A DNA stretch of 64,000 nt from Sedimentisphaerales bacterium (GTDB taxonomy: Bacteria > Planctomycetota > Phycisphaerae > Sedimentisphaerales > Anaerobacaceae), in the NCBI GenBank assembly GCA_016932095.1, contig JAFGDN010000018.1, positions 1-64,000 on the forward strand, read 5' to 3'. Shown in pieces: positions 1-64,000 of this stretch. Position numbers and translations under genes: made by a program. The notes beneath the pieces are model-generated. The model was not told the origin of the DNA, made no database searches, and saw nothing but the letters and a program-made list of their open reading frames with translations. Numbering within the stretch: the first letter of the stretch is position 1; every line of letters begins with the position of its first letter.

Positions 1-58
1 ACTGGTAGATGGAAATAGCCGCCGTAAGGCGGACAGGCAACGCCTGAAACCGGCAATG

Positions 59-85
59 CCACCAGTTTTAACTGGTGGTTCTTTA
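59..85 (+). terminator. Terminator-like hairpin at the left edge
   Basis: A 7-bp stem (CCACCAG at 59-65, CTGGTGG at 72-78) is followed by TTCTTT. The 58 bases before it also look folded: ACTGGT (1-6) can pair with ACCAGT (61-66), CCGCC-GTAA-GGCGG (about 19-32) closes a GNRA-type loop, and AGGC-AAC-GCCT (37-47) forms another hairpin. This may be the 3' end of a structured RNA or of the transcript entering from the left. I could not match it to a known RNA family. Confidence 0.45.
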
Positions 86-273
86 CTGACATATTTCTGC
101 CTTTCAAAAATACTGCTTAGACCATACCATTTTAACAGCTGTATAACCAAATACAACGCTATTGAGTAATAAATCGAGCAAAATCGCAGCTACCCGCGCA
201 CCAAAAACGACTAATTCAAAATAAAGCCGCCGGGCGGTTTTTTCGCGGAGGATGCTACGGCGGACCACCGCGG

Positions 274-387
274 ATGAAATTAAAGTTCTTCGGATTTATG
301 AGGGGCAAAGACCATCAGCAGCAGCTTAAGGCGCTGGACGAAAAGGCGGCAAAAATAAAGGCAAAGAACAAGGAAAAGGGAAAATAA
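274..387 (+). CDS. Possible small lysine-rich protein, 37 aa
   Basis: An ATG at 274 opens a 37-residue frame ending in TAA at 385-387. The product would be basic and helix-prone, with a run rich in K, A and Q (ALDEKAAKIKAKNKEKGK at its end). A hairpin with a T-run (224-243) precedes it and a good terminator (436-460) follows it, so it could be its own short transcription unit. No Shine-Dalgarno sits at a normal distance from the ATG; GGAGG at about 247-251 is too far. I recognise no family. It may be spurious. Confidence 0.25.
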   Translation: MKLKFFGFMRGKDHQQQLKALDEKAAKIKAKNKEKGK

Positions 388-435
388 AAAGAACCAGATT
401 CTTATCAGCTTGATTTGTAAAATAACGAATTTATT

Positions 436-460
436 GACCCCGGTTTGCGCCGGGGTCTTT
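436..460 (+). terminator. Intrinsic terminator upstream of araB
   Basis: A perfect 8-bp stem (GACCCCGG 436-443, CCGGGGTC 450-457) with a 6-base loop is followed by TTT. It separates whatever lies to the left from the araBD transcript. Confidence 0.6.
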
Positions 461-483
461 ACTGCGCTTCGACAGATTTGGGA

Positions 484-512
484 TTGACCATTAGGGAGAC
501 AGGGCATATCAT
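484..512 (+). promoter_or_regulatory. Sigma-70-type promoter of araBD
   Basis: A -35 box TTGACC (484-489) and a -10 box TATCAT (507-512) are separated by exactly 17 bases. Each matches consensus at five of six positions. The predicted start site lies about 25 bases before the araB ATG, which has a GGGGA ribosome binding site 8 bases upstream. No operator is obvious. Confidence 0.6.
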
Positions 513-543
513 CATAAAATAACTCAACGATGGGGAACATAAA

Positions 544-2202
544 ATGGCATATACGATAGGACTGGATTACGGGACGAATTCGGTAAGATGCGTGCTCGTT
601 GATACGGCCAATGGACGAGAGGTCGGGACGGCGGTTTATGATTACCCTACCGGGCAGGCGGGTATTATTCTCGATAAAAATGACCATAACGTAGCAAGGC
701 AAAACCCGGCGGATTACGTCAAAGGGATAGAAGCAACAATCAAAAAGGCCATTCGGCAGGCAAAGAAAGTTGTAAAGAAATTCGACGCGGGGCAAATCAT
801 CGGGATAGGCGTTGATACGACGGGTTCAACCCCCCTGCCGGTTGATAAAGACGGGACGCCTTTGAGTATGAAGCCGGAGTTCAAAAGAAACAAAAACGCC
901 CAGGCGTGGCTTTGGAAAGACCATACGGGATACGCCGAAGCGGCCGAGATTACCGAATTAGCCAAAAAGGAGCACCCTGAATACTTAGCCAAATGCGGGC
1001 AGGTGTATTCATCAGAGTGGTTTTTCAGCAAGATTCTACACTGCCTGCGGACGGACGCGAAGGTATATGAGGAGGCATATAGCTGGGTGGAATGCTGCGA
1101 TTATATACCGGCGGTCTTGACCGGGACGCAAAGGCCGGAGTTAATGAAGCGAAGTCGATGCGCGGCTGGACACAAGGCGATGTTCAACGACCCCTGGGGA
1201 GGATTGCCGGCAAAAGATTTCCTTGTGAAATTAGACCCGAAACTTGGCGAGTTACGCGACCGGCTATATAAAAGGACATATACGGTCGATTCCGAGGCGG
1301 GAAAGCTTACGGCGGAATGGGCGAAGAAACTGGGTTTGAAGGCGGGAATAACCGTGGCGGTCGGGGCGTTTGACGCGCATCTGGGAGCGGTGGGTTCTGG
1401 AATTGGGCCGGGGAAATTAGTGAAGATAATCGGGACAAGCACCTGTGATATGCTGGTTAGTGAAACGGAAAGGCAATTAGCGGATATACCGGGGATTTGC
1501 GGGATTGTTGACGGGTCGATACTGCCGGGGTATTGGGGGCTTGAGGCGGGACAGTCGGCGGTGGGCGATATATTCAACTGGTTTGTGAATTACATACAGC
1601 CGGGAGGAAAGGTGAAGGGGTCGCACGAGGTGTTGACGAAAAAAGCGGCGAAATTGCGGCCGGGGCAATCGGGGCTATTGGCTTTGGACTGGAACAACGG
1701 CAATCGAACTATTTTAGTTGACCAGCGGCTGACGGGTTTGCTTTTTGGGCAGACGCTTCATACCAAGCCCGAAGAGATATATCTGGCGCTGATTGAAGCG
1801 ACGGCGTTCGGTGCTTTGACTATTATCAACAGGTTCGAGGAATACGGAGTTAAGGTATCGGAGGTGATAAACTGCGGAGGAATCGCGGAGAAAAACCCGT
1901 TGCTTATGCAGATATACGCGGACGTGATGGGAAAGGAAATGAAGGTTTCGCGTTCGGCACAGAGCTGTGCGCTGGGGGCGGCGATTGCGGCGGCTGTGGC
2001 GGCGGGAGGATATAAGAATTTCGCAGAGGCGCAGACGGCGATGTGCGGCGTAAAAAAGACGGCGTATAAGCCGAACGCCGAAAACAACGCTATTTATAAA
2101 AAAATATACGCATTGTATAAGCAGCTTCACGACGCGTTCGGAACGGGTATAATGGCGAATGTAATGAAGGAGATGTTGAATATCAAGGACGCCTATGTAT
2201 GA
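544..2202 (+). CDS. araB: Ribulokinase
   Basis: Phosphorylates L-ribulose with ATP to L-ribulose 5-phosphate in the cytoplasmic L-arabinose pathway. The 552 residues match the usual length of AraB (about 560). The N-terminal FGGY-kinase phosphate loop is DYGTNSVR (residues 8-15), and the C-terminal half carries the second FGGY domain, with CGGIAEKNPLL and the G-A-A-I-A-A-A segment typical of the family. The start is supported by GGGGA 8 bases upstream. It overlaps araD by 8 bases, so the two are probably translationally coupled; araD catalyses the next step. The neighbourhood makes a pentulose substrate much more likely than glycerol or xylulose. Confidence 0.93.
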   Translation: MAYTIGLDYGTNSVRCVLVDTANGREVGTAVYDYPTGQAGIILDKNDHNVARQNPADYVKGIEATIKKAIRQAKKVVKKFDAGQIIGIGVDTTGSTPLPVDKDGTPLSMKPEFKRNKNAQAWLWKDHTGYAEAAEITELAKKEHPEYLAKCGQVYSSEWFFSKILHCLRTDAKVYEEAYSWVECCDYIPAVLTGTQRPELMKRSRCAAGHKAMFNDPWGGLPAKDFLVKLDPKLGELRDRLYKRTYTVDSEAGKLTAEWAKKLGLKAGITVAVGAFDAHLGAVGSGIGPGKLVKIIGTSTCDMLVSETERQLADIPGICGIVDGSILPGYWGLEAGQSAVGDIFNWFVNYIQPGGKVKGSHEVLTKKAAKLRPGQSGLLALDWNNGNRTILVDQRLTGLLFGQTLHTKPEEIYLALIEATAFGALTIINRFEEYGVKVSEVINCGGIAEKNPLLMQIYADVMGKEMKVSRSAQSCALGAAIAAAVAAGGYKNFAEAQTAMCGVKKTAYKPNAENNAIYKKIYALYKQLHDAFGTGIMANVMKEMLNIKDAYV

Positions 2203-2905
2203 AGATTTAAGAAAAGCGGTTTGTGAGGCGAATATAGAGCTCCACAAGCAGGACCTCGTTATTTATAGCTGGGGGAACGTCAGCGGGATTGACCGCAAGG
2301 CGGGCGTTGTCGCCATCAAGCCCAGCGGAGTGCCATACGATGAGATGACACCTGAGAAGATAGTGCTGGTTGACCTTGAGGGAAAAGTCGTCGAAGGCGG
2401 GCTCAAGCCATCCTCAGACACAGCGACGCACCTTGAGTTGTATAAGAATTTTTACGCAATCGGCGGTATTTGTCATGCGCACTCAATGAGCGCAACGATA
2501 TGGGCGCAGGCGGGACGCGAGATACCGTGTTTTGGCACGACACACGCCGATTATTTTTACGGGCCTGTACCTGTCACCGAGCCGCTGACCGAGGACGAGA
2601 TAAAAGAGGAATATGAGCTGAATACAGGAAGAATCATCGTGAGGCGATTCGCGGAACTGAACCCGATGCGTATGCCGGCGGTGCTGGTCGCCGGCCACGG
2701 CCCATTCACGTGGGGCAGCTCCGACAAGGCGGCGGTAGAAACGATGGTCGTCCTGGAAGAGATTGCGACAATGGCAATCGATACCTTAATGATAAACCCA
2801 AACCAGCCACAAATCAGTCAGGCGCTTTTGGACAAACACTATTTCCGTAAACACGGAGAAACGGCATATTACGGCCAGAAAGACGATTCAAAAGAGAAAA
2901 TGTAA
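2195..2905 (+). CDS. araD: L-ribulose-5-phosphate 4-epimerase
   Basis: Class II aldolase family enzyme that converts L-ribulose 5-phosphate to D-xylulose 5-phosphate by a retro-aldol reaction. The zinc site is visible: H94 and H96 in CHAHS, and H168 in VAGHGPF. The SWGNVSG loop (26-31 region) and the KPSG segment bind the phosphate. Length (236 aa) fits AraD/UlaF/SgbE. The start overlaps the end of araB, and GAAGGAGATG inside araB may serve as ribosome binding site. AraD is favoured over the paralogues because araB precedes it. A gap of 255 bases with no supported gene follows. Confidence 0.9.
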   Translation: MYEDLRKAVCEANIELHKQDLVIYSWGNVSGIDRKAGVVAIKPSGVPYDEMTPEKIVLVDLEGKVVEGGLKPSSDTATHLELYKNFYAIGGICHAHSMSATIWAQAGREIPCFGTTHADYFYGPVPVTEPLTEDEIKEEYELNTGRIIVRRFAELNPMRMPAVLVAGHGPFTWGSSDKAAVETMVVLEEIATMAIDTLMINPNQPQISQALLDKHYFRKHGETAYYGQKDDSKEKM

Positions 2906-3160
2906 AAGGCGCAATTGTGGAACCGCTTCGCCACAAGAATTCGAGATTTAACCGAAAGCATCCATATCCAACAAAAACCAAACCTTAAGACCAGCCCGGT
3001 TGATTCCGGAAAGTTCAGGCAGGCGAATTGGCCGCGATATTCTTCCAACACCTCAGCAAAGAATTGTCAACCTAAACAGTATATCTGTCGATTAGTTTAA
3101 CAGGTGCAGTTTTTTGTTACGAGCAGCGTCAAATTAGGATAGTAATGGAGGTATACGTAT

Positions 3161-5623
3161 ATGAAACCTTTCTTTTTTGGCATTGTGTGTCTTGTCTTTG
3201 CCACAGTTTCCCCATTTTCGGCCCTCGCCAATGATATCGATGACTTGATATATGAGGCTTCCCGCGGCAACATCAAATACGTCCAAACACTGCTGGAAAA
3301 AAGTGTCGACGTGAACGCCGAAAACGAATACGGAATGACGGCCTTGATGAGGGCGACTGATAACGGTCATACGGAGGTTGTCAGGCTGTTACTGGAAGCA
3401 GGAGCCAGTGCGAATCCTAAAAGGAGACGTCTTTTTTGTAATGCGCCTTTGTTGCAGGCAGCTGATAATGGTCATACGGATGTTGTCAGGTTGCTGCTGG
3501 AGGCGGGAGCAGATGTGGATCTACCATCTATAGTCGGCGGCAGGACGGCTTTGATGATGGCGGCTCAAGAGGGTCGTAACAGCACTATGAAGCTGTTGCT
3601 GGAAGCAGGTGCTAATGTGAATGCTAAAGAGTTTGATGGCACCACGGCCCTAGTGATAGCGGCCCGGAATGGCCATATGTATATTGTAAACCTGTTACTG
3701 AAAAGCAAAGCAGATATCAATGCCGGAGGATATGGCAACGAGACAGCTTTGATGGCGGCGGCTGAAAGAGGACATACTGGTATTGTCAAATTATTGCTGG
3801 ACGCTGGAGCTGATGTGAATGCTCAAAAAAACGACAGAGAAACAGCTCTGGTGATAGCGGCTGGCAGAGGCCGTACGGATATTGTCAAGCTGTTGCTGGA
3901 GGCCGGAGCCAATGTGAACACTAAGAACAATTACGGCGATATGGCTTTGATGAGAGCGGCGGCCGGGGGACGTATGGATATTGTCAAGCTGTTGCTAGAA
4001 GCAGGTGCCGATGTGAACGCTAAAAACGGATATGGCAGGTCAGCTTTGATGCGGGCGGTTGAGCATGGCCGGATGGATGTTGTCAAGCTGCTGCTGGAAG
4101 TCGGGGCTGATGTGAATGCTGAGACTAATGATGGGGATACAGCTATAATGAGAGCGGCGAGGAGAAAACATGCGGATATTGTCACGCTCTTAAAAGAACA
4201 TGGCGGCTCATTTTTTACCATCTCTGAGGATGCTAATGCTCTGCTCGATGCAGCTTCATGCGGTGATATGGAACAACTCCAAGCACTTGTTCAAAAAGGT
4301 GTTGATGTGAATACCGCAAGACAAAACGGCGGGACAGCTTTGATGGCGGCGGCCTATAAAGGTTATTCAGATATTGTCGAGCTGCTTCTGGAGGCAGGAG
4401 CCAATGTGAACGTTGCAAACAAAAAAGGCGAGACGGCTTTGATAACAGCGGCAGAAAAGGGGCATATGGGTATTGTCAAGCTGTTGCTGAAAGCAGGAGC
4501 CAATGTGAATGTTGAAAGTGCATATGGCAGGACGGCTTTGTATAGTGCTGCTCCAAGCGGCCATACGGAGATTGTCAGGCTGTTACTGGAAAACAAGGCG
4601 GAAGCCGGAACGGCCAGTGGCGCTGCTGCTTTGCGTGCGGCTGCTAATAATGGTCATGCGAATATTGTCAAGCTTCTAGTTGGGGCTGGAGCTAATCCGG
4701 ATGTTAAGAACAAATACGGGCAAACGGCTTTGCATGTCGCGGTTCAGGAGGGTCGTGTGGATATGGTCAAGCTACTGTTGGAAGTTAAAGCTAACGTGAA
4801 TGCGAAAAACAGAGCTGGCAGGACGGTTTTGCATCTGGCTGCTGAAGAGGGTCGCACGGATTTAGTCAAGTTGTTGTTAAACGGAAATGCTAATGTTAAC
4901 GCCGCAGATACTGATGGCATTACGCCTTCAATAATAGCCGCCCAGAATGGTCATACGGAAATCGTAAAGCTGTTGCTGAAGAGAAAAGCTGATGTGAATC
5001 TACAAAGTACATCTGAGGTCATCGTAACAGACTTTGATGATGCCATGGGTCTTCTGGAGAGGTACCGTATCCCCCAAGGAGTGACGGCCTTGATGAGAGC
5101 GGCTCTGACTGGTCGTAAGGATATTGTCAAGCTGCTGCTGAAAGCAGGAGCCGATGTTAACGCAAAGACAACCAAAGGAAAAACGGCTTTGTGGATGGCA
5201 TCTGGAAACGGTCATAAGGATATTGTGAAGCTGTTAAAGAAGTCTGGAGCGGATGCAAGTATCTTGTCGAGTGAAGGTCGTAAAACGTTAAGCGTAGATA
5301 AAAAGAAGAACAATACACAAACAATCGAGCACAATGATGCCAATGACCTTTGCATGGCAGTTTCCCGCGGCGATATCGACCGGCTCCGTTCCCTGTTGGA
5401 AAAAGATATCGATGTGAACGTAAAAATCAAGGGCACTACGCCTTTGTTTCTGGCGACTGCGAAAGGTTATACGGGTATTGTTGAACTGCTGCTGGAAGCA
5501 GGAGCGGAAGTGGATACTGAGGTAAATTTCTTCGGCAAGGTTTATACGTCTTTGAGCATAGCAAAAGAGCTGAACCATACAGAGATAATCAAGCTCTTAA
5601 AAGAATATGGCGCTAAAGATTGA
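3161..5623 (+). CDS. Exported ankyrin-repeat protein, about 23 repeats
   Basis: An N-terminal signal peptide (about residues 1-23, ending FSALA-ND) is followed almost entirely by ankyrin repeats with the pattern G-x-T-A-L-x-x-A-A-x-x-G-H-x-x-I-V-K-L-L-L-x-A-G-A-D-V-N. I count about 23 in three blocks. Each block opens with a divergent capping repeat of the form D-x-L-x-x-A-x-x-G-D/N: repeats 1-10, 11-20 and 21-23. A non-repeat insert (about 620-645) and a lysine-rich linker (about 705-725) interrupt the array. The start has GGAGG 9 bases upstream. Ankyrin arrays bind other proteins; the partner here is unknown and would be periplasmic or extracellular. The gene splits the sugar cluster (araBD before, isomerase after), but nothing shows a role in arabinose use. 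Confidence 0.88.
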   Translation: MKPFFFGIVCLVFATVSPFSALANDIDDLIYEASRGNIKYVQTLLEKSVDVNAENEYGMTALMRATDNGHTEVVRLLLEAGASANPKRRRLFCNAPLLQAADNGHTDVVRLLLEAGADVDLPSIVGGRTALMMAAQEGRNSTMKLLLEAGANVNAKEFDGTTALVIAARNGHMYIVNLLLKSKADINAGGYGNETALMAAAERGHTGIVKLLLDAGADVNAQKNDRETALVIAAGRGRTDIVKLLLEAGANVNTKNNYGDMALMRAAAGGRMDIVKLLLEAGADVNAKNGYGRSALMRAVEHGRMDVVKLLLEVGADVNAETNDGDTAIMRAARRKHADIVTLLKEHGGSFFTISEDANALLDAASCGDMEQLQALVQKGVDVNTARQNGGTALMAAAYKGYSDIVELLLEAGANVNVANKKGETALITAAEKGHMGIVKLLLKAGANVNVESAYGRTALYSAAPSGHTEIVRLLLENKAEAGTASGAAALRAAANNGHANIVKLLVGAGANPDVKNKYGQTALHVAVQEGRVDMVKLLLEVKANVNAKNRAGRTVLHLAAEEGRTDLVKLLLNGNANVNAADTDGITPSIIAAQNGHTEIVKLLLKRKADVNLQSTSEVIVTDFDDAMGLLERYRIPQGVTALMRAALTGRKDIVKLLLKAGADVNAKTTKGKTALWMASGNGHKDIVKLLKKSGADASILSSEGRKTLSVDKKKNNTQTIEHNDANDLCMAVSRGDIDRLRSLLEKDIDVNVKIKGTTPLFLATAKGYTGIVELLLEAGAEVDTEVNFFGKVYTSLSIAKELNHTEIIKLLKEYGAKD

Positions 5624-5756
5624 CACCCCGTAAAAATTATCCGTTAAAAAGTGCCCAGTATCCGGCATAGAGAATCAATCATTATATCTCGTTTGTTTAT
5701 GTTATAATCATCCTCCGTGATATATGTCAAAATTCAAAAATGGAAAGGAAAGAAAA

Positions 5757-7163
5757 ATGCAAAAGACAACGTTTGGAGTTGTCGTTGGAAACAGGGGATT
5801 CTTTCCCGATGTTCTGGCAAAACAGGGGCGAAAAGACATTCTCGACATGCTGAAAACCAATGGCTGCGGGACAGTTACGCTTTCGATGCAGGATACCAAG
5901 TACGGCTCGGTCGAGACGTTCGAGGACGCAAAGAAGTGCGCCGGACTGTTCGCTAAGAACAGCGAAAAAATCGACGGGATAATCGTTACGCTGCCCGATT
6001 TCGGGGATGAAAAAGGAGCGGCGGAAGCGATTAAACGCTGCGGGCTTGACGTGCCGGTGCTGATACAGGCCGAACCCGATGAAACGGGTAAAATGAATAT
6101 GGGGCAAAGGCGGGACTCGTTCTGCGGAAAAATAAGCGTTTGCGATAACCTGCGGCAGGCGGGGATACCTTATACCCTGACGAAACTGCATACTGAGGCG
6201 GTTGGGTCGGCGCAATTCAGGAAGGACCTCGATGATTTCGCTTCGGTTTGCAGGATTGTCAAGGGGCTAAGAAACGCCAGGTTCGGGGCAATCGGGGCAA
6301 GGACGGGGGCGTTTAATACGGTGCGCTTCAGCGAGAAAATTTTAGAGCTGGCCGGCATCGCGGTTGAGACAATTGACTTGTCTGAAATTTTAGGAAGGGT
6401 CGCCCGCCTTGACGACACCGAAAGGAACGTGAAAAAGAAACTGGGCGATATACAAAAATACGCCTCGACCGAATCGATTCCGGCCGGGTCGCTGATGAAA
6501 ATGGCGAAGTTCGGATACGTGATTGACAAGTGGGTCAAAGATAATGGCCTGAACGGCACGGCCATTCAGTGCTGGACGAGTTTGGAGGAATTTTTCGGGA
6601 TAGTGCCCTGCACGCTGATGAGTATGATGAGCGAGTCGCTATTACCAAGCGCCTGCGAGGTTGACGTTACGGGTCTATTGGCGATGTATATTTTACAGCT
6701 TGCGTCGGGGACGCCCAGCGCGCTATTGGACTGGAACAATAATTACGCCAATGACGCGGACAAATGCGTGCTGTTTCACTGCAGCAACCTGCCGAAATCG
6801 TTTTTCAAGTCGGCAAAAATGGACTTCCAGGAAATCATCGCGGGCTCCGTAGGCAAGGACAACACATACGGAACGATAGTCGGAAGAATCGCGGCTGGAC
6901 CTGCGACATTTTTCAGAACTTCGACCGACGACGCGGCTGGAGTCATCAGCACATACGTCGGCGAAGGGGAGTTCACAAACGACAAGCTTGACACTTTCGG
7001 CGGATACGGCGTAATGAAAATACCGAACCTTCAGAACCTGATGCGGTTCATCTGCACGATGGGTTTCGAGCACCACGTGGCAATGAATATGTCGCAAAAG
7101 GCAAACGCCATAGCGGAGGCGGTGAGTAATTATCTCGGCTGGGAGCTTTATTACCACAAATGA
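5757..7163 (+). CDS. L-fucose/L-arabinose isomerase-family protein
   Basis: Resembles the L-fucose isomerase/L-arabinose isomerase fold family: an N-terminal Rossmann-like half (VVVGNRGFFP, GIIVTLPDFGDE) and a C-terminal half with CWTSLEEFFGIVPC, the SALLDWNNNY segment and a closing substrate-binding region. These enzymes interconvert aldose and ketose with a divalent metal. Beside araB and araD, with no araA in view, it may make L-ribulose from L-arabinose, although an araA outside the window cannot be excluded. I chose ATG 5757 (468 aa) because GGAAAGGAAAG lies just before it; an in-frame ATG at 5724 lacks a ribosome binding site. Exact substrate is uncertain. Confidence 0.72.
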   Translation: MQKTTFGVVVGNRGFFPDVLAKQGRKDILDMLKTNGCGTVTLSMQDTKYGSVETFEDAKKCAGLFAKNSEKIDGIIVTLPDFGDEKGAAEAIKRCGLDVPVLIQAEPDETGKMNMGQRRDSFCGKISVCDNLRQAGIPYTLTKLHTEAVGSAQFRKDLDDFASVCRIVKGLRNARFGAIGARTGAFNTVRFSEKILELAGIAVETIDLSEILGRVARLDDTERNVKKKLGDIQKYASTESIPAGSLMKMAKFGYVIDKWVKDNGLNGTAIQCWTSLEEFFGIVPCTLMSMMSESLLPSACEVDVTGLLAMYILQLASGTPSALLDWNNNYANDADKCVLFHCSNLPKSFFKSAKMDFQEIIAGSVGKDNTYGTIVGRIAAGPATFFRTSTDDAAGVISTYVGEGEFTNDKLDTFGGYGVMKIPNLQNLMRFICTMGFEHHVAMNMSQKANAIAEAVSNYLGWELYYHK

Positions 7164-7183
7164 TAACAGGTGTCATCGGCGTT

Positions 7184-7750
7184 TTACGCCTGGCTGCCGG
7201 GTTTCCACTTGATGGAGCAGCCCATACTCGGTTTTTGAATCGATGAGACCTTTTTGCCCGCGAGGACGGCGTCGAGCGCCAGGCGAAGGTCTTTGCCTGT
7301 TACAGGAATGTTGTTTCCCGGCCTGCTGTCGTCCATTTGTCCCCTGTAAACGAGGCGTCTGTTTTCATCGAAGAGAAAGAAATCCGGGGTGCAGGCGGCC
7401 ATATATGCTTTGGCGACACTCTGGTCTTCGTCAAAGAGATATGGGAAGGTAATCTGTGCCTCTGTGACCAATTTGCCCATCATTTCGGGATTGTCTTCGG
7501 GATAATCTTCAATGTCGTTGGAGCTAATTCCGACGACGGCAACGTCTTTTGCCTGATATTCCGCGGCAAGCTTTACAAGGGCTCTTAAGACGTGCCTGAC
7601 GAAGGGGCAGTGATTGCACATAAAAATAACGAGAAGCGCCTTCGATTTTCTGAAGTCATCGATGGAAACTATTTTCCCTTCGGTATCAGGTAAATTGAAC
7701 CCGGGCGCCAAAGCGCCGAGGGGAGTCATTTTAGAAAGCGTTGCGACCAT
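7184..7750 (-). CDS. Thioredoxin-like/peroxiredoxin-fold protein
   Basis: An AhpC/TSA-Redoxin fold protein of 188 residues. The redox motif is C45-N-H-C48-P-F-V, followed by the conserved basic/histidine position; FNLPDTEGK and VVGISSND are family landmarks. The resolving helix and a cis-proline-like segment (CTPDFFLFD) are present, as is the R-G-Q-x-D-D-S-R-P loop usual in this family. It is probably a cytoplasmic thiol-disulfide reductase or peroxiredoxin-like enzyme. No signal peptide is seen. The ATG at 7750 is preferred over an upstream TTG because AAAGG precedes it by 7-8 bases. It is the last gene of the four-gene operon that starts at 8624. Confidence 0.85.
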   Translation of the reverse strand: MVATLSKMTPLGALAPGFNLPDTEGKIVSIDDFRKSKALLVIFMCNHCPFVRHVLRALVKLAAEYQAKDVAVVGISSNDIEDYPEDNPEMMGKLVTEAQITFPYLFDEDQSVAKAYMAACTPDFFLFDENRRLVYRGQMDDSRPGNNIPVTGKDLRLALDAVLAGKKVSSIQKPSMGCSIKWKPGSQA

Positions 7751-7801
7751 AAAAAGACCTTTCAAACGGTGTAAAATCAGCCGGGCGGCATAAAAGGCGG
7801 A

Positions 7802-7999
7802 TTAGCGGCTCATGACCTCTTCTGTTTCGTTAGAGAAGTTTCTTCGTAGGTCATCAAGCAGTTCTTCGCGGTAAACACCAACGTGCGTCGGGGCCTCCAC
7901 GCCGATTATGGCGCGCCCCCTGCGAACACGGAGGACCTTAATCCTTATATCGCCGTCGATTACTATCGCCTCGTTTGTTTTTCTATTCAAAATCAGCAT
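7802..7999 (-). CDS. csrA: Carbon storage regulator CsrA
   Basis: A 65-residue RNA-binding translational regulator. It begins MLILNRKTNEAIVID and continues IRIKVLRVRRGRAIIGVEAP, the standard CsrA beta-barrel; the conserved R-E-E/L RNA-contact region (YREELLDDL) follows. CsrA dimers bind GGA motifs near ribosome binding sites. The start at 7999 has AAAGGA 8 bases upstream and lies inside the end of the preceding CMD-family gene (17-base overlap), so the two are likely coupled. No FliW or flagellar gene is in view. The short acidic tail is unremarkable. Confidence 0.93.
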   Translation of the reverse strand: MLILNRKTNEAIVIDGDIRIKVLRVRRGRAIIGVEAPTHVGVYREELLDDLRRNFSNETEEVMSR

Positions 8000-8345
8000 T
8001 CGAATTTCCTTTCGTTTTTTCCGACTCCCTGTCATTGGGCACAAAGGCAAGCTGCTTGAGTAAAACGTCCTTATGCATCTCAAGCTGGGACCTCGCTGCC
8101 GTCGCGGTGGATATAAGAAGAGCTTCTATAATCTCTTCCCTGCTTGCTCCGGCCTGCATGGCAGATTCGATTTGCCGTTTAACCTCGCCATTGCTTTGAA
8201 ACACAGAGGCGACAACAATCATAAGAAGCTGTTTTGTTTTGGAATCGAGGACGCCTTTTTCAGAGCAAGCGATACAAAATTCCTGGAACGGCCTTCCAAG
8301 CTCGGGAGTGTTGAGCGCAAACCACGGAGTTTTCGATTCATTCAT
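7983..8345 (-). CDS. Carboxymuconolactone decarboxylase (CMD)-family protein
   Basis: A 120-residue all-helical protein of the CMD/AhpD-like family. The core K-T-K-Q-L-L-M-I-V-V-A-S-V and the helix with Q-A-G-A-S-R-E-E-I-I-E-A-L-L-I are visible. The CxxC of true AhpD peroxidase partners is absent: the family position reads F-Q-S-N-G-E-V, so peroxidase activity of the AhpD type is doubtful. ATG 8345 is preferred to TTG 8360 because GGAG lies 9 bases before it. It sits between a zinc-ribbon gene (33 bases upstream) and csrA, whose start it overlaps. Confidence 0.75.
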   Translation of the reverse strand: MNESKTPWFALNTPELGRPFQEFCIACSEKGVLDSKTKQLLMIVVASVFQSNGEVKRQIESAMQAGASREEIIEALLISTATAARSQLEMHKDVLLKQLAFVPNDRESEKTKGNSNADFE

Positions 8346-8378
8346 ATCAATATTCTCCAACAGGACGAAACGAAACGT

Positions 8379-8624
8379 TTATCTAATCCCAATAATGTGC
8401 GCCGGTCGAGCCGTGCTGATATCTATTGCGCTTGTGCCGAATAATCTTTTTTCCAGCCATTGTCCGGAGCAGCCGGCGCGGGCGCATTCATACCAGACAA
8501 AAAGAAAGCCATTCTCGTTGATTCTTTCTACTTCAACCATCCTGTCGCCGCATTCGGGGCAATGATGCACGAACATCTTTTGGCCCGTTTGCCCGGTCCA
8601 TTGAATTGTCGTTTCGTCGTTCAT
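8379..8624 (-). CDS. Small zinc-ribbon protein
   Basis: An 81-residue protein with a probable zinc ribbon: C22-P-E-C25 and C47-x4-C52. The pattern resembles the C4 zinc ribbons at the end of topoisomerase I or in transcription-associated proteins, but the remainder is not diagnostic. The start is set by GGGAG about 9 bases before ATG 8624; the upstream in-frame extension has no such site. It is the first gene of the operon leading to the CMD protein, CsrA and the thioredoxin-like protein. Function unknown. Confidence 0.6.
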   Translation of the reverse strand: MNDETTIQWTGQTGQKMFVHHCPECGDRMVEVERINENGFLFVWYECARAGCSGQWLEKRLFGTSAIDISTARPAHIIGIR

Positions 8625-8869
8625 TTCCAGTACTCCCTTACGGTTCATAAAAGACCCGACAGAGTCCTTCAAACATCGCTTCTTATTCACTTGTAAAACT
8701 TACTTATTCATAACCAACCGACGGAGTTATGGGAATCAGCAAAATGCTTAATGAGGTATGGATTATTGCCTAATGATGAAATTTCGGGTCGTGCTGAAAA
8801 ATCCGGGAAATTGTTAAAATCGTAACTCACGGCTCGTGATTTTCGATGGACAAGCAGCAAAAGACGAAT

Positions 8870-9523
8870 CTACGGTTCGGGTTTTGTAAGGCCTTCCTGG
8901 ATAGCGTATTTGGTCAACTGGGCGGTATTATTGATGTTCAGCTTATCCATAATCCGCAGCCGATGAGCTTCGACGGTTTTGGGACTGATATGAAGACGTT
9001 TACCTACTTGTTTTGTGGTCTTGCCTTCTGCGAGCAACTGCAGGACCTCGCGTTCTCTCTGGCTCAAAACGGAGAAGGCCGACTTTTCATTTTTATCTGA
9101 ATCGCTGACGTATTCCTTTATGACCATATCGCCGATGGATGGGCTTACATAGGTCTTGCCCGCCGCGACGGTCTTGATGGCCTCGACAAGCTCCTCAAAG
9201 GAGCAGTCCTTGAGCAGGTAGCCGCTGGCGCCCGCCCTGAACATTTCGCGGACGTATTTTCCTCCTGAATGCATCGACAGGCCGATAACCTTGACCTTCG
9301 GCTTCTCGCTGGTAATCAAACGAGCCGCGTCAACGCCGTTAAGGTCCGGCATCGCAATATCCATTATGACGATATCAGGCGAAAGCTCCTTTGCCAAATC
9401 AACTGCGCTACGGCCGTTGTCTGCCTGACCGATTACCTCAATGCCGTCGGACTGCTGAAAAGACCTGCTCAAACCGTGACGCACAATCGCGTGGTCATCG
9501 GCCAGTATGATTCTAATGCCCAT
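8870..9523 (-). CDS. NarL/FixJ-type response regulator
   Basis: A 217-residue DNA-binding response regulator. The receiver domain holds the acidic pair D9-D10, the phosphoacceptor D55 (IVIMDIAMPD) and the conserved K in YLLKDCS. The C-terminal LuxR-type helix-turn-helix is clear: L-S-x-R-E-R-E-V-L-Q-L-L-A-E-G and P-K-T-V-E-A-H-R. It lies 13 bases downstream of the histidine kinase stop and is surely its partner. The signal and target genes are unknown. A weak hairpin lies downstream at about 8813-8846. Confidence 0.92.
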   Translation of the reverse strand: MGIRIILADDHAIVRHGLSRSFQQSDGIEVIGQADNGRSAVDLAKELSPDIVIMDIAMPDLNGVDAARLITSEKPKVKVIGLSMHSGGKYVREMFRAGASGYLLKDCSFEELVEAIKTVAAGKTYVSPSIGDMVIKEYVSDSDKNEKSAFSVLSQREREVLQLLAEGKTTKQVGKRLHISPKTVEAHRLRIMDKLNINNTAQLTKYAIQEGLTKPEP

Positions 9524-9536
9524 AACTTCATCTCCA

Positions 9537-12500
9537 TCAAGTTTCCTGTTGGGTCCTGAGCGGCGCCACGAGGGTAACTTTTGTTCCTTTGTTCCTTATC
9601 GATTTGATTTCCATTCTGCCACCCACGTGGCCAAGACGCTCACGAATACTAAATATACCAAATCCTTTCGGCTTTACGAAACCGTTTTCGAGCAGTCCGG
9701 AGTCAAAACCATTGCCGTCGTCCTCGACTGTAATGAGCATTTCATTTCCATTCCTGGCCAACGAAACCCCGACCGTGCCGGCTTTAGCATGTTTGGCGAT
9801 GTTAATAAGCAGCTCGCGGACAGCACGGTAGAGCAGAATTTTAACGTCTTCAGCAAGGGGTTTAGGGCCGGGAATGCTTTCGAAACGACACTTCATTTTT
9901 CGCTCGTTGCAGAACTTTTCAGCCAAATCCTCGATTGCGACTTCCAGCCCGAGGTCATAAAGAATACTGGGGCTTAGGTCGAAACTGAGGGAGCGCGTCT
10001 GCTGAATGGCCTGGTCGAGCTTGCTGCACAGGTCCGTCATCGACGCGGCGAGGCGCCCCGGCGAGGATTTTTTCAATGAGCGCAGCTCTCTGGAGGCAAA
10101 GGCGAGAATCTGGCCGACGGAATCATGAAGGTCGCTTGCAATTCTGCGTCTTTCCTTTTCCTCGACCATTGACAACTGGGCGGTCAGCAGGCGCAGCTGA
10201 TGATGACTTTGCCGAAGCTCATTTTCAATCTGTTTTTCTTCGGTAACGTCCTGCACCGTGCCGACCATTTTCGCCGGCTTGCCCGCCTTATTGAAAGCGA
10301 CCTCTCCCGTCTCACGAATAACACGTTGGCCGCCGTCGGGCCTGATAATCCGGTGGTTCAGGTCGTAGGGCTTGTGTTTATATATCGCATCTTCAACGGC
10401 CTGCTTAACATGCTCGCGGTCATGTGGGTGAATGAAAGCGAGAAACGCCTCATAAGAAGGAACGAAATCGGCGCGGTCGGCGCCGAATATGCGGTACGTT
10501 TCATCCGACCACCAAAGCTTGTCTGTTTCAATATCCCACTCCCAGTGTCCCAGGTGCGCGATTCGCTGCGCCTCTTCAAGGCGTGATTCGCTCAGTCGAA
10601 GCTCCGCCTCGACATCAAACCTTTGGACGGCCTCGCCAATCAGCATCGCCATATTTTCGAGAAATTCCACCGTCTCGGCGGATGTCTTGTTTTTCCGCTT
10701 GTCGGCAAGGTGAATTGCACCGAGCACCTTATCCCTGTAACGGATTGGGACAATAGCCAGAGACAGAAATCCGTGTCTTAAACAGTAACCGCGATACCTC
10801 GTCTTGCTCTTCTCGGGAAGCGAGTTGAAAAACTCAACGGTATTATCACAGCGAAAAGAACCCTTCCGGGTCATTACCGGCTCATCCTGGGGTTCCGGCT
10901 TTTGTATAACGATTCGCATACAGGCGCAAACGTCCGTTTTTAGAGAAAGTATGCCCTCCGTCGCCAGAAATTCACTGCTGAAACCAATTTGTGCTTCATA
11001 GGGAATGAAACCGTCGGAATCGGTCAGGCGGATTCCAACGCATTGACAGCCGCTCCAGTCACGAATGGCGTTCACCACCGAATCAAGATATTCCTTTCTT
11101 GTGGTTTTCTGCGCGAACAATTCAAGCAGGACATTAGTAATCCGGGCGTGAATTTCCGCCCGTTTTCGTTCGGTGATGTCGGTGCAGGTCCCGACCCATT
11201 CCCTGATACTGCCGTCCTTCTCGATAACCGGCACACCCCTGACAAAAACGTAACGATACTGCCCATCGTGTCTTCTGATGCGATATTCGGTTTCGTAAAG
11301 GGAACGCGTTTTCACGGAGCGTAACCATATAGCTTTCGTTTTTTCCCTGTCATCGGGATGCAGGGCGCTGGCCCAGCCCCAGCCCCTTATTTCCCGTTTA
11401 CTCTGGCCTGTAAAGGATGTCCATGAAGGCAGGTCTTCCGTAACCTCACCCTTCGCGTTTGTTGTCCAGACGATTTGTGTCGTGGCGACGGTCAGGGAGC
11501 GGTAGCGACCCTCGTTTTGTGCGAGGGCATTTTGTGCCTGTTTGTGGGCGGTAACATCAACGCCAATCTCCATAATCAGTGGTGAGCCGTCGGAGTCGGT
11601 GAAAGGATAATCGTAAATATCGTAATTCCTGCCGTTGGGGCCCGTCCATTCCCAGAAATGCAGCTTGTTTGTTTTGAGGACAGTATATGTCTCACAGCCC
11701 TCACAGGGCTCGGTGCGATGAAACAGAAACTCGTAGCATTTTTGCCCGTTGTCGTCGCCGAACAAATCGCGGAAGGTGCGGTTGGCGTATGCGACGTGAT
11801 AATCCGGGGTCAAAAGTATCGCGTAGGCAGGCATCATTTCGAGGACGTCTTCGAACCGCTTTCGTTCGGCTTCCACCGTCTTTTCAGCGGTAATACGCTG
11901 CTGAACCTGCTTTTGTAATTCCGATACTGTTTCATCCAAAGCGGCGGTTCGTTCCCTGACCCTAATCTCCAGGTCATAGTGTGATTTACGGAGTTCATCC
12001 TCAATCTGCTTTCGCCTGGTGATGTCTGTAACGGTCCCGAATCCGCCGAGAAGGGCACCGTTCTTGTCGATTTCCAGCTCGGCCCTTTCACGGACCCACT
12101 TGATTTGGCCATTAATGAGGATTCGATGCTCAATATCGTATTGTTCGCCGGCCAGGGCCGCCTTCCAGTTGTTATCGACGTATTGGCGGTCGTCTGGGTG
12201 AACATAGGAAAGAAACGACTCGTATGTCAGAGGTGTCCCGGTCGGAACGTCAAATATGTTGTAAACCTCATCGGACCAGGTCAATTCATTTTTTTGAACG
12301 TCCAGCCGCCAGCTTCCAACGTTTGCCACGGCCTGAGCGTGTTTCAAGTCGTGTTGGCTCTCCAGCAAAGCGAGGGCCTGTTTCTCCGCCCTGGCACGCG
12401 CCGCCCGCAAGGCATTGCCTATGTAACCGACAAAAACGCTGGTGAGCACCAAAACACTCGTGCGAGTAACTTGAGCAACGTCAAATTCCCACGAGTTTTG

Positions 12501-12713
12501 TGGCTCAAGAAACAGGTAATCTATTATTATTGAACCAAAAAGACCGGTCAAAACCGCAGGTCCGAGACCCGCTATCAGCGCAACGCCAACGGTTACAGGA
12601 AACAGCGTGATATATGGTATGCCGGGGCCTATCAAAGGCAAAAGTGCGTATCGTAAAACAATAGTCAACGGCACCGCCAATATCGCGTAAATATAGCGTA
12701 AGTATTTCTTCAT
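9537..12713 (-). CDS. Multi-PAS sensor histidine kinase (HisKA_3)
   Basis: A 1058-residue membrane sensor kinase. Order of domains: a short KdpD-like DUF4118 membrane unit (about 1-105; hydrophobic helices with LFPVTVGVALIAGLGPA), PAS with PAC (about 120-235), coiled coil (240-285), PAS (290-395), PAS/PAC (400-525), GAF (530-710), PAS/PAC (720-840), then HisKA_3 with the phosphoacceptor H863 in SDLHDSVGQ, and HATPase_c (N box ELLINIAKHA; G1 EDDGNGFD; G2 GFGIFSIRERL). It phosphorylates the NarL-type regulator that follows. At least five sensory modules suggest integration of several intracellular cues. No haem or flavin ligand can be assigned by eye. Confidence 0.92.
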   Translation of the reverse strand: MKKYLRYIYAILAVPLTIVLRYALLPLIGPGIPYITLFPVTVGVALIAGLGPAVLTGLFGSIIIDYLFLEPQNSWEFDVAQVTRTSVLVLTSVFVGYIGNALRAARARAEKQALALLESQHDLKHAQAVANVGSWRLDVQKNELTWSDEVYNIFDVPTGTPLTYESFLSYVHPDDRQYVDNNWKAALAGEQYDIEHRILINGQIKWVRERAELEIDKNGALLGGFGTVTDITRRKQIEDELRKSHYDLEIRVRERTAALDETVSELQKQVQQRITAEKTVEAERKRFEDVLEMMPAYAILLTPDYHVAYANRTFRDLFGDDNGQKCYEFLFHRTEPCEGCETYTVLKTNKLHFWEWTGPNGRNYDIYDYPFTDSDGSPLIMEIGVDVTAHKQAQNALAQNEGRYRSLTVATTQIVWTTNAKGEVTEDLPSWTSFTGQSKREIRGWGWASALHPDDREKTKAIWLRSVKTRSLYETEYRIRRHDGQYRYVFVRGVPVIEKDGSIREWVGTCTDITERKRAEIHARITNVLLELFAQKTTRKEYLDSVVNAIRDWSGCQCVGIRLTDSDGFIPYEAQIGFSSEFLATEGILSLKTDVCACMRIVIQKPEPQDEPVMTRKGSFRCDNTVEFFNSLPEKSKTRYRGYCLRHGFLSLAIVPIRYRDKVLGAIHLADKRKNKTSAETVEFLENMAMLIGEAVQRFDVEAELRLSESRLEEAQRIAHLGHWEWDIETDKLWWSDETYRIFGADRADFVPSYEAFLAFIHPHDREHVKQAVEDAIYKHKPYDLNHRIIRPDGGQRVIRETGEVAFNKAGKPAKMVGTVQDVTEEKQIENELRQSHHQLRLLTAQLSMVEEKERRRIASDLHDSVGQILAFASRELRSLKKSSPGRLAASMTDLCSKLDQAIQQTRSLSFDLSPSILYDLGLEVAIEDLAEKFCNERKMKCRFESIPGPKPLAEDVKILLYRAVRELLINIAKHAKAGTVGVSLARNGNEMLITVEDDGNGFDSGLLENGFVKPKGFGIFSIRERLGHVGGRMEIKSIRNKGTKVTLVAPLRTQQET

Positions 12714-12725
12714 AACTCAGTATCG

Positions 12726-12739
12726 CCTGTAATTACAGG
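12726..12739. promoter_or_regulatory. Perfect 14-bp dyad before the histidine kinase gene
   Basis: CCTGTAATTACAGG is perfectly self-complementary and starts 13 bases upstream of the kinase ATG; a second half-site, ATTACAGGG, occurs about 25 bases further upstream (around 12758). The arrangement would suit an operator for a dimeric repressor or for the pair's own regulator. It could also be a chance dyad in an A+T-rich promoter. Confidence 0.3.
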
Positions 12740-12872
12740 TTTTTATTATATCATAAAATTACAGGGTTTCCGTCAGTATTTTGGGCAATTCCCCTGCCTG
12801 GTCGGAGCACGCGGCTTAACAGTATGGAAAAATCCTTTTCCCGTATCTTTTACCGTCTCAATGCCCGCCGAC

Positions 12873-12914
<42 letters not shown>

Positions 12915-13153
12915 AACGAGCGATAGCGCTGTAAATACCTGCGAATAAACACTTAATGATTGCCAAAAAAGAACTTATGAAGCTGGCCGAGATGCAACCG
13001 AGAACATTCCTGGGGCAAATAGCACCAGTTTGGTGCAAATAGTTCATGTGACCCTTTACGTTTAAAATTGAAATAATTTCGAAACAATCCGTCAATTCCC
13101 CTCTAAAGATGAAAAACATTTGATTTAACAAAATCAATGTTAGTCAGACCATA

Positions 13154-16099
13154 TCATTCGGGAATTGGGAGAGAAGTATCGTTGTCGTTCTGACTATCAT
13201 TCCAATAAAGATTAGAGAGGTAAACTCCACCTTGACCGAATCCACAATGACTTACATACCATTTTCCATCAACATCGCGAATTACTTCTGCGGCGTGTGA
13301 CATAATATGCCCCACTTTGTCTGCTATTTCCCACTTAAATGGATTCCGACTACGAAAAATATCTGTCCCGATATATCCGCCTCTTGGGCCTATGAATAAA
13401 TAATAGTACTCACCTCGTCGAACAACAACCGGAGATTCGGTTGGACCGCCGCCAGTCCCTTTAGTAGTATCTCGAAATGCAATTCTTCGGTTGTGCCAAT
13501 GAATGAGGTCTTGGCTTGTTTGATAGGCCACGATATGTTCACCACCTGACGGGGTGCTAGTAGCGGTATAATACATTACCCATTCGTTTCCTACCCTAAG
13601 TATAAAAGGATCTCTGGCATCAAAGCCATCTACGACCATCGGATTTTCAGGGTGACGGTGCCATCTTTCAAGATCTTTCGAAGTGGCTAAATGGATTTTA
13701 TACTTCGTGCGGTCTTTACCCCCTGCACAATAGTACATATAGAAAATCCCATTATGGTATATTATATGTGGTGCCCATAAGTGTGTCTCTTTTAATCCGG
13801 AATCAACTTTTAATGCGTCCGGTCCTTTCACCCAAGGAATTTGAGTAAAGCTTTTAGCGGTTGCATGGGCAAATACACGTCCAGTAATTGGGGCGTGTGG
13901 TTCTATGCCAAGAATACCAAACATATGCCAGATTCCGTCTTTGCCACGTATAAAGCAGTGGTCGTTAATGCTCCAAGTTTTATTCTCCCCGATACTGGGG
14001 TCATATATTTTGAACATCCCTGCCATAACCGCAGGTTCATCTTTTTTTTGAAAGATAAACCTTGCAGGTTTGTTTATATCCGCGCCGATATGTTCTAATA
14101 ACCGCATTCCTATCTGCTCTATGGCCTGTCCCTTATCCAGTCCTTTCACACCAAGGCAAAGATATGAAGTCCTAAACTCCTGATGAAATAGGCCTTTTTT
14201 AGCACCTATTTTATAGAGCGCCTTCTGCCCATCTTCATCAAACAAGTGGGTCGGTTCGTCCTTGGCGGCAACAACAACAAATGTTCCGTCAGGAAGTCTG
14301 TCAATATCATTTAAGAAGTTTTTGCATGCTTGGGGCGTGAAAAATGTATTGTAATGGCTTTGGAGCAATACATGGTTATTTTTAACAGCAACTACATATA
14401 AGCCTGCTGTTGTGTTATTGTTCGGAACACTGATATAGAACGGATAATCATCTATTTGGATAAGAACCTGGTTGCCGTTACCGAGACCTCCGCTTACAAC
14501 CTTGGTCCTGTCAGCATATTCTCTCAGTATTTGCGAATATTTACTGGAGTCAGAATTAGTAGGAGCTATCGAAGGGTTTTTTTCAGAGGGAAAGAGTAAT
14601 TCTATTGTCTTTTTTGCCGATGCTGCTGAATCATGACCGACCCCGGACATTACATGCAACTCAAATTTAAACGGCTTGGATTGTGGTCTGATGCCTTTAT
14701 CTTTTAACCTTTTATCTTCTTCTTTCATTGCTTCAAAGTAGTTGCGTGTTTTGTGAAGAGTGCCTTTTCCCTGCCAAGTCAAATCTGTGTGATTTTCGTT
14801 TGTTTCTTCTTCACCAGCGATGAGAAACAACTGCAAGTCAAGTAATTGGTCCATTTTTTGGTCTAATTGTTCATCATTTAAATGTAAATCATCTGCTTTA
14901 ATCTGCGAACCAAACGTCTTTTCCAGATTATCCATCTTAAGCCCCCATGGATAATCCTTGTCACGATATGGAAAGGTAAAGGTTCCGGGCGACGATGCAC
15001 ACACCTTGTCAACAAGCTCAGAATGAAATGTAATAAACCGAGTGACAAACTGCCCTCCGCCTGAATGCCCGCATAAATAGAATTTTTCACGCCGCATTAA
15101 ATTTTCGTTAAAGAATTCGAATATCTCAATTAGTTTTAAGTCTGACCTTTGCTCATTAAATTTGTTCAACAACGCCACAAAGTCCCACAGATACCGGTCC
15201 TTAATAATTTTTTGGTCTTTGAACCTCGATTCCTCATCCAAGTCCCTCTCGCGGTTAACAGGCCAGTTTAAGATATTATCAAAAACCGGTGCAATTACGA
15301 CAAGATTTTCAATATCAGCAATATCCTTGAATTGCGTTATCCTGTTTAATGCCCCAGGTCTATGCCAATCACCGGCGCCATGAATGCCAAAAAGGTATTT
15401 AGTTGTTTTAGGATTAAAGTTTTCAGGGATGTAATAAATAACTTCGGTATCACCAAACATCAACCCTTCATGCTGTCCTGGTCGGCTTGAAAGTTGTTTA
15501 GGCTTTATTTTACCTGGAAAGGTAAACTCTATCAGTTCATCAACTTTTTGACCGATGTGTTTTAGCTCTTCCATTCCCGCTTTCTCTATCGCTTTTCCTC
15601 GAGCCAAACCCTTAATTCCAATACACAAATATGAAGTCCGAAACTCTTGATTAAGCAAACCTTTCTCAGCACCTATTTGATAAAGCGCTTTCTGTCCATC
15701 TTCATCAAACAATTTAGTCGGTTCATCCTTTGCAGCAATTACCACAAACGTTCCACTAGGAAGTTTGTCGATATCGTGGGCAAAACCAATACTTGCTCCT
15801 GCTATTTGGTAAGTATTATAGTGATGACGTAACAGAACTTTATTGTTACGGAGGGCTATTACATAAATACCTGCTAATTCAATACGTTTGGCATCGTAAT
15901 CGAAAAACTTGTGCCCACCGACTTGCAGAAAAACTCTATTGCCGCCTTTATAGCCTCCACTAACGGCTTTTGTCCGCTCAGCATATTTTTCAAGCTCAGT
16001 TTCATACTCTTCCGAAGCAGCCACAACCAATGAAGCGATAAATAGATTTAGGGTAACAGCTAAAATTGTAAAAATGTGTAATTTTGAACTTACTTTCAT
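13154..16099 (-). CDS. Secreted ILEI x2 - alpha/beta hydrolase - GH43-like fusion protein
   Basis: A 981-residue protein with signal peptide (about 1-28). Domains: first ILEI/FAM3-like domain (about 50-195); alpha/beta hydrolase (about 205-530) with nucleophile S346 in GHSGGG and a late H in GVGHDSA; second ILEI-like domain (about 545-690); C-terminal five-bladed GH43-like propeller (about 700-970) with RDPFILRVGNEWVMYYTA and TESPVVVRRGEYYYLF. The two ILEI-like units are near copies: both carry KDEPT-x-LFDEDGQKALY and QEFRTSYLC. It may deacylate and hydrolyse plant polysaccharide outside the cell. The gene is visibly richer in A+T than its neighbours and is the only clear gene between the tRNA-Arg repeats. 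Hydrolase substrate and GH activity are unproven. Confidence 0.8.
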   Translation of the reverse strand: MKVSSKLHIFTILAVTLNLFIASLVVAASEEYETELEKYAERTKAVSGGYKGGNRVFLQVGGHKFFDYDAKRIELAGIYVIALRNNKVLLRHHYNTYQIAGASIGFAHDIDKLPSGTFVVIAAKDEPTKLFDEDGQKALYQIGAEKGLLNQEFRTSYLCIGIKGLARGKAIEKAGMEELKHIGQKVDELIEFTFPGKIKPKQLSSRPGQHEGLMFGDTEVIYYIPENFNPKTTKYLFGIHGAGDWHRPGALNRITQFKDIADIENLVVIAPVFDNILNWPVNRERDLDEESRFKDQKIIKDRYLWDFVALLNKFNEQRSDLKLIEIFEFFNENLMRREKFYLCGHSGGGQFVTRFITFHSELVDKVCASSPGTFTFPYRDKDYPWGLKMDNLEKTFGSQIKADDLHLNDEQLDQKMDQLLDLQLFLIAGEEETNENHTDLTWQGKGTLHKTRNYFEAMKEEDKRLKDKGIRPQSKPFKFELHVMSGVGHDSAASAKKTIELLFPSEKNPSIAPTNSDSSKYSQILREYADRTKVVSGGLGNGNQVLIQIDDYPFYISVPNNNTTAGLYVVAVKNNHVLLQSHYNTFFTPQACKNFLNDIDRLPDGTFVVVAAKDEPTHLFDEDGQKALYKIGAKKGLFHQEFRTSYLCLGVKGLDKGQAIEQIGMRLLEHIGADINKPARFIFQKKDEPAVMAGMFKIYDPSIGENKTWSINDHCFIRGKDGIWHMFGILGIEPHAPITGRVFAHATAKSFTQIPWVKGPDALKVDSGLKETHLWAPHIIYHNGIFYMYYCAGGKDRTKYKIHLATSKDLERWHRHPENPMVVDGFDARDPFILRVGNEWVMYYTATSTPSGGEHIVAYQTSQDLIHWHNRRIAFRDTTKGTGGGPTESPVVVRRGEYYYLFIGPRGGYIGTDIFRSRNPFKWEIADKVGHIMSHAAEVIRDVDGKWYVSHCGFGQGGVYLSNLYWNDSQNDNDTSLPIPE

Positions 16100-16339
16100 T
16101 TAATATCGTCTCCGAATTTTGACGCTAATAATATACCAGATTTGTTGATTGCTCGCCTGCCAAAAATCGGACTGTTTTATCACTTGGCAGAGTAGTGTCT
16201 TTGGTATTTTTAATGCATTATGAATGGTTTTTTAAACTTACTGAGGGTCGGCCGATAGCAAGATAAGAGCACTTGGTACAACAGGAAAAATCAGAAGAAA
16301 ACGGCGAGCATAAGTGTTTTGCAGTCAAATGGTTACAAA

Positions 16340-16413
<74 letters not shown>

Positions 16414-16952
16414 TAAATCTTTTAAGTGCCTGTAATAGAACAACTTACCGGTTGCCCTAAAAACCTGCCGAACCATTTACCGCTGTCTTCAGGCACGATT
16501 TTTATCTATTCAGGCAAACACCTATTTTTTACGGCTATTCGTAACCACCTTTCTCTCATGCGTTTACTACCGGCTACTGACATGTAAGTATTTTATCAGA
16601 GGACAACTATAAGCGCAAGTGTTTTTTGCTAAAACAAATTATCGATATACACTCGCCCGCAGCGTATAAAACGAGCTTATCAATGCTGTATGCAGAAATT
16701 TGGCTGTCGCCCAGAAACGACATTATACCCGAATCTCCTTATCTGCCTGAATAATGCCGTTTCAAACCTCTAAAAATTCTTCAGAATTGCAAAAAAGTTA
16801 TTGTTATTGCCTGATTTGACGATTATTATACTGGTTTAATGTTGGATAAAGGTTATGCGCCAATGGTAATTGTTAGTTTTGGGTTTCTGCCCGCGGTAAG
16901 GCCCGCCATATCAGGGGCCGACCGCCCGCAGTTGCGGCTGATGGGTTGGGTT

Positions 16953-17098
16953 GACGATAGATTGACATTCCCGGCACGCCGGTTGACCATCTATCGTCGG
17001 AGGCAAATGATGTAACAGCAAACCGACGACAATTTGTGTTCGTTGGAGCCGTGATGCGGGAGTGGAAACCTTTATGGTTTCCATTTTTGTTTTATTAA
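16953..17098 (+). promoter_or_regulatory. Structured nusA leader with possible leader peptide
   Basis: The 16.42-17.11 kb stretch has no long gene. A 10-bp stem (GACGATAGAT 16953-16962, ATCTATCGTC 16989-16998) encloses a second stem (CCGGC/GCCGG). Two similar ribosome-binding-like sites follow, one before ATG-ATG-TAA (about 17008) and one, GGAG, five bases before ATG 17054. The latter opens a 14-codon frame rich in Trp and Phe (MREWKPLWFPFLFY) that runs through the terminator hairpin and stops at 17098, 14 bases before the nusA ATG. Translation of it would disturb the terminator. This is inference from layout. Confidence 0.4.
17063..17093 (+). terminator. Intrinsic terminator in the nusA 5' leader
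   Basis: Stem TGGAAACC (17063-17070) / GGTTTCCA (17076-17083) with a 5-base loop is followed by TTTTTGTTTT. It lies only 19 bases before the nusA ATG, where it can hardly end another gene's transcript, as no gene precedes it on this strand for several kilobases. An attenuator acting on the nusA operon is the natural reading; NusA itself modulates such terminators. Confidence 0.6.
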
Positions 17099-17112
17099 GG
17101 ATGATTTGGCCT

Positions 17113-18348
17113 ATGAACCAGGATTTGCTCAGATACATTGAAAATATCGCAAGAGACAAGAATATCGACAAGGAATCCATCTTTAACGACCTTGAAGAGG
17201 CGATGGTTTCCGCAATAAGGAAGCATTTCGGTGCGCCGGAAAGCGAAATCACCGTCCATATCGACCGCACATCCGGCCAGGTTGCCGCTTTCAAGGATAA
17301 GCAGTCCATCAATATCAAAGAGCTTGGCCGAATACCGGCACAGACCGCCAAACAGGTGATGATTCAGAGAATCAAGGCCGACGAACGTGACAGCATATAT
17401 ACCGAGTTCGCCCAGCGAAAAGGCGAGATTGTCAGCGGTTCAGTCGTGCGATACGAAAGCGGCTCGCTGGTCATCAGTTTAGACCATCGCACGGAGGCGT
17501 TTATGCCAAAGGGCGAGCAGATAGTCGGCCAGTCGCATAAACCAGGCGAAAGAATACGCTGCCTCATACTCGATGTCAAAGAGGTCTCAAACCAGGTCAA
17601 AATCATCCTTTCGAGAACCCACCCTGATTTCATCCGCCGGCTCTTTGAGCAGGAAGTGCCCGAAATAGCCGAGGAAATTATCGAAATACGGGCGCTTGCC
17701 CGCGAAGCCGGCTACAGGACCAAGGTGGCCGTCGCCTCGCTCGATGAAAAGGTTGACCCCGTCGGCGCCTGCGTTGGCGTTCGCGGCAGCAGGATTAAAA
17801 ACATCGTCGATGAGCTTGGCGGCGAAAAAATCGACATCGTCCGCTGGAGCGATTCCTCGCAGGTATTCATAACAAACGGCCTTATGCCCGCAAAAGTAAG
17901 CGAAATCGCCTTGTGCTTTGAGCTGGGAAGGGCCACCGTTGTAGTGGATGAAGACCAATTAAGCTTGGCAATCGGCAAGCACGGTCAAAACGTGCGTCTT
18001 GCCGCGCGCCTGACCGGCTGGGACATCGATATTCTCACGCCTGACGAGTATAATCAGGGGATCGAACGCCTGACCAACTGTATCAAAAACGTCAAAGACG
18101 CAGATGACACGCTTGTAGATAAGCTGATAGCGCTGGGTATCATTTCGGTGCTCGACCTCGAAGACGTTGGGGCCGAGCCCCTCGTTACTGAGCTTAATAT
18201 CGACCCCGACTTTGCCAATCGGCTTGTCTCGGCGGCAGCCGATGAAGCCAAAAAGCTGGCGGCCGAGTCAAAGCATAAACAGGCCGAAGAGCTGCTTCAG
18301 CAGCAGGAACAGCAAAACACTGCTGCTGACAAGCAGGGGCAAACTTAA
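17113..18348 (+). CDS. nusA: Transcription termination/antitermination protein NusA
   Basis: Binds RNA polymerase and nascent RNA and modulates pausing, termination and antitermination. The 411 residues show the N-terminal polymerase-binding domain (about 1-125), an S1 domain (GEIVSGSVVRYESGSLVI), two KH domains with the conserved GVRGSRI loop and AIGKHGQNVRLA, and a short helix-hairpin-helix region (DKLIALGIISVLDLE) with a glutamine-rich tail. ATG 17113 is preferred because the sequence aligns there (MNQDLLRYIE) and AAGGA precedes it; a GTG at 17062 would run through the terminator. No rimP lies upstream. infB starts 20 bases later. Confidence 0.93.
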   Translation: MNQDLLRYIENIARDKNIDKESIFNDLEEAMVSAIRKHFGAPESEITVHIDRTSGQVAAFKDKQSINIKELGRIPAQTAKQVMIQRIKADERDSIYTEFAQRKGEIVSGSVVRYESGSLVISLDHRTEAFMPKGEQIVGQSHKPGERIRCLILDVKEVSNQVKIILSRTHPDFIRRLFEQEVPEIAEEIIEIRALAREAGYRTKVAVASLDEKVDPVGACVGVRGSRIKNIVDELGGEKIDIVRWSDSSQVFITNGLMPAKVSEIALCFELGRATVVVDEDQLSLAIGKHGQNVRLAARLTGWDIDILTPDEYNQGIERLTNCIKNVKDADDTLVDKLIALGIISVLDLEDVGAEPLVTELNIDPDFANRLVSAAADEAKKLAAESKHKQAEELLQQQEQQNTAADKQGQT

Positions 18349-18368
18349 CGTAATGGAGCGTATTATCA

Positions 18369-20990
18369 GTGGCCATAACAAGAGTATATCTTCTGGCTCG
18401 TGAACTTGGCGTATCAAGCACTGCGATAATGAAAAAGTGCCAGGATGAGGGTCTGGACATAAAAAATCATATGACCACGATTTCTGCCGGTCTTGCGGCC
18501 ACTATCAGGGAATGGTTCAGCGAGGGCGAGCATAAAACAACGGTTGAAACCGCTGGAAAGGTTGACCTCGAAAAAGTCCGGATAAAAAGAACGCGGGGGA
18601 AAAAGAAGGCAGCCGAACCACCGCCCGCCGTTGAAATTCCGGAAGAATCGGCCATACCTGCTGTTGTCCAGCCCCAGACCATTACCGTGGTCGAGCCGGT
18701 CCAAGAAGCCCAATTGGCATCGCCTACCCATGCCATAGTTAAAGAGGCACCTTTAGAGGAGCCAAAACCGTCTCCCCCCGAACCGAAGCCGGAACCTCAG
18801 CCGATTGTGCCAGCCGGCCCAATGCTCGAAAAACCCGCACCCGCCAAATTAACCGGCCCGCGGGTCGTTCGAGTCGAAGCGCCGGAGCCGGTTGAGCCCC
18901 GAAGACCAAGACCAAAACCCAGGCGGGAGATGCCGATAACTCAGCCCCTGATGAGACCCAAACGGGAAGAAGAATCAGAGGCAAGCTTGACAAAAGAGCA
19001 GCAGCCCCTTACCAAACGCAACAAGGAAAGAACGCACGGGCGCAGACGCACCGAATACGAAGCTGAAACAGCAAAGAAAACACGACTGATTACTCAGCGA
19101 CGAGAGAAAGATTTGGAAGAAAGACGTGCGCGTCTCGATGCGATAGGCAGTGAAAGCTTGCGTCTTCGCCCCCAGCGAAAAATCACTACGAAAACACACA
19201 CTGATGCGGGCGCGGCTGTCGCCAGACCGACAAAAACAGCCATAACCGTCCCTGTAACGGTAAAAGACCTTTCTTCTGCTTTGGCCGTCAAGGCCTCCGA
19301 TATAATAGCCAAACTCCTCCAGCAGGGCCTAATTGCCACCGCCAACCAGATTATCAGCCCTGAAGTAGCCGAGCTTGTCGCTTTGGAATTCGGCACGGAA
19401 CTCACTGTCGAACAAAAGCCGTCGTTCGAAAACCAGATACGTCTCCAATTCGAAAAGAGAGAAAGACCCAACCCCGCCAGACGAGCAGTCGTGGCAACTA
19501 TTCTGGGCCACGTTGACCACGGCAAGACCAGTTTGCTCGATAAGATACGCTCCACACACGTAACGGCCGGCGAAGCGGGCGGTATAACCCAGCACATCGG
19601 CGCCTACCAGGTCAACGTCGGCCAGGGCAAGGTAACGTTCCTCGATACCCCCGGCCACGAGGCCTTCACCGCTATGCGGGCAAGAGGCGCCAATATGACC
19701 GACGTCGTTGTCCTTGTCGTTGCGGCCAACGACGGCGTTATGCCCCAGACCATTGAAGCCATTCACCATGCAAAGGCCGCAAACGTCCCGGTTATTGTCG
19801 CTCTCAACAAAATCGATTTACCCGGCTGCGATGTAAACCGCGTTTACGCCCAGCTCGCCGAGCACGGCCTAGCCCCCGTAGAATGGGGCGGAACCACCGA
19901 AACCGTTAAAACAAGCGCTGTAACCGGGCAGGGAGTTCAGGATTTGCTCGAGCATATTGATTATGTTTCGCAGCTTCTTGAATTAGAGGCCGACGACACC
20001 ATCCCTGCGACCGGCTGGGTTGTTGAGGCAAAGCTCTCGCAAACACGAGGTCCCATCGCCACGCTTTTAATTAAAGAGGGCTTGTTGAAAAAAGGCGACG
20101 TTGTCCTGGCCGGCTGTGCATACGGCAGGGTCAAGTCGCTGAAAGACGGTTTTATGAAAAGCGTCAAATCCGCGACAAGCTCCACACCCGTCGAGATTAC
20201 CGGTCTAAGCGCCGTTCCCAACGCCGGCGACAGATTCTACGTCCTCGATGATATCAACAAGGCCAAGGCCGCAGCCGTAGAAAATCAAATGCTCCAGAGG
20301 GAAGGCGCCCTTGCCATACGAACGCAAATCACCCTCGACAACCTTTTTACCCAGATAAAAGCCGGCAACGTCAAGGAGCTTAATCTCATTATCCGCGCCG
20401 ACGTTCATGGTTCGGTTGACGTCCTGACAAAATATCTAATGGAACTGAGCACTGCCGAGGTAAAACTCAAGATTCTACACGCCGCAACAGGCGGTGTTAC
20501 AGAAGGCGACGTCATCCTGGCCGAGGCCTCAAACGCTATTATAATCGGTTTCAACGTTGTCGCCGATGAGCACGTTGCGAAGCTGGCCGATAAAAAAGGC
20601 GTCGAAATCAGGTTTTACAATATTATTTACCGCATAACCGAAGACCTGCAGAAGTCAATGGTCGGTATGCTCGAACCAGTTGAGCAGGAAAAAACCCTCG
20701 GAAGGGCCGTTGTAAGAACAACCTTCAAGGTATCGAAAGTCGGCACAGTCGCCGGCTGTTTTGTCAGCGACGGTTTCGTCAAAAAGAACGCACGGATTCG
20801 ACTGATTCGCGACAATATTGTCATCCGTGACAACCTCAGTATCGAGTCGCTCAGGCATTTCAAGGACGACGTCAACGAGGCAAAAGCCGGAACTGAATGC
20901 GGCATCAAGATAGCCCGTTTCGACGACGTAAAAACAGACGATGTCCTCGAATTCTACGAAATCCAGAAAGTGGCAAGAACCCTTCAATAG
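18369..20990 (+). CDS. infB: Translation initiation factor IF-2
   Basis: GTPase that brings fMet-tRNA to the 30S subunit and promotes subunit joining. Of 873 residues, the first about 50 form an IF2_N domain ([19 protein letters not shown]). A long Pro/Glu/Lys-rich linker follows, then a second IF2_N-like domain (about 290-345), the G domain with GHVDHGKT (380-387), DTPGHEAF (426-433) and NKID (480-483), and the C1/C2 domains. The GTG start has GGAG 10 bases upstream. Order nusA-infB-rbfA is the widespread bacterial arrangement, here without rimP and without a ribosomal-L7-like gene between nusA and infB. Confidence 0.96.
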
Positions 20991-21001
20991 TTATGTTTTT
21001 T

Positions 21002-21029
21002 AACCATCAAGACACCAAGGCGCGGAGAA
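21002..21029 (+). repeat. Dispersed intergenic repeat, family 2
   Basis: AACCATCAAGACACCAAGG followed by CGCGGAGA, just after infB. It matches the start of the repeat at 62459-62490 (ACCACCAAGACACAAAG). Such short boilerplate repeats occur in intergenic space of many environmental bacteria. It lies inside the nusA-infB-rbfA transcript. Confidence 0.4.
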
Positions 21030-21099
21030 AAAAGGTAAAAGCAAAAAAGAAAAGATAAAGAAACCCAGCGTTTTCGCGTCCCGGCGGCAAAGAAATTAT

Positions 21100-21519
21100 A
21101 TGCCAACGAGAAGACAGGAGAAAGTTTCACATCTCATCAGGGAATCGGTCAGCGATACGATTGCACATCACCTGAACGACCCCCGAATAGAGCTGGCGTT
21201 CGTAAGCGTCACCAGGGTAGAGGTTTCTGCGGACTTGCGTATCGCAACCGTGTATATCAGCATATTCGGCGGCGAGGAAAAAACGCGAAACAACGCCTTT
21301 GCAGCGATTTTACACGCCAGGCCGCGAATCCAGTCCCTGCTTGCAGAAAGAGTTCAAAGCAGGTTCTGCCCCGTTATCAGTATCCGCCACGACGAACAGT
21401 TCAAAAAAGCCCTCGAGACAATGAAAATTATCGATGACCTGGCAAAGGAAACGCATCTCCCGACCGAGCCCAAAACCGGGGTTGATGACAAAGATTCCAT
21501 TGACCAGGGGCCTCAATAA
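21100..21519 (+). CDS. rbfA: Ribosome-binding factor A
   Basis: A 139-residue 30S maturation factor with a type II KH fold, acting late in 16S rRNA processing and in cold adaptation. Landmarks are RRQEKVSHLIRESVSDTI at the N-terminus, DPRI, the VSVTRVEVSADLRIATVYISIFG strand region and the closing P-x-I-S-I-R-H-D segment. It follows infB by 109 bases that contain a dispersed repeat. No strong ribosome binding site is visible, so coupling to infB may matter. The acidic tail after residue 120 is not conserved in the family. Confidence 0.93.
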   Translation: MPTRRQEKVSHLIRESVSDTIAHHLNDPRIELAFVSVTRVEVSADLRIATVYISIFGGEEKTRNNAFAAILHARPRIQSLLAERVQSRFCPVISIRHDEQFKKALETMKIIDDLAKETHLPTEPKTGVDDKDSIDQGPQ

Positions 21520-21585
21520 TTGTTATATTCACCCCTGCAATCGGTTTTTATTTAGTATGGACCGCCGGGCGACCGGGATTCGACT

Positions 21586-22218
21586 ATGAAAAACAGTAAA
21601 GATTATTCAAAGAAAATTCGGAAATTGTATCGCAAGCTGAAACGATATTCTCTCAGGCAGGAGCCGGCCTTGTTCGACGAGCCGGTTGACGCCCTCATTT
21701 ACGCCACCGTAAGTGAAAATATAACCGAGCAGCAGGCGCAGGCCGCAATAAAACGGCTCCAGGATTACTTTGTTGACTTCAACGATTTGCGCGTCGCGTC
21801 AATAGACGAAATGGTCGAAGTCATCGGTAAAGACCTGCCCTCCGGTCAAACAATAGCCCGGACGCTTGCCAATTCCCTCAGGGCCGTCTTCGAAAAATAT
21901 AATATGCTCTCCCTGCAGTCGATTAAAAAATTGGGCAAACGCCCGGCGAAACTGATACTCGAAAAAATAACCGCCGCCACGCCCTTTGTAATCAACTATT
22001 GTATGCTCACGGCGTTGCAGGGCCACGCCATACCGCTTACTTCTGCTATGATTGAATATCTCAAAACAAATATGCTCGTTGACGCAAACGCCGGATACGA
22101 GGAAATAGAAGGGTTCCTCTCCCGGCAGATAACGACTAAAAACGCCTACGACTTTTATTTTCGTTTGCGTCACGAATGTGAATCGCCTAAAAAGAAGAAA
22201 ACCCGAAAAAGAAAATAG
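21586..22218 (+). CDS. Endonuclease III-like HhH protein, probably without glycosylase activity
   Basis: A 210-residue protein whose central part resembles the endonuclease III/HhH-GPD fold: FDEPVDALIYATVSENITEQQAQAAIKRL matches the region that normally reads L-I-x-x-I-L-S-Q-Q-T, and KLGKRPAKLILEKI matches the helix-hairpin-helix. The catalytic Lys of the G-V-G-x-K-T-A motif and the Asp of V-D-T-H-V are not found at the matching places (GKRPAKL and IPLTSAM), and there is no C-terminal four-cysteine iron-sulfur site. The C-terminus is highly basic (KKKKTRKRK), as in nucleic-acid binders. It sits between rbfA and hisG in the same direction. Function unknown. Confidence 0.55.
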   Translation: MKNSKDYSKKIRKLYRKLKRYSLRQEPALFDEPVDALIYATVSENITEQQAQAAIKRLQDYFVDFNDLRVASIDEMVEVIGKDLPSGQTIARTLANSLRAVFEKYNMLSLQSIKKLGKRPAKLILEKITAATPFVINYCMLTALQGHAIPLTSAMIEYLKTNMLVDANAGYEEIEGFLSRQITTKNAYDFYFRLRHECESPKKKKTRKRK

Positions 22219-22242
22219 CGTCGCAGATAAGGAGTTACTCTC

Positions 22243-23118
22243 TTGACGGAAAATTTCATAAAATTGGGGATACCAGCCGGCAGCTTACAAGCCGCCACAA
22301 TCGAACTTTTCCGAAAGGCCGGTTTCAACATCTCCGGCTCAGACAGAAGCTTCCTGCCGGCTATCGACGACGAACAGATTCAACCGACTTTGTTGCGCGC
22401 CCAGGAAATGAGCAGGTACGTCGCCGACGGCGTTCTCGACGCCGGTATCACCGGCTACGACTGGATTATGGAAAACGGATCCGACGTCGTGGAAATCTGT
22501 GAGCTCGCCTACAGCAAGGCCACAAACAGACCCGCCAGATGGGTCCTCGCCGTGCCCGACGAGTCAAAAGTAAAAAAACCTCAGGACCTCAGGGACGGCA
22601 TCATCGCAACCGAGCTGGTTAATGTAACTAAAAAGTTCTTCGCCGACAGAAATATCGATGTCAAGGTGGAATTTAGCTGGGGCGCTACCGAGGTCAAGGC
22701 GCGCCTCATTGACGCCATCGTCGAGCTTACCGAAACCGGAACGTCGCTGGCCGCCAATAACCTTCGCATAATTGACACCATCGTAACCTCGACTACCCGG
22801 CTTATTGCCAATAAACAGGCCCTGCAGGACAAGTTCAAAAAGGAGAAAATAGAAAACATCGCCATTCTTCTCAAGGCCGCCATCGACGCCCGAACCAAAG
22901 TCGGCCTCAAAATGAACGTGGAAAAGGCAAACTTAGACAAAATTTTGAAGGTCCTCCCCGCCGAAAAAAGCCCCACAATTTCCAGTTTGGCGGACCCGAA
23001 CTTCATAGCCGTCGAAGTGATTATCGAGGATAAAATCGAACGCTCCCTCGTTCCCGCCCTCAAACGCGCCGGCGCATCGGGAATTATCACCTACCCGCTC
23101 AACAAAGTAATTCATTAG
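22243..23118 (+). CDS. hisG: ATP phosphoribosyltransferase, long form
   Basis: First enzyme of histidine biosynthesis: condenses ATP with PRPP. The 291 residues identify the long, hexameric HisG-L with a C-terminal ACT-like regulatory domain for histidine feedback, so HisZ is not needed. Visible landmarks are GIPAGSLQ at the N-terminus, the D-A-G-I-T-G-Y-D segment, ATELVNVTKKFF, and E-L-T-E-T-G-T-S-L in the PRPP loop region. It starts with TTG at 22243, with AAGGAG 8 bases before. No other his gene is in the window. It ends 164 bases before the convergent efp. Confidence 0.95.
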   Translation: MTENFIKLGIPAGSLQAATIELFRKAGFNISGSDRSFLPAIDDEQIQPTLLRAQEMSRYVADGVLDAGITGYDWIMENGSDVVEICELAYSKATNRPARWVLAVPDESKVKKPQDLRDGIIATELVNVTKKFFADRNIDVKVEFSWGATEVKARLIDAIVELTETGTSLAANNLRIIDTIVTSTTRLIANKQALQDKFKKEKIENIAILLKAAIDARTKVGLKMNVEKANLDKILKVLPAEKSPTISSLADPNFIAVEVIIEDKIERSLVPALKRAGASGIITYPLNKVIH

Positions 23119-23240
23119 CTGAATGCTCTTCTGATTGCGTTATACGGTTACGCTGCTCGTCTCGGTTACGTTAAACGTTTGACGTTTGACGAAACGAGCC
23201 GCGCAACCGATAGACGATTTACGCAACCAATTATAAATTA

Positions 23241-23272
23241 TTTCTCTGCGGTCTCTGCGTGCTCCGCGGTAA
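23241..23272 (-). repeat. Dispersed intergenic repeat, family 1
   Basis: On the minus strand this reads TTACCGCGGAGCACGCAGAG followed by ACCGCAGAGA. It is nearly identical to the copies at 43558-43588 and 43980-44009. It lies between the convergent genes hisG and efp, immediately beside the efp stop. Confidence 0.65.
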
Positions 23273-23282
23273 AATAAGATGT

Positions 23283-23843
23283 CTATTTGTTGACCCTTCC
23301 TACGTATTCGCCGTTTTCGGTGTTTATTCGCACTACGTCGCCCACGTTTATAAAAGGCGGCACACGAATCTTTAAACCCGTCTCGCATACGGCGTCTTTC
23401 ATCTGGTTTGTTACCGTCGCCGTCTTCATCATCGGCGTCGTATCGGTGATCGTGAGTTCCACGGCCTTAGGTAATTCAATCGAAACCACTTTCCCCTCAT
23501 GTAAAAGAGCGGTTAAAACCGTATTGGGCTTGAAATAATGCATTAAATCACCCATCAGCTCATTCGAAAGGGTTATCTGTTCGAACGTCTGGGTGTCCAT
23601 CAGGATATGGCCTGTATTGTCCGAATACAGGTATTCCATTTGGCGCTTGTCCAAATACGCCTCATCAACCTCTTCGGTCGAGCGCAGACGCTTCTCAAGA
23701 ATAACACCGTCAGAAATCCTTTTCAGCTTTGCCTGCACGAACGCCCGCAGATTCCCCGGCGTTACGTGCGTCGCCTGTGTGCATATAAACAGTGACCCAT
23801 CCATCGTTACCGCCATTCCAGGTCTCATTTCACTTGCCTTCAC
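23283..23843 (-). CDS. efp: Elongation factor P
   Basis: Relieves ribosome stalling at consecutive prolines. The 186 residues cover the three OB/KOW domains (start MKASEMRPGMAVTMDG; end RINTENGEYVGRVNK). The loop that reaches the peptidyl-transferase centre reads TPGNLRAFV: Asn31 stands where most EF-P proteins have a modified Lys or Arg (E. coli K34, Pseudomonas R32). GTG is the start, with AGGTG 5-6 bases upstream. It is convergent with hisG. No modification-enzyme gene (epmA, earP, ymfI) is in view. Confidence 0.95.
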   Translation of the reverse strand: MKASEMRPGMAVTMDGSLFICTQATHVTPGNLRAFVQAKLKRISDGVILEKRLRSTEEVDEAYLDKRQMEYLYSDNTGHILMDTQTFEQITLSNELMGDLMHYFKPNTVLTALLHEGKVVSIELPKAVELTITDTTPMMKTATVTNQMKDAVCETGLKIRVPPFINVGDVVRINTENGEYVGRVNK

Positions 23844-23980
23844 AACTTCACCTATGAATATAAGTCGTCATTAATACCAAACAGACAGTTAATAATAGCA
23901 GGATAGCTTATGGTTCGTCAAGACCGATTCACCGCGCCTTTTATCCGTCGGTTGCGCAGCAGTTTAGTTTAACGCAGCAT

Positions 23981-25867
23981 TCAATTACGAGGATTGATAT
24001 ATTTGAACTCCACTGTGAACCCGTCAGGCCGCGTAAAGCCGTAAAAAACGCTGTATCCGAAATATTTACGCACCACATCAAACTCGGGCAGCAAATTAAA
24101 ATTACCCATCTGCATCAAACCTGGGCCTGCGAAGACGGCCGCCGCAGGGCCAGCGCCCGAATCCACCCGCCTCGATTTTGCGCCTTCCTTCAGCATCCAC
24201 CATAAAAGCTCGCCCGACGCCGCCGTATTCTCAAAGCCGGCCAATCCCACTGCCGACGGCGCGAGCGATTTAACGTCATTGAACCAGTCCTTAGACCCGA
24301 TTGACTGATTTTCTTCCCCCTTTAGCGTGCGAATCGCCCGCTCTACCGCCGGCTCCTGCCCAAGAATCAAATGAGTATCTGTAATCGTGAAGGCCATCCT
24401 CGCTCCCGCAGGCGCCGCCCCCGGTCCCGGTGTCTGCATTGGAACGGCCCCGCCCAGCATCGGTATCCCAATCGGCCCCATCGAATAAATCGTATGGCCC
24501 AATAATTCCCTCGTCGGCTCGGGATTCAATGGCGCTATCAGTTTTTTATGCACCAGCGTTATCGCCTTTTCAAGCGAGCTTCGGTTGGTTATTGCTACTG
24601 CTATCAGCGTTTCCGTCGGCGATACGCTCGTCTCAAAGGGCTTGTTTATGCTCTGCGCGATTAGTACTTCTGAGCCGAGATACTCGATTATGTCTTTTCT
24701 TAGTGAAATCGCCGGCTCGCCCTCCGTCCCCGCCTCGACCAGCGGCTTCTGCATTTCCATCGCATCCATCGGGTCAAAGCTGTATTCTATGCTCATATAC
24801 TCATCGAACGCCCGCTTGATATTTATGTTCAGGAAGTTCACCGAATACGCCGCAGCAGAAATAAATCTCGCCGGCCTGATTGGCTCCGTGCCGGTCTCGA
24901 GCATTTTCAATATGCCCTTCCTCGTTCCCGCCGTTTTCAAAAAAACCTTGCCTCGTATTTCCCCGTTTTTGCCGAGCCCAAGCGAACATCCCAGCCCCGA
25001 CACGTTATCCACCCCCAGATTCGACAGGTTCATACGGGTCTTACCCGTCTTGTCTTCGGCCAGCGCCTTCTTAATGAGTTGTTTGAGATTGACGTATAAA
25101 TCTATATTATGATTAGGCCCCGTCTCCGCCATAACCGAAACAAAATCGGTGTCGTCCGCCAGCGTCGCACCGCTCGCTCCCTGAATATGCGCAACGACAA
25201 ACCGTACCACTGCCTCGTCTTCGCCGACAATGAGGCAGTCGTCAATAAAACAATAAACGTCCTTTTCCACGGTCGGCTGAACCGTCTTTGCCGGCACATT
25301 GCCTTCTCCCGAGTTATCGCTCTCCCAGTCCGGCATCTTCACGGACGCCGAGTCCTTCCTCACCGTTACAATATTTACGTCTCGATACAGTTCAATCGAC
25401 CTGTGAGCGCCCTTCTCAACGGACTCTGTCATCTTCTTGTCAATCTTTGCTCTTATCCCGTCAATGTTGCGCCCCCACTGGCTTACGAGTAAAAAAGACG
25501 GACCCTGTTCTAAATTGCCGCCTTCCCCGAACACCAGAGCTGCTGCCACCCTGCCCTCCGGCAACCCGTTTGCATCTAGCATATTCCGCAGCTCGAACAC
25601 GGATTCGTCCGGGCCTGCGATTTTCTCCTGCAGCTTACTTGTAACACTCTCAACAAACGGCCGCATCGCAGGTTCTTTATAAAGCTTGTAAAGTGAGCTT
25701 TTCTCGATACTGCCCCGTAACTGGTTTACGTCGCCTATATCCACCAGCACAAACGTTTCAGCAGGAACAAGCTTCGCCGTCTTCGGCAGCACTATCGCCT
25801 CCGCGTCGTTAAACGTAACCGCTGCACAGGCAATCAGGGTATAAAAAGCAGCTTTGAATTTATTCAT
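23981..25867 (-). CDS. Exported DUF3352-like protein
   Basis: A 628-residue protein with a signal peptide (about 1-24, ending DAEA). The opening L-V-P-A-E-T-F-V-L-V-D-I-G-D-V is typical of planctomycetal DUF3352-like exported proteins, whose function is unknown; two similar halves appear to repeat the same alpha/beta organisation (residues 30-330 and 350-620). No catalytic motif is evident. Its ATG overlaps the TGA of the preceding protease gene by 4 bases (ATGA), so the two are translationally coupled and may act together in the periplasm, perhaps as protease and substrate or regulator. That pairing is inference. Confidence 0.7.
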   Translation of the reverse strand: MNKFKAAFYTLIACAAVTFNDAEAIVLPKTAKLVPAETFVLVDIGDVNQLRGSIEKSSLYKLYKEPAMRPFVESVTSKLQEKIAGPDESVFELRNMLDANGLPEGRVAAALVFGEGGNLEQGPSFLLVSQWGRNIDGIRAKIDKKMTESVEKGAHRSIELYRDVNIVTVRKDSASVKMPDWESDNSGEGNVPAKTVQPTVEKDVYCFIDDCLIVGEDEAVVRFVVAHIQGASGATLADDTDFVSVMAETGPNHNIDLYVNLKQLIKKALAEDKTGKTRMNLSNLGVDNVSGLGCSLGLGKNGEIRGKVFLKTAGTRKGILKMLETGTEPIRPARFISAAAYSVNFLNINIKRAFDEYMSIEYSFDPMDAMEMQKPLVEAGTEGEPAISLRKDIIEYLGSEVLIAQSINKPFETSVSPTETLIAVAITNRSSLEKAITLVHKKLIAPLNPEPTRELLGHTIYSMGPIGIPMLGGAVPMQTPGPGAAPAGARMAFTITDTHLILGQEPAVERAIRTLKGEENQSIGSKDWFNDVKSLAPSAVGLAGFENTAASGELLWWMLKEGAKSRRVDSGAGPAAAVFAGPGLMQMGNFNLLPEFDVVRKYFGYSVFYGFTRPDGFTVEFKYINPRN

Positions 25868-26877
25868 TCTGCATCCTCGATTCTCAACTGTGTCGGCCTT
25901 GACTTGTTGCGCCTGCCGTCGGGCTGTATATACCTGTAGCCCGTGTTTGGATTGTCCTTGTCATACGCAAAAGCTTCTCGATTGTCTATGAAGTGCCTGA
26001 CGTAATCGACCGGTATCGCGAAACCCAGCCCCCCGAAAAATATATACCCCATATTCGTTACGCCTATGACCTCGCCCGACAGGTTAAATAACGGCCCTCC
26101 CGAATTGCCAGGGTTAATGTCCGCGTTTGTCTGCAGGTAAATAAGCCCCTCGAATCCCCTGCTCGTCGAGCTAATCACCCCGTTTGTAACGGTCCTTTCC
26201 AGCCCCAGCGGGTTGCCTATGGCAAACACCTGCTCGCCCACTCTGGCCTTGTCGATATCCCCCAGGTAAACAAATGTTACATTCGTATCGCCCAGCTCCT
26301 CAACTTTCAAAAGCGCCAAATCCACAAATGGATTGATTGCCTCTATTTTCACCTTCTTGAACGCTTTTTTGTCGAAGCCGGCCCCCGTTTTCCTGAATAC
26401 CGTTACCTCGATTCTGGTTTCCCTCTCGATTACGTGATAATTGGTTATAAGATACCCCTGCTCGTTGATAAAAAATCCAGACCCCACACCAGCCGGGCTT
26501 GACACCTTCACGACCGCCTCGCCCACCTCCGCAACGCACTGCTCAATCGTCGTTTGCGGCAGCTCGTCCGTATAGTACATCCGGCCTTGCCCTGATTCCC
26601 CGCTCTCCTGACTTTCTGATTCGCTGGTTCCCTCCTGCTGCTCACCCTGCGGCTCATTCACCTCGGCCTGCTCGCCATAGCTGTACTCGAACACTTCCTC
26701 CATCGGCACAGCCACAACCGTTACGCCTATATCGACGTAGAGCTTGCCGTGCTTTTCCGCGACTATATCCCCCTTTAGCTCCTGTCCGCCCTTTAATACC
26801 ACAACGTCTGCCCTGCTCAACGTGGTCGATAAGCAGATACAAACGGCAGCGAGAACAATGATTCTACATAACTTCAA
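25864..26877 (-). CDS. HtrA/DegP-like trypsin-fold serine protease without PDZ domain
   Basis: A 337-residue periplasmic protease. After a signal peptide (about 1-23) comes a small beta domain (DVVVLKGGQELKGDIV) and a Glu/Ser/Gln-rich linker (about 75-100). The chymotrypsin-fold domain holds the triad His in TNYHVI, Asp in FVDLALLK and Ser in NPGNSGGP. The oxyanion segment and GLGFAIPVD are typical of HtrA, but no PDZ domain follows. The start is TTG at 26877, with GGTG a few bases before. It overlaps the DUF3352-like gene by 4 bases. It probably degrades or senses misfolded envelope proteins. Confidence 0.88.
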   Translation of the reverse strand: MKLCRIIVLAAVCICLSTTLSRADVVVLKGGQELKGDIVAEKHGKLYVDIGVTVVAVPMEEVFEYSYGEQAEVNEPQGEQQEGTSESESQESGESGQGRMYYTDELPQTTIEQCVAEVGEAVVKVSSPAGVGSGFFINEQGYLITNYHVIERETRIEVTVFRKTGAGFDKKAFKKVKIEAINPFVDLALLKVEELGDTNVTFVYLGDIDKARVGEQVFAIGNPLGLERTVTNGVISSTSRGFEGLIYLQTNADINPGNSGGPLFNLSGEVIGVTNMGYIFFGGLGFAIPVDYVRHFIDNREAFAYDKDNPNTGYRYIQPDGRRNKSRPTQLRIEDAE

Positions 26878-26949
26878 AGATCACCCGACAATCTGTAATA
26901 AAGTTCGATTGATGTTTTAATCAATAACTCCTGTGATTTCAAGAACAAA

Positions 26950-26992
26950 CCCCCAAAAACAGAAGGGCTGAGAATAACAATCCTCAACCCTT
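26950..26992 (-). terminator. Terminator of the subtilase gene
   Basis: On the minus strand, a stem AAGGGTTGAG / CTCAGCCCTT (with one mismatch; 26963-26992) is followed by CTGTTTTTG. It starts 28 bases after the stop codon at 27020 and separates the subtilase from the protease operon. Confidence 0.6.
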
Positions 26993-27019
26993 AATTGCCC
27001 TCGATTTCAATAAAACCAC

Positions 27020-27700
27020 TCACAATCCGCTTTGATAAAGCTGCCAAACTTCTTCAGCAGACAAGGCCCGGCTGTAGATCCGCACATCGTCGATAACGCC
27101 GTCGAAGAAAGAGGTAACTGGCGCACCGGAACATAACAACGCTCCTATCTTCAGATTATCCGAGCTTATCGTTCCTGTAAGCGTCCCTGAACCGGGCATC
27201 CCGCTTTGGCCATTCACATAAACATTCAGAGTGTTTCCCGACCTGACTCCTGCAATGTGATACCAGGCGCCCGCCGTAAGCGCATTCGTGTAGGTCGCCG
27301 TTACCTGATGCTCGTAATTATCTGTTACTATAAACTGAACATGTGCTTCCGCCTGATGAAGCTGGAACAAAAGCGGCGGAGGGTCATTGTGCGATTTTGA
27401 ATCCCTGTATGCCGCAATCTGATGATTTCCTGTAAGGGTATCTGCTTTAATCCAGGCAGATACAGTGTAATCCATCCCAAGATGATTTTTGACCGTATCT
27501 CCCATTTCGACGTAATCATTGACGCCGTCAAAGTCAAGAGCGCCGTCAATATGACCTGTAGTCCACGTAGGCCCGCCGATAAGCTGGCCGTCATTGTCGC
27601 CTGCCGAATCGTAAGCAACCGTCCCTGACGCTTCATCAAACTTCCACCAACTCACTAAGTCAGGGTCGAATCCACCTATCTGCGTCGTAAAGCTCCACAA
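27020..27700 (-). CDS. C-terminal LamG part of the subtilase, cut off by in-frame TGA
   Basis: This frame is the direct continuation of the upstream subtilase: the reading frame is unchanged across the TGA at 27719-27721, and the joined sequence reads WRIDEISP-stop-GIAKGDLWSFTTQ, a motif normally continuous in planctomycetal surface proteins. It encodes a LamG/concanavalin-like domain (WWKFDEASGTVAYDSAGDND near its start; DVRIYSRALSAEEVWQLY near its end). TTG 27700 is the first possible start codon but has no ribosome binding site. It is best read as part of a broken gene, or as an extension made only by stop-codon readthrough or absent because of a point error. Confidence 0.65.
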   Translation of the reverse strand: MWSFTTQIGGFDPDLVSWWKFDEASGTVAYDSAGDNDGQLIGGPTWTTGHIDGALDFDGVNDYVEMGDTVKNHLGMDYTVSAWIKADTLTGNHQIAAYRDSKSHNDPPPLLFQLHQAEAHVQFIVTDNYEHQVTATYTNALTAGAWYHIAGVRSGNTLNVYVNGQSGMPGSGTLTGTISSDNLKIGALLCSGAPVTSFFDGVIDDVRIYSRALSAEEVWQLYQSGL

Positions 27701-27718
27701 GTCGCCTTTGGCAATACC

Positions 27719-30700
27719 TCAGGGGCTTATTTCATCGATGCGCCAGTAGAATGTCGTATTCGGCTCAAGGCCGTTCGAATCATAGTTATTCGTGTCCCAC
27801 GAATTCGCGTCAAAGTTACCCATACAAACGTTTGCGTCTGATATATCGGCTTCATTGACTTCGTCAAAGTCCGTCCCGAAATATACGTTATGTGTCTCTG
27901 CGTCCTTGCCCGGAGACCAGCTTAGAATTGTGTTCGGGTCAACGTTCGTCCGGCCGTCAGCAGGATTCGGATTGAATGCCTTTTTGGTAAGACCTTCGCG
28001 ATAAAGCTGCCAAATCTCCTCGGCGGTCAGTGCCCGGTTATAAATCCGGACATCATCCATTACACCCTGGAATGGATACTGGCCTTGAGACCACCATATT
28101 CCAAAACGCAATGTCCCGCCAGGACAGTAATCAATCAATCCTGCTGGAACATTGCTGTTCATGCCGCTTAATTCCCCATTAATGTATATCTTAAAAACAC
28201 TGCCATCCCATGTGCTTGTAACAAAATACCATTGTCCGGCTGTTACAGATCTCGATGACCATACTGCCTTCCAGCCCTGACCAATAACGCAAGAACTGTT
28301 TCTCTTGATGCTCGCATATGGGACCCCACCTGTTTCTATTGCGAGGTCATACTGCTCAGAGCTGCAATCGGAGTATTTGGATTTCCCTATCAACACCATA
28401 CCGCGTGATATAATATCCGGCTGTACCCATGCTGACATCGTTATATAGCCCGGCCCGAGACTATCATTATAGGGAACCTCCACATAATCATCAACTCCAT
28501 CGAACATCAGGCCACCCCCAATTGTCCCTGTCGTCCAAACCGGCCCGTTGATTAGATTCCCATCATTATCTCCCGCCGAATCGTGTGCAATTGTCCCTTC
28601 TCCTTCATCAAACTTCCACCACGCTACCGGCGGCGGCATCGTCGATTTGATTACGCCCCAGTTCTGCGCAAAGACGCTGAAATCTACGCCCTCGACATCC
28701 GTGCTAAAATCGAGGTCAGTCCTGTCGCACCACAATGGATAGCCGCAGTCGTCGTTGAGCCAGTAAATGACAAATACGCCCAGGTCCAACAAATTAACTG
28801 CATAATCTTTAGTAAAATCCCCCATTGGCCAGCAAATAGGATAGCCGGATAAATTGCTTTCCTCAAACAATTCCAGCGGAAGACCTTTGCCCTCAGATAC
28901 TCCCGCAATTCCCGCAACGGTAGCCAGTTTTAGCCAGGTTATCCTTAGCGTGCCATCACCAAAGAATAATTCCATCTGGAAGCTGTTCTTGGCCGTCTTG
29001 TCACCGAATATCGGCACATCGATAAACGTTACCGCCACCCTGTCTTCAAGCTGTTTGAAAGAAATACTTTGCCCCGTGACCGGGATTAAATCCGTAAAAT
29101 GACCCGACATACGCGGCAAATTAAAGTGATTCTCAAGCGACCCGTCATATTCGGTATCGCCGCTTCCAAACGTTATATATCCGTTGCTTCCAACGTAAAA
29201 ACTGTCATAACTCTGGCCGTAAAACATCACTTCTTTACCGCCAGTCAGGACCACCTCGGCGTAATCATCATCCCAAAGCAGTAGATATGTGCCCCCATTC
29301 GGGTCAGTGGGGAATTCATTCACGTGATCGCGGCAGGCCTCGTAACAGGCAATCGAGCCGTTGGGACGCAATGTCAGCGAAAGACTCTCCAAACCTACAC
29401 CGCCTGCATCGAATGACTGCGTAAACAAATCCGGTGGCTTAACCGTTAGGACAATGAGACGCGGCTTAATGCTGCTGCTGTCAAGGTTCTCAAAAGTCAA
29501 TAACGCTGTATAAATATTCGGGTCAAGCGCATTGGCGCAGCTGCTTATGCAAACGTTCACGTCAATCGTAACGCCCGGTTGTAAAACTCCCTCTGCCGGC
29601 GTTACCTCAAGCCAACCAGGTATCTCCTGAATTTCCCAATTCACAGCAGCAACTCCCCTGTTGTAAAGAGTATATTTGGTGCACGCCGGCTCGAATGGCT
29701 CGCCCTTTCTTCCGCTCGACTCGAATCTTTCAGCAGGTGATACCGTCAGGGCATCCTGGTTTACAATCATAGTGACGAGTATCGCTAATCTTGGGTTGGT
29801 AACGTCGTTTGATATAATGACGATTTCCGCCTGATACGTTCCCGGCTCCAATTCAATCGCGTCAAATATTGCACTCAGATCAACCGATTGCCCCGGCCCG
29901 ATTGTGCCTTCTTCCGGCTCAATTATTATCCACGGCACTTTTGTCTCCAAGATAGCATTGTAGATATTAAGCCGACCGCCTGAAACACACAGGCCGGGAA
30001 GTGTCGGGTCAACCGTCCTTAAAAGAATATCCTTTATCTCGCTGTTGCTCATATCGGGGTTCATTGACCACAATAACGCACAAGCCCCCGCCACGTGTGG
30101 CGTCGCCATCGACGTACCGGCCAGTGGTGCATAGCTACCTCCGGGAACTGTGCTGAGAATGTCCTCTGGGCCGTAGGGATAACCGTCTCCGCCTGGTGCG
30201 CCGATATCCACAGATATCAGGCCCCAACATGAAAAACCAGACTTGTTATCATACATATCCGTGGCCATCACGGCTATAATGCTTGGAGAATCGTAGCTTG
30301 ACGGATAATGCGGATACTGGTCATTATCGCTGTTGCTGTTTCCTGCGGCGGCGACAAATAGCATTCCCGCCGCCCCTGCTGCCTCTATGGCATCCTTGAG
30401 TCCCTGGTCATAACCGCCCCCGCCCCACGAATTGCTCGACAGATTCGCCCCCATCTGGACGCTGTATTCAATACACTGGATTGCGTCAGCCGACCAACCC
30501 GATCCACCTGAGTCAAGGAATTTCAACGCCATTATCCTGACGTTCCAGCACACTCCAGCCACGCCCAGTCCGTTATTGCCCAATGCCCCTATTGTTCCCG
30601 AGCAATGCGTGCCGTGATAGTGGTCGTCCATCGGGTTGCCGTCTTCGTTTACAAAATCGTATCCGTATATGTCGTCCACAAAGCCGTTGCCGTCGTCATC

Positions 30701-31465
30701 TACGCCCGGCGTCCCCGAATACTCCGCCTCATTCACCCACATATTCGCCGCCAGGTCCGGATGAGTATAATCCACTCCGGTATCTATAACGGCAACGATA
30801 ACCTCATTGCTGCCCGTGCCTATATCCCATGCCTCAGGAGCATCGATGTCTGCATCAACCATGCCTCCAGTTTGCCCTGTGTTGTGCATTCCCCACAGCT
30901 CACCGAATCTCGTATCATTAGGAATCCCCAGCGCTTTGACCTGATAGTTAGGATGTACATACATAATACCGCTGGTCTTTTTAAGCTTCTCAATCGCCAT
31001 TTCAACCGTCACACCCGCCGGCAGTTTTACCACGCTCAAACCAGGCACAAGCTTAAACTCCCGTTTGACCACTGCACCACCCAATGACTTCATAGCAGAG
31101 TGCTTTTCCTCCGTGTTCATCTGCACCCCGTTTGATTTTGGCGCAAAACGCACAATCAGCTCGTCCGACTTATAAGGCGCGTCAGCCACACTCCCGATTT
31201 GTGGCAAAATCGCCGTTTTCCCGCCTAAGCCGTCAATTCCCACTGATGAGCCGCCCGAACCACCAACGATATGCGTCCTGACCGTGAAGTTCAGCTCGCC
31301 CGGCCCGCTGTTACCTACCATAAGCGTATTTGCCTCGGCGCATCCCTCTATGATGTTAACGTCGAAACTGCTCGGATTGGTCCATATTCCCGCCAACGCC
31401 CCAGGGGCGCATACCCCCAGCACCACTAATAGCAAAACACAATTTTTTATTGAGTTCTTAATCAT
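27719..31465 (-). CDS. Secreted subtilisin-family (S8) serine protease, multidomain
   Basis: A 1248-residue exported protease. Signal peptide (about 1-25, ending GALA), an inhibitor-like propeptide (about 97-175: SDELIVRFAP, YVHPNYQVKAL), then the catalytic domain with D228 (VAVIDTGVDYTHPDL), H284 (HGTHCSG), the oxyanion N of NSWGGG, and S452 (GTSMATPH). Beta-sandwich modules follow (WLEVTPAEGVL), then a dockerin-like stretch (GDFTKDYAVNLLDL), a LamG domain (about 960-1150) and a fibronectin-like domain with VYFGTDFDEV. It ends at an in-frame TGA, and a second LamG domain lies beyond. It is divergent from lptF. Likely a cell-surface or extracellular protein degrader. Confidence 0.9.
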   Translation of the reverse strand: MIKNSIKNCVLLLVVLGVCAPGALAGIWTNPSSFDVNIIEGCAEANTLMVGNSGPGELNFTVRTHIVGGSGGSSVGIDGLGGKTAILPQIGSVADAPYKSDELIVRFAPKSNGVQMNTEEKHSAMKSLGGAVVKREFKLVPGLSVVKLPAGVTVEMAIEKLKKTSGIMYVHPNYQVKALGIPNDTRFGELWGMHNTGQTGGMVDADIDAPEAWDIGTGSNEVIVAVIDTGVDYTHPDLAANMWVNEAEYSGTPGVDDDGNGFVDDIYGYDFVNEDGNPMDDHYHGTHCSGTIGALGNNGLGVAGVCWNVRIMALKFLDSGGSGWSADAIQCIEYSVQMGANLSSNSWGGGGYDQGLKDAIEAAGAAGMLFVAAAGNSNSDNDQYPHYPSSYDSPSIIAVMATDMYDNKSGFSCWGLISVDIGAPGGDGYPYGPEDILSTVPGGSYAPLAGTSMATPHVAGACALLWSMNPDMSNSEIKDILLRTVDPTLPGLCVSGGRLNIYNAILETKVPWIIIEPEEGTIGPGQSVDLSAIFDAIELEPGTYQAEIVIISNDVTNPRLAILVTMIVNQDALTVSPAERFESSGRKGEPFEPACTKYTLYNRGVAAVNWEIQEIPGWLEVTPAEGVLQPGVTIDVNVCISSCANALDPNIYTALLTFENLDSSSIKPRLIVLTVKPPDLFTQSFDAGGVGLESLSLTLRPNGSIACYEACRDHVNEFPTDPNGGTYLLLWDDDYAEVVLTGGKEVMFYGQSYDSFYVGSNGYITFGSGDTEYDGSLENHFNLPRMSGHFTDLIPVTGQSISFKQLEDRVAVTFIDVPIFGDKTAKNSFQMELFFGDGTLRITWLKLATVAGIAGVSEGKGLPLELFEESNLSGYPICWPMGDFTKDYAVNLLDLGVFVIYWLNDDCGYPLWCDRTDLDFSTDVEGVDFSVFAQNWGVIKSTMPPPVAWWKFDEGEGTIAHDSAGDNDGNLINGPVWTTGTIGGGLMFDGVDDYVEVPYNDSLGPGYITMSAWVQPDIISRGMVLIGKSKYSDCSSEQYDLAIETGGVPYASIKRNSSCVIGQGWKAVWSSRSVTAGQWYFVTSTWDGSVFKIYINGELSGMNSNVPAGLIDYCPGGTLRFGIWWSQGQYPFQGVMDDVRIYNRALTAEEIWQLYREGLTKKAFNPNPADGRTNVDPNTILSWSPGKDAETHNVYFGTDFDEVNEADISDANVCMGNFDANSWDTNNYDSNGLEPNTTFYWRIDEISP

Positions 31466-31737
31466 TTTCCGCTCCTTTTAAAGATATGTTACATACCTTT
31501 AACCCGCCGAAACGTCAACAACCTCAGAAAGATGGAAAGTAAAAAACCGCTCCGCCGCATGTCCGAGGCCATTACTCTCAAAATTCCTCACGTATGCTAA
31601 ACCACACCTAGACAATCAGTATACCAGCAAGGTTGCCCTCTTTGCAAGTAAAAAAAAATCGCTATTTTCCGGTTTTTCTTTACCCCGAAAATTTTCGTTG
31701 CAAACCGCCTCTTTGTCGTCGAATATAGTGAATCTAA

Positions 31738-33342
31738 ATGGTTTTTACGCTGCACAGATACATTTTTCGCGAGGTTTTTAAAGTTTTTGCCCTCGCCACG
31801 GTTGCTTTGACGCTTATGATGAGCTTAGGGAGTATTCTGCGCCCCGTTCAGGAATACGGCGTCGGCCCCGGCCAGGTCATCGACCTTATGGTCTATTTCC
31901 TGCCGATTACCCTTACCTTCGTCCTGCCTATGGCCGCACTCTTCGCAACCACCCTCGTTTACGGCCGACTCGCCTGCGACAACGAGCTTGACGCCTGCAG
32001 GGCAAGCGGCATTCCTCTTTTACCCCTCGTTTACCCCGGCCTGGCGCTGGCTGTTATGGTTGCGATTGCTAACCTGCTGTTGAGTTTTTACGTTATGCCC
32101 GCCTTCGTCCATCGCGCCGAAAGCTCCCTCAAAAACGACGCAAGACAGATTTTATTCAGAAACATCCAGCGAAAGGGCTACTACGTCCTTCCCCCCGATA
32201 ATAAATATCACATATACGCCGACTACGCCGACGTCAAAAACAATACTCTTTCGGGCGTCGTCGCCGCAGAAGTCGCCTCAAAAAACAGCATAAAAAAAAT
32301 TATCACCGCCGAATCCGCCAGGATTACCTTCATACCGCACGAGAAATTCAACGAGGTTCGTATCACCGCTCACAACACAATCCAAATCGGCCCCGACGAA
32401 GATACCGGCTTTGCCGCCGAATGGCTCTCTCTCAACGCCGAATTCGGCTCTCTTATGGGCGACAACATCAAATTCAAAAAAATCGATGAAATGAAGAAAA
32501 TCAAATTTGCGCCCCTTGCCTTCGACCCCATCGCCAGGCTTGCCCGCCGGGTTTACACGCAGTTTACTGCAGAGCTCCTCGCCCAGCAGATAAACCAGAC
32601 CCTCTCGCAGCCCAATAAATCCTTCCGGCTTTATAACGACCGCCAGATTATCGAGTTCGTAGCCAAAAACTGCGCCGTCCGAAACGAAACTCAGCTCATC
32701 CTTACAGACGACGTTATAATAATTGAACGACCGGTATCGGGCGACAGCCCCCCGCGAACGCTTCACTGCCAAAAGGCCTCCCTCGATTTGGAAGGCGATG
32801 AGCTTACGCCCACTCTTACCCTCGATGTCAGAAACGCCAGGCGGTTCACCGAACAGGACTCCGATACACTGTTAAGCAGGTATATTATTCGAGGCCTCGT
32901 TATGCCCCAGCAGGTTTCAGGCCGTTTTAACTCAGCCGACATCCTTAACGACATCACCCCGCAGGTCATATCATCCGCCCTGCTCGCCAGCCCCAGCAAT
33001 GACTTGAAATCCCTCCAAAACCAGCTTAACAGGAAAATCACTAAAACGCTGGCCGAAATCAGGGCTGAAACCCATTCACGTCTCGTCTTCGGCGTCGGCT
33101 GTATTACGCTGATTATGATTGGCATCGCTCTCGGCGTCATCCTCAAAGACGGCCACCTCCTCACTGCCTTCGCCGCCAGCTCCGTCCCGGCCGTCGCGCT
33201 GATTACCTTTATAATTATGGGCAAAAATTTGACCGAAAACCTGAGCGCCAAAACCCTGTCCGGCATAACCCTTATGTGGGCCGGCCTTATTGTCCTGTCC
33301 TTCCTCGCTTTGGCCTTATATCGACGACTGCTTAAATATTAA
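31738..33342 (+). CDS. lptF: LPS export permease LptF-like
   Basis: An inner-membrane subunit of the LptB2FG transporter that extracts lipopolysaccharide for transport to the outer membrane. The 534 residues fit the YjgP/YjgQ family: three N-terminal transmembrane helices with R-Y-I-F-R-E and VLPMAALFATTLVYGR, a large periplasmic beta-jellyroll region (about 120-430), and three C-terminal helices. It is longer than E. coli LptF (366 aa) because the periplasmic part is enlarged. A TATAGT box (31724-31729) ends only eight bases before the ATG and no ribosome binding site is visible, so the message may be leaderless. lptG follows after 34 bases. Confidence 0.82.
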   Translation: MVFTLHRYIFREVFKVFALATVALTLMMSLGSILRPVQEYGVGPGQVIDLMVYFLPITLTFVLPMAALFATTLVYGRLACDNELDACRASGIPLLPLVYPGLALAVMVAIANLLLSFYVMPAFVHRAESSLKNDARQILFRNIQRKGYYVLPPDNKYHIYADYADVKNNTLSGVVAAEVASKNSIKKIITAESARITFIPHEKFNEVRITAHNTIQIGPDEDTGFAAEWLSLNAEFGSLMGDNIKFKKIDEMKKIKFAPLAFDPIARLARRVYTQFTAELLAQQINQTLSQPNKSFRLYNDRQIIEFVAKNCAVRNETQLILTDDVIIIERPVSGDSPPRTLHCQKASLDLEGDELTPTLTLDVRNARRFTEQDSDTLLSRYIIRGLVMPQQVSGRFNSADILNDITPQVISSALLASPSNDLKSLQNQLNRKITKTLAEIRAETHSRLVFGVGCITLIMIGIALGVILKDGHLLTAFAASSVPAVALITFIIMGKNLTENLSAKTLSGITLMWAGLIVLSFLALALYRRLLKY

Positions 33343-33376
33343 TATTGGGCGGAACCTGTCCCGCCATTGTGAACTA

Positions 33377-34516
33377 ATGAAGATTAAAATACTTGACAGA
33401 TATGTAGTCAAAAATTTTCTCATCGGCTATGCTATCGCCTTCGCCGTCCTCCTCGGCCTGCGCATTTTCATTGACCTCTTCGTCAATCTCGACGAATTTA
33501 CCGAGCACGCCGACCTCGGTGCACTGGCCGTAATCTCAAACATCTTCACCTATTACGCGACTAACAGCACCCTGTACTTTCGCGACTTCGCCGGGATGAT
33601 TACCGTCGTCGCAGCCGCCTTTTCGCTCGGCAAAATGGTCAAATACAACGAGCATACCGCTATGATGGCATCCGGCATCAGTTTGAAACGCATTATTGCC
33701 CCCATCGTCGTTCTCTCGATAGCCCTGACGGGCGTTTTAATAATCGACCAGGAATTGATTATCCCCGCAATGAGCAATCAGCTCATCCGGGCCAAAGACG
33801 TTCTTCCCGGCCAGGAATCCTACGACGTATGGTTTATCAACGACGCCAACGGGGCGCTGCTCTGCTCGAAAAAATTCGACGTAAAAACCTCTACCCTGAC
33901 CGACCTCATAATCATCACCCGGCAAAAGAATCCCAATTTGCCCATCTGGCAGCCGACCGGCTGGATTGAAGCGAAAAGCGCGACGTATGATTTTCAAAAC
34001 CAGCGATGGCTCCTTTTTGACGGGATATTCACTCCCGTCCCGATGCTCGAACAGAAACACGACCCTCAAGGGCACAGTATTCAGCTTACCCGCGCCCCGC
34101 TTCCCGCCTACTATACCGACGTTACTCCCAACGACATCCCCATAAGACGAAAGTCCGAATATAAAACCCTCCTTAGTTTCCGCCAATTGTCGCAGCTCGC
34201 CGCACAGAGCACAAAGCTCAAAGACCTCGCCCTTCTTTACAGCCAGAAACACTTCCGAATCACCGACCCTATTATGAATATCGTTATGCTCCTGGTGTGT
34301 CTGCCGGTCCTGGTCTGCCGCGACCCGAAATCTATGAAATCCGCCGTCGCCATCAGTTTCGCCATTACTGCCTCTTCCCTCATCGTCGGCTTCGTCTGCA
34401 AACTCTGGGCCACCGAGGAAGTGTTCGGACACGTCACTCCGGAATTCTGGGCGTGGCTGCCGGTCTTCATTTTCGCTCCCATTGCCTTCATCGAGCTTGA
34501 CTCAATGAAAACCTGA
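33377..34516 (+). CDS. lptG: LPS export permease LptG-like
   Basis: Second permease of the LptB2FG complex, 379 residues, close to the usual LptG length. MKIKILDRYVVKNFLIGY starts the first transmembrane helix, followed by YFRDFAGMITVVAAAFSLGKM and GISLKRIIAPI, and three C-terminal helices (MNIVMLLVCLPVLV, SFAITASSLIVGF). The periplasmic domain lies at about 130-300. ATG 33377 was chosen because it begins the conserved N-terminus; no clear ribosome binding site precedes it. It forms an operon with lptF; the ATPase lptB is not in the window. Assignment of F and G to the two paralogues follows gene order and length. Confidence 0.82.
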   Translation: MKIKILDRYVVKNFLIGYAIAFAVLLGLRIFIDLFVNLDEFTEHADLGALAVISNIFTYYATNSTLYFRDFAGMITVVAAAFSLGKMVKYNEHTAMMASGISLKRIIAPIVVLSIALTGVLIIDQELIIPAMSNQLIRAKDVLPGQESYDVWFINDANGALLCSKKFDVKTSTLTDLIIITRQKNPNLPIWQPTGWIEAKSATYDFQNQRWLLFDGIFTPVPMLEQKHDPQGHSIQLTRAPLPAYYTDVTPNDIPIRRKSEYKTLLSFRQLSQLAAQSTKLKDLALLYSQKHFRITDPIMNIVMLLVCLPVLVCRDPKSMKSAVAISFAITASSLIVGFVCKLWATEEVFGHVTPEFWAWLPVFIFAPIAFIELDSMKT

Positions 34517-34553
34517 TATTCACGAAATCAAAAAACGCCCCTCAAAATGTTTT

Positions 34554-35231
34554 CTAAGGCATCTGCTCCCTGTAATCTTCCGCCTTATGCCGGACTACTC
34601 TGCCTTCCGCCATATAGATTACATCCTCAGCAATGTTCGTGGCGTGGTCTGCCACACGCTCTAAGTGCCGCGAAATCGACAGTAAATGCAGCAATCCCCG
34701 CGTCCAGGAAGGATGGGCCACGATGCTGGCTTCTACTTGTTTATACATTTCGCGATTAATGGCATCTACCGCGTCATCGGCGGCGCAAACCTGATACGCC
34801 CTTTTACAATCCATATCAACAAGCGAGTCCAAGCTTTCCGTCAGCATCCACTGCGTCTTTTCCGCCATTGCGTCAAAATCAAAAGGCGCGCTTATCGGCT
34901 CCCAGCCGGCAAGAAACTCTCCCCGTTCCGCAATGTTGACCGCAAGGTCTCCGATACGCTCAAGGTCGTTATTTATTTTCAAAGCCGTAATGATAAAGCG
35001 AAGGTCAATCGCCACCGGCTGATGCAACGCCAGAATCTTCAGGCATTCTTCCTCGACGTCAACCTCCATCTGGTCTATCTGCTCGTCGTCTTCTATCACC
35101 CTCCTGGCAAGAACTTTGTCTTTTTCCTTGACCGACTGCAATGCCAGACACAAATTTTTTTCCACCGCCGCGCATAACGACAGCAGCTTGCTCTTTAGGT
35201 TCTCGATTTCCTTTTGCATGTGAACGGTCAT
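34554..35231 (-). CDS. phoU: Phosphate transport system regulator PhoU
   Basis: Peripheral helical protein that links PstB to the PhoR kinase and silences the Pho response when phosphate is plentiful. The 225 residues contain the two three-helix PhoU repeats; the metal-binding motif is visible in both: ALKINNDLERIGDLAVNIAE and SISRHLERVADHATNIAEDV. The start at 35231 lies 12 bases after the pstB stop. It is the last gene of porin-pstS-pstC-pstA-pstB-phoU and converges with lptG. Confidence 0.95.
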   Translation of the reverse strand: MTVHMQKEIENLKSKLLSLCAAVEKNLCLALQSVKEKDKVLARRVIEDDEQIDQMEVDVEEECLKILALHQPVAIDLRFIITALKINNDLERIGDLAVNIAERGEFLAGWEPISAPFDFDAMAEKTQWMLTESLDSLVDMDCKRAYQVCAADDAVDAINREMYKQVEASIVAHPSWTRGLLHLLSISRHLERVADHATNIAEDVIYMAEGRVVRHKAEDYREQMP

Positions 35232-35243
35232 ATTATTCCCCCG

Positions 35244-36026
35244 TTATCCGAATCGTCCTGTAATGTAATCCTCTGTTTGGCTATGCCCCGGCTTGGTAAA
35301 TATCTGCTCGGTGCACCCCATCTCCACCAGCCGCCCCTCGTAAAAAAACGCCGTCATATCAGATACCCTGGCCGCCTGCTGCATATTATGCGTTACGATG
35401 ACTATCGTGTAATCGCTGCAAAGCTGGTCAATCAGGTCTTCGATTTTCGCCGTGGCTTTCGGGTCAAGCGCCGAGGCCGGCTCATCCATCAAAAGTATCT
35501 CCGGCTCAATCGCCAGCGCCCTCGCTATGCAAAGCCGCTGCTGCTGTCCGCCCGACAAATCCATCGCACTTACGTCCAGCCGGTCCTTTACCTCGTCCCA
35601 CAATGCCGCCCGGCTCAAGCTCCTTTCCACAATCTCCTCAAGCTGCCTGCGACTTCTGACGCCGTGCGTTCGCGGCCCGTAAGCCACGTTTTCGAAAATC
35701 GACTTTGGGAATGGATTGGACTTTTGAAAAACCATTCCGACCTTTTTCCGCAGCTTTACTACGTCCGATGTGCCGTCGTATATATCCTCGCCGTCTATGA
35801 GAATTTGCCCCGTAACGCGGGTACCGTCGATTATGTCGTTCATCCGGTTGAGTGTCCGAAGAAAAGTTGACTTCCCGCAGCCCGATGGCCCTATCAGGGC
35901 CGTTACCCGCCGCGAAGGAATGTCCATCGTTATGCCGAACAGCGCCTGTATGCCCCCATAATAAAAATCCAGGTTGCTGACCTTTACTTTCGTCTCGCTT
36001 GCGCCGTTGTTCTTCCATTCTACCAT
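35244..36026 (-). CDS. pstB: Phosphate ABC transporter ATP-binding protein PstB
   Basis: The ATPase that drives high-affinity phosphate import. The 260 residues carry Walker [10 protein letters not shown] (from residue 46), the Q loop ([11 protein letters not shown]), the signature [16 protein letters not shown], Walker B with [12 protein letters not shown], and the H-switch (IVTHNMQQA). Strongly conserved, typical PstB. It overlaps pstA by 7 bases. Confidence 0.97.
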
Positions 36027-36871
36027 TTGTATTTCTTCCTGAAATGAATCCGCGTAATAATCGCCGTAAGCCCCATGCCAAGAACCAATAGCAGCAAAAC
36101 CAGCGCTGTCCCGTATGCCTTGGGCCGGACCGCCGCCGTATCGGGATGCTGTGTCGCAAGAACGTAAAGATGATATGGTAGCGCCATTACCTGGTCGAAT
36201 ATCGACCTCGGCATTCTGGGCAAATAGAAGGCCGCGACCGTCAAGAGTATAGGCGCCGTTTCGCCCGCTACCCGCCCGATTGCAAGAATCAGCCCGGTTA
36301 GCATCCCGCCAATTGAATAAGGTAAAACATTACTCCAAATCGTCTGCCACTTGGTCGCCCCAAGGGCCAAGCTGCCTTCCCTCAATGACTGTGGAACCGC
36401 TCGAAGCGCCTCTTCGCTCGACACTATAATCGTTGGCAGTATCATGCACGCCAGCGTTGCGCAGCCCGATACTATTGAGCAGCCCAACTTGAGAAATATC
36501 ACGAACAGGCCCAGCCCAAACAGCCCGAATACTATTGACGGCACGCCCGCCAAGGTCGATGTCGCAATACGAATGGTTCTCGTAAATCGCCCATGTTCGG
36601 CATATTCTGAAAGATAAATAGCCGTCGCCACGCCGAAAGGAAACGCCAGCACAATGCTGCCTGCGACAAGCAATAACGTCCCTACAATGGCCGGCCATAT
36701 CCCACCTTCAGCCCCGCTCCGCCGCGGCATACTAAATAAAAACTCAACGTTAATCGCCCCCGCCCCGCGCCAGACAATATCCAAAACGATGAACCCGACC
36801 ACAAACACCACAAAATACGTGGTCAGCCGCATCAGCCAGTAAATCCATTTTTGTGAAAAATTCCTGCTCAT
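36020..36871 (-). CDS. pstA: Phosphate ABC transporter permease PstA
   Basis: Inner-membrane channel subunit, 283 residues with six predicted helices. The EAA-type loop ([23 protein letters not shown], quoted here in part as [13 protein letters not shown]) contacts Pst[15 protein letters not shown] and GETAPIL are family landmarks. The ATG overlaps the pstC stop by 4 bases. Confidence 0.95.
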
Positions 36872-37743
36872 TTACCCATCCTGTATCTGCCTAACACCTT
36901 CTGCGCCGCCACGTTAAGCCCGAACGCCGCCGCTAATAGAATAATTCCAATGCAGAATAACGCCCTGTAATGGTCGCTCCCGAAAGCCACCTCGCCCATT
37001 TCCGCCGCTACGGTGGCCGTCATTGTCCTGACCGATTCGAAAGGCCAAAAAGTGATAACCGCAGCGTTTCCCGTTACCATCATCACCGCCATTGTCTCGC
37101 CGATTACCCTGCCCGCCCCCAGCATTACCGCCGCTGTTATCCCAGACAGCGCCGCCGGCACCGTCACCCTCCAGATTGTCCGTATCCTGCTTGCCCCCAG
37201 CGCAAGCGATGCCTCCTTGTAAGACCTCGGCACGCTTCTCAGGGCATCCTCCGAAATCGAAGTTACCGTTGGTATCGCCATAAGAGCCAAAAGCAGGCCG
37301 CCGGAAAACGCCGTTAATCCCGTCGCCAGGCCAAAGCAGCTTTTTACAAGAGGAACCAGGACCATCAGCCCGAAAAACCCGATTACAACCGACGGAATTC
37401 CCGCCAGCATTTCGATAAACGGCTTGAGTATCTCCCTCTCCCATGGTGCCGCCACCTCCGAAATATAAACCGCTGACCCCACCCCAAAGGGAATTGTTAG
37501 AAGCATCGCCAATGCCGTCACCAGGACCGAACCCGTTACCAGCGGCAATATGCCGAATGATTCCCTCAGCGGGGACACCGGCGCCCATCTTATCCTAAAC
37601 AGCTCTCCAAGACCCGGCTTTTTCGCGAATGGCACGGCTTCCTTGAAAATGAAAATGAAAATACATATCACAATCACGATGCTTAGTGTTGCCGTCCATT
37701 TCAGCGATTTCTCGATTAACTTTTCTTTCCAGGTTCGCTTCAT
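36868..37743 (-). CDS. pstC: Phosphate ABC transporter permease PstC
   Basis: Partner channel subunit, 291 residues. It shows the N-terminal helix (IVIVICIFIFIF), TIPFGVGSAVYISEVA, AGIPSVVIGFFGL, the cytoplasmic loop YKEASLALGASRIRTI and GAGRVIGETMAVMMVTGN. Its ATG shares one base with the pstS stop codon, showing tight coupling. Confidence 0.95.
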   Translation of the reverse strand: MKRTWKEKLIEKSLKWTATLSIVIVICIFIFIFKEAVPFAKKPGLGELFRIRWAPVSPLRESFGILPLVTGSVLVTALAMLLTIPFGVGSAVYISEVAAPWEREILKPFIEMLAGIPSVVIGFFGLMVLVPLVKSCFGLATGLTAFSGGLLLALMAIPTVTSISEDALRSVPRSYKEASLALGASRIRTIWRVTVPAALSGITAAVMLGAGRVIGETMAVMMVTGNAAVITFWPFESVRTMTATVAAEMGEVAFGSDHYRALFCIGIILLAAAFGLNVAAQKVLGRYRMGK

Positions 37744-38624
37744 TATTTAACCGTCACATAACCTTCCTGCCTGACTATTTCCTGCCCGTCTTTGCTCAGG
37801 CAAAAACCTGCAAACGCCGTTACGTCTTCCCTCGCTGCGATGCTGACGTAAAGATACAACGGCCGGGCGATTGGATATTTGCCGCTGATAACAGTTTCTT
37901 CCGAAGGCATCACAGCTGGCAAATTTGCGTCCGCCTTGACGCCGATAACCCTGACTTTGTCCTTTGCCGCCTGAGCGTAGCCAAGCCCCACGTATCCGAT
38001 GGAATCCGCGTCCGACGCGACCGCCTCGATAATTGCTGAAGTGGCCGGCATAAGCTTAGCTTTGACTGCATAGTCCTTGTTCTTCAGAACGTGCTCCTGA
38101 AAAAACACGTACGTCCCTGAGCTTGATTCCCTCGAAAACACGAGGATTTCCTTGTCGCTGACCCCGCCGACCTGGTTCCATTTGGTTAAAGACCCCGTAA
38201 AAATCCCTCCAAGCTGTTCCATATCAAGCTCGCTGACTGGATTCTGGGGATTTACCACCACGGCTATACCGTCCCTTGCGACAACGATTTCTTTCACTTC
38301 AACGCCTTTTGCCTTTGCCTGCTGTTTTTCCTTATCCTTCATTTCCCTCGAAGACGCACAAATTTCGGTTGTGCCGTTTATAAGCGCTGCTATACCGGTT
38401 CCCGACCCACCGCCCGTCACCGCCGCCTCCACGTCCGGCCTTTGCTTCATAAACCACTCTGCCCAGTGGCTCACTAAATGCACCATTGTGTCCGAACCTT
38501 TTACGGTTACCATTTTCTTTTCAGCAGCCCCACCGGCGATTCCCGCAAACATGATAATTAAGCACACCGTTACAATAAGCGCCATGTCGCTTCCTCTTGA
38601 CTTTTGATTCTTGTCTGTTTTCAT
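37743..38624 (-). CDS. pstS: Phosphate-binding protein PstS
   Basis: Periplasmic phosphate-binding protein of the PBP-like II family, 293 residues. A signal sequence lies at about 12-34. Phosphate-contact motifs are visible: VKGSDTMVHL, GGGSGTGIAAL and SRESSSGTYVFF. Binds inorganic phosphate and delivers it to PstCA. It lies 50 bases after the porin gene, as the second gene of the PHO-box-controlled operon. The form is the shorter PstS common outside enterobacteria. Confidence 0.95.
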   Translation of the reverse strand: MKTDKNQKSRGSDMALIVTVCLIIMFAGIAGGAAEKKMVTVKGSDTMVHLVSHWAEWFMKQRPDVEAAVTGGGSGTGIAALINGTTEICASSREMKDKEKQQAKAKGVEVKEIVVARDGIAVVVNPQNPVSELDMEQLGGIFTGSLTKWNQVGGVSDKEILVFSRESSSGTYVFFQEHVLKNKDYAVKAKLMPATSAIIEAVASDADSIGYVGLGYAQAAKDKVRVIGVKADANLPAVMPSEETVISGKYPIARPLYLYVSIAAREDVTAFAGFCLSKDGQEIVRQEGYVTVK

Positions 38625-38674
38625 TTTGTCTGCCTCCTAAATAAGCTGGTTTATATGTTTCCTTTTTCCACCTT

Positions 38675-39937
38675 TCAGAACTTAAAAATCAAATCGGCCT
38701 GCAATCGACGATATTCGTCGTTATCCGTGTTCTTCTTCTCGTTAAGGAAGTAGGTCAGGCCTGCCTCAAAGTTCTTTGCAAGCTGATAAGCAAGGTTAAA
38801 CCTGTGGCCTTTGCCGTTTGTGCCTCCGCCGATAAAATCCGAGTCGTTGAACTGGCCTACCACGGCATCGGAGTCAATATCACGATAGTCGTAGCCGACT
38901 CGCCACGACCCGGGGTCTTTGAGCTTGTTGAACGTGCAGCCGATAAGCCAGCCGTTGCTCTTTGAGCTGGGCGCCGCGGTGTTATGAGCATAATCACCGA
39001 AAACTGCGACGGGGTAATCTGCAAGCTCGAAGCCATACTCTGCAAAACACTCAACAATTTCAAAATCATACTTGTAGTTCCCATTGGCAGAGGTGTTGCC
39101 GAAAAAGCTGTTCTTGCCCCAGAGCGAACTGACGTTGGGTTCTCCTTCGATGTTTCCATAGACGTAATAACTCATACCACCGAGCAGGTAAGTTTTATCT
39201 TCGAACGTATTTTTCAGATAGCCCTGCATTCCCCACAGCGATGTCTCCGGTGCACTGCTGCTGTCGGCGTGTCCCACCCAGAATCCGCCGCCGTTGATGT
39301 ACAGCTTGCACGATTCGCTTAATCCCATCACGTATTTCGCGGCCAAACCTTCAGGATTAAGGTCGTCATCCCAGATTAACTGATTGCCGCCGACCCGATA
39401 GAATGGCTGAGGCATTTTGCCGCCGATAAAGTTAAATCCCTGTATCATACCCGGATGCCAGTTGAAAAATGCGCGGTCAAGCCAGAAGTCTTTACTGGTG
39501 AAACTGTCCTCTAAGGTCTGGTTTGTAGAAACAGGGTCGGTTGAGCCGCTCGCAAGTCGAAGCCCGATGTCAATATCATCGTTGACCTTGCTGTCTATGT
39601 TCAGCCGGGCTCGAATGCGATTTCTATTAACGCTACCGCCCCATTTGCCCCCACTTTGCGAGTCGATTCCCTCGTAGCGGTATCGGAAGTCTCCGCTGAT
39701 TTTCACCTTCTCGACCCACTTCATACTGTCCGGCAGTGCCGAAACCTGCTTTTTCTCGACTGCCTTGGAAACCTCCTGCTCAATCTGCTTCGACTGCTGG
39801 GCCTCCAGCTTTTCTACTTTTACCTGCAATTCGGCGAGCTGCTTTTTCAGGTCTTCAATTTCATTCGCGCCAGCCCGCGCCCAGCACGTAAATACCGCCG
39901 GAATCATAAGAATCAATAATAAACTTTTCCGCATCAC
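38675..39937 (-). CDS. Putative outer-membrane porin, probably phosphate-responsive
   Basis: A 420-residue outer-membrane protein: signal peptide (about 1-24), a periplasmic coiled coil (about 25-65; EIEDLKKQLAELQVKVEKLEAQ in part), then a beta-barrel with alternating hydrophobic strands, many Asn/Gly/Tyr turns, and the C-terminal Phe (LIFKF) expected for BAM-dependent assembly. It resembles the putative-porin family found in planctomycetes. Its position directly behind a PHO box and before pstS suggests it admits phosphate, by analogy with OprP/PhoE; this is inference. Confidence 0.78.
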   Translation of the reverse strand: MMRKSLLLILMIPAVFTCWARAGANEIEDLKKQLAELQVKVEKLEAQQSKQIEQEVSKAVEKKQVSALPDSMKWVEKVKISGDFRYRYEGIDSQSGGKWGGSVNRNRIRARLNIDSKVNDDIDIGLRLASGSTDPVSTNQTLEDSFTSKDFWLDRAFFNWHPGMIQGFNFIGGKMPQPFYRVGGNQLIWDDDLNPEGLAAKYVMGLSESCKLYINGGGFWVGHADSSSAPETSLWGMQGYLKNTFEDKTYLLGGMSYYVYGNIEGEPNVSSLWGKNSFFGNTSANGNYKYDFEIVECFAEYGFELADYPVAVFGDYAHNTAAPSSKSNGWLIGCTFNKLKDPGSWRVGYDYRDIDSDAVVGQFNDSDFIGGGTNGKGHRFNLAYQLAKNFEAGLTYFLNEKKNTDNDEYRRLQADLIFKF

Positions 39938-40001
39938 ATCTCTCCTTAAACAAAATCCACGATTGACCGTTTAAACCGGGGTCGCATTTACCCCGGACGC
40001 C

Positions 40002-40063
40002 TATAAAGAGAGTAAAACAAGTGTATGAAGAAATTATGAAGATGACGTGTAATCCGTATGAAA
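40002..40063 (-). promoter_or_regulatory. PHO box and promoter of the porin-pst operon
   Basis: On the minus strand two exact 7-mers CTTCATA (complement of 40035-40041 and 40024-40030) are spaced 11 bases apart with an A/T-rich 4-base spacer, the architecture of PhoB sites. A third, degenerate unit TTTCATA (40057-40063) is in the same 11-base phase, two units upstream. A -10 box TTTATA (40002-40007) lies 16 bases after the last repeat, with no good -35, as expected for PhoB-activated promoters. The box starts just after the phoR stop. The leader to the porin ATG includes a CCGGGGT/ACCCCGG hairpin (39976-39996). Confidence 0.65.
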
Positions 40064-40072
40064 AAACAAAAA

Positions 40073-41500
40073 TTATTTCTGCGTCTTTGGAATGGTTATA
40101 AGCACTTTCGTGCCTTTGCCAAGCTCGCTATCGATGCAGATTTCGCCTTTATGGGCAAGGACCATGTGTTTTGCAATGCTTAATCCAAGCCCCGTCCCCC
40201 CGATTTCACGTGAATGGGCCTTATCGACGCGATAAAATCTTTCGAATACGCGTTCGATATCTTCCTTCGGTATGCCGATGCCGTTGTCTTCGACCGTAAT
40301 CACTACAAAATCCTGGGAATCAGCAAGCTGAACTTTGATTTTACCGCCCTCCTTCGTGTATTTGATGGCATTATCTATTAAATTCACAAAGACCTGTTCC
40401 AGCTTGTCTTTGTCTCCGATGACGGAAAAATCGCCGGCCTCGCTCTCGACCGTAATGCTTTGACGTTTCGCGGACAGCGCATGACCAAATCCCATCACAA
40501 CTTCGTCTAACAGCTCCTTGAGATTGACCCGGCCTATTTCCATCTTCACGCCCGATTCGAGCTCGCTGAGCCGAAGCAAATCGTCGATTATGCTCCCTAA
40601 TCGCCGGGCGTGCTTTTTAATAATTGCAAGAAACCTTTGCGCGTTGTCCCTGTCGTTTATCGCGCCGTCTTCGAGTGTCTCTACAAAACCGAGTATCGAT
40701 GTCAAAGGCGTCTTAAGCTCATGCGACACGTTTGCCACAAAGTCGCTGCGCACCCTGTCAAGCTGCCTGAGCCGTTCAATTTTAATCTGGAGCTCATCGG
40801 ACATAGAATTAAGGGCGCCCGCCAAATCCGCCAGCTCGTCGTCGCCTTTTATCAGCGTCTTTTCGCTGAAGTCCCCCTTGGCAATTCGCTCGGCAATTTT
40901 CTTCATCCGTCTTATTGGCGAGCTTATGCTTCGGGCCATAAGATAAGCCAATATCACGGCGATAAAGATTGCTGCTGCCGCGCCTGATATCGCAGCCCGG
41001 TAAAGCTTGTTAAGCTCAATCTGGACCTCCGATAACGGGACTGCTATTCGAACCACTCCGACAATTTCATCGCCTTCTGCAACACGAACGGCCACGTACT
41101 TCATTGAATAATTAAGCGTATGGCTTAATCGAGCGCTCATCCCGACACCTTTTTCTATCGCGTTCTTAAACTCCACGCGGTCGCCGTGGTTTTCCATTGT
41201 GGTCGGGTCTCTTTCCGAATCCCCCAGGACCTTTCCCTGATTGTTCATTACGGTAATTCTGAGCTTGAGCTTGTCGGAAACATCTTTGACCACCGGCTGT
41301 ATATCTCCGGGTTCGACGCGTGCCATTGAACTCTTGAAAATCTCTCCTGTTAGAACTGCGTTGCTTTCCAATCGCTGCGAAATTTTCGCCTCTACGTCGT
41401 TTTTAAGCCATAGAACCAGTAAGACGGTCAGTATCACTATCGTGACAATCGTCAACAACGTAAACGCCGCAAAAAACTTCCACGATATTCTTATTCTCAT
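40073..41500 (-). CDS. phoR: Phosphate-regulon sensor kinase PhoR-like
   Basis: A 475-residue membrane histidine kinase. It has an N-terminal helix (about 8-30), a periplasmic sensor region, a second helix (about 165-190: AISGAAAAIFIAVILAYLM), a HAMP domain (about 190-242), HisKA with phosphoacceptor H260 in VSHELKTPLTS, and HATPase_c (VNLIDNAIKYT, DNGIGIPKED, GTGLGLSIAKH). Unlike E. coli PhoR it has a sizeable extracytoplasmic domain, as in Gram-positive PhoR. It follows phoB with no gap and is read before the PHO box. It presumably senses Pst state through PhoU. Confidence 0.88.
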   Translation of the reverse strand: MRIRISWKFFAAFTLLTIVTIVILTVLLVLWLKNDVEAKISQRLESNAVLTGEIFKSSMARVEPGDIQPVVKDVSDKLKLRITVMNNQGKVLGDSERDPTTMENHGDRVEFKNAIEKGVGMSARLSHTLNYSMKYVAVRVAEGDEIVGVVRIAVPLSEVQIELNKLYRAAISGAAAAIFIAVILAYLMARSISSPIRRMKKIAERIAKGDFSEKTLIKGDDELADLAGALNSMSDELQIKIERLRQLDRVRSDFVANVSHELKTPLTSILGFVETLEDGAINDRDNAQRFLAIIKKHARRLGSIIDDLLRLSELESGVKMEIGRVNLKELLDEVVMGFGHALSAKRQSITVESEAGDFSVIGDKDKLEQVFVNLIDNAIKYTKEGGKIKVQLADSQDFVVITVEDNGIGIPKEDIERVFERFYRVDKAHSREIGGTGLGLSIAKHMVLAHKGEICIDSELGKGTKVLITIPKTQK

Positions 41501-42181
41501 TTAGGTCTCTCTGAATCTATAACCAACTCCCCTGACCGTTTCGATATAATCTTTTGCCCTGCCGAGTTTTCGTCTCAGCGATTTTATATGTGCGTCAATA
41601 GTCCTGTCGTAAACCATTGATTCATCAGCCCCGATGCTGTCAAGAAGCTGGTTTCTTGAAAATACAACTCCCGGCCGTCGTGATAAGCTCTCCAGCAGCC
41701 GAAATTCGGTCGTGGTAAGCTCTATTTGTTGTCCCTTGACCAGCACCTTGTGCTTGATGTTGTCGATTATTATCGGCCCGATTTTTATCTCCCCGGCTGG
41801 TTGTTCCTTATGCCTCCTGAGCACTGCCTTTATCCTCGCAAGCAGCTCTCTCGGACTGAATGGTTTGGTCACGTAATCATCCGCTCCAAGCTCAAGTCCG
41901 ACAACTTTATCCGTCTCACGGGACTTTGCGCTTAGGATTATGATTGGAATAGAAGCAGTTGACTGCTGTTGTTTCAATACCTTGCACACCTCAAATCCGT
42001 CGATGGCAGGCAGCATTATATCAAGTATGATAAGGTCTGGCTTTTCTCTTTTGGCCAGCCCTATTCCCTTCTCGCCGTCGAAAGCCGTTATCGTTTGATA
42101 ACCTTCTTCCTTCAAATTATAAACTATCATTTCAATGATATCCCTGTCGTCTTCTATTATCTCGATTCTGCCCTTACCCAT
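41501..42181 (-). CDS. phoB: Response regulator PhoB-like
   Basis: A 226-residue OmpR/PhoB-family regulator: receiver with phosphoacceptor D54 (IILDIMLPAIDG) and switch residues (SAKSRETD, YVTKPFSPRELLARI), then a winged helix with the recognition segment YDRTIDAHIKSLRRKLG and GVGYRF. It presumably binds the CTTCATA repeats at 40024-40041. The start has GGGGAAGCGAG before it, and lies only 23 bases after the thiC stop, so thiC and phoBR may share a transcript. Confidence 0.9.
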   Translation of the reverse strand: MGKGRIEIIEDDRDIIEMIVYNLKEEGYQTITAFDGEKGIGLAKREKPDLIILDIMLPAIDGFEVCKVLKQQQSTASIPIIILSAKSRETDKVVGLELGADDYVTKPFSPRELLARIKAVLRRHKEQPAGEIKIGPIIIDNIKHKVLVKGQQIELTTTEFRLLESLSRRPGVVFSRNQLLDSIGADESMVYDRTIDAHIKSLRRKLGRAKDYIETVRGVGYRFRET

Positions 42182-42204
42182 CTCGCTTCCCCGTTCTGAG
42201 CTTC

Positions 42205-43536
42205 TTAGATATTTCCTTTAACGACTGTTCCCTGCGTCTTTAATTTTTCCCGTACCTCCCTGTTTATCCTCACGCTGCACCATTGCCTGCCGCACATCGA
42301 GCAGTAATCCGTCGTCGCCGATTTACCGCCATCGATGTCTTCGCACGCCTCCTCGTGCATTCTCTTTGCCGTCTGCGGGTCCATTGACTGTTTAATATGA
42401 GCATCCCAGTCGAGTTTTGCCCTCGCGACGCTTAACTGATTATCGCATTCCGCTACGCCTTTAAGCCCTCGTGCCACGTCGCCCGCGTGTGCCGCGATTT
42501 TAGCAGCTATCACTCCCGTCCGAACATCATCGGCATTGGGGAGCCCCAAATGCTCCCTCGGCGTAACATAGCACAAAAACGACGCCCCGTAATATACCGC
42601 CGCCGTGCCTCCGATTGCCGACGTTATATGGTCGTATCCCGGCGCTATATCCGTTACCACAGGCCCTAAAACGTAAAATGGCGCCCCCCGGCAAAGCTCC
42701 TGCTGAATCTTCATATTATATTCAATCTGGTTAAACGGTATATGCCCAGGCCCTTCGACCATAACCTGGCAGCCCGCCTCCTGCGCGCGTTGCGTAAGTT
42801 CCCCAAGCGTCCTCAGCTCCGCCATTTGCGCCTCATCCGTCGCGTCCGCCAAACACCCCGGCCGCAGCCCGTCCCCCAATGAAAAGCAAACGTCATACTC
42901 CTTCATTATCGCGCACAGCTCATTGAACATCTCATACAGGGGATTTTGCCTATTATGATACAGCATCCACTCTGCCAATAACGCACCCCCCCTGCTGACA
43001 ATCCCCATCACACGCCTGCCTGTCAAAGGCAAATACTCCTTGAGAACTCCCGCGTGTATCGTAAAAAAATCGACCCCCTGCTTGGCCTGTTTCTCTATCA
43101 CCTCGATAATATTTTTCTCAGTTACATCCTCGACCGTCCTGCCTGAAACCATCTGATAAATCGGCACCGTCCCGAACGGCACAGGACAATCCGCCAGCAA
43201 TCTTTCCCTTATCTCGTCCAGATTCCCCCCCGTGCTCAAATCCATTATCGCGTCCGCCCCCGATTTAATCGCCATCCGCATCTTCTCAATCTCCTCCTCG
43301 ACCGTGCTGCGAACGCTGCTCACTCCAATATTGGCATTTACCTTGGTTTTTAGAATCCGGCCGATTCCCACCGGCTTCAATCCCCTTTTCAGGTGAATCT
43401 TATTGGCTGGTATCACCAGCCGTCCCGCCGCGACCTCATCCCGCACCAGCCACGCCTCCACCCCTTCAATCTTCCTAATGTATTCAATCTCCGGGCTCAC
43501 ATGCCCCGATTTCGCTATCTCTATTTGTGTTGCCAT
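42205..43536 (-). CDS. thiC: Phosphomethylpyrimidine synthase ThiC
   Basis: Non-canonical radical SAM enzyme that turns aminoimidazole ribotide into hydroxymethylpyrimidine phosphate for thiamine synthesis. The 443 residues include the C-terminal CSMCGRQWC cluster motif for the [4Fe-4S] centre. Also visible are NANIGVSSVRSTVEEEIEKM in part (NANIG), DLSTGGN, MVEGPGHIPFNQIE and GPVVTDIAPGYDHI. ATG 43536 has GGTGGA 4 bases upstream; TTG 43548 is an alternative. A TPP riboswitch lies 525 bases upstream, separated from thiC by the GxxExxY gene. Confidence 0.95.
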   Translation of the reverse strand: MATQIEIAKSGHVSPEIEYIRKIEGVEAWLVRDEVAAGRLVIPANKIHLKRGLKPVGIGRILKTKVNANIGVSSVRSTVEEEIEKMRMAIKSGADAIMDLSTGGNLDEIRERLLADCPVPFGTVPIYQMVSGRTVEDVTEKNIIEVIEKQAKQGVDFFTIHAGVLKEYLPLTGRRVMGIVSRGGALLAEWMLYHNRQNPLYEMFNELCAIMKEYDVCFSLGDGLRPGCLADATDEAQMAELRTLGELTQRAQEAGCQVMVEGPGHIPFNQIEYNMKIQQELCRGAPFYVLGPVVTDIAPGYDHITSAIGGTAAVYYGASFLCYVTPREHLGLPNADDVRTGVIAAKIAAHAGDVARGLKGVAECDNQLSVARAKLDWDAHIKQSMDPQTAKRMHEEACEDIDGGKSATTDYCSMCGRQWCSVRINREVREKLKTQGTVVKGNI

Positions 43537-43557
43537 TTCTTCCACCAATCAAAATAC

Positions 43558-43588
43558 TTACCGCGGAGCACGCAAAGCACGCGGAGAA
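43558..43588 (+). repeat. Dispersed repeat family 1, right-hand inverted copy at GxxExxY
   Basis: Plus strand reads TTACCGCGGAGCACGCAAAG then CACGCGGAGA. It is inverted relative to the copy at 43980-44009, and its first three bases are the complement of the GxxExxY stop codon. The repeat thus encodes the last residues of that protein (PRALRAPR). Confidence 0.7.
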
Positions 43589-43980
43589 TCAGGAAAATTA
43601 TTTACCACACGGACAATTCCATCACTGAGTATTTTTGCGTTAAAATTAATCAAAAGCCCGACTTTGCACCCTGACAGTTTCAAATATGATAATAGCTGTG
43701 CCTTGTGAATTGGTACCAATACATCAACTGCTTTGATTTCGATTATTACACATTTATCGACCAGAATATCTATTCGATATGCACAATCCAGCTTCACACT
43801 TTTGTAAATTACAGAAAGTGGTTTTTGCAGTTCAATCTTAAATCCCCGTTCGACCAACTCAAACGATAAACATGCCTCGTAAGCAGATTCAAGTAATCCC
43901 GGCCCAAGAGCACAATGGACTTCGATTGCTGCTCCAATAACACCTTCCGTTATTTTGTTTAATCTTTCTTCTTCAGTCAT
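43558..43980 (-). CDS. GxxExxY protein
   Basis: A 140-residue member of the GxxExxY family, named for G28-x-x-E31-x-x-Y34 (GPGLLESAYEACL). D71, E81 and K83 (RIDILVDKCVIIEIKA) form a D-x(n)-E-x-K arrangement like PD-(D/E)XK nucleases. Its cellular role is not established. I place the start at ATG 43980, with GAGG about 9 bases upstream; an in-frame extension to 44067 would run through the riboswitch terminator. Both ends abut inverted copies of the family 1 repeat. It separates thiC from its riboswitch and would be co-regulated by TPP. Confidence 0.82.
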   Translation of the reverse strand: MTEEERLNKITEGVIGAAIEVHCALGPGLLESAYEACLSFELVERGFKIELQKPLSVIYKSVKLDCAYRIDILVDKCVIIEIKAVDVLVPIHKAQLLSYLKLSGCKVGLLINFNAKILSDGIVRVVNNFPDSPRALRAPR

Positions 43981-44009
43981 CTCTGCGGCCTCTGCGTGCT
44001 CGGCGGTAA
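43980..44009 (-). repeat. Dispersed repeat family 1, left-hand inverted copy at GxxExxY
   Basis: Minus strand reads TTTACCGCCGAGCACGCAGA then GGCCGCAGAG, ending at the GxxExxY start codon. It is an inverted partner of 43558-43588 and lies directly after the T-run of the riboswitch terminator. Confidence 0.7.
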
Positions 44010-44013
44010 ATAA

Positions 44014-44045
44014 TAAAAAAATCGCTTCCACTAAGGAAGCGATTT
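44014..44045 (-). terminator. Expression-platform terminator of the TPP riboswitch
   Basis: On the minus strand AAATCGCTTCC (44035-44045) pairs perfectly with GGAAGCGATTT (44019-44029) over 11 bp, followed by a T-run. It starts 16 bases after the aptamer. TPP binding is expected to allow this terminator to form and stop transcription of GxxExxY, thiC and any genes beyond. The TAGTGAACG/AAGTGATTAG segment at the aptamer end is the likely alternative partner. Confidence 0.85.
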
Positions 44046-44060
44046 CAACTTCAACCCTCG

Positions 44061-44157
44061 CGTTCACTAATCACTTCCCTACGCAGGCATCACCCTGTTC
44101 AGGTTCAAAGGGTTTACTCTCAGGTCTGCATCTTAGGCAAACCACCCCTAGTGAACG
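44061..44157 (-). ncRNA. TPP riboswitch (THI element)
   Basis: The minus strand carries the canonical aptamer: closing stem CGTTCACTA (44149-44157) with TAGTGAACG (44061-44069), the 5' segment ACTAGGGGTG, the conserved CTGAGAG, then ACCCTTTGAACCTGAACAGG and GATGCCTGCGTAGGGAAGTG. All invariant blocks that bind the pyrimidine and pyrophosphate moieties are present. It controls thiC, but the first gene after its terminator is the GxxExxY gene. Confidence 0.95.
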
Positions 44158-44162
44158 ACCAC

Positions 44163-44191
44163 ATTATACCTTCTCCTTTGCACAACATAAA
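44163..44191 (-). promoter_or_regulatory. Promoter of the TPP riboswitch-thiC unit
   Basis: On the minus strand a perfect -10 TATAAT (44163-44168) is preceded, after 17 bases, by a weak -35 TTTATG (44186-44191). The start site would lie at the beginning of the aptamer. Confidence 0.6.
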
Positions 44192-44222
44192 CTTTTTTTT
44201 CCACAAGTATCGGAATCAACCC

Positions 44223-44258
44223 AAAAAAAACGGGGCCTGCACCAAAGCACAGGCCCCG
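44223..44258 (-). terminator. Strong terminator after the RHS/HINT region
   Basis: On the minus strand a 9-bp stem CGGGGCCTG (44250-44258) / CAGGCCCCG (44231-44239) is followed by eight T. It ends transcripts coming from the RHS gene and the HINT relic and isolates the thiC promoter. Confidence 0.8.
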
Positions 44259-44288
44259 AAATTGGCCGAGTCCCGGATCTGATCGCGC

Positions 44289-44498
44289 TTAAGGAGGGGG
44301 CTTATTATGCACCAGAATTCGTGATTTACCTACGTAGTAAGCGTGCGTTCCGTCGACACTCATATTATAGACCTTTGTCGGGACATTGCTGAACTCCTGC
44401 ATCGCTTGGCAATGGTGTAACAACTGCGATATCGACCGTAATGGCAGAGTGGACTTTGCGGATTTTTCCATCCTTGCTGCAGGTTGGCTTGTGGACAC
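44289..44498 (-). pseudogene. HINT-domain relic (pretoxin-type C-terminus)
   Basis: Only the last about 30 codons look real: VPTKVYNMSVDGTHAYYVG followed by ILVHNKPPP, the standard end of a pretoxin HINT domain, with TAA at 44289-44291. Upstream codons in this frame lose resemblance. Another frame over 44345-44530 (CVHKPTCSKDGKIRKVHSAI in part) also looks protein-like, which suggests frameshifts. No toxin follows the VHNK, and the terminator at 44223 comes next. The stretch 44499-44834 up to the RHS stop holds only short frames (for example one ending NSPPEIEFLDVHWNTFTRR) and no supported gene. Probably a decayed, displaced C-terminal tip of an RHS-type protein. Confidence 0.55.
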
Positions 44499-44834
44499 AC
44501 CTTAGTTCCTGACCTACACAGGCACGTCCTGATAACTCGTAACAAGACCCTAAGATTGCAAAGGATGCTTGATCCTGTTCACCACACCTTTACTACCCTT
44601 CGCTTTGCGAATCTCACCGGCCAATAAATCAATAAAAACACCCAGCGCCCGCTGCTACGCGCGTCCTGCGATTTATCTCCTCGTGAACGTGTTCCAGTGT
44701 ACATCAAGGAATTCAATTTCAGGAGGGGAGTTGCCGTCGCAATATTTTCCGATATCATGAGTGCTTGCCTTGCGTTTGCGGTACACGCTGGAAAACCGAT
44801 TGCGGAACTTGCTGTAAAATACGAGACGACGGAA

Positions 44835-47800
44835 CTATGGCCCAATACTGTCTCTTGTGGCAGATATGACGACCGGTGGTAATACATAACACCCGCACAC
44901 CGGATCAAAATAGAACCCAGAAGTCTCAGTATCAAGTACGTGAAGCCCAGGAGAAGGTGCGTGAGCCTCGAGAGGTGAAAGAACCAAGAAAACCGTGCCG
45001 ATGACGCCCCCGACGAAAGATCCAGTAACTTTTAGGGCTTTAAGACCCCATTCAAGGCCTCTTTGAATGCCTTCTTCAATGGCTTGTCCCTTTAACCAAT
45101 CCAACCAGGGAGGCAACATCCCGAATGGATCTGCAAAAGAATAAGGATTGTTGCCTACGTATGCGTATCCATTGCCGACGTTAAAGGGATCTGCCCATAT
45201 TCCAATGGTGTCGCGAGTTGTGAACCTGCCGGAGCGCGGGTCGAGATATCTGGTACGGTAGTAGTAAAGGCCAGTTTCGCTGTCGTAGCGTCTGCCGGTG
45301 AAGTAGTAGGGATTACCGATAGCAGTGCCGGCTATAGGAACACCCGCGCCATTAAAAAACTCCGGCTTACCATAGTCCTGATATTCATAGCGTTCTACTG
45401 CATTTCCTGCGACATCGGTGACAGCCATAACGTTGAAGAGCTCATCTGTGTGGTAATAGTAATCATTAGCGCCTCGCTGCATATTGAGGACCTCGTCGAT
45501 GTAGTTGCCATAGACGTAGGTTGCCTGCGTAACGCCGGCGCCATTCCGTTCCTCAATGACCTGCCAGCCGTCGTAGAAGTAACGCGTTGTCTGCGGTGTC
45601 CCTTCGGAATCGACGATTCTTTCTATTCGCCTGCCGAAACAGTCATAGGAGTAGGTGTGAACAATTGGCGGCCAAAAGTTGGCCGGCTCAAACCTGACCA
45701 TCCGGTTGAGGTAGTCGTAGGTAAGGCCCTTCTGTGTCGAAAGGCCATTGTCGATGGTATTCAGATTACCATTCTTGTCATAGAGTCGGCTGTCGAAAGA
45801 GGTCGTGGTGTACTGGTTCACCTGTTCATCGGCCGGTTCAGGGGTGGCACTATCCATAGTGTAAATGCCGGGGTCGGGCGAGCCGGTAACGCTCGTGCGG
45901 TTGCCGATGCCATCGAGCGAATAACCTGTATCGCGGACAACAGCCGGCACAGTGTTGGTAACCGTCGTATGAACCAGGCGGTCGATTGAATCGTAGGTAT
46001 AATCGTGCGTAAGCTGTGGCCCGCCGGCGCGAATGTCCTTTCGCTGGGTCTTATTGTAGGTCGCGTCCCAGGTGTATGTGCGGTCATCGATAATGGTGGG
46101 CGTACCTGCCGGGTCGCGTGTATGCGTCGTTTGGGTAATACGTCGGATGTTATCATAAGTATAAGTGGTTCTCGTGTTGTTGACGTAATCGCGCCGTTCA
46201 GGTCTGCGTGGGCCAATGTAGTTATAGCTTGCTATGGTTCCGCCCGCGTCGGAAATTGTCTTTATGCGGTTTAATGCATCGTAGGTGTAGTTGACGGCCC
46301 GCCCACTGGGATACGTACAGGAGAGCTTGTTGCCCAACCCGTCATAGCTGCTTGTCGTAGTTACTCCATTGAGAGTTTCTTGGATTATGTTCGAGAGAGA
46401 ATCGTAGCTGCGGGCGACAACGGAATAGTCATTTCCGGCACCGACCAAATTCAACGAATTATCGTACTGATAATACTCAAAGGTCGTCTGGTCGGATACT
46501 CCTGCTCCAGGCGTGATATATTTTTCTATAAGGCGGTTCAAATCGTCATACGTATAGTCAACCACACTGCCGGCAGCATCGATAGTTTGAATCAGATTGT
46601 CGTGAACATCATAGCTGCCCTGCCTGCTGGTGCTATCGGCATAAGTTGTTTTAATCAGGCGATTGAGCGGGTCATACTCATAGGTAGTTATGTTGCACTT
46701 GTCGTCGGTCAGACTGGTCAGCCGGGAGGTATCGTCCCAGGTTTGGCTGATTTTAATATCATCCGAATCACTGGGATTGGCGCCGTCACCATCCATATCA
46801 CGAACGATCCAAGTTAACCGATTGAGGCCGTCGTACGCAGAGCGGATTTCGGTATTCCTGGCATCAATCATCCTCGTGCGATTATCTCGCGAGTCGTAGG
46901 CGTACTGAGTAGTGTTGCCCGCGTTATCTGTTATCCCGGTAAGGCGGTTCAGATTATCGTACTTGTAGGTCGTAACAAAGGTCTCGTCGGGACCACCCAG
47001 ATCGGATTTCTCCAATACCGTAACGGCAATGACGTTTGAGTTTTCATCATAGCTGTAAGTTATCTTATTGCCCTTAGCGTCGATAACAACACTTAGACGG
47101 TTAGCAGTATCGTATTCATAGTGCGTTTCGTTGCCATTATCATCGGTAACCTTTGTAACTTGGGAATTGTCATTGTATTCGTACCCGGTGGTTACCTTGC
47201 CGTCGCCGATGTCAAAAGTGGTACTAACGTCAAAGAAGTCCACTTCAGTTTCGACAAGGCGGTTCAGTTCGTCGTATTTGTAGCTTGTTGCATTTAGGCG
47301 GTCGTGTGGTGGTAGGAAGATGTCTCCGATGAAATAGTCGTTGCATCCGGGACCGAAGGTTGTATGGATACGGTTACCTATGGCATCGTATGTGTTTGTA
47401 GTGACGTAATTCATAGGGCGATTCGTTTTGACGAGTTGGCCACAGACATATTTATAGGTGGTGACTACTACATCCCACCCTCCATCATGTACCTTGACAC
47501 AGTTGCCGACGCCATCGTACTCAAAGTATATCGCGGAGTTATTTTGATTGCCCTCGGCACGAATGACCCACAAGGGCAGGGTCAGCTCGTCATAAAAGGC
47601 CCCTATGGTATTTGTCGGCTGATTGCCGTTCGTTGCCTCCCCGAAGCGAATCAAGGTTCGATTGCAGTTTTCGTCGTATTCATACTCGGTTACAACGGAA
47701 TGGGTTTCATTGACCTCCGCCGTAACGCGGACCAGATTGTTCAGGGTATCATACTCGTAGGTGGTGGTGAAGTACTCGTTGGCCTGTAAGTTGCCTTGGT

Positions 47801-50504
47801 CGTCGATGTTCTCAATGTCCACACGGACCACATTGTTGTTTTTATCATAGAAGGTGTACTTTTTGTAGCACACACCGCTTCCGTCGGTGACCTCTGGTGA
47901 AATCTCGCAGACAACCTGGTTGAGCTGATTGTGGATATACCGCCAGTTGCTACCATTTGGATCAATTAGACGGATAGTGTTTCCCACCGCATCATATTCG
48001 TACATGGTGGTCAGAGCAAGGTTGTTAGCGTCAACGATGGTCTCCTTCAAATAGCTATAATTAGGGTCGTTGCAGTCGGTGTAGTAGGTATACACATCGC
48101 GCCGTCGATGTCCGCTGCCATTATCGGGCAGGATGCTTACGGTCCTTTGGCCGTATGCGTTATATTGCCATTCCTGAACAATATTTGCGTCGGGGGCCTC
48201 TCTGACATACGTCGTCCGGATGCGATTTCCGTTCGGATCATAATCGTGCAGAGTCTCGTTTCTTCTCGGGTCAACATGGCGGGTCGCGAAGCTGCATTCG
48301 CCGCCAAATTCGGTGCCATATTCAAACTTTTCGATTATAGGCGAAATCATCCTGATATCATCGATGTAAATGGTACCTGAGCCGCCGGGTACCGGAGCGG
48401 CTCTATCACCCAAACCGATATAAACTTTGCTCACAGCCGTTAAGTCTACGCCGCCATCAGCGAAATCTTGCAATACAAAAGCAAAGAGGAACCAGTCGTC
48501 ATCCGGAATAGGATTCCACCGCGAATCCGGCGGGCATTCGCATAAATTTAAGAGGCAGCACAGGACCCCTGGCGGAACCCAAACAAGGGTGCCGGTCGAA
48601 TCCTCCAGACCCACGTATATCTCATTAGTATCGGTACCTGTTCCAACCCGGAACGACACCTCCAATACTTCGGCACCGCTGGCAGCCCAATCCTGTGGCA
48701 CAGAATACGTGCCGACAGTCTCAGAATAATACGGCGGGTCGATATTGTTATAATCAAAGATCATCGCCTGCTTGCCTTGGTTAACCGGCTCACAAGGGTC
48801 AACTGCAAGATCAACCAGTGAACCAGTACCGTTCACTAAGCCATCAATCCATGTATCATATATCAAATTGTTACTGTCGTTGTAGGACTCAAAATCATCC
48901 ACGATAGCGGTGGATTCCATTGGCCCGGGATGCCGAAATTTGGCGCGCAGATTACCGCGTGACCGCTGCGAAGCATTGGGGTCGAGGTCGGCCTCATAGA
49001 CATTTACAACGTAGTTACCGTTCGGATAATCTATACGCGTAACTAAGGAATCACTATTGTATTCGTACCGGGTCTCGAAGTAGGCGGGGTCATCGGCCCG
49101 CAGCTTGTTGACCGGCGGATTGGTATTAGGGTCGAGGTATGTAGGCGAGTTGGGGTCGGCTCGACCGGTGTACTGCCGAACCATTACCAGCCGATTCCTG
49201 TCGTCGAAGAAATGTGATGCTACATTACCCACACGGTCATTAGTAACCGTCTTGACAACAGCAAAATTGTTACCCGCATCAGGCGCCTGCGGCACGTATG
49301 TGATATCGATTATATCGTTCGGTTCACCCCAAATCTGTCGAATGACGTGGTCGAACTCCGGATCATTGGAGTCGGTAGTTGGTGAGTAAACGTTTTGCAG
49401 AAATGTCCGGCCATTAGGGTCAGTAATAGTCAACAGATTGTGATTGAGCCGTTCATCACCAAGACCGTGAGAATACGTGTATGTGGTGGTCTTTCCGTCG
49501 GGATAGTCATTGCCGGTTAGCGTGCCGGTAACCGCGGGCGTTGTGACGGATTTGAGGTCGCTGAGAGAACCCCCGGGTGTATTACCGTCATAATACTGAT
49601 ACGAGACGGTTCTGCCGGCAAAATCTGTTATGAACGCAACACTGCCGTCAGCGTCGTAAAGGATGTCAATCTCCCGGCCGAGTGTGTCGCGAACCGTTGC
49701 CAGCTTGCCCATGTCGTCCAATCGATAATCAAACGAAATCGCATTACCGTTGCGGTCCGTTATCTGCTTGATTTTGCCTTGCGAACTGCTGCCGTCAAAC
49801 CGATTAAATATCCATGTCGTCTTGTCAGGAAACGTCAGTGAAAAGCTAAGGTCCGGATTTCTCGACAGTACCCTGAAAAGCCCATCGGTGACCCAGGTGC
49901 CGTCTGCCTGATGCCTGTAGAGGTCTCGTCGGCCGCTGCCGTCGTGCACGATAAAATCCCGCCCGGCCGGCTCGATATAAATATTATAGGAATAGTCCCA
50001 GTTATTGCCGGTGCTTGTATTCGACCCTGTCCGCGAGCGATAGGTACGCGACCAGATGAAATCGAGCCCTCGGCCGGGAATCCTTAAATCCACCACTGTT
50101 TCACGATACTCGCCGGTAGCCGGATTGACGCCGTATGTGGGATTAGCCGGTGAGTCGAGTGCGTTTGGCGGTTCATATAAATTCGCTTCTGCAATATATG
50201 GCGGCAGCGCCTCACAATCCGGATTAGCAGTGTCCGTACACAACAACCACTGAGTTACGAACTCATTCAAATCGTTAATGTCAACTATGCCGTCGCCTCC
50301 CGGCGTATAAATATCGACCCATTCACAGTCACCGGGTTCATCACAGCTTTCCAACCAGTACGAAGCAAGGCGGGCAAAGTCCCTGAAATTAACGTAGCAG
50401 TCCTCATCGAAGTCGGAAAGCAAAAACGGTTCACATCCTCCTGAAGCTATTTCAGCGCATACCACCAAAACCAAACAACTCAGTAACACCAGCTTCTTAC
50501 ACAT
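44835..50504 (-). CDS. Exported RHS/YD-repeat protein with dockerin-like start
   Basis: A very large secreted protein (1889 residues). Signal peptide (about 1-23), a dockerin-like module (about 27-85: DFDEDCYVNFRDFARLASYW, then GDGIVDINDLNEFVTQW), the opening DUF6531-like block (YGVNPATGEYRETVVDLRIPG in part), many YD repeats of the form Y-x-Y-D-x-x-N-R-L, and the RHS core end RYLDPRSGRFTTRDTIG (about 1750). A jelly-roll-like insert (about 530-715, starting VDDFESYND) interrupts the repeats. The last about 100 residues after GNNPYSFADPFG are the variable tip, with a hydrophobic stretch but no toxin I recognise. Start set by AGGAGG 6 bases before ATG. RHS shells encapsulate their own C-terminal tip. 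Confidence 0.9.
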   Translation of the reverse strand: MCKKLVLLSCLVLVVCAEIASGGCEPFLLSDFDEDCYVNFRDFARLASYWLESCDEPGDCEWVDIYTPGGDGIVDINDLNEFVTQWLLCTDTANPDCEALPPYIAEANLYEPPNALDSPANPTYGVNPATGEYRETVVDLRIPGRGLDFIWSRTYRSRTGSNTSTGNNWDYSYNIYIEPAGRDFIVHDGSGRRDLYRHQADGTWVTDGLFRVLSRNPDLSFSLTFPDKTTWIFNRFDGSSSQGKIKQITDRNGNAISFDYRLDDMGKLATVRDTLGREIDILYDADGSVAFITDFAGRTVSYQYYDGNTPGGSLSDLKSVTTPAVTGTLTGNDYPDGKTTTYTYSHGLGDERLNHNLLTITDPNGRTFLQNVYSPTTDSNDPEFDHVIRQIWGEPNDIIDITYVPQAPDAGNNFAVVKTVTNDRVGNVASHFFDDRNRLVMVRQYTGRADPNSPTYLDPNTNPPVNKLRADDPAYFETRYEYNSDSLVTRIDYPNGNYVVNVYEADLDPNASQRSRGNLRAKFRHPGPMESTAIVDDFESYNDSNNLIYDTWIDGLVNGTGSLVDLAVDPCEPVNQGKQAMIFDYNNIDPPYYSETVGTYSVPQDWAASGAEVLEVSFRVGTGTDTNEIYVGLEDSTGTLVWVPPGVLCCLLNLCECPPDSRWNPIPDDDWFLFAFVLQDFADGGVDLTAVSKVYIGLGDRAAPVPGGSGTIYIDDIRMISPIIEKFEYGTEFGGECSFATRHVDPRRNETLHDYDPNGNRIRTTYVREAPDANIVQEWQYNAYGQRTVSILPDNGSGHRRRDVYTYYTDCNDPNYSYLKETIVDANNLALTTMYEYDAVGNTIRLIDPNGSNWRYIHNQLNQVVCEISPEVTDGSGVCYKKYTFYDKNNNVVRVDIENIDDQGNLQANEYFTTTYEYDTLNNLVRVTAEVNETHSVVTEYEYDENCNRTLIRFGEATNGNQPTNTIGAFYDELTLPLWVIRAEGNQNNSAIYFEYDGVGNCVKVHDGGWDVVVTTYKYVCGQLVKTNRPMNYVTTNTYDAIGNRIHTTFGPGCNDYFIGDIFLPPHDRLNATSYKYDELNRLVETEVDFFDVSTTFDIGDGKVTTGYEYNDNSQVTKVTDDNGNETHYEYDTANRLSVVIDAKGNKITYSYDENSNVIAVTVLEKSDLGGPDETFVTTYKYDNLNRLTGITDNAGNTTQYAYDSRDNRTRMIDARNTEIRSAYDGLNRLTWIVRDMDGDGANPSDSDDIKISQTWDDTSRLTSLTDDKCNITTYEYDPLNRLIKTTYADSTSRQGSYDVHDNLIQTIDAAGSVVDYTYDDLNRLIEKYITPGAGVSDQTTFEYYQYDNSLNLVGAGNDYSVVARSYDSLSNIIQETLNGVTTTSSYDGLGNKLSCTYPSGRAVNYTYDALNRIKTISDAGGTIASYNYIGPRRPERRDYVNNTRTTYTYDNIRRITQTTHTRDPAGTPTIIDDRTYTWDATYNKTQRKDIRAGGPQLTHDYTYDSIDRLVHTTVTNTVPAVVRDTGYSLDGIGNRTSVTGSPDPGIYTMDSATPEPADEQVNQYTTTSFDSRLYDKNGNLNTIDNGLSTQKGLTYDYLNRMVRFEPANFWPPIVHTYSYDCFGRRIERIVDSEGTPQTTRYFYDGWQVIEERNGAGVTQATYVYGNYIDEVLNMQRGANDYYYHTDELFNVMAVTDVAGNAVERYEYQDYGKPEFFNGAGVPIAGTAIGNPYYFTGRRYDSETGLYYYRTRYLDPRSGRFTTRDTIGIWADPFNVGNGYAYVGNNPYSFADPFGMLPPWLDWLKGQAIEEGIQRGLEWGLKALKVTGSFVGGVIGTVFLVLSPLEAHAPSPGLHVLDTETSGFYFDPVCGCYVLPPVVISATRDSIGP

Positions 50505-50654
50505 CTTACTCCTCCTTTCATAAATTAACCGATGAAATTTGCAATGCGGGGGCAAAGCCGGAACACTGGCTAAATGAAAATCTAAATGAAGCTCTTCTCC
50601 CGCTCCTCATCCGCCGGTATGGGCCGGGTGTAAATTTTTCCATCAACAGTCAGA

Positions 50655-50894
50655 TTACGAAGCAGTTGTCCTCCATTTACTGTTTCTTTTGCAATTTGTC
50701 ACGACAAATCCCGCATAAGTTGTAGGAATTTTGTTTTTTTGTGTCTCCACGTCCAGAGTTTGTCCCTGCCTGTTAAAATAGCGAATGACCATCCTCGTGC
50801 CCGCCATCCCCCAACTTAACACGAAGCACTTAAAACCCAAAACTCCATTTGCGTCTTGTCTGCCCTCATGCCTGAACCTGTATGTAGTTGACAC
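50655..50894 (-). CDS. Doubtful small protein, 79 aa
   Basis: A GTG-initiated frame lies in the 450-base gap between the RHS gene and the next supported gene. The GGGAG before GTG is only one base away, which is too close. The sequence is basic, with no signal peptide, motif or recognised family. It may be chance; the rest of the gap (50505-50654 and 50895-50957) shows nothing I can name. Confidence 0.15.
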   Translation of the reverse strand: MSTTYRFRHEGRQDANGVLGFKCFVLSWGMAGTRMVIRYFNRQGQTLDVETQKNKIPTTYAGFVVTNCKRNSKWRTTAS

Positions 50895-50957
50895 GCTCCC
50901 TCGAACGCTTCCGTCGGGTATGCAAGCACCGGGCAGGTGCTGCTTTCGCGGTAAAAT

Positions 50958-51302
50958 TTAATACCAGACCGTAACTATCAGGTTCGGCTCTGTTTTCTTC
51001 GCCTGTATCTCGCCCACAACAGCATTGGTCATCTTTATACTGACCCCGGGATTATCTTTAAGCCACGTGCTTACCTGCTCGTCGAGAAAATCAATCGCAC
51101 CGACGTGCAGCTTCGCAAAAAACGTCTTGCATCCCGTAATCCGGTCCGGCCAACTCACCTTCTTGCCCGTATCCCGCACTACAGGCCGTTCTTCCGGCTC
51201 AACCGCTGCCTCCGGCTCGCTGCCGCCCCCGAGATTCAGCGGCGAATGTGATATTTCCATCGGCTTATCCCCTCCTTGTTCTTCTATTCCAAAATCTGCC
51301 AT
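50958..51302 (-). CDS. Conserved-looking hypothetical protein, 114 aa
   Basis: A 114-residue soluble protein. The first about 50 residues are Gly/Glu/Pro-rich and probably disordered. The second half looks folded and repeats a simple amphipathic pattern: ITGCKTFFAKLHVGAIDFLD, then WLKDNPGVSIKMTNAVVGE, and it ends IVTVWY. GGAGG lies 7 bases before the ATG, so translation is well supported. No catalytic residues stand out. It is transcribed away from rimO. Function unknown. Confidence 0.6.
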   Translation of the reverse strand: MADFGIEEQGGDKPMEISHSPLNLGGGSEPEAAVEPEERPVVRDTGKKVSWPDRITGCKTFFAKLHVGAIDFLDEQVSTWLKDNPGVSIKMTNAVVGEIQAKKTEPNLIVTVWY

Positions 51303-51445
51303 AGTTTGTCCTCCACGGTATTTATCGTTTGAGTACGTTCATACTTAATTTAATATACCAACCTTAAATATGCTCGTCAAACCTATTAACTATGCTTATC
51401 AAAATATTAGACCTTCCTGTGCTTTTCTGTTACCTTTATCGGCCA

Positions 51446-52792
51446 ATGACCACAAAACACAACAAAAATCAGGTAATCGTCGGCTTCATCGCCCTCGGCT
51501 GTCCCAAAAATATGGTCGATAGCGAACGAATGCTCGCTCAAATCGCCCAGGCGGGCTTGCTCGTCACTCACGATACCGCCGGCGCAGACGTTATCGTCAT
51601 CAATACCTGCGGCTTTATCGCCCCCGCCAAGGCCGAAGCCGTCGCCGCTATCCGGCGCGCCATCGACAAAAAACGTAAAGGCAAAGTCAAAAAAGTCATC
51701 GTCGCCGGCTGCCTCCCCCAGCGAGAGGGCGTCCGGCTCCTTAAAGAAATCCCCGGTATCGACGCAATCGTCGGCCTCGAACACCGCGATGTAATCGCCT
51801 CTGTAATCACACAATCCCTAACTGCCGATAAAACTGTCGAACTGCTCACCCCCGCCTTTACTCGCCTCTACGACGACCGCACCCGCCTTCGAATCACCCC
51901 CCGCCACTGGGCATACCTGCGTATCAGCGAGGGGTGTTCGCGAAACTGCTCATTCTGCACCATCCCCGCCATAAGGGGCAAATTCCGAAGCAAGCCAGTA
52001 AATCTCGTCCTTGCCGAAGCTAAAGAGCTTGTTGAATCCGGAGCGGTCGAATTGAACATTATCGCCCAGGATATTACCTCATACGGCCGGGACCTCGGCC
52101 TCAAAGACGCCCTACCGGCACTGCTTGCCCAACTTGTCAAAATCGTCCGCCTAAAATGGATTCGCCTCCTATACCTCTACCCGACGGGCATTACTAACTC
52201 GCTTATCGAAACCGTCGCTCAAAGCGAAAAAATCGTCCACTATTTCGACATTCCCCTTCAGCACATCAATCCCGAAATCCTCAAATCAATGCGCCGCCCT
52301 CACTCCAAAGACAATATCCGCCGTCTCATTGAAACCTTAAGAGCAAAAATCCCCGACTGCGTCCTCCGCACAACCTTTATCGTCGGCTTTCCAGGCGAAA
52401 CCGACGCCCGCTTCAATGAGATGCTCGATTTTGTCAAATGGGCGAGTTTCGACCACCTCGGCTGTTTCACCTTCTACCCCGAAAAAGGAACCCTCGCCGC
52501 CCGACTCCAAAAACAGGTCCCGGACCGCGTAGAAAAACAACGCCTCAAACAACTTATGCTGACCCAGCAGAGAATCGTCTTCGAGAAAAACAAATCCCGT
52601 ATCGGCAGCCGGCTTACCTGCCTCATCGACAACATTGAAAAAAATCATGTCGCCAAGGCCCGTTTCTTCGGCCAGGCGCCCGAAATCGACTCCCTATGCT
52701 TCATCAAAAACTGCTCCACCACCGCGGGCACTTTCGTCAAAACTAAAGTTATCGGCTGTAAAGATTACGACCTCATCTGCGAAAAATTTTAA
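51446..52792 (+). CDS. rimO: Ribosomal protein S12 methylthiotransferase RimO
   Basis: Radical SAM methylthiotransferase that adds a methylthio group to the conserved Asp of ribosomal protein S12. The 448 residues hold the N-terminal domain cysteines (GCPKNMVDSE, NTCGFI, AGCLPQ), the radical SAM motif CSRNCSFCTIPAIRGKFRS, and a C-terminal TRAM domain. The LGCPKNxVDSE and IPAIRGKFRS wording separates RimO from MiaB. ATG 51446 fits the family start; neither it nor the upstream ATG 51392 has a ribosome binding site. Confidence 0.9.
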   Translation: MTTKHNKNQVIVGFIALGCPKNMVDSERMLAQIAQAGLLVTHDTAGADVIVINTCGFIAPAKAEAVAAIRRAIDKKRKGKVKKVIVAGCLPQREGVRLLKEIPGIDAIVGLEHRDVIASVITQSLTADKTVELLTPAFTRLYDDRTRLRITPRHWAYLRISEGCSRNCSFCTIPAIRGKFRSKPVNLVLAEAKELVESGAVELNIIAQDITSYGRDLGLKDALPALLAQLVKIVRLKWIRLLYLYPTGITNSLIETVAQSEKIVHYFDIPLQHINPEILKSMRRPHSKDNIRRLIETLRAKIPDCVLRTTFIVGFPGETDARFNEMLDFVKWASFDHLGCFTFYPEKGTLAARLQKQVPDRVEKQRLKQLMLTQQRIVFEKNKSRIGSRLTCLIDNIEKNHVAKARFFGQAPEIDSLCFIKNCSTTAGTFVKTKVIGCKDYDLICEKF

Positions 52793-52822
52793 TAGTATTC
52801 TCCCTCATTTCCTATAATCAGG

Positions 52823-55444
52823 TTAGACGGCTCGCGTGTGTTGATAATACCACTGAACTTGTTGCGGGGTAGATTCCTCGTCAAGGTTCTCCCGACCTAA
52901 TGCCGACAGGCCGGCAGACGCTGAAAGAATCTCTTTTAGTTTCCATTGATTATCCAACCTGCCCATCGTGATGTATTGTTCAAACGGTGTTACATACTCA
53001 TCCTGCCGAAGAATAACGCCGTTGCGGCGCACAACCCTCTGGGCATGCGCGCGAATCCTGGCTATAAATTCGTCTTTCGCTTTATCCGCGTAGTTTTGAA
53101 TCAGAATCAGCTCCGCTTTGCGGCAGCAAAGATTGCGAAATTCGATTGTAACCCTGTTTTCCCTGTTTCTCTTATTTCTCTCACGTAAATCTGCCGCAAC
53201 ATCAGGAAAAATCTCCTTTTCCGGAACGTCTGCCTCATTGCCCGATTCCCACGCCGTCATTACTGCAAGAAATACCCTGCGTGTTGTTTCGAGCATAAGC
53301 TGACGGTTCCAGATTTTGTCTGTCTGAACAAGAAAATTAAGCATTCTTTCGATGCGAACTTCCCTTGTCTGAACATTTTTGCCTAACCATGGGCCAACCT
53401 CACCTTCCTTGGACGCCTCCGGGCCGTATATTTGCTTGACGCCGGTATCCGTAAATTGTTCAAAGAAATTTTCGTCCTTCAGAACGTCCGATTCTCTCGT
53501 CTGCTCTATTTCACGCAGCAGCCACGTCTTGTCGAAATATTGGAACGTCCAGAACTCCTGAAACTGCTCGATTTTTCCGTCGCCCCGTAAAAATGCGTTT
53601 TTACGGTCATCAATGTAATAATCACGGGCCTTAGCGGTTATCAACGCTGTGAATTCACGCTGGTTCTCTTTGAATGTGTACCTGACGTTAACCAGGTCGA
53701 TACAGTCAATATGCAAATCGGCAATCACATTGATTTCGCGATTGCGAATCATCCCCTGAAGCTGAACACAGTGATTCCTGTAGATATCGGGCATCATCAG
53801 CGCTTTCATCGGTTCGTAATTGCGCGCCTGCCAGCATTCCTGAAGCTTAAGAAACGTGATTTCGGCCTGTTTCCGCAGGGCTTCCGGAGCTATGGTTGGG
53901 TCCTGCCTTGAAAGAAATTCAAGAAGTTTTAACGTCTTGCCGCTTTTCCTTTCTATGACCGACCGGCTGTAAACAAAGTCCAGATTTTCATCTTCCCCGC
54001 CCGATCCTCGAAATTTCTGAATCAACCAAATCAAGATAAAAACAAACCATACAAGTATAAATAAAACAACAGAAAGCGGATCGGCTTTGCCGCTGCGTCC
54101 GCCTCTATGAGAATGACCCCCTCCAAAACCTCCGCCTTTATTATGAACCACGACGCCATCAGCAATAAACGTATGAGGCCAGCCAACAGTAAGATTATAA
54201 ACTTCTTCTTGTTGCGTGGATACTGCTGAAACACGGTTGTCAATTTTGGCCGGGATGACTTTATTATCAGAATATAGCAGGATTCCGTCCCCAGGTTTAA
54301 GTTTGCCGGCAACGCAAAACCCGCCACTGAACATACAAATCGGATGCTCAGCCGTTGTCCTTAAACATTTCGACCCGGCCCAAATGCTTATTACATAATC
54401 TTTCGTTCTGTGCGTCTCCCGAACTATCGCCGATACAATCCTGCCGTTTCCCGTAATTGCGGTCACTCTATCCCCGGGTCTGATTTTTTCTATCGGTATG
54501 TGACCTTCCGAAGTGCCGATTAAAACACCAGCGGGAAAACATCCTCCGCCGCCCTTGTTATGCACGGCCACGCCGTTGGCAAAGAAAGTATTGGGTTTAT
54601 CCGTTTGAAGGTTGTAAACCTTTGTATTGGCTGTTATTTTCTTGATGCTCTCTATTCGCTGAGAGCTTAAATTCTCCCCATCAAAGGCAAAGATATTATC
54701 ACCTGCCTTTAACACCTCCAGTGTTTTGAAAGTCCCATCACCAACATAAAACGGGTGCTCTGCTGTAACACGCACAATATTTTTTTCCGTCCTGACAATA
54801 CAATACTCATTCACATTATGAGTTATCACTTCCTGCACTGTCGCGATGGTCAGTTCCCCGCTGGCTGTAAACGCCATCAGCCGGTCGCCAGGGCGAATGT
54901 TTGAAATCGGCACAGCCGAACCATCCTCTTTGCGGATGAGTGTATCGGGCAGAAAACAACCCTTGTTGTGGACCACGACCCCATTGGCAAAATAAGTCCC
55001 GCCGGGAGACACAAGCAGGTTATATGCAGACGTTGCAGCCGGGACATTTTTTATCGATTGAATCGCTACATCCCGGATTTCGTTGTCTTCCCCGATATAT
55101 ACTTTGTCTCCGGCCTTAAGAACTCCGGCCATCCGGTATGTCCCTGAATCTATTGCAACAGGATGTTCCTTTGTAACTCGAAGGATGCGACCTTCGAGAG
55201 TCAATTCGTAGTAATAATCGGGCTTTACAGAATATAAATCCTGGACCTTTGATTCTGCTGAGGCACTACCCGATAACGAGATTACCTTATCGCCCGGTTT
55301 TAATTGTTCCACTGCTATACTGCCGGCTGGCGTTAAAATCAAAGTGCCGCCTTCGACACAGCCGCCCCCTCCGCGTGCGTAAACCAAAGATTGTCCCGCC
55401 AGCAGCCATAACAAAGTCACAGGCAGTATCAGGTTCCTCTTCAT
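52823..55444 (-). CDS. Triple Hint (intein-like) - transmembrane - Tim44-like protein
   Basis: An 873-residue exported or membrane protein. Signal peptide (1-23) and a Gly run are followed by three tandem Hint domains. Hint1 runs C29-N160, Hint2 C163-N296, Hint3 C302-N435. Each has the N-terminal Cys, a block B T-x-E-H-P (H94, H230, H367) and the C-terminal V-H-N, so all catalytic positions are present. Each is followed by Lys, not Ser/Thr/Cys, which argues for cleavage rather than splicing. After Hint3 come a Gly/His-rich stretch (GGGFGGGHSHRGG), one transmembrane helix (about 456-477) and two Tim44/NTF2-like domains (about 500-660, 680-850). There is no homing endonuclease. The upstream DUF350 gene is 38 bases away and likely co-transcribed. 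Function unknown. Confidence 0.85.
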   Translation of the reverse strand: MKRNLILPVTLLWLLAGQSLVYARGGGGCVEGGTLILTPAGSIAVEQLKPGDKVISLSGSASAESKVQDLYSVKPDYYYELTLEGRILRVTKEHPVAIDSGTYRMAGVLKAGDKVYIGEDNEIRDVAIQSIKNVPAATSAYNLLVSPGGTYFANGVVVHNKGCFLPDTLIRKEDGSAVPISNIRPGDRLMAFTASGELTIATVQEVITHNVNEYCIVRTEKNIVRVTAEHPFYVGDGTFKTLEVLKAGDNIFAFDGENLSSQRIESIKKITANTKVYNLQTDKPNTFFANGVAVHNKGGGGCFPAGVLIGTSEGHIPIEKIRPGDRVTAITGNGRIVSAIVRETHRTKDYVISIWAGSKCLRTTAEHPICMFSGGFCVAGKLKPGDGILLYSDNKVIPAKIDNRVSAVSTQQEEVYNLTVGWPHTFIADGVVVHNKGGGFGGGHSHRGGRSGKADPLSVVLFILVWFVFILIWLIQKFRGSGGEDENLDFVYSRSVIERKSGKTLKLLEFLSRQDPTIAPEALRKQAEITFLKLQECWQARNYEPMKALMMPDIYRNHCVQLQGMIRNREINVIADLHIDCIDLVNVRYTFKENQREFTALITAKARDYYIDDRKNAFLRGDGKIEQFQEFWTFQYFDKTWLLREIEQTRESDVLKDENFFEQFTDTGVKQIYGPEASKEGEVGPWLGKNVQTREVRIERMLNFLVQTDKIWNRQLMLETTRRVFLAVMTAWESGNEADVPEKEIFPDVAADLRERNKRNRENRVTIEFRNLCCRKAELILIQNYADKAKDEFIARIRAHAQRVVRRNGVILRQDEYVTPFEQYITMGRLDNQWKLKEILSASAGLSALGRENLDEESTPQQVQWYYQHTRAV

Positions 55445-55482
55445 TTCTTATGCTTCCATGCTGTGAATAAGCCGCAAGCGGT

Positions 55483-55752
55483 TCACGATACCGCAAAAAT
55501 TATCCCGCCTATTATAGCCGCCCCGATTATGATGCTTATGCCGATAATACAGGCGGCGGCTACTCTGCCAAAGTATTGGGCTACGGCTATATTGCCCCGG
55601 GCTATCTCCTTTTCTTCATCAATTCTCGGCGTCAGTTTATCTAACAGTTTTGGGATAACCATTGTCGATGCTGATATGAGGATTATACCGACTACTGCCG
55701 ATATCAAAATAAAAACTGAAGCCCATCCGATATTTACAAAAACGGTTCTCAT
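55483..55752 (-). CDS. DUF350-family small membrane protein
   Basis: An 89-residue protein with two to three transmembrane helices (WASVFILISAVVGIILISA, CIIGISIIIGAAIIGGIIF). The central E-I-A-R-G-N-I-A-V-A motif matches the DUF350 family of unknown function. ATG 55752 follows GAGAGGA at a good distance. It lies immediately upstream of the triple-Hint/Tim44 gene on the same strand and may be its membrane partner. Confidence 0.7.
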   Translation of the reverse strand: MRTVFVNIGWASVFILISAVVGIILISASTMVIPKLLDKLTPRIDEEKEIARGNIAVAQYFGRVAAACIIGISIIIGAAIIGGIIFAVS

Positions 55753-56000
55753 GTTAAATCCTCTCGGCAAAAATTGTTGAATTTACTTTTCTGATTTAAA
55801 ATAAATACCGTTTCGACAATAACCTCTGCCCACAGCTCAATCGACAGTATGTTATCCTTAATCATTTTTTTATCAACACAAATCGCTCGATTTCCCCGGG
55901 CTTGTATGCAAAAATTAACCTCACAGACACAAAAGCTATGATTTGTTTTGCGAGCAAATTTTGTATTGAATTATAAACACGATAGTATTATTTTCTTCCT

Positions 56001-56600
56001 ATGCTAAAGCAGATACCGAACATTCTCACCTTTGGACGGCTCGTGGGAACCTTGGTTTTCCTCGCGATGCTCCTTTATTTGCCATACGTCCAGAATAAAA
56101 CCACGTTTATAGATACCGCCTTTATAATTTTCGTCGTCTCGGGCCTCACCGACATAATTGACGGCCCCGTCGCCAGACGACTCAACGTCGCAAGTAAATT
56201 CGGCCGGATGCTCGACCCCCTCGCCGATAAAGTCCTTGTCTGCGGCGCATTTGTCTGTTTCGCAATCATTGGCCAGCCCGAATTTCTTTTCAACTGGTCG
56301 AAATTGACCCTGCACCTAATCCGATGGTCCGTCGCCGCCATTCTGATAATCCGCGAGGGCTATGTTACCGTTCTTCGCCACGTCGCCGAGGCAAAAGGCA
56401 TCGACTTCCGCGCCGTCGCCTCAGGCAAAATCAAAATGCTCATTCAAAGTTTCTCCGTTGGCACAATCCTCGTCAAGGCCGCGCACGTCCAGACCGCCCT
56501 GTGGGGCCACTGGTTCACAATCATCACCCTCGCAGTAATGCTCGCCGTAACCGTCGTTTCCGGCTACTCAGCCACCCGCCGCATCCCCTCGCCTCGCTGA
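56001..56600 (+). CDS. pgsA: CDP-diacylglycerol-glycerol-3-phosphate 3-phosphatidyltransferase
   Basis: Membrane enzyme of phosphatidylglycerol synthesis, 199 residues. The CDP-alcohol phosphotransferase motif D-G-x2-A-R-x8-G-x3-D-x3-D is complete in IDGPVARRLNVASKFGRMLD followed by PLADK. N-terminal PNILTFGRL and several hydrophobic helices match PgsA. No ribosome binding site is visible before the ATG, and an A/T-rich -10-like TATTAT lies nine bases upstream, so a leaderless or very short 5' end is possible. A terminator follows at 56752. Confidence 0.9.
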   Translation: MLKQIPNILTFGRLVGTLVFLAMLLYLPYVQNKTTFIDTAFIIFVVSGLTDIIDGPVARRLNVASKFGRMLDPLADKVLVCGAFVCFAIIGQPEFLFNWSKLTLHLIRWSVAAILIIREGYVTVLRHVAEAKGIDFRAVASGKIKMLIQSFSVGTILVKAAHVQTALWGHWFTIITLAVMLAVTVVSGYSATRRIPSPR

Positions 56601-56751
56601 AACCCGCGATTCAAATCATAAATCATCAATCATAAACCATAAAATGAACATAGGCATTTCTCCCCTCTGAATTAAGCATTTTGCCAATGACCTGTCCCCT
56701 GTCGCGAAAGTATAAGTAATGCCGGCCAAAACCGGCAATTTCACAGGATTA

Positions 56752-56786
56752 ACAGCCGATGCTTATCACCCCATCGGCTGTTTTTG
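56752..56786 (+). terminator. Terminator after pgsA
   Basis: A 10-bp stem ACAGCCGATG (56752-56761) / CATCGGCTGT (56772-56781) is followed by TTTTTG. It ends the pgsA transcript 150 bases after the stop. Confidence 0.8.
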
Positions 56787-56812
56787 TTGGTATGCCTTAT
56801 AATTATCGTTTT

Positions 56813-56853
56813 AATAAAAACGCGGCCGGCTGAATCCTTTTACCCGACCCGCG
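56813..56853 (-). terminator. Terminator overlapping the end of rpsU
   Basis: On the minus strand CGCGGGTCGG (56844-56853) pairs with CCGGCCGCG (56821-56829), with one bulge or mismatch, followed by TTTTTATT. The left arm lies inside the last codons of rpsU and the stop codon is in the loop, so translation to the end would compete with the hairpin. Confidence 0.6.
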
Positions 56854-57049
56854 TGTTGCCGGGTGTAAATGGTCGGGGCAGAAATACCCGCTGGGCCTTC
56901 CGAAGACGACGACGATTCCGTTCAGAGGGCTTCTCATAATATGCCGTTCGCTTCATATCCCTTATCAGTCCCTCTTTCTCGCACAGCTTCTTGAATCGCC
57001 TCATCATTTGCTGTACTGTTTCGCCCGTTCTCGACTTCACTTTCAGCAT
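56840..57049 (-). CDS. rpsU: Small ribosomal subunit protein S21
   Basis: A 69-residue, strongly basic protein that binds near the 3' end of 16S rRNA. Family landmarks are VQQMMRRFKKLCEKEGLIRD and RRAYYEKPSERNRRR-like text (here KRTAYYEKPSERNRRRLRKA). No dnaG or rpoD follows, unlike the E. coli macromolecular synthesis operon. A clear terminator overlaps its end. Confidence 0.92.
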   Translation of the reverse strand: MLKVKSRTGETVQQMMRRFKKLCEKEGLIRDMKRTAYYEKPSERNRRRLRKAQRVFLPRPFTPGNTRVG

Positions 57050-57267
57050 ATATAAAAAACACTCCTTACGCTTGACTGTTTAAGGTCAAAAATTAAACAT
57101 ACCTGTTCCAAACTCGTTTCCGTTACTATTGAGGCATATATTAACCTTAACTTTTGACTTTGCAAGTCAAAATTCACGAATTTATTGCCCCGTCCAAACC
57201 CCCGATTTAATTGAACATTATTAAAAGATGTGATAAACTGCATATCTGTTTTGGAGATATAAATTCA

Positions 57268-58584
57268 TTGGACAAAATGCGTGAGACCCTCGGGGTCAGA
57301 AAAGAACGTGCCATACTGGTTGGGGCGACCCTCCCCGGCCAAAGAGATTACGACGGCCTTAAAGAGCTGACCGCGCTGGCAGAAAGCGCAGGCGCAGTCG
57401 TCGTTGACCGCTTCCAGCAGAAACTCCACAAAATCCACCCCGCTTTTTACATCGGAAAAGGCAAGGCCGAACAGCTCGCAGACCGCGTCAAACGCTTCAA
57501 CGCCGATGTCGTCATTTTCGATAACGACCTGCTCCCCCGCCAAATCCGCGAACTCGAGGAAGTCATCAAAGCCAAAGTCATCGACCACAGCGAGCTGATT
57601 CTCGACATCTTCGCCACCGGCGCAAAAACCGCCCAGGCCAAGCTCCAGGTTGAGCTTGCCCAGCTCGAATACACTTACCCACGCCTCGCCCGTATGTGGG
57701 GCCACCTTGACACCGTGGTCGGCGGCGGCGTAACAGCCGCAGGCGCCGTCGGCGGCATCGGCACTCGCGGCCCAGGTGAAATGCAGCTCGAAATCGACCG
57801 ACGCTTAGTCAGCAAACGAATCACCGAGCTTAAACGGGACCTCGAAAATATCGACAAGCGAAAAGTCCGCGAAATCGAGGGTAGAATTCACCTCTTCAAA
57901 ATCTGTATCGTCGGCTACACAAACGTCGGCAAAAGCACGCTCCTCAACGCCCTCACCGACGCCGACGCCTACGTCGAAGACCGTCTCTTCGCCACGCTCG
58001 ACACCCGCACAAGAAAATGGCGCCTCGAAGGCGGCGCAGATGTCCTCATCAGCGATACCGTCGGCTTTATCCGAAACCTCCCTCACCAGCTTATCGAATC
58101 CTTCAAGGCAACCCTCGAAGAAGCTATCACCGCCGACCTCCTCATCCACATCGTTGACGTCTCCAGCCCCGACGCCCTCAAACAAATAGAGTCCGTCAAC
58201 GCCGTCCTGTTGGAAATCGGCTGCACAGGAAAACAAACACTTCTGGTTCTCAACAAAGTTGACGTCGTTAGCACCCTTAACACTATCGAGACGCTCCAGA
58301 CACTCTACCCCGACGCAATCTGCATTTCCGCAAAAACAGGCCTCGGCTTAAACAACCTTCATGACGCCGTCCTCCAAAAATACAAAGGCGGCCTCCTGCA
58401 TATCAAGATTACCACCACCCCAAAAAACGGCAAAATCCAGAGCTTCCTCCGCGCATACGCCACGATTATCGACCAGCAATACTCCGATGGCTGTGTTTTA
58501 ATCGAAGCCCGCATAGGCCAAAACCAGCTCACAGACCTCAAACGCCTAAAACCCGACCGCCTCGATGTCTTAGACACTCCCTAA
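57268..58584 (+). CDS. hflX: Ribosome-associated GTPase HflX
   Basis: GTPase that splits stalled or heat-damaged ribosomes. The product (about 438 residues from TTG 57268) has the N-terminal HflX domain (DRFQQKLHKIHPAFYIGKGK, the glycine-rich GGGVTAAGAVGGIGTRGPGE in part) and the G domain: GYTNVGKSTLL from residue 216, DTVGFIRNLPHQLIESFKAT, NKVD, and SAKTGLG. TTG 57268 has GGAG 11 bases upstream; ATG 57211 and ATG 57277 are alternatives. It converges on the HD-GYP gene; the 211-base gap between them has a small hairpin (about 58635-58652) and nothing else I can name. Confidence 0.92.
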   Translation: MDKMRETLGVRKERAILVGATLPGQRDYDGLKELTALAESAGAVVVDRFQQKLHKIHPAFYIGKGKAEQLADRVKRFNADVVIFDNDLLPRQIRELEEVIKAKVIDHSELILDIFATGAKTAQAKLQVELAQLEYTYPRLARMWGHLDTVVGGGVTAAGAVGGIGTRGPGEMQLEIDRRLVSKRITELKRDLENIDKRKVREIEGRIHLFKICIVGYTNVGKSTLLNALTDADAYVEDRLFATLDTRTRKWRLEGGADVLISDTVGFIRNLPHQLIESFKATLEEAITADLLIHIVDVSSPDALKQIESVNAVLLEIGCTGKQTLLVLNKVDVVSTLNTIETLQTLYPDAICISAKTGLGLNNLHDAVLQKYKGGLLHIKITTTPKNGKIQSFLRAYATIIDQQYSDGCVLIEARIGQNQLTDLKRLKPDRLDVLDTP

Positions 58585-58795
58585 CGGGCTTGTCAGCACG
58601 CTTGGTATTCGATTGAGTTGCTTAGCGAAGTGTATCCTAAGGCGAAGCCGAAGGACTCTCCGGCCTGACTGCACCGGCCACAGCTTATAAGGTCAAAAAA
58701 GGAGCGAAATTGCAGGCCCAAATCCTGTGCGATGGCGCCCTTGTGTTTTATGTGCCTTGCTGTCCACGCACATCTCTGGCGGAGATTTGCGGCTG

Positions 58796-60490
58796 TTACT
58801 TGATAAGCGTTCCCACAGCCATCGTTCCGTATTGTGTGAAGTCGTCCGAGCCGTATGTCTTGATGGACCCTTCCTGCATCAAGTCCCATAAATGGTAAAC
58901 GTCGCTCTTGATGAAAACCTCGCCAACCTCCTTGTCGAATTGGGTCCCGAGACGTTTCTCAATCTCATCAATCGCCTCTTCCACGTCGAGCGCCTCCTGA
59001 TACACGCGCTCCGATGTCATGGCGTCGAAACAGTCAGCAAGCCCGACGATTTTTCCCATAAGCGGTATCTCGTCGCCCTTCAGCGCGTTGGGATACCCCT
59101 TGCCGTCAACCCGTTCGTGATGATAAAGCACGCCGGGGATAATGTCTCGCATCTGCTTGATGCTGCTGAGAATATTCGCACCGATGGACGGGTGCATCAT
59201 TAGCTGGCTGCGCTCGCGTTCAGTCAGCTTGCCGGTCTTGCACAAAACTTTCTCATCAATACCGATTTTGCCGATGTCGTGCAAAAGCCCGGCAAGGTAA
59301 ATTTTGTGCACCTGCTCCTGCTCGATATGCCGCTGCTCGGCCAGATGCTCGGCTATCCACTTTGAAATGAACGCGACCCTCTCCGAATGGCCGCGTGTGT
59401 ACCGGTCCTTGGCGTCGATGCTTCGCGTAAGCGCCTTCAGCGACCCGATGAAAAGCTCCTTGAGGTCGTTGAACAGCCGGTTGTTCTCCACAAAAACCGC
59501 GCATTCGCTGGCAACGGAGTTAAACAGCTTCACGTCGGTGGAGTCGAAATCGGGTTTGTCTTTGCGGTTTATGGCGACAAGCATACCGATGACACGCCCA
59601 GTCCCCGGCTGCCTTATAATCTCGCCTTTTTCAAGCTTCTGGCTGTCTGCCTCTTTACGCCTCTCTCCGAAGCCCGCCTTTTCTTTCCCGCAGAGCGGCA
59701 CGACAATTATGTTCCTGATATTTTTGGGCCATTCGTACCGGAAAGGCGCGTCAACTTCGCTATCCAGCAGCGCCTCTTTGCCTTTGCTCATTTCCTCTAG
59801 CAGCCGGTGATACAGTGTCAAAGTCATACGCTCGTCGATATCGATGACGCCCGCGCCGGCGATGAGAACAAACCGGCTCTGCTCATCCATCGTTTTTTCC
59901 TGAACTATCGCGATTCCCTCGACGCTGACGATTTCCGTCAAACTGTCGCACGCCATTTGAAGAAAATTGGCGTCCGGCTCCACGATTTCCATATTGGTGC
60001 TGATTTTGTACAGCAGAACAAGCTCCTCGTACGTCTGCGCCAATTCGGAGCTTATCATATCCATTTGCGCCGCGTTTCTGTTTCGGTCGATGAACTTTTC
60101 GCCAAAAAGGCGCAATATCTCGGCGAAAAACTCCGTGGAATCCGGGTTCTGACGCTCGCCTCCTGGGCCTGTGTCTATCAGTGCCGCGAAAAGGGGTTTG
60201 CCTCTGCCGTCGCCGGCGGCGGCAATAAGCGGCACGGCTACATACCGAGACATCGGCGTGTGAGGGTTCAGCGGGGATTGACCTTTGGGCGGATGACGAA
60301 GACAATCATCGGCGATTTTGGCTAACTGCACCGGGTCGCTGTCGAACGCCCCCGACTTGCAAAGAATGACCGCTTTGCCTGTGCCGTCGCATACCACGAA
60401 ATTCGCGCCAAGATTTGCAACCCGGCCGCCGAATTCCTTTAGCTCATGTGCCTGAGATGCCGTCAACCCGGCCGGTATTGTACTGGGCAT
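58796..60490 (-). CDS. GAF and HD-GYP domain protein (probable c-di-GMP phosphodiesterase)
   Basis: A 564-residue cytoplasmic signalling protein. An N-terminal sensor-like region (about 20-150), a GAF domain (about 165-345) and a complete HD-GYP domain (about 350-540) are visible: GHSERVAF, LLHDIGKIGID, the H of MMHPSIG, HHERVDGKGYP and DCFDAMTSERVY. HD-GYP enzymes hydrolyse cyclic di-GMP. GAGGAG precedes the ATG. It lies 32 bases downstream of a CheY-like regulator, its probable partner. Confidence 0.9.
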   Translation of the reverse strand: MPSTIPAGLTASQAHELKEFGGRVANLGANFVVCDGTGKAVILCKSGAFDSDPVQLAKIADDCLRHPPKGQSPLNPHTPMSRYVAVPLIAAAGDGRGKPLFAALIDTGPGGERQNPDSTEFFAEILRLFGEKFIDRNRNAAQMDMISSELAQTYEELVLLYKISTNMEIVEPDANFLQMACDSLTEIVSVEGIAIVQEKTMDEQSRFVLIAGAGVIDIDERMTLTLYHRLLEEMSKGKEALLDSEVDAPFRYEWPKNIRNIIVVPLCGKEKAGFGERRKEADSQKLEKGEIIRQPGTGRVIGMLVAINRKDKPDFDSTDVKLFNSVASECAVFVENNRLFNDLKELFIGSLKALTRSIDAKDRYTRGHSERVAFISKWIAEHLAEQRHIEQEQVHKIYLAGLLHDIGKIGIDEKVLCKTGKLTERERSQLMMHPSIGANILSSIKQMRDIIPGVLYHHERVDGKGYPNALKGDEIPLMGKIVGLADCFDAMTSERVYQEALDVEEAIDEIEKRLGTQFDKEVGEVFIKSDVYHLWDLMQEGSIKTYGSDDFTQYGTMAVGTLIK

Positions 60491-60522
60491 ATTCCGCTCC
60501 TCGCGTTATTCATTGTTGGTAT

Positions 60523-60921
60523 TCAGCTCTGGCCGACCATCGCCATCGAACCCTGATAAATCACGTCTTCTATCGTCCTGAGCAGCTCTTTTGGGCTGAA
60601 CGGCTTTGTGATACACTGCGCAATTCTCAATTCCTGCTGTCTCTCCTCTGTTACAGCAAAATTCCTCGCAGTCAGCAGGATTACCGGTATATCCTTCGTC
60701 TGTTCATTACTTCTGAGCTTCTCTATAAGCTGCACCCCATCCATCACCGGCATCATCAGGTCTGCGACGACAAGGTCGGGGGATTCTTTGCAGGCAAGCT
60801 CGTAGGCCTCGGCGCCGTTGCCGGCGACAATGGCTTCGTAACCGTTGTTCCGCAGCTTAATAGCAACGACGTGGACTATATGCACTTCATCATCGACGAC
60901 CAGAACCTTCTTTAGCGGCAT
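60523..60921 (-). CDS. CheY-like single-domain response regulator
   Basis: A 132-residue receiver domain: acidic residues D10-D11, phosphoacceptor D54 (LVVADLMMPVMDG), the T of LLTARN and K of CITKPFSPKELL. There is no output domain; it is followed by the HD-GYP protein, to which it probably relays phosphorylation. No kinase gene is adjacent. A 280-base gap upstream (60922-61203) holds its promoter region but nothing distinctive. Confidence 0.9.
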   Translation of the reverse strand: MPLKKVLVVDDEVHIVHVVAIKLRNNGYEAIVAGNGAEAYELACKESPDLVVADLMMPVMDGVQLIEKLRSNEQTKDIPVILLTARNFAVTEERQQELRIAQCITKPFSPKELLRTIEDVIYQGSMAMVGQS

Positions 60922-61203
60922 TGTTCGGTCCTTTCCTCATCAAAAGGGTTGATTAGGACTATCCGACTTCGCCTCGCACCTATTGTTGTCTGAAAAACCG
61001 TCATAACATTTATTTCTCTAATATTTTTGCTTCACTTCAATAGGTTCTTGGCTACGCCGGATAAAAAAGTTTACAAAAAATTGCCTATAGGTTCTTCGAC
61101 AAGCAAAGAGGGCAACTTAACCTCAAAAAGGCGTTAAAATGGGGGTTTCGGGCAGGATGGGCCGATAAGAAATATGTCTATACCATCGGGAAATAGAAGA
61201 AAG

Positions 61204-62451
61204 TCAACCTGCGTCTGATTTCAACGCCAAACGGAGCATATTCAGAGCAGTCAAGGCAGAGCGGAGACGAATCATTACCCTATCCTGTGGAAAAATGAAA
61301 CGTTCGGTCCGGCAATTTTTCGAGTCGCAAACGCTGATAAAGACCAGTCCGACGGGTTTTTGGTCGGAGCCGCCGGCAGGGCCGGCGATGCCGGTTATCG
61401 CAATCGCAAAATCGGTTTGTGCTTTTTGTTGTGCCGATTTGGCCATCGCTGAGCAGACCTGTTTGCTGACCGCGCCGTATTGGTCGATAAACTGTTGTGG
61501 AACACCGAGTTGCTCGACCTTGGCTTTATTACTGTAAGTAATCCAGCCGTGGGTGAAATATGCACTTGAGCCGGGAATATCTGTGAGCAATTTTGCGACA
61601 AGGCCGCCGGTGCAGGATTCTGCTGTCGCAACGGTCTTTTTTTGAGCAGTCAGTAATTGGCCGACGACTTCGGGCAAGGTCTGGTCATCGACGCCGAAAA
61701 CAAGGTCGCCGAGAAGCGAATGCAAATATTCAACATCTTTTTGAGCAAGGTCTCCTGCCTGTTCTTTATTTGGTCCGGCTGAAACAACGTGAAGGGTGAT
61801 AATGCCAGAGTTAACGGTTGAGTTGATTAGGGGGTTTCTTTCGCGAGCCATCAGATTGCCTAACTTTTCAGCAATTACGGATTCACCTGCGCCAAAGCAT
61901 CGCACTTTCCTTATTATGACATATTTATCGCCCCCCTGCTTTTGTATGTGTGGCAAAACTGACGCTTCGAACATTTGGTTCATTTCAAAGGGCACGCCGG
62001 GCAGGGCAAATAAAACCTTATTTTGAACCTTTGCGTAGATACCAGGTGCTGTGCCTAAAGGATTTTCAATCGGCTCGGCTCCGTCGGGTATGTGGGCCTG
62101 AATTGCGTTTCTTTCAGGCATTGGCAGCCCCCTTTTGGCAAAAAATTGTCGGATTGTTTCGAGCAGTTGAGAATCGGTCTTTAATTCGACGCCTAAAAAT
62201 TCCGCAAACGCCCGCCGGGTCAGGTCGTCATCAGTCGGGCCAAGACCCCCTGTCGTGATTATAATATCAGCGTCTTCGGCTGCCCGTTTGAGTGCGCGAA
62301 CGATTTGGCTTATGTCGTCGCCGACGGTATAGACGCTTACGACCGGAATACCGACCGAAAGCAACTGCTGGCAGATATACGCAGCGTTAGTATCGGTCGT
62401 ATGGCCATTGAGCAGCTCGTTGCCGATAGTAACTATACTTGCGTTTGACAT
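61204..62451 (-). CDS. cinA: CinA family protein (NMN deamidase/ADP-ribose pyrophosphatase type)
   Basis: A full-length two-domain CinA of 415 residues: the N-terminal MoaB-like domain (IGNELLNGHTTDTNAAYI, GGLGPTDDDLTR) and the C-terminal PncC/NMN amidohydrolase domain (TVATAESCTGGLVAKLLTDI, ITGIAGPAGG). In characterised members these parts act on ADP-ribose and nicotinamide mononucleotide in pyridine nucleotide recycling; the name comes from competence-induced genes of Gram-positive bacteria. A family 2 repeat lies just upstream of its start. Confidence 0.93.
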   Translation of the reverse strand: MSNASIVTIGNELLNGHTTDTNAAYICQQLLSVGIPVVSVYTVGDDISQIVRALKRAAEDADIIITTGGLGPTDDDLTRRAFAEFLGVELKTDSQLLETIRQFFAKRGLPMPERNAIQAHIPDGAEPIENPLGTAPGIYAKVQNKVLFALPGVPFEMNQMFEASVLPHIQKQGGDKYVIIRKVRCFGAGESVIAEKLGNLMARERNPLINSTVNSGIITLHVVSAGPNKEQAGDLAQKDVEYLHSLLGDLVFGVDDQTLPEVVGQLLTAQKKTVATAESCTGGLVAKLLTDIPGSSAYFTHGWITYSNKAKVEQLGVPQQFIDQYGAVSKQVCSAMAKSAQQKAQTDFAIAITGIAGPAGGSDQKPVGLVFISVCDSKNCRTERFIFPQDRVMIRLRSALTALNMLRLALKSDAG

Positions 62452-62458
62452 ACGGGGA

Positions 62459-62490
62459 TTTTACCACCAAGACACAAAGACACGAAAGGA
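62459..62490 (+). repeat. Dispersed intergenic repeat, family 2
   Basis: TTTTACCACCAAGACACAAA followed by GACACGAAAGGA, directly upstream of cinA. It shares ACCA-CAAGACAC-AAG with the copy after infB (21002-21029). Confidence 0.45.
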
Positions 62491-62582
62491 TTTATGGTTG
62501 CTGATTTATGATTTTAGATACTCGATTCTCGATGCGGGATGCTCGATAGTTTTGTCGTTGGGCCAAAGCCCGTAATACGGGT

Positions 62583-63242
62583 CTAATCGATATAGGCATT
62601 TGCGGAAGGAGGGGCGTTTGCATCTATCAGGATACTTTTGTCTACACCTCCACTTATAAAAAAATCTTCGTCAAAGGCATGATTTACCCAAACCCAGAAT
62701 TCTTTTCCATCCCTGCTAATATTGTACCGAACGGGATATTTTGTGCCATATTTGCCATATATAGTCCTACAGCAAATGCGTCCACTCTTATCGGCTTCCC
62801 AACCCGTAATAAAATCTGGACATCTGCCATTTGAATCACAAATCTTTTTTATCTCACTGGCCGTCTCAATTGCGAAAGTGTCCGCAGATTCACGGGAGAG
62901 CGTTACAATCCTATGAACAGTTGGCAAAATGAGTATAATCATAGCCGGACGGATAAGTCGTATTGATAATGGTGGAAGGAGAGCCGGCTTATTACGCATT
63001 TTTCTTATCAACGCCCAAAGAATTTTGAGGACAATACTGCAAATAGAACAAATGAAAATAATGTCCGCCGGCATCCAGAACATAAACGAGCCAATATCAA
63101 TGGGAATGTTTATCAGAAAAAGCAAACCCAACGGCGGAACGATGATAAAAACCCACCGCAAGTAAGGATTTTTGAATTTATAGGTCAAAACAACAGGGAT
63201 TAAAATCGCTGCCCAAAAGATTTCAAACATACACATATACAT
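62583..63242 (-). CDS. Hypothetical membrane protein with extracytoplasmic C-terminus
   Basis: A 219-residue protein. The first about 120 residues hold three to four transmembrane segments (IFWAAILIPVVLTY, WVFIIVPPLGLLFLI, ADIIFICSICSIVLKILW, AMIILILPTVHRIV). The remaining about 100 form a soluble domain with four Cys (CDSNGRCPDF, GRICCRTIYG). AAGGAG lies 8 bases before ATG 63242. The DNA is rather rich in A+T. I recognise no family. The soluble part has the look of a small exported beta domain. Confidence 0.6.
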   Translation of the reverse strand: MYMCMFEIFWAAILIPVVLTYKFKNPYLRWVFIIVPPLGLLFLINIPIDIGSFMFWMPADIIFICSICSIVLKILWALIRKMRNKPALLPPLSIRLIRPAMIILILPTVHRIVTLSRESADTFAIETASEIKKICDSNGRCPDFITGWEADKSGRICCRTIYGKYGTKYPVRYNISRDGKEFWVWVNHAFDEDFFISGGVDKSILIDANAPPSANAYID

Positions 63243-63296
63243 ACAAGAACTCCTTTTTCCCAAGATAACCCGGTCACAGGAACCAGCGTAAAATAT

Positions 63297-64000
63297 TTAA
63301 AATTGAACCATTGCTTTGATGACGCCATCGCGATAATCGGCAACCAAATCGAAGGCAGATTTTGTCTCGTCTAATTTGAAACGATGCGTAATTAAAAAGT
63401 CAATTTTTGCTTTTCCGGAAGCGACCAAATCAATAGCAGTTTGCGTGCAGCGGTTTTGCCTGCGGACGTTAATAATCGTAATTTCTTTTCGCCTGATTTT
63501 ATCGGCGGGGAAGCTGAAACGCTCAAATCGCGGGATACCGACGAGCATAAGTTTGCCGCCGGGGCGCAACAAGTCAATCGCCTCGTCAACGGTTTCCTGC
63601 CGGCCTGCGCATTCGCAGGCGATATCGACGCCGTTAGGTTCTAATCGCAAAATATCCTCAACGATATTTTGCCTGTCGGGATTGCCTGCCCAGGTTGCGC
63701 CGTGCCTTTTCGTGAAGTCAACACGGTAATCGAGCTTGTCGGTCATATAGATTTTGCTAACACCCTGAATTTTGGCCGCGAGCATACAGCTCAGACCGAT
63801 AGGGCCTGAGCCGAGGATTGCGATTTTGTCGCCCTTTGAAAGATTTGCCTGCTTGATTGTGTAAACGCCGATTGCGAACGGCTCACACAGAGCAGCTTCT
63901 TCGAGAGTAATCCCGCCTTTCGTCGGCAGGCAGTTTTCTTCGGGCATAACGATATATTCGCAAAGGCAGCCCGGTATCTGTCCGGGTGTGCCTAAGAATT
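63297..64000 (-). CDS. Zinc-type alcohol/polyol dehydrogenase, C-terminal part (cut by window end)
   Basis: Medium-chain dehydrogenase/reductase. The frame continues without a start through position 64000: residues before the first Met read GTPGQIPGCLCEYIVMPEEN, so the gene begins outside the window. The NAD(P)-binding Rossmann fold shows GSGPIGLSCMLAAKIQG and the acidic D of MTDKLDYR, which suggests NAD preference; the CxxY and E (LCEPFAIG) belong to the zinc ligand region. Members oxidise sorbitol, threonine or similar alcohols; the substrate cannot be told here. Confidence 0.85.
   Translation of the reverse strand, partial: FLGTPGQIPGCLCEYIVMPEENCLPTKGGITLEEAALCEPFAIGVYTIKQANLSKGDKIAILGSGPIGLSCMLAAKIQGVSKIYMTDKLDYRVDFTKRHGATWAGNPDRQNIVEDILRLEPNGVDIACECAGRQETVDEAIDLLRPGGKLMLVGIPRFERFSFPADKIRRKEITIINVRRQNRCTQTAIDLVASGKAKIDFLITHRFKLDETKSAFDLVADYRDGVIKAMVQF

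Follow-up and report, generated by a model that had tools for sequence, protein, structure and literature searches.

Pretoxin HINT domains sit near the C-terminus of their proteins, ahead of a variable toxin domain. Reviews assign bacterial intein-like (BIL) domains to non-conserved proteins, where they occupy hypervariable regions (PMC7765530). Those of type A react through a thioester at Cys1 and cleave at a terminal Asn; they give mostly cleavage products, with splicing possible through a freed amine (PMC4031507). The Tetrahymena domain BIL2 is preceded by a conserved RGG (PMC9200820) and splices with a Lys, forming an isopeptide bond (PMC8616854). DUF350 proteins, for their part, are found in PspA envelope-stress operons (PMC11237479). 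The domains of the locus described here are thus known in kind, but serial, conserved, N-terminal Hints on a Tim44-like protein with a fixed DUF350 partner are new to judge from the open library: the open-licence literature holds no paper that combines "Hint domain" with "Tim44", and none on tandem Hints or on inteins with Tim44, which bears out the remark in an earlier note on this DNA that no described system has this layout.

The cassette in the window

The window, that is, the whole 64,000-nt stretch of DNA that we analysed, has on its minus strand an intact, stop-free ORF of 873 aa with an ATG start (52823-55444; all coordinates of this gene and its parts refer to the minus strand). By ORF, Pfam and alignment it encodes a signal peptide, three Hints, a Gly-rich run, a transmembrane (TM) helix and two Tim44-like repeats. 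The predicted signal peptide (residues 1-23; 55376-55444) has a hydrophobic helix at residues 6-19 in the structural model and a putative cleavage site, A23|R24, at an ARGGGG/GRGGGG boundary that is kept in the Hint-Tim44 family and its homologues. It is followed by the N-extein R24-GGGG (55361-55375) and by Hint 1, of type T1 (C29-N160; 54965-55360; Pfam, alignment, trees). A Lys-Gly linker (54959-54964) leads to Hint 2, of type T2 (C163-N296; 54557-54958), which is placed by alignment, model and fold match, and a Lys-Gly4 linker (54542-54556; translation, alignment) leads to Hint 3, of type T3 (C302-N435; 54140-54541; Pfam, alignment, trees). The Gly-rich run that begins with K436-GGGFGGG (54080-54139), a low-confidence region of the model and, from its sequence, the predicted N-terminus of the processed Tim44 part, precedes the TM helix (residues 456-480; 54005-54079; a helix in the model, hydropathy 3.14). 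Tim44-like repeat 1 (residues 512-648; 53501-53911) matches PF04280 and, by Foldseek with the full-length model, yeast Tim44 (3qk9); repeat 2, with approximate limits (about residues 714-840; 52925-53305), is a second Pfam stretch with the repeated helix-strand pattern in the model.

Pfam reports PT-HINT (4.1e-34) and Hint_2 (4.5e-18) in three stretches each, and Tim44 (PF04280; 9.7e-17; 61.9 bits against a cut-off of 29.6) in two; NCBIfam reports intein_Cterm in three stretches and intein_Nterm in two. With lengths of 132, 134 and 134 aa, the Hints start with Cys and end with Val-His-Asn, and when the three are aligned C1, T63-x-E65-H66-P67 and V-H-N-K-G are invariant. The AlphaFold2 model of the full-length protein (mean pLDDT 71.7) has all-beta Hint folds and matches Hint domains and yeast Tim44 structurally. 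Hint 2 is modelled confidently (pLDDT 96.1); its top structural match is Tetrahymena BIL2 (query TM 0.88), followed by a Clostridium thermocellum BIL (0.86), and inteins and hedgehog are also among its matches. Profile search and structure prediction, the check that the earlier note had proposed, thus recovered both the Hint fold and Tim44. Pfam, NCBIfam, alignment and AlphaFold2 agree with its description of three complete tandem Hints in a Tim44-like membrane protein, with boundaries at C29, N160, C163, N296, C302 and N435, spacers of KG and KGGGG, no homing endonuclease (the units being about 132-134 aa) and Lys at +1, which is found in all 58 Hints of the family. That layout was right; overlooked were the upstream DUF350 gene, Tim44 repeat 2 and the variation in Hint number from one to four.

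In 20 of the 23 family members the stretch that follows the TM helix is richer in Lys and Arg than the one that precedes it; the window protein has three such residues before and two after, so that its own charges are not decisive. Given this bias and the exported N-terminus, the Tim44 repeats are probably on the cytoplasmic side. The earlier expectation of a new Tim44 N-terminus outside the membrane holds, as a prediction, for the N-terminus itself; the repeats, past the TM helix, are by the family's charge bias probably cytoplasmic.

The partner gene (55483-55752, minus strand; ATG at 55752) lies 38 bp upstream of the Hint-Tim44 gene on the same strand and encodes an 89-aa small membrane protein of the DUF350 (YjfL-like) family (Pfam E 6.5e-7; 29.9 bits, above the cut-off of 26). 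Every one of the 23 complete family members has a DUF350 gene as its immediate upstream neighbour, on the same strand, and one fragment (L067) also has the gene directly upstream; the copy in L058, at 24.4 bits, falls just below the cut-off. A LemA gene adjoins the pair in six loci (L196, L205-L209), and in three others a gene for a short membrane protein follows directly downstream (L058, 3332-3883; L061, 4359-4910; L060, 8003-8710). In the window rimO and pgsA flank the cassette. These two genes are direct neighbours, with about 42 bp between them where measured, in four other genomes that lack the cassette, three from the same genus and one from a different genus of the same taxonomic family; a search of 60 relatives with the whole protein found the cassette in none, three of them giving matches to Hints only. 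Since it is the whole two-gene cassette that is missing from sister genomes, and not the Hints alone, the DUF350 and Hint-Tim44 genes entered, or were kept, as a unit. Near the cassette (44835-50555, minus strand) lies the gene of a 1906-aa exported RHS/YD-repeat protein with, by eye, dockerin-like EF-hand repeats at its start, and upstream of rimO (50958-51302, minus strand) a small protein is encoded that is conserved in three sister genomes (57-63% identity).

Family members, Hint lineages and Hint-less relatives

We scanned 84,980 species genomes with a Hint profile and searched about 1,280 genomes with a Tim44 profile. This added 22 complete proteins whose parts are arranged as in the window protein, for a total of 23 (G571 and L063 are the same protein and were counted once). 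They come from at least four phyla, Planctomycetota, Verrucomicrobiota, Thermodesulfobacteriota and Nitrospirota, the phylum being that of a named record or of the group that was searched. One protein has a single Hint (L199), eleven have two, nine have three and two have four (L205 and L207); checking by profile confirmed these domain counts, except that two shortened Hints were each reported as two pieces. A survey of Tim44-like homologues by Hint number, which the earlier note had suggested, hence finds versions with one, two, three and four Hints and no intact close relative with none. Recurrence in 22 other genomes rules out chance or misassembly. On a tree of the Tim44 part the window protein groups with members from Verrucomicrobiota and Nitrospirota rather than with its own class, which fits horizontal transfer. 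No relative of the Hint-Tim44 protein was found on viral contigs, and the plasmids searched have just unrelated single Hints; we therefore rejected phage or plasmid cargo.

Cys1, the Thr and His of block B, and the closing His-Asn are present in all 58 Hints of the 23 proteins, and every Hint has Gly before and Lys-Gly after. Ahead of the first Hint, Arg-Gly4 (columns R24-G28 of the window protein) is invariant in 23 of 23 members, and the spacer between T1 and T2 is exactly Lys-Gly wherever both occur. These catalytic and flanking residues stand out because median pairwise identity within a Hint type is just 44-56% (0.47 for T1, 0.56 for T2 and 0.44 for T3). Lys at +1 is by itself weak evidence, since it also occurs in unrelated Hints, namely in 4 of 17 HN-ended PT-HINT domains sampled without bias in the phylum. 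At block F:4, 56 of the 58 have Asn in place of the Asp usual in inteins, which helps to couple the two ends; the closest solved bacterial BIL aligns with Asn there too. The F:13 His, which aids Asn cyclisation in inteins, is lacking in T1, where 18 of 21 copies have Gly; T2 is mixed and most T3 copies have it, and because the types differ in this way the copies may, as a guess, differ in reaction rate.

Hint trees resolve three lineages by position (T1, T2 and T3/4; Hint 1 of L064 falls beside T1), each of which is its own lineage across phyla. T2 is the core copy, found in every complete member; L196 has two, the product of a recent duplication. T1 copies are the fastest-evolving and in three proteins (L064, L200 and L203) are shortened to 103-113 aa. 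Because the Hints fall into position-specific lineages, the sequences indicate that the array is old and that gains and losses of copies came later; copy number changes 11 times on the 23-tip Tim44 tree. The triplet, which the earlier note had entering an existing Gly-rich linker, is thus no single entry into this gene but belongs to an old family.

No intact close relative of the Tim44 part lacks Hints. The close Hint-free cases are pieces at contig edges (L198 starts at HNKGGG) or L211, a Tim44 copy with a frameshift and a truncated N-terminus that has neither Hints nor DUF350; it is a decaying member of the family and the sole Hint-free close relative whose upstream sequence was examined. 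Tim44-like proteins further away, with a profile E of about 1e-22 or weaker, have no Hints, and no DUF350 in the flanks examined. By pattern, 100 of 116 Hint-less homologues begin their mature chain with [AGVSP]R(x)GG, a few of these being wrong-frame matches, and the mature start, [A/G]R-(x)-GGG, leads into a Gly-rich run and a TM helix. The Hint block interrupts exactly that run (A|R-GGGG-[Hints]-K-GGG-FGGG). Indeed, insertion into an existing Gly-rich linker had been suggested from the window alone, and the Hint-less homologues have the run at the same place.

Single Hints also occur in other proteins. In two exported proteins (L068, ORF 5863-6753; L072, ORF ending at 7089) an N-terminal Hint ending in VHNK lies four residues past a lipobox Cys (LISC-QQSM-C... 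and LLGC-PRSS-C..., respectively), such that cleavage at Asn would release them from the lipid anchor. Two planctomycete exported proteins (L065, ORF 5791-6816; L066, ORF 5641-6813) have one Hint (VHNKS) right after a hydrophobic N-terminal segment and before a conserved domain of unknown function. A Hint within a helicase-like protein (L006, ORF at 36) has Cys at +1 and resembles an ordinary intein.

Proposed processing after export

We propose, at about even chances, that the Hints are removable caps, acting mainly by cleavage, on the Tim44/DUF350 module after export. The second protein of the conserved two-gene cassette, DUF350 plus Hint(1-4)-Tim44, would be made as a precursor; Sec export would place its N-terminal Hint block outside the cytoplasmic membrane, and the TM helix would anchor it with the two Tim44-like repeats remaining on the cytoplasmic side. 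The Hints, as self-processing domains like type-A BILs, each between Gly(-1) and Lys(+1)-Gly, would fold outside and detach from the anchored protein, mainly through cyclisation of their terminal Asn. Every Asn|Lys cut would expose Lys-Gly, and the last would leave K436-GGGFGGG on the anchored Tim44 part. Since Hint-less homologues start with [AGVSP]R(x)GG, such a cut would rebuild an N-terminus similar to the R-x-GGG start that signal peptidase exposes in them. The Hints would thereby act as serial N-terminal caps, possibly tied to the state of the envelope, a link suggested by the DUF350 annotation alone. Cleavage would explain why Lys(+1)-Gly is invariant, why the Hints were inserted where they are and why their number is free to vary. 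By itself it does not explain why the sequence ahead of Hint 1 is always RGGGG.

That last residue block is what would be expected to be kept if the Hints were instead spliced out one after another, with a thioester between Gly and Cys1, Asn cyclisation and attack by the freed Lys amine (alpha or epsilon) giving RGGGG-KG-KGGGG-KGGGFGGG, a restored Gly-rich linker. The earlier note held that splicing needs Ser, Thr or Cys at +1; this nucleophile is indeed missing, but type-A BILs are reported to splice without it through amine attack (PMC4031507), and the top structural match, Tetrahymena BIL2, makes a Lys isopeptide bond (PMC8616854) and has a conserved RGG before it (PMC9200820). All 58 Hints have Gly(-1) and Lys(+1), in agreement with such a reaction, and splicing, too, would remove the Hints and leave a basic-GGG start (RGGGG-KG...), which counts against the cleavage reading. 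On the other hand, known type-A BILs give mostly cleavage products (PMC4031507), the coupling Asp at F:4 is replaced by Asn, and splicing alone offers no obvious reason why one to four Hints are kept in every intact close relative found. Because RGGGG is better explained by splicing, we put cleavage at no more than an even chance and regard splicing as the main alternative, though an unlikely one.

Two further readings are less probable still. The Hints could be extracytoplasmic binding or structural domains in normal life, or react only to a rare trigger; the shortened T1 copies of L064, L200 and L203 suggest weak constraint on the T1 body. Yet all 21 T1 copies, shortened ones included, keep Gly-Cys1, Thr, His and His-Asn-Lys-Gly, as a non-catalytic domain need not, and we consider this reading improbable. 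A mobile, selfish intein-like element in the Gly-rich linker, already mostly refuted, is the least probable of all: the 11 copy-number changes and the patchy cassette, missing from sister genomes, would suit it, but units of about 132-134 aa have no endonuclease, close relatives offer no intact Hint-free allele, each Hint type is its own lineage across phyla, and what sister genomes miss is the two-gene cassette rather than the Hints. An ordinary homing intein was rejected for want of an endonuclease, a +1 nucleophile and an intact empty allele, and a class 1 intein since Lys is at every +1 and every intact close Tim44 relative has Hints (L211 is frameshifted).

We tentatively suggest, as something rather doubtful, a multi-step self-unmasking, in which one to four serial caps would remove themselves outside the membrane and stepwise expose a basic-Gly N-terminus on the Tim44/DUF350 complex, with the number and activity of the Hints setting the timing of activation or reporting the state of the envelope. 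If so, type-A BIL domains would have a conserved cellular role. They have mainly been described as scattered in variable proteins; here they are fixed, multi-copy and conserved in their catalytic residues, and the natural versions with one, two, three and four Hints form one defined system for asking how they serve the cell. The cassette may also yield compact, serial self-cleaving units that function after export.

Comparison with known systems

Bacterial Tim44-like proteins (PF04280) share with the Hint-Tim44 protein a signal peptide, an Arg-Gly-rich mature start, a TM helix and the Tim44 domain, but homologues of the known type have neither the Hint block nor, in the flanks examined, a DUF350 neighbour. 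The partner shares the DUF350 family with DUF350/YjfL of PspA-linked operons (PMC11237479), whereas no PspA, YjfI or YjfK was identified beside the cassette.

The pretoxin HINT of polymorphic toxins and RHS proteins (PF07591) is the best Pfam family and has the core motifs in common, but the Hints here lie at the mature N-terminus, ahead of a constant Gly-TM-Tim44 part; the C-terminus is a constant Tim44 pair with no variable toxin, which led us to reject toxin delivery. A hedgehog Hog domain was likewise rejected, since that is a C-terminal Hint with a sterol-recognition region after it, whereas here N-terminal Hints with a His-Asn end precede Gly-TM-Tim44. The BUBL loci of Tetrahymena (BIL2, PDB 6y75/6tmm) also have more than one BIL per polyprotein and R-G-G before Cys1, and BIL2, in whose splicing Lys acts (PMC8616854), is the structure nearest to Hint 2. 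BUBL loci are, however, arrays of ubiquitin-like and BIL domains, whereas the Hint-Tim44 protein has no ubiquitin-like Pfam match, has spacers of K-G(n) only, and is bacterial, membrane anchored and predicted to be exported; a polyubiquitin-like locus of this kind was rejected on the missing ubiquitin-like domain.

By sequence and predicted fold, the Hints are type-A BIL domains. Their best PDB sequence match is the C. thermocellum BIL (2lwy; profile E 3.9e-23), with which they share the Hint fold, Cys1, the block-B Thr/His, the His-Asn end and Asn at F:4, both being without Ser, Thr or Cys at +1 and without an endonuclease. Unlike the BILs of reviews (PMC7765530), they are serial and fixed in place in a conserved host protein with a partner gene, with invariant Gly(-1) and Lys(+1): in place of a hypervariable position in a non-conserved protein, they occupy a constant one in a protein family across four phyla. 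Because this difference is a trait of distribution and not of chemistry, the reading that we offer is that each Hint may work like a type-A BIL in a new arrangement.
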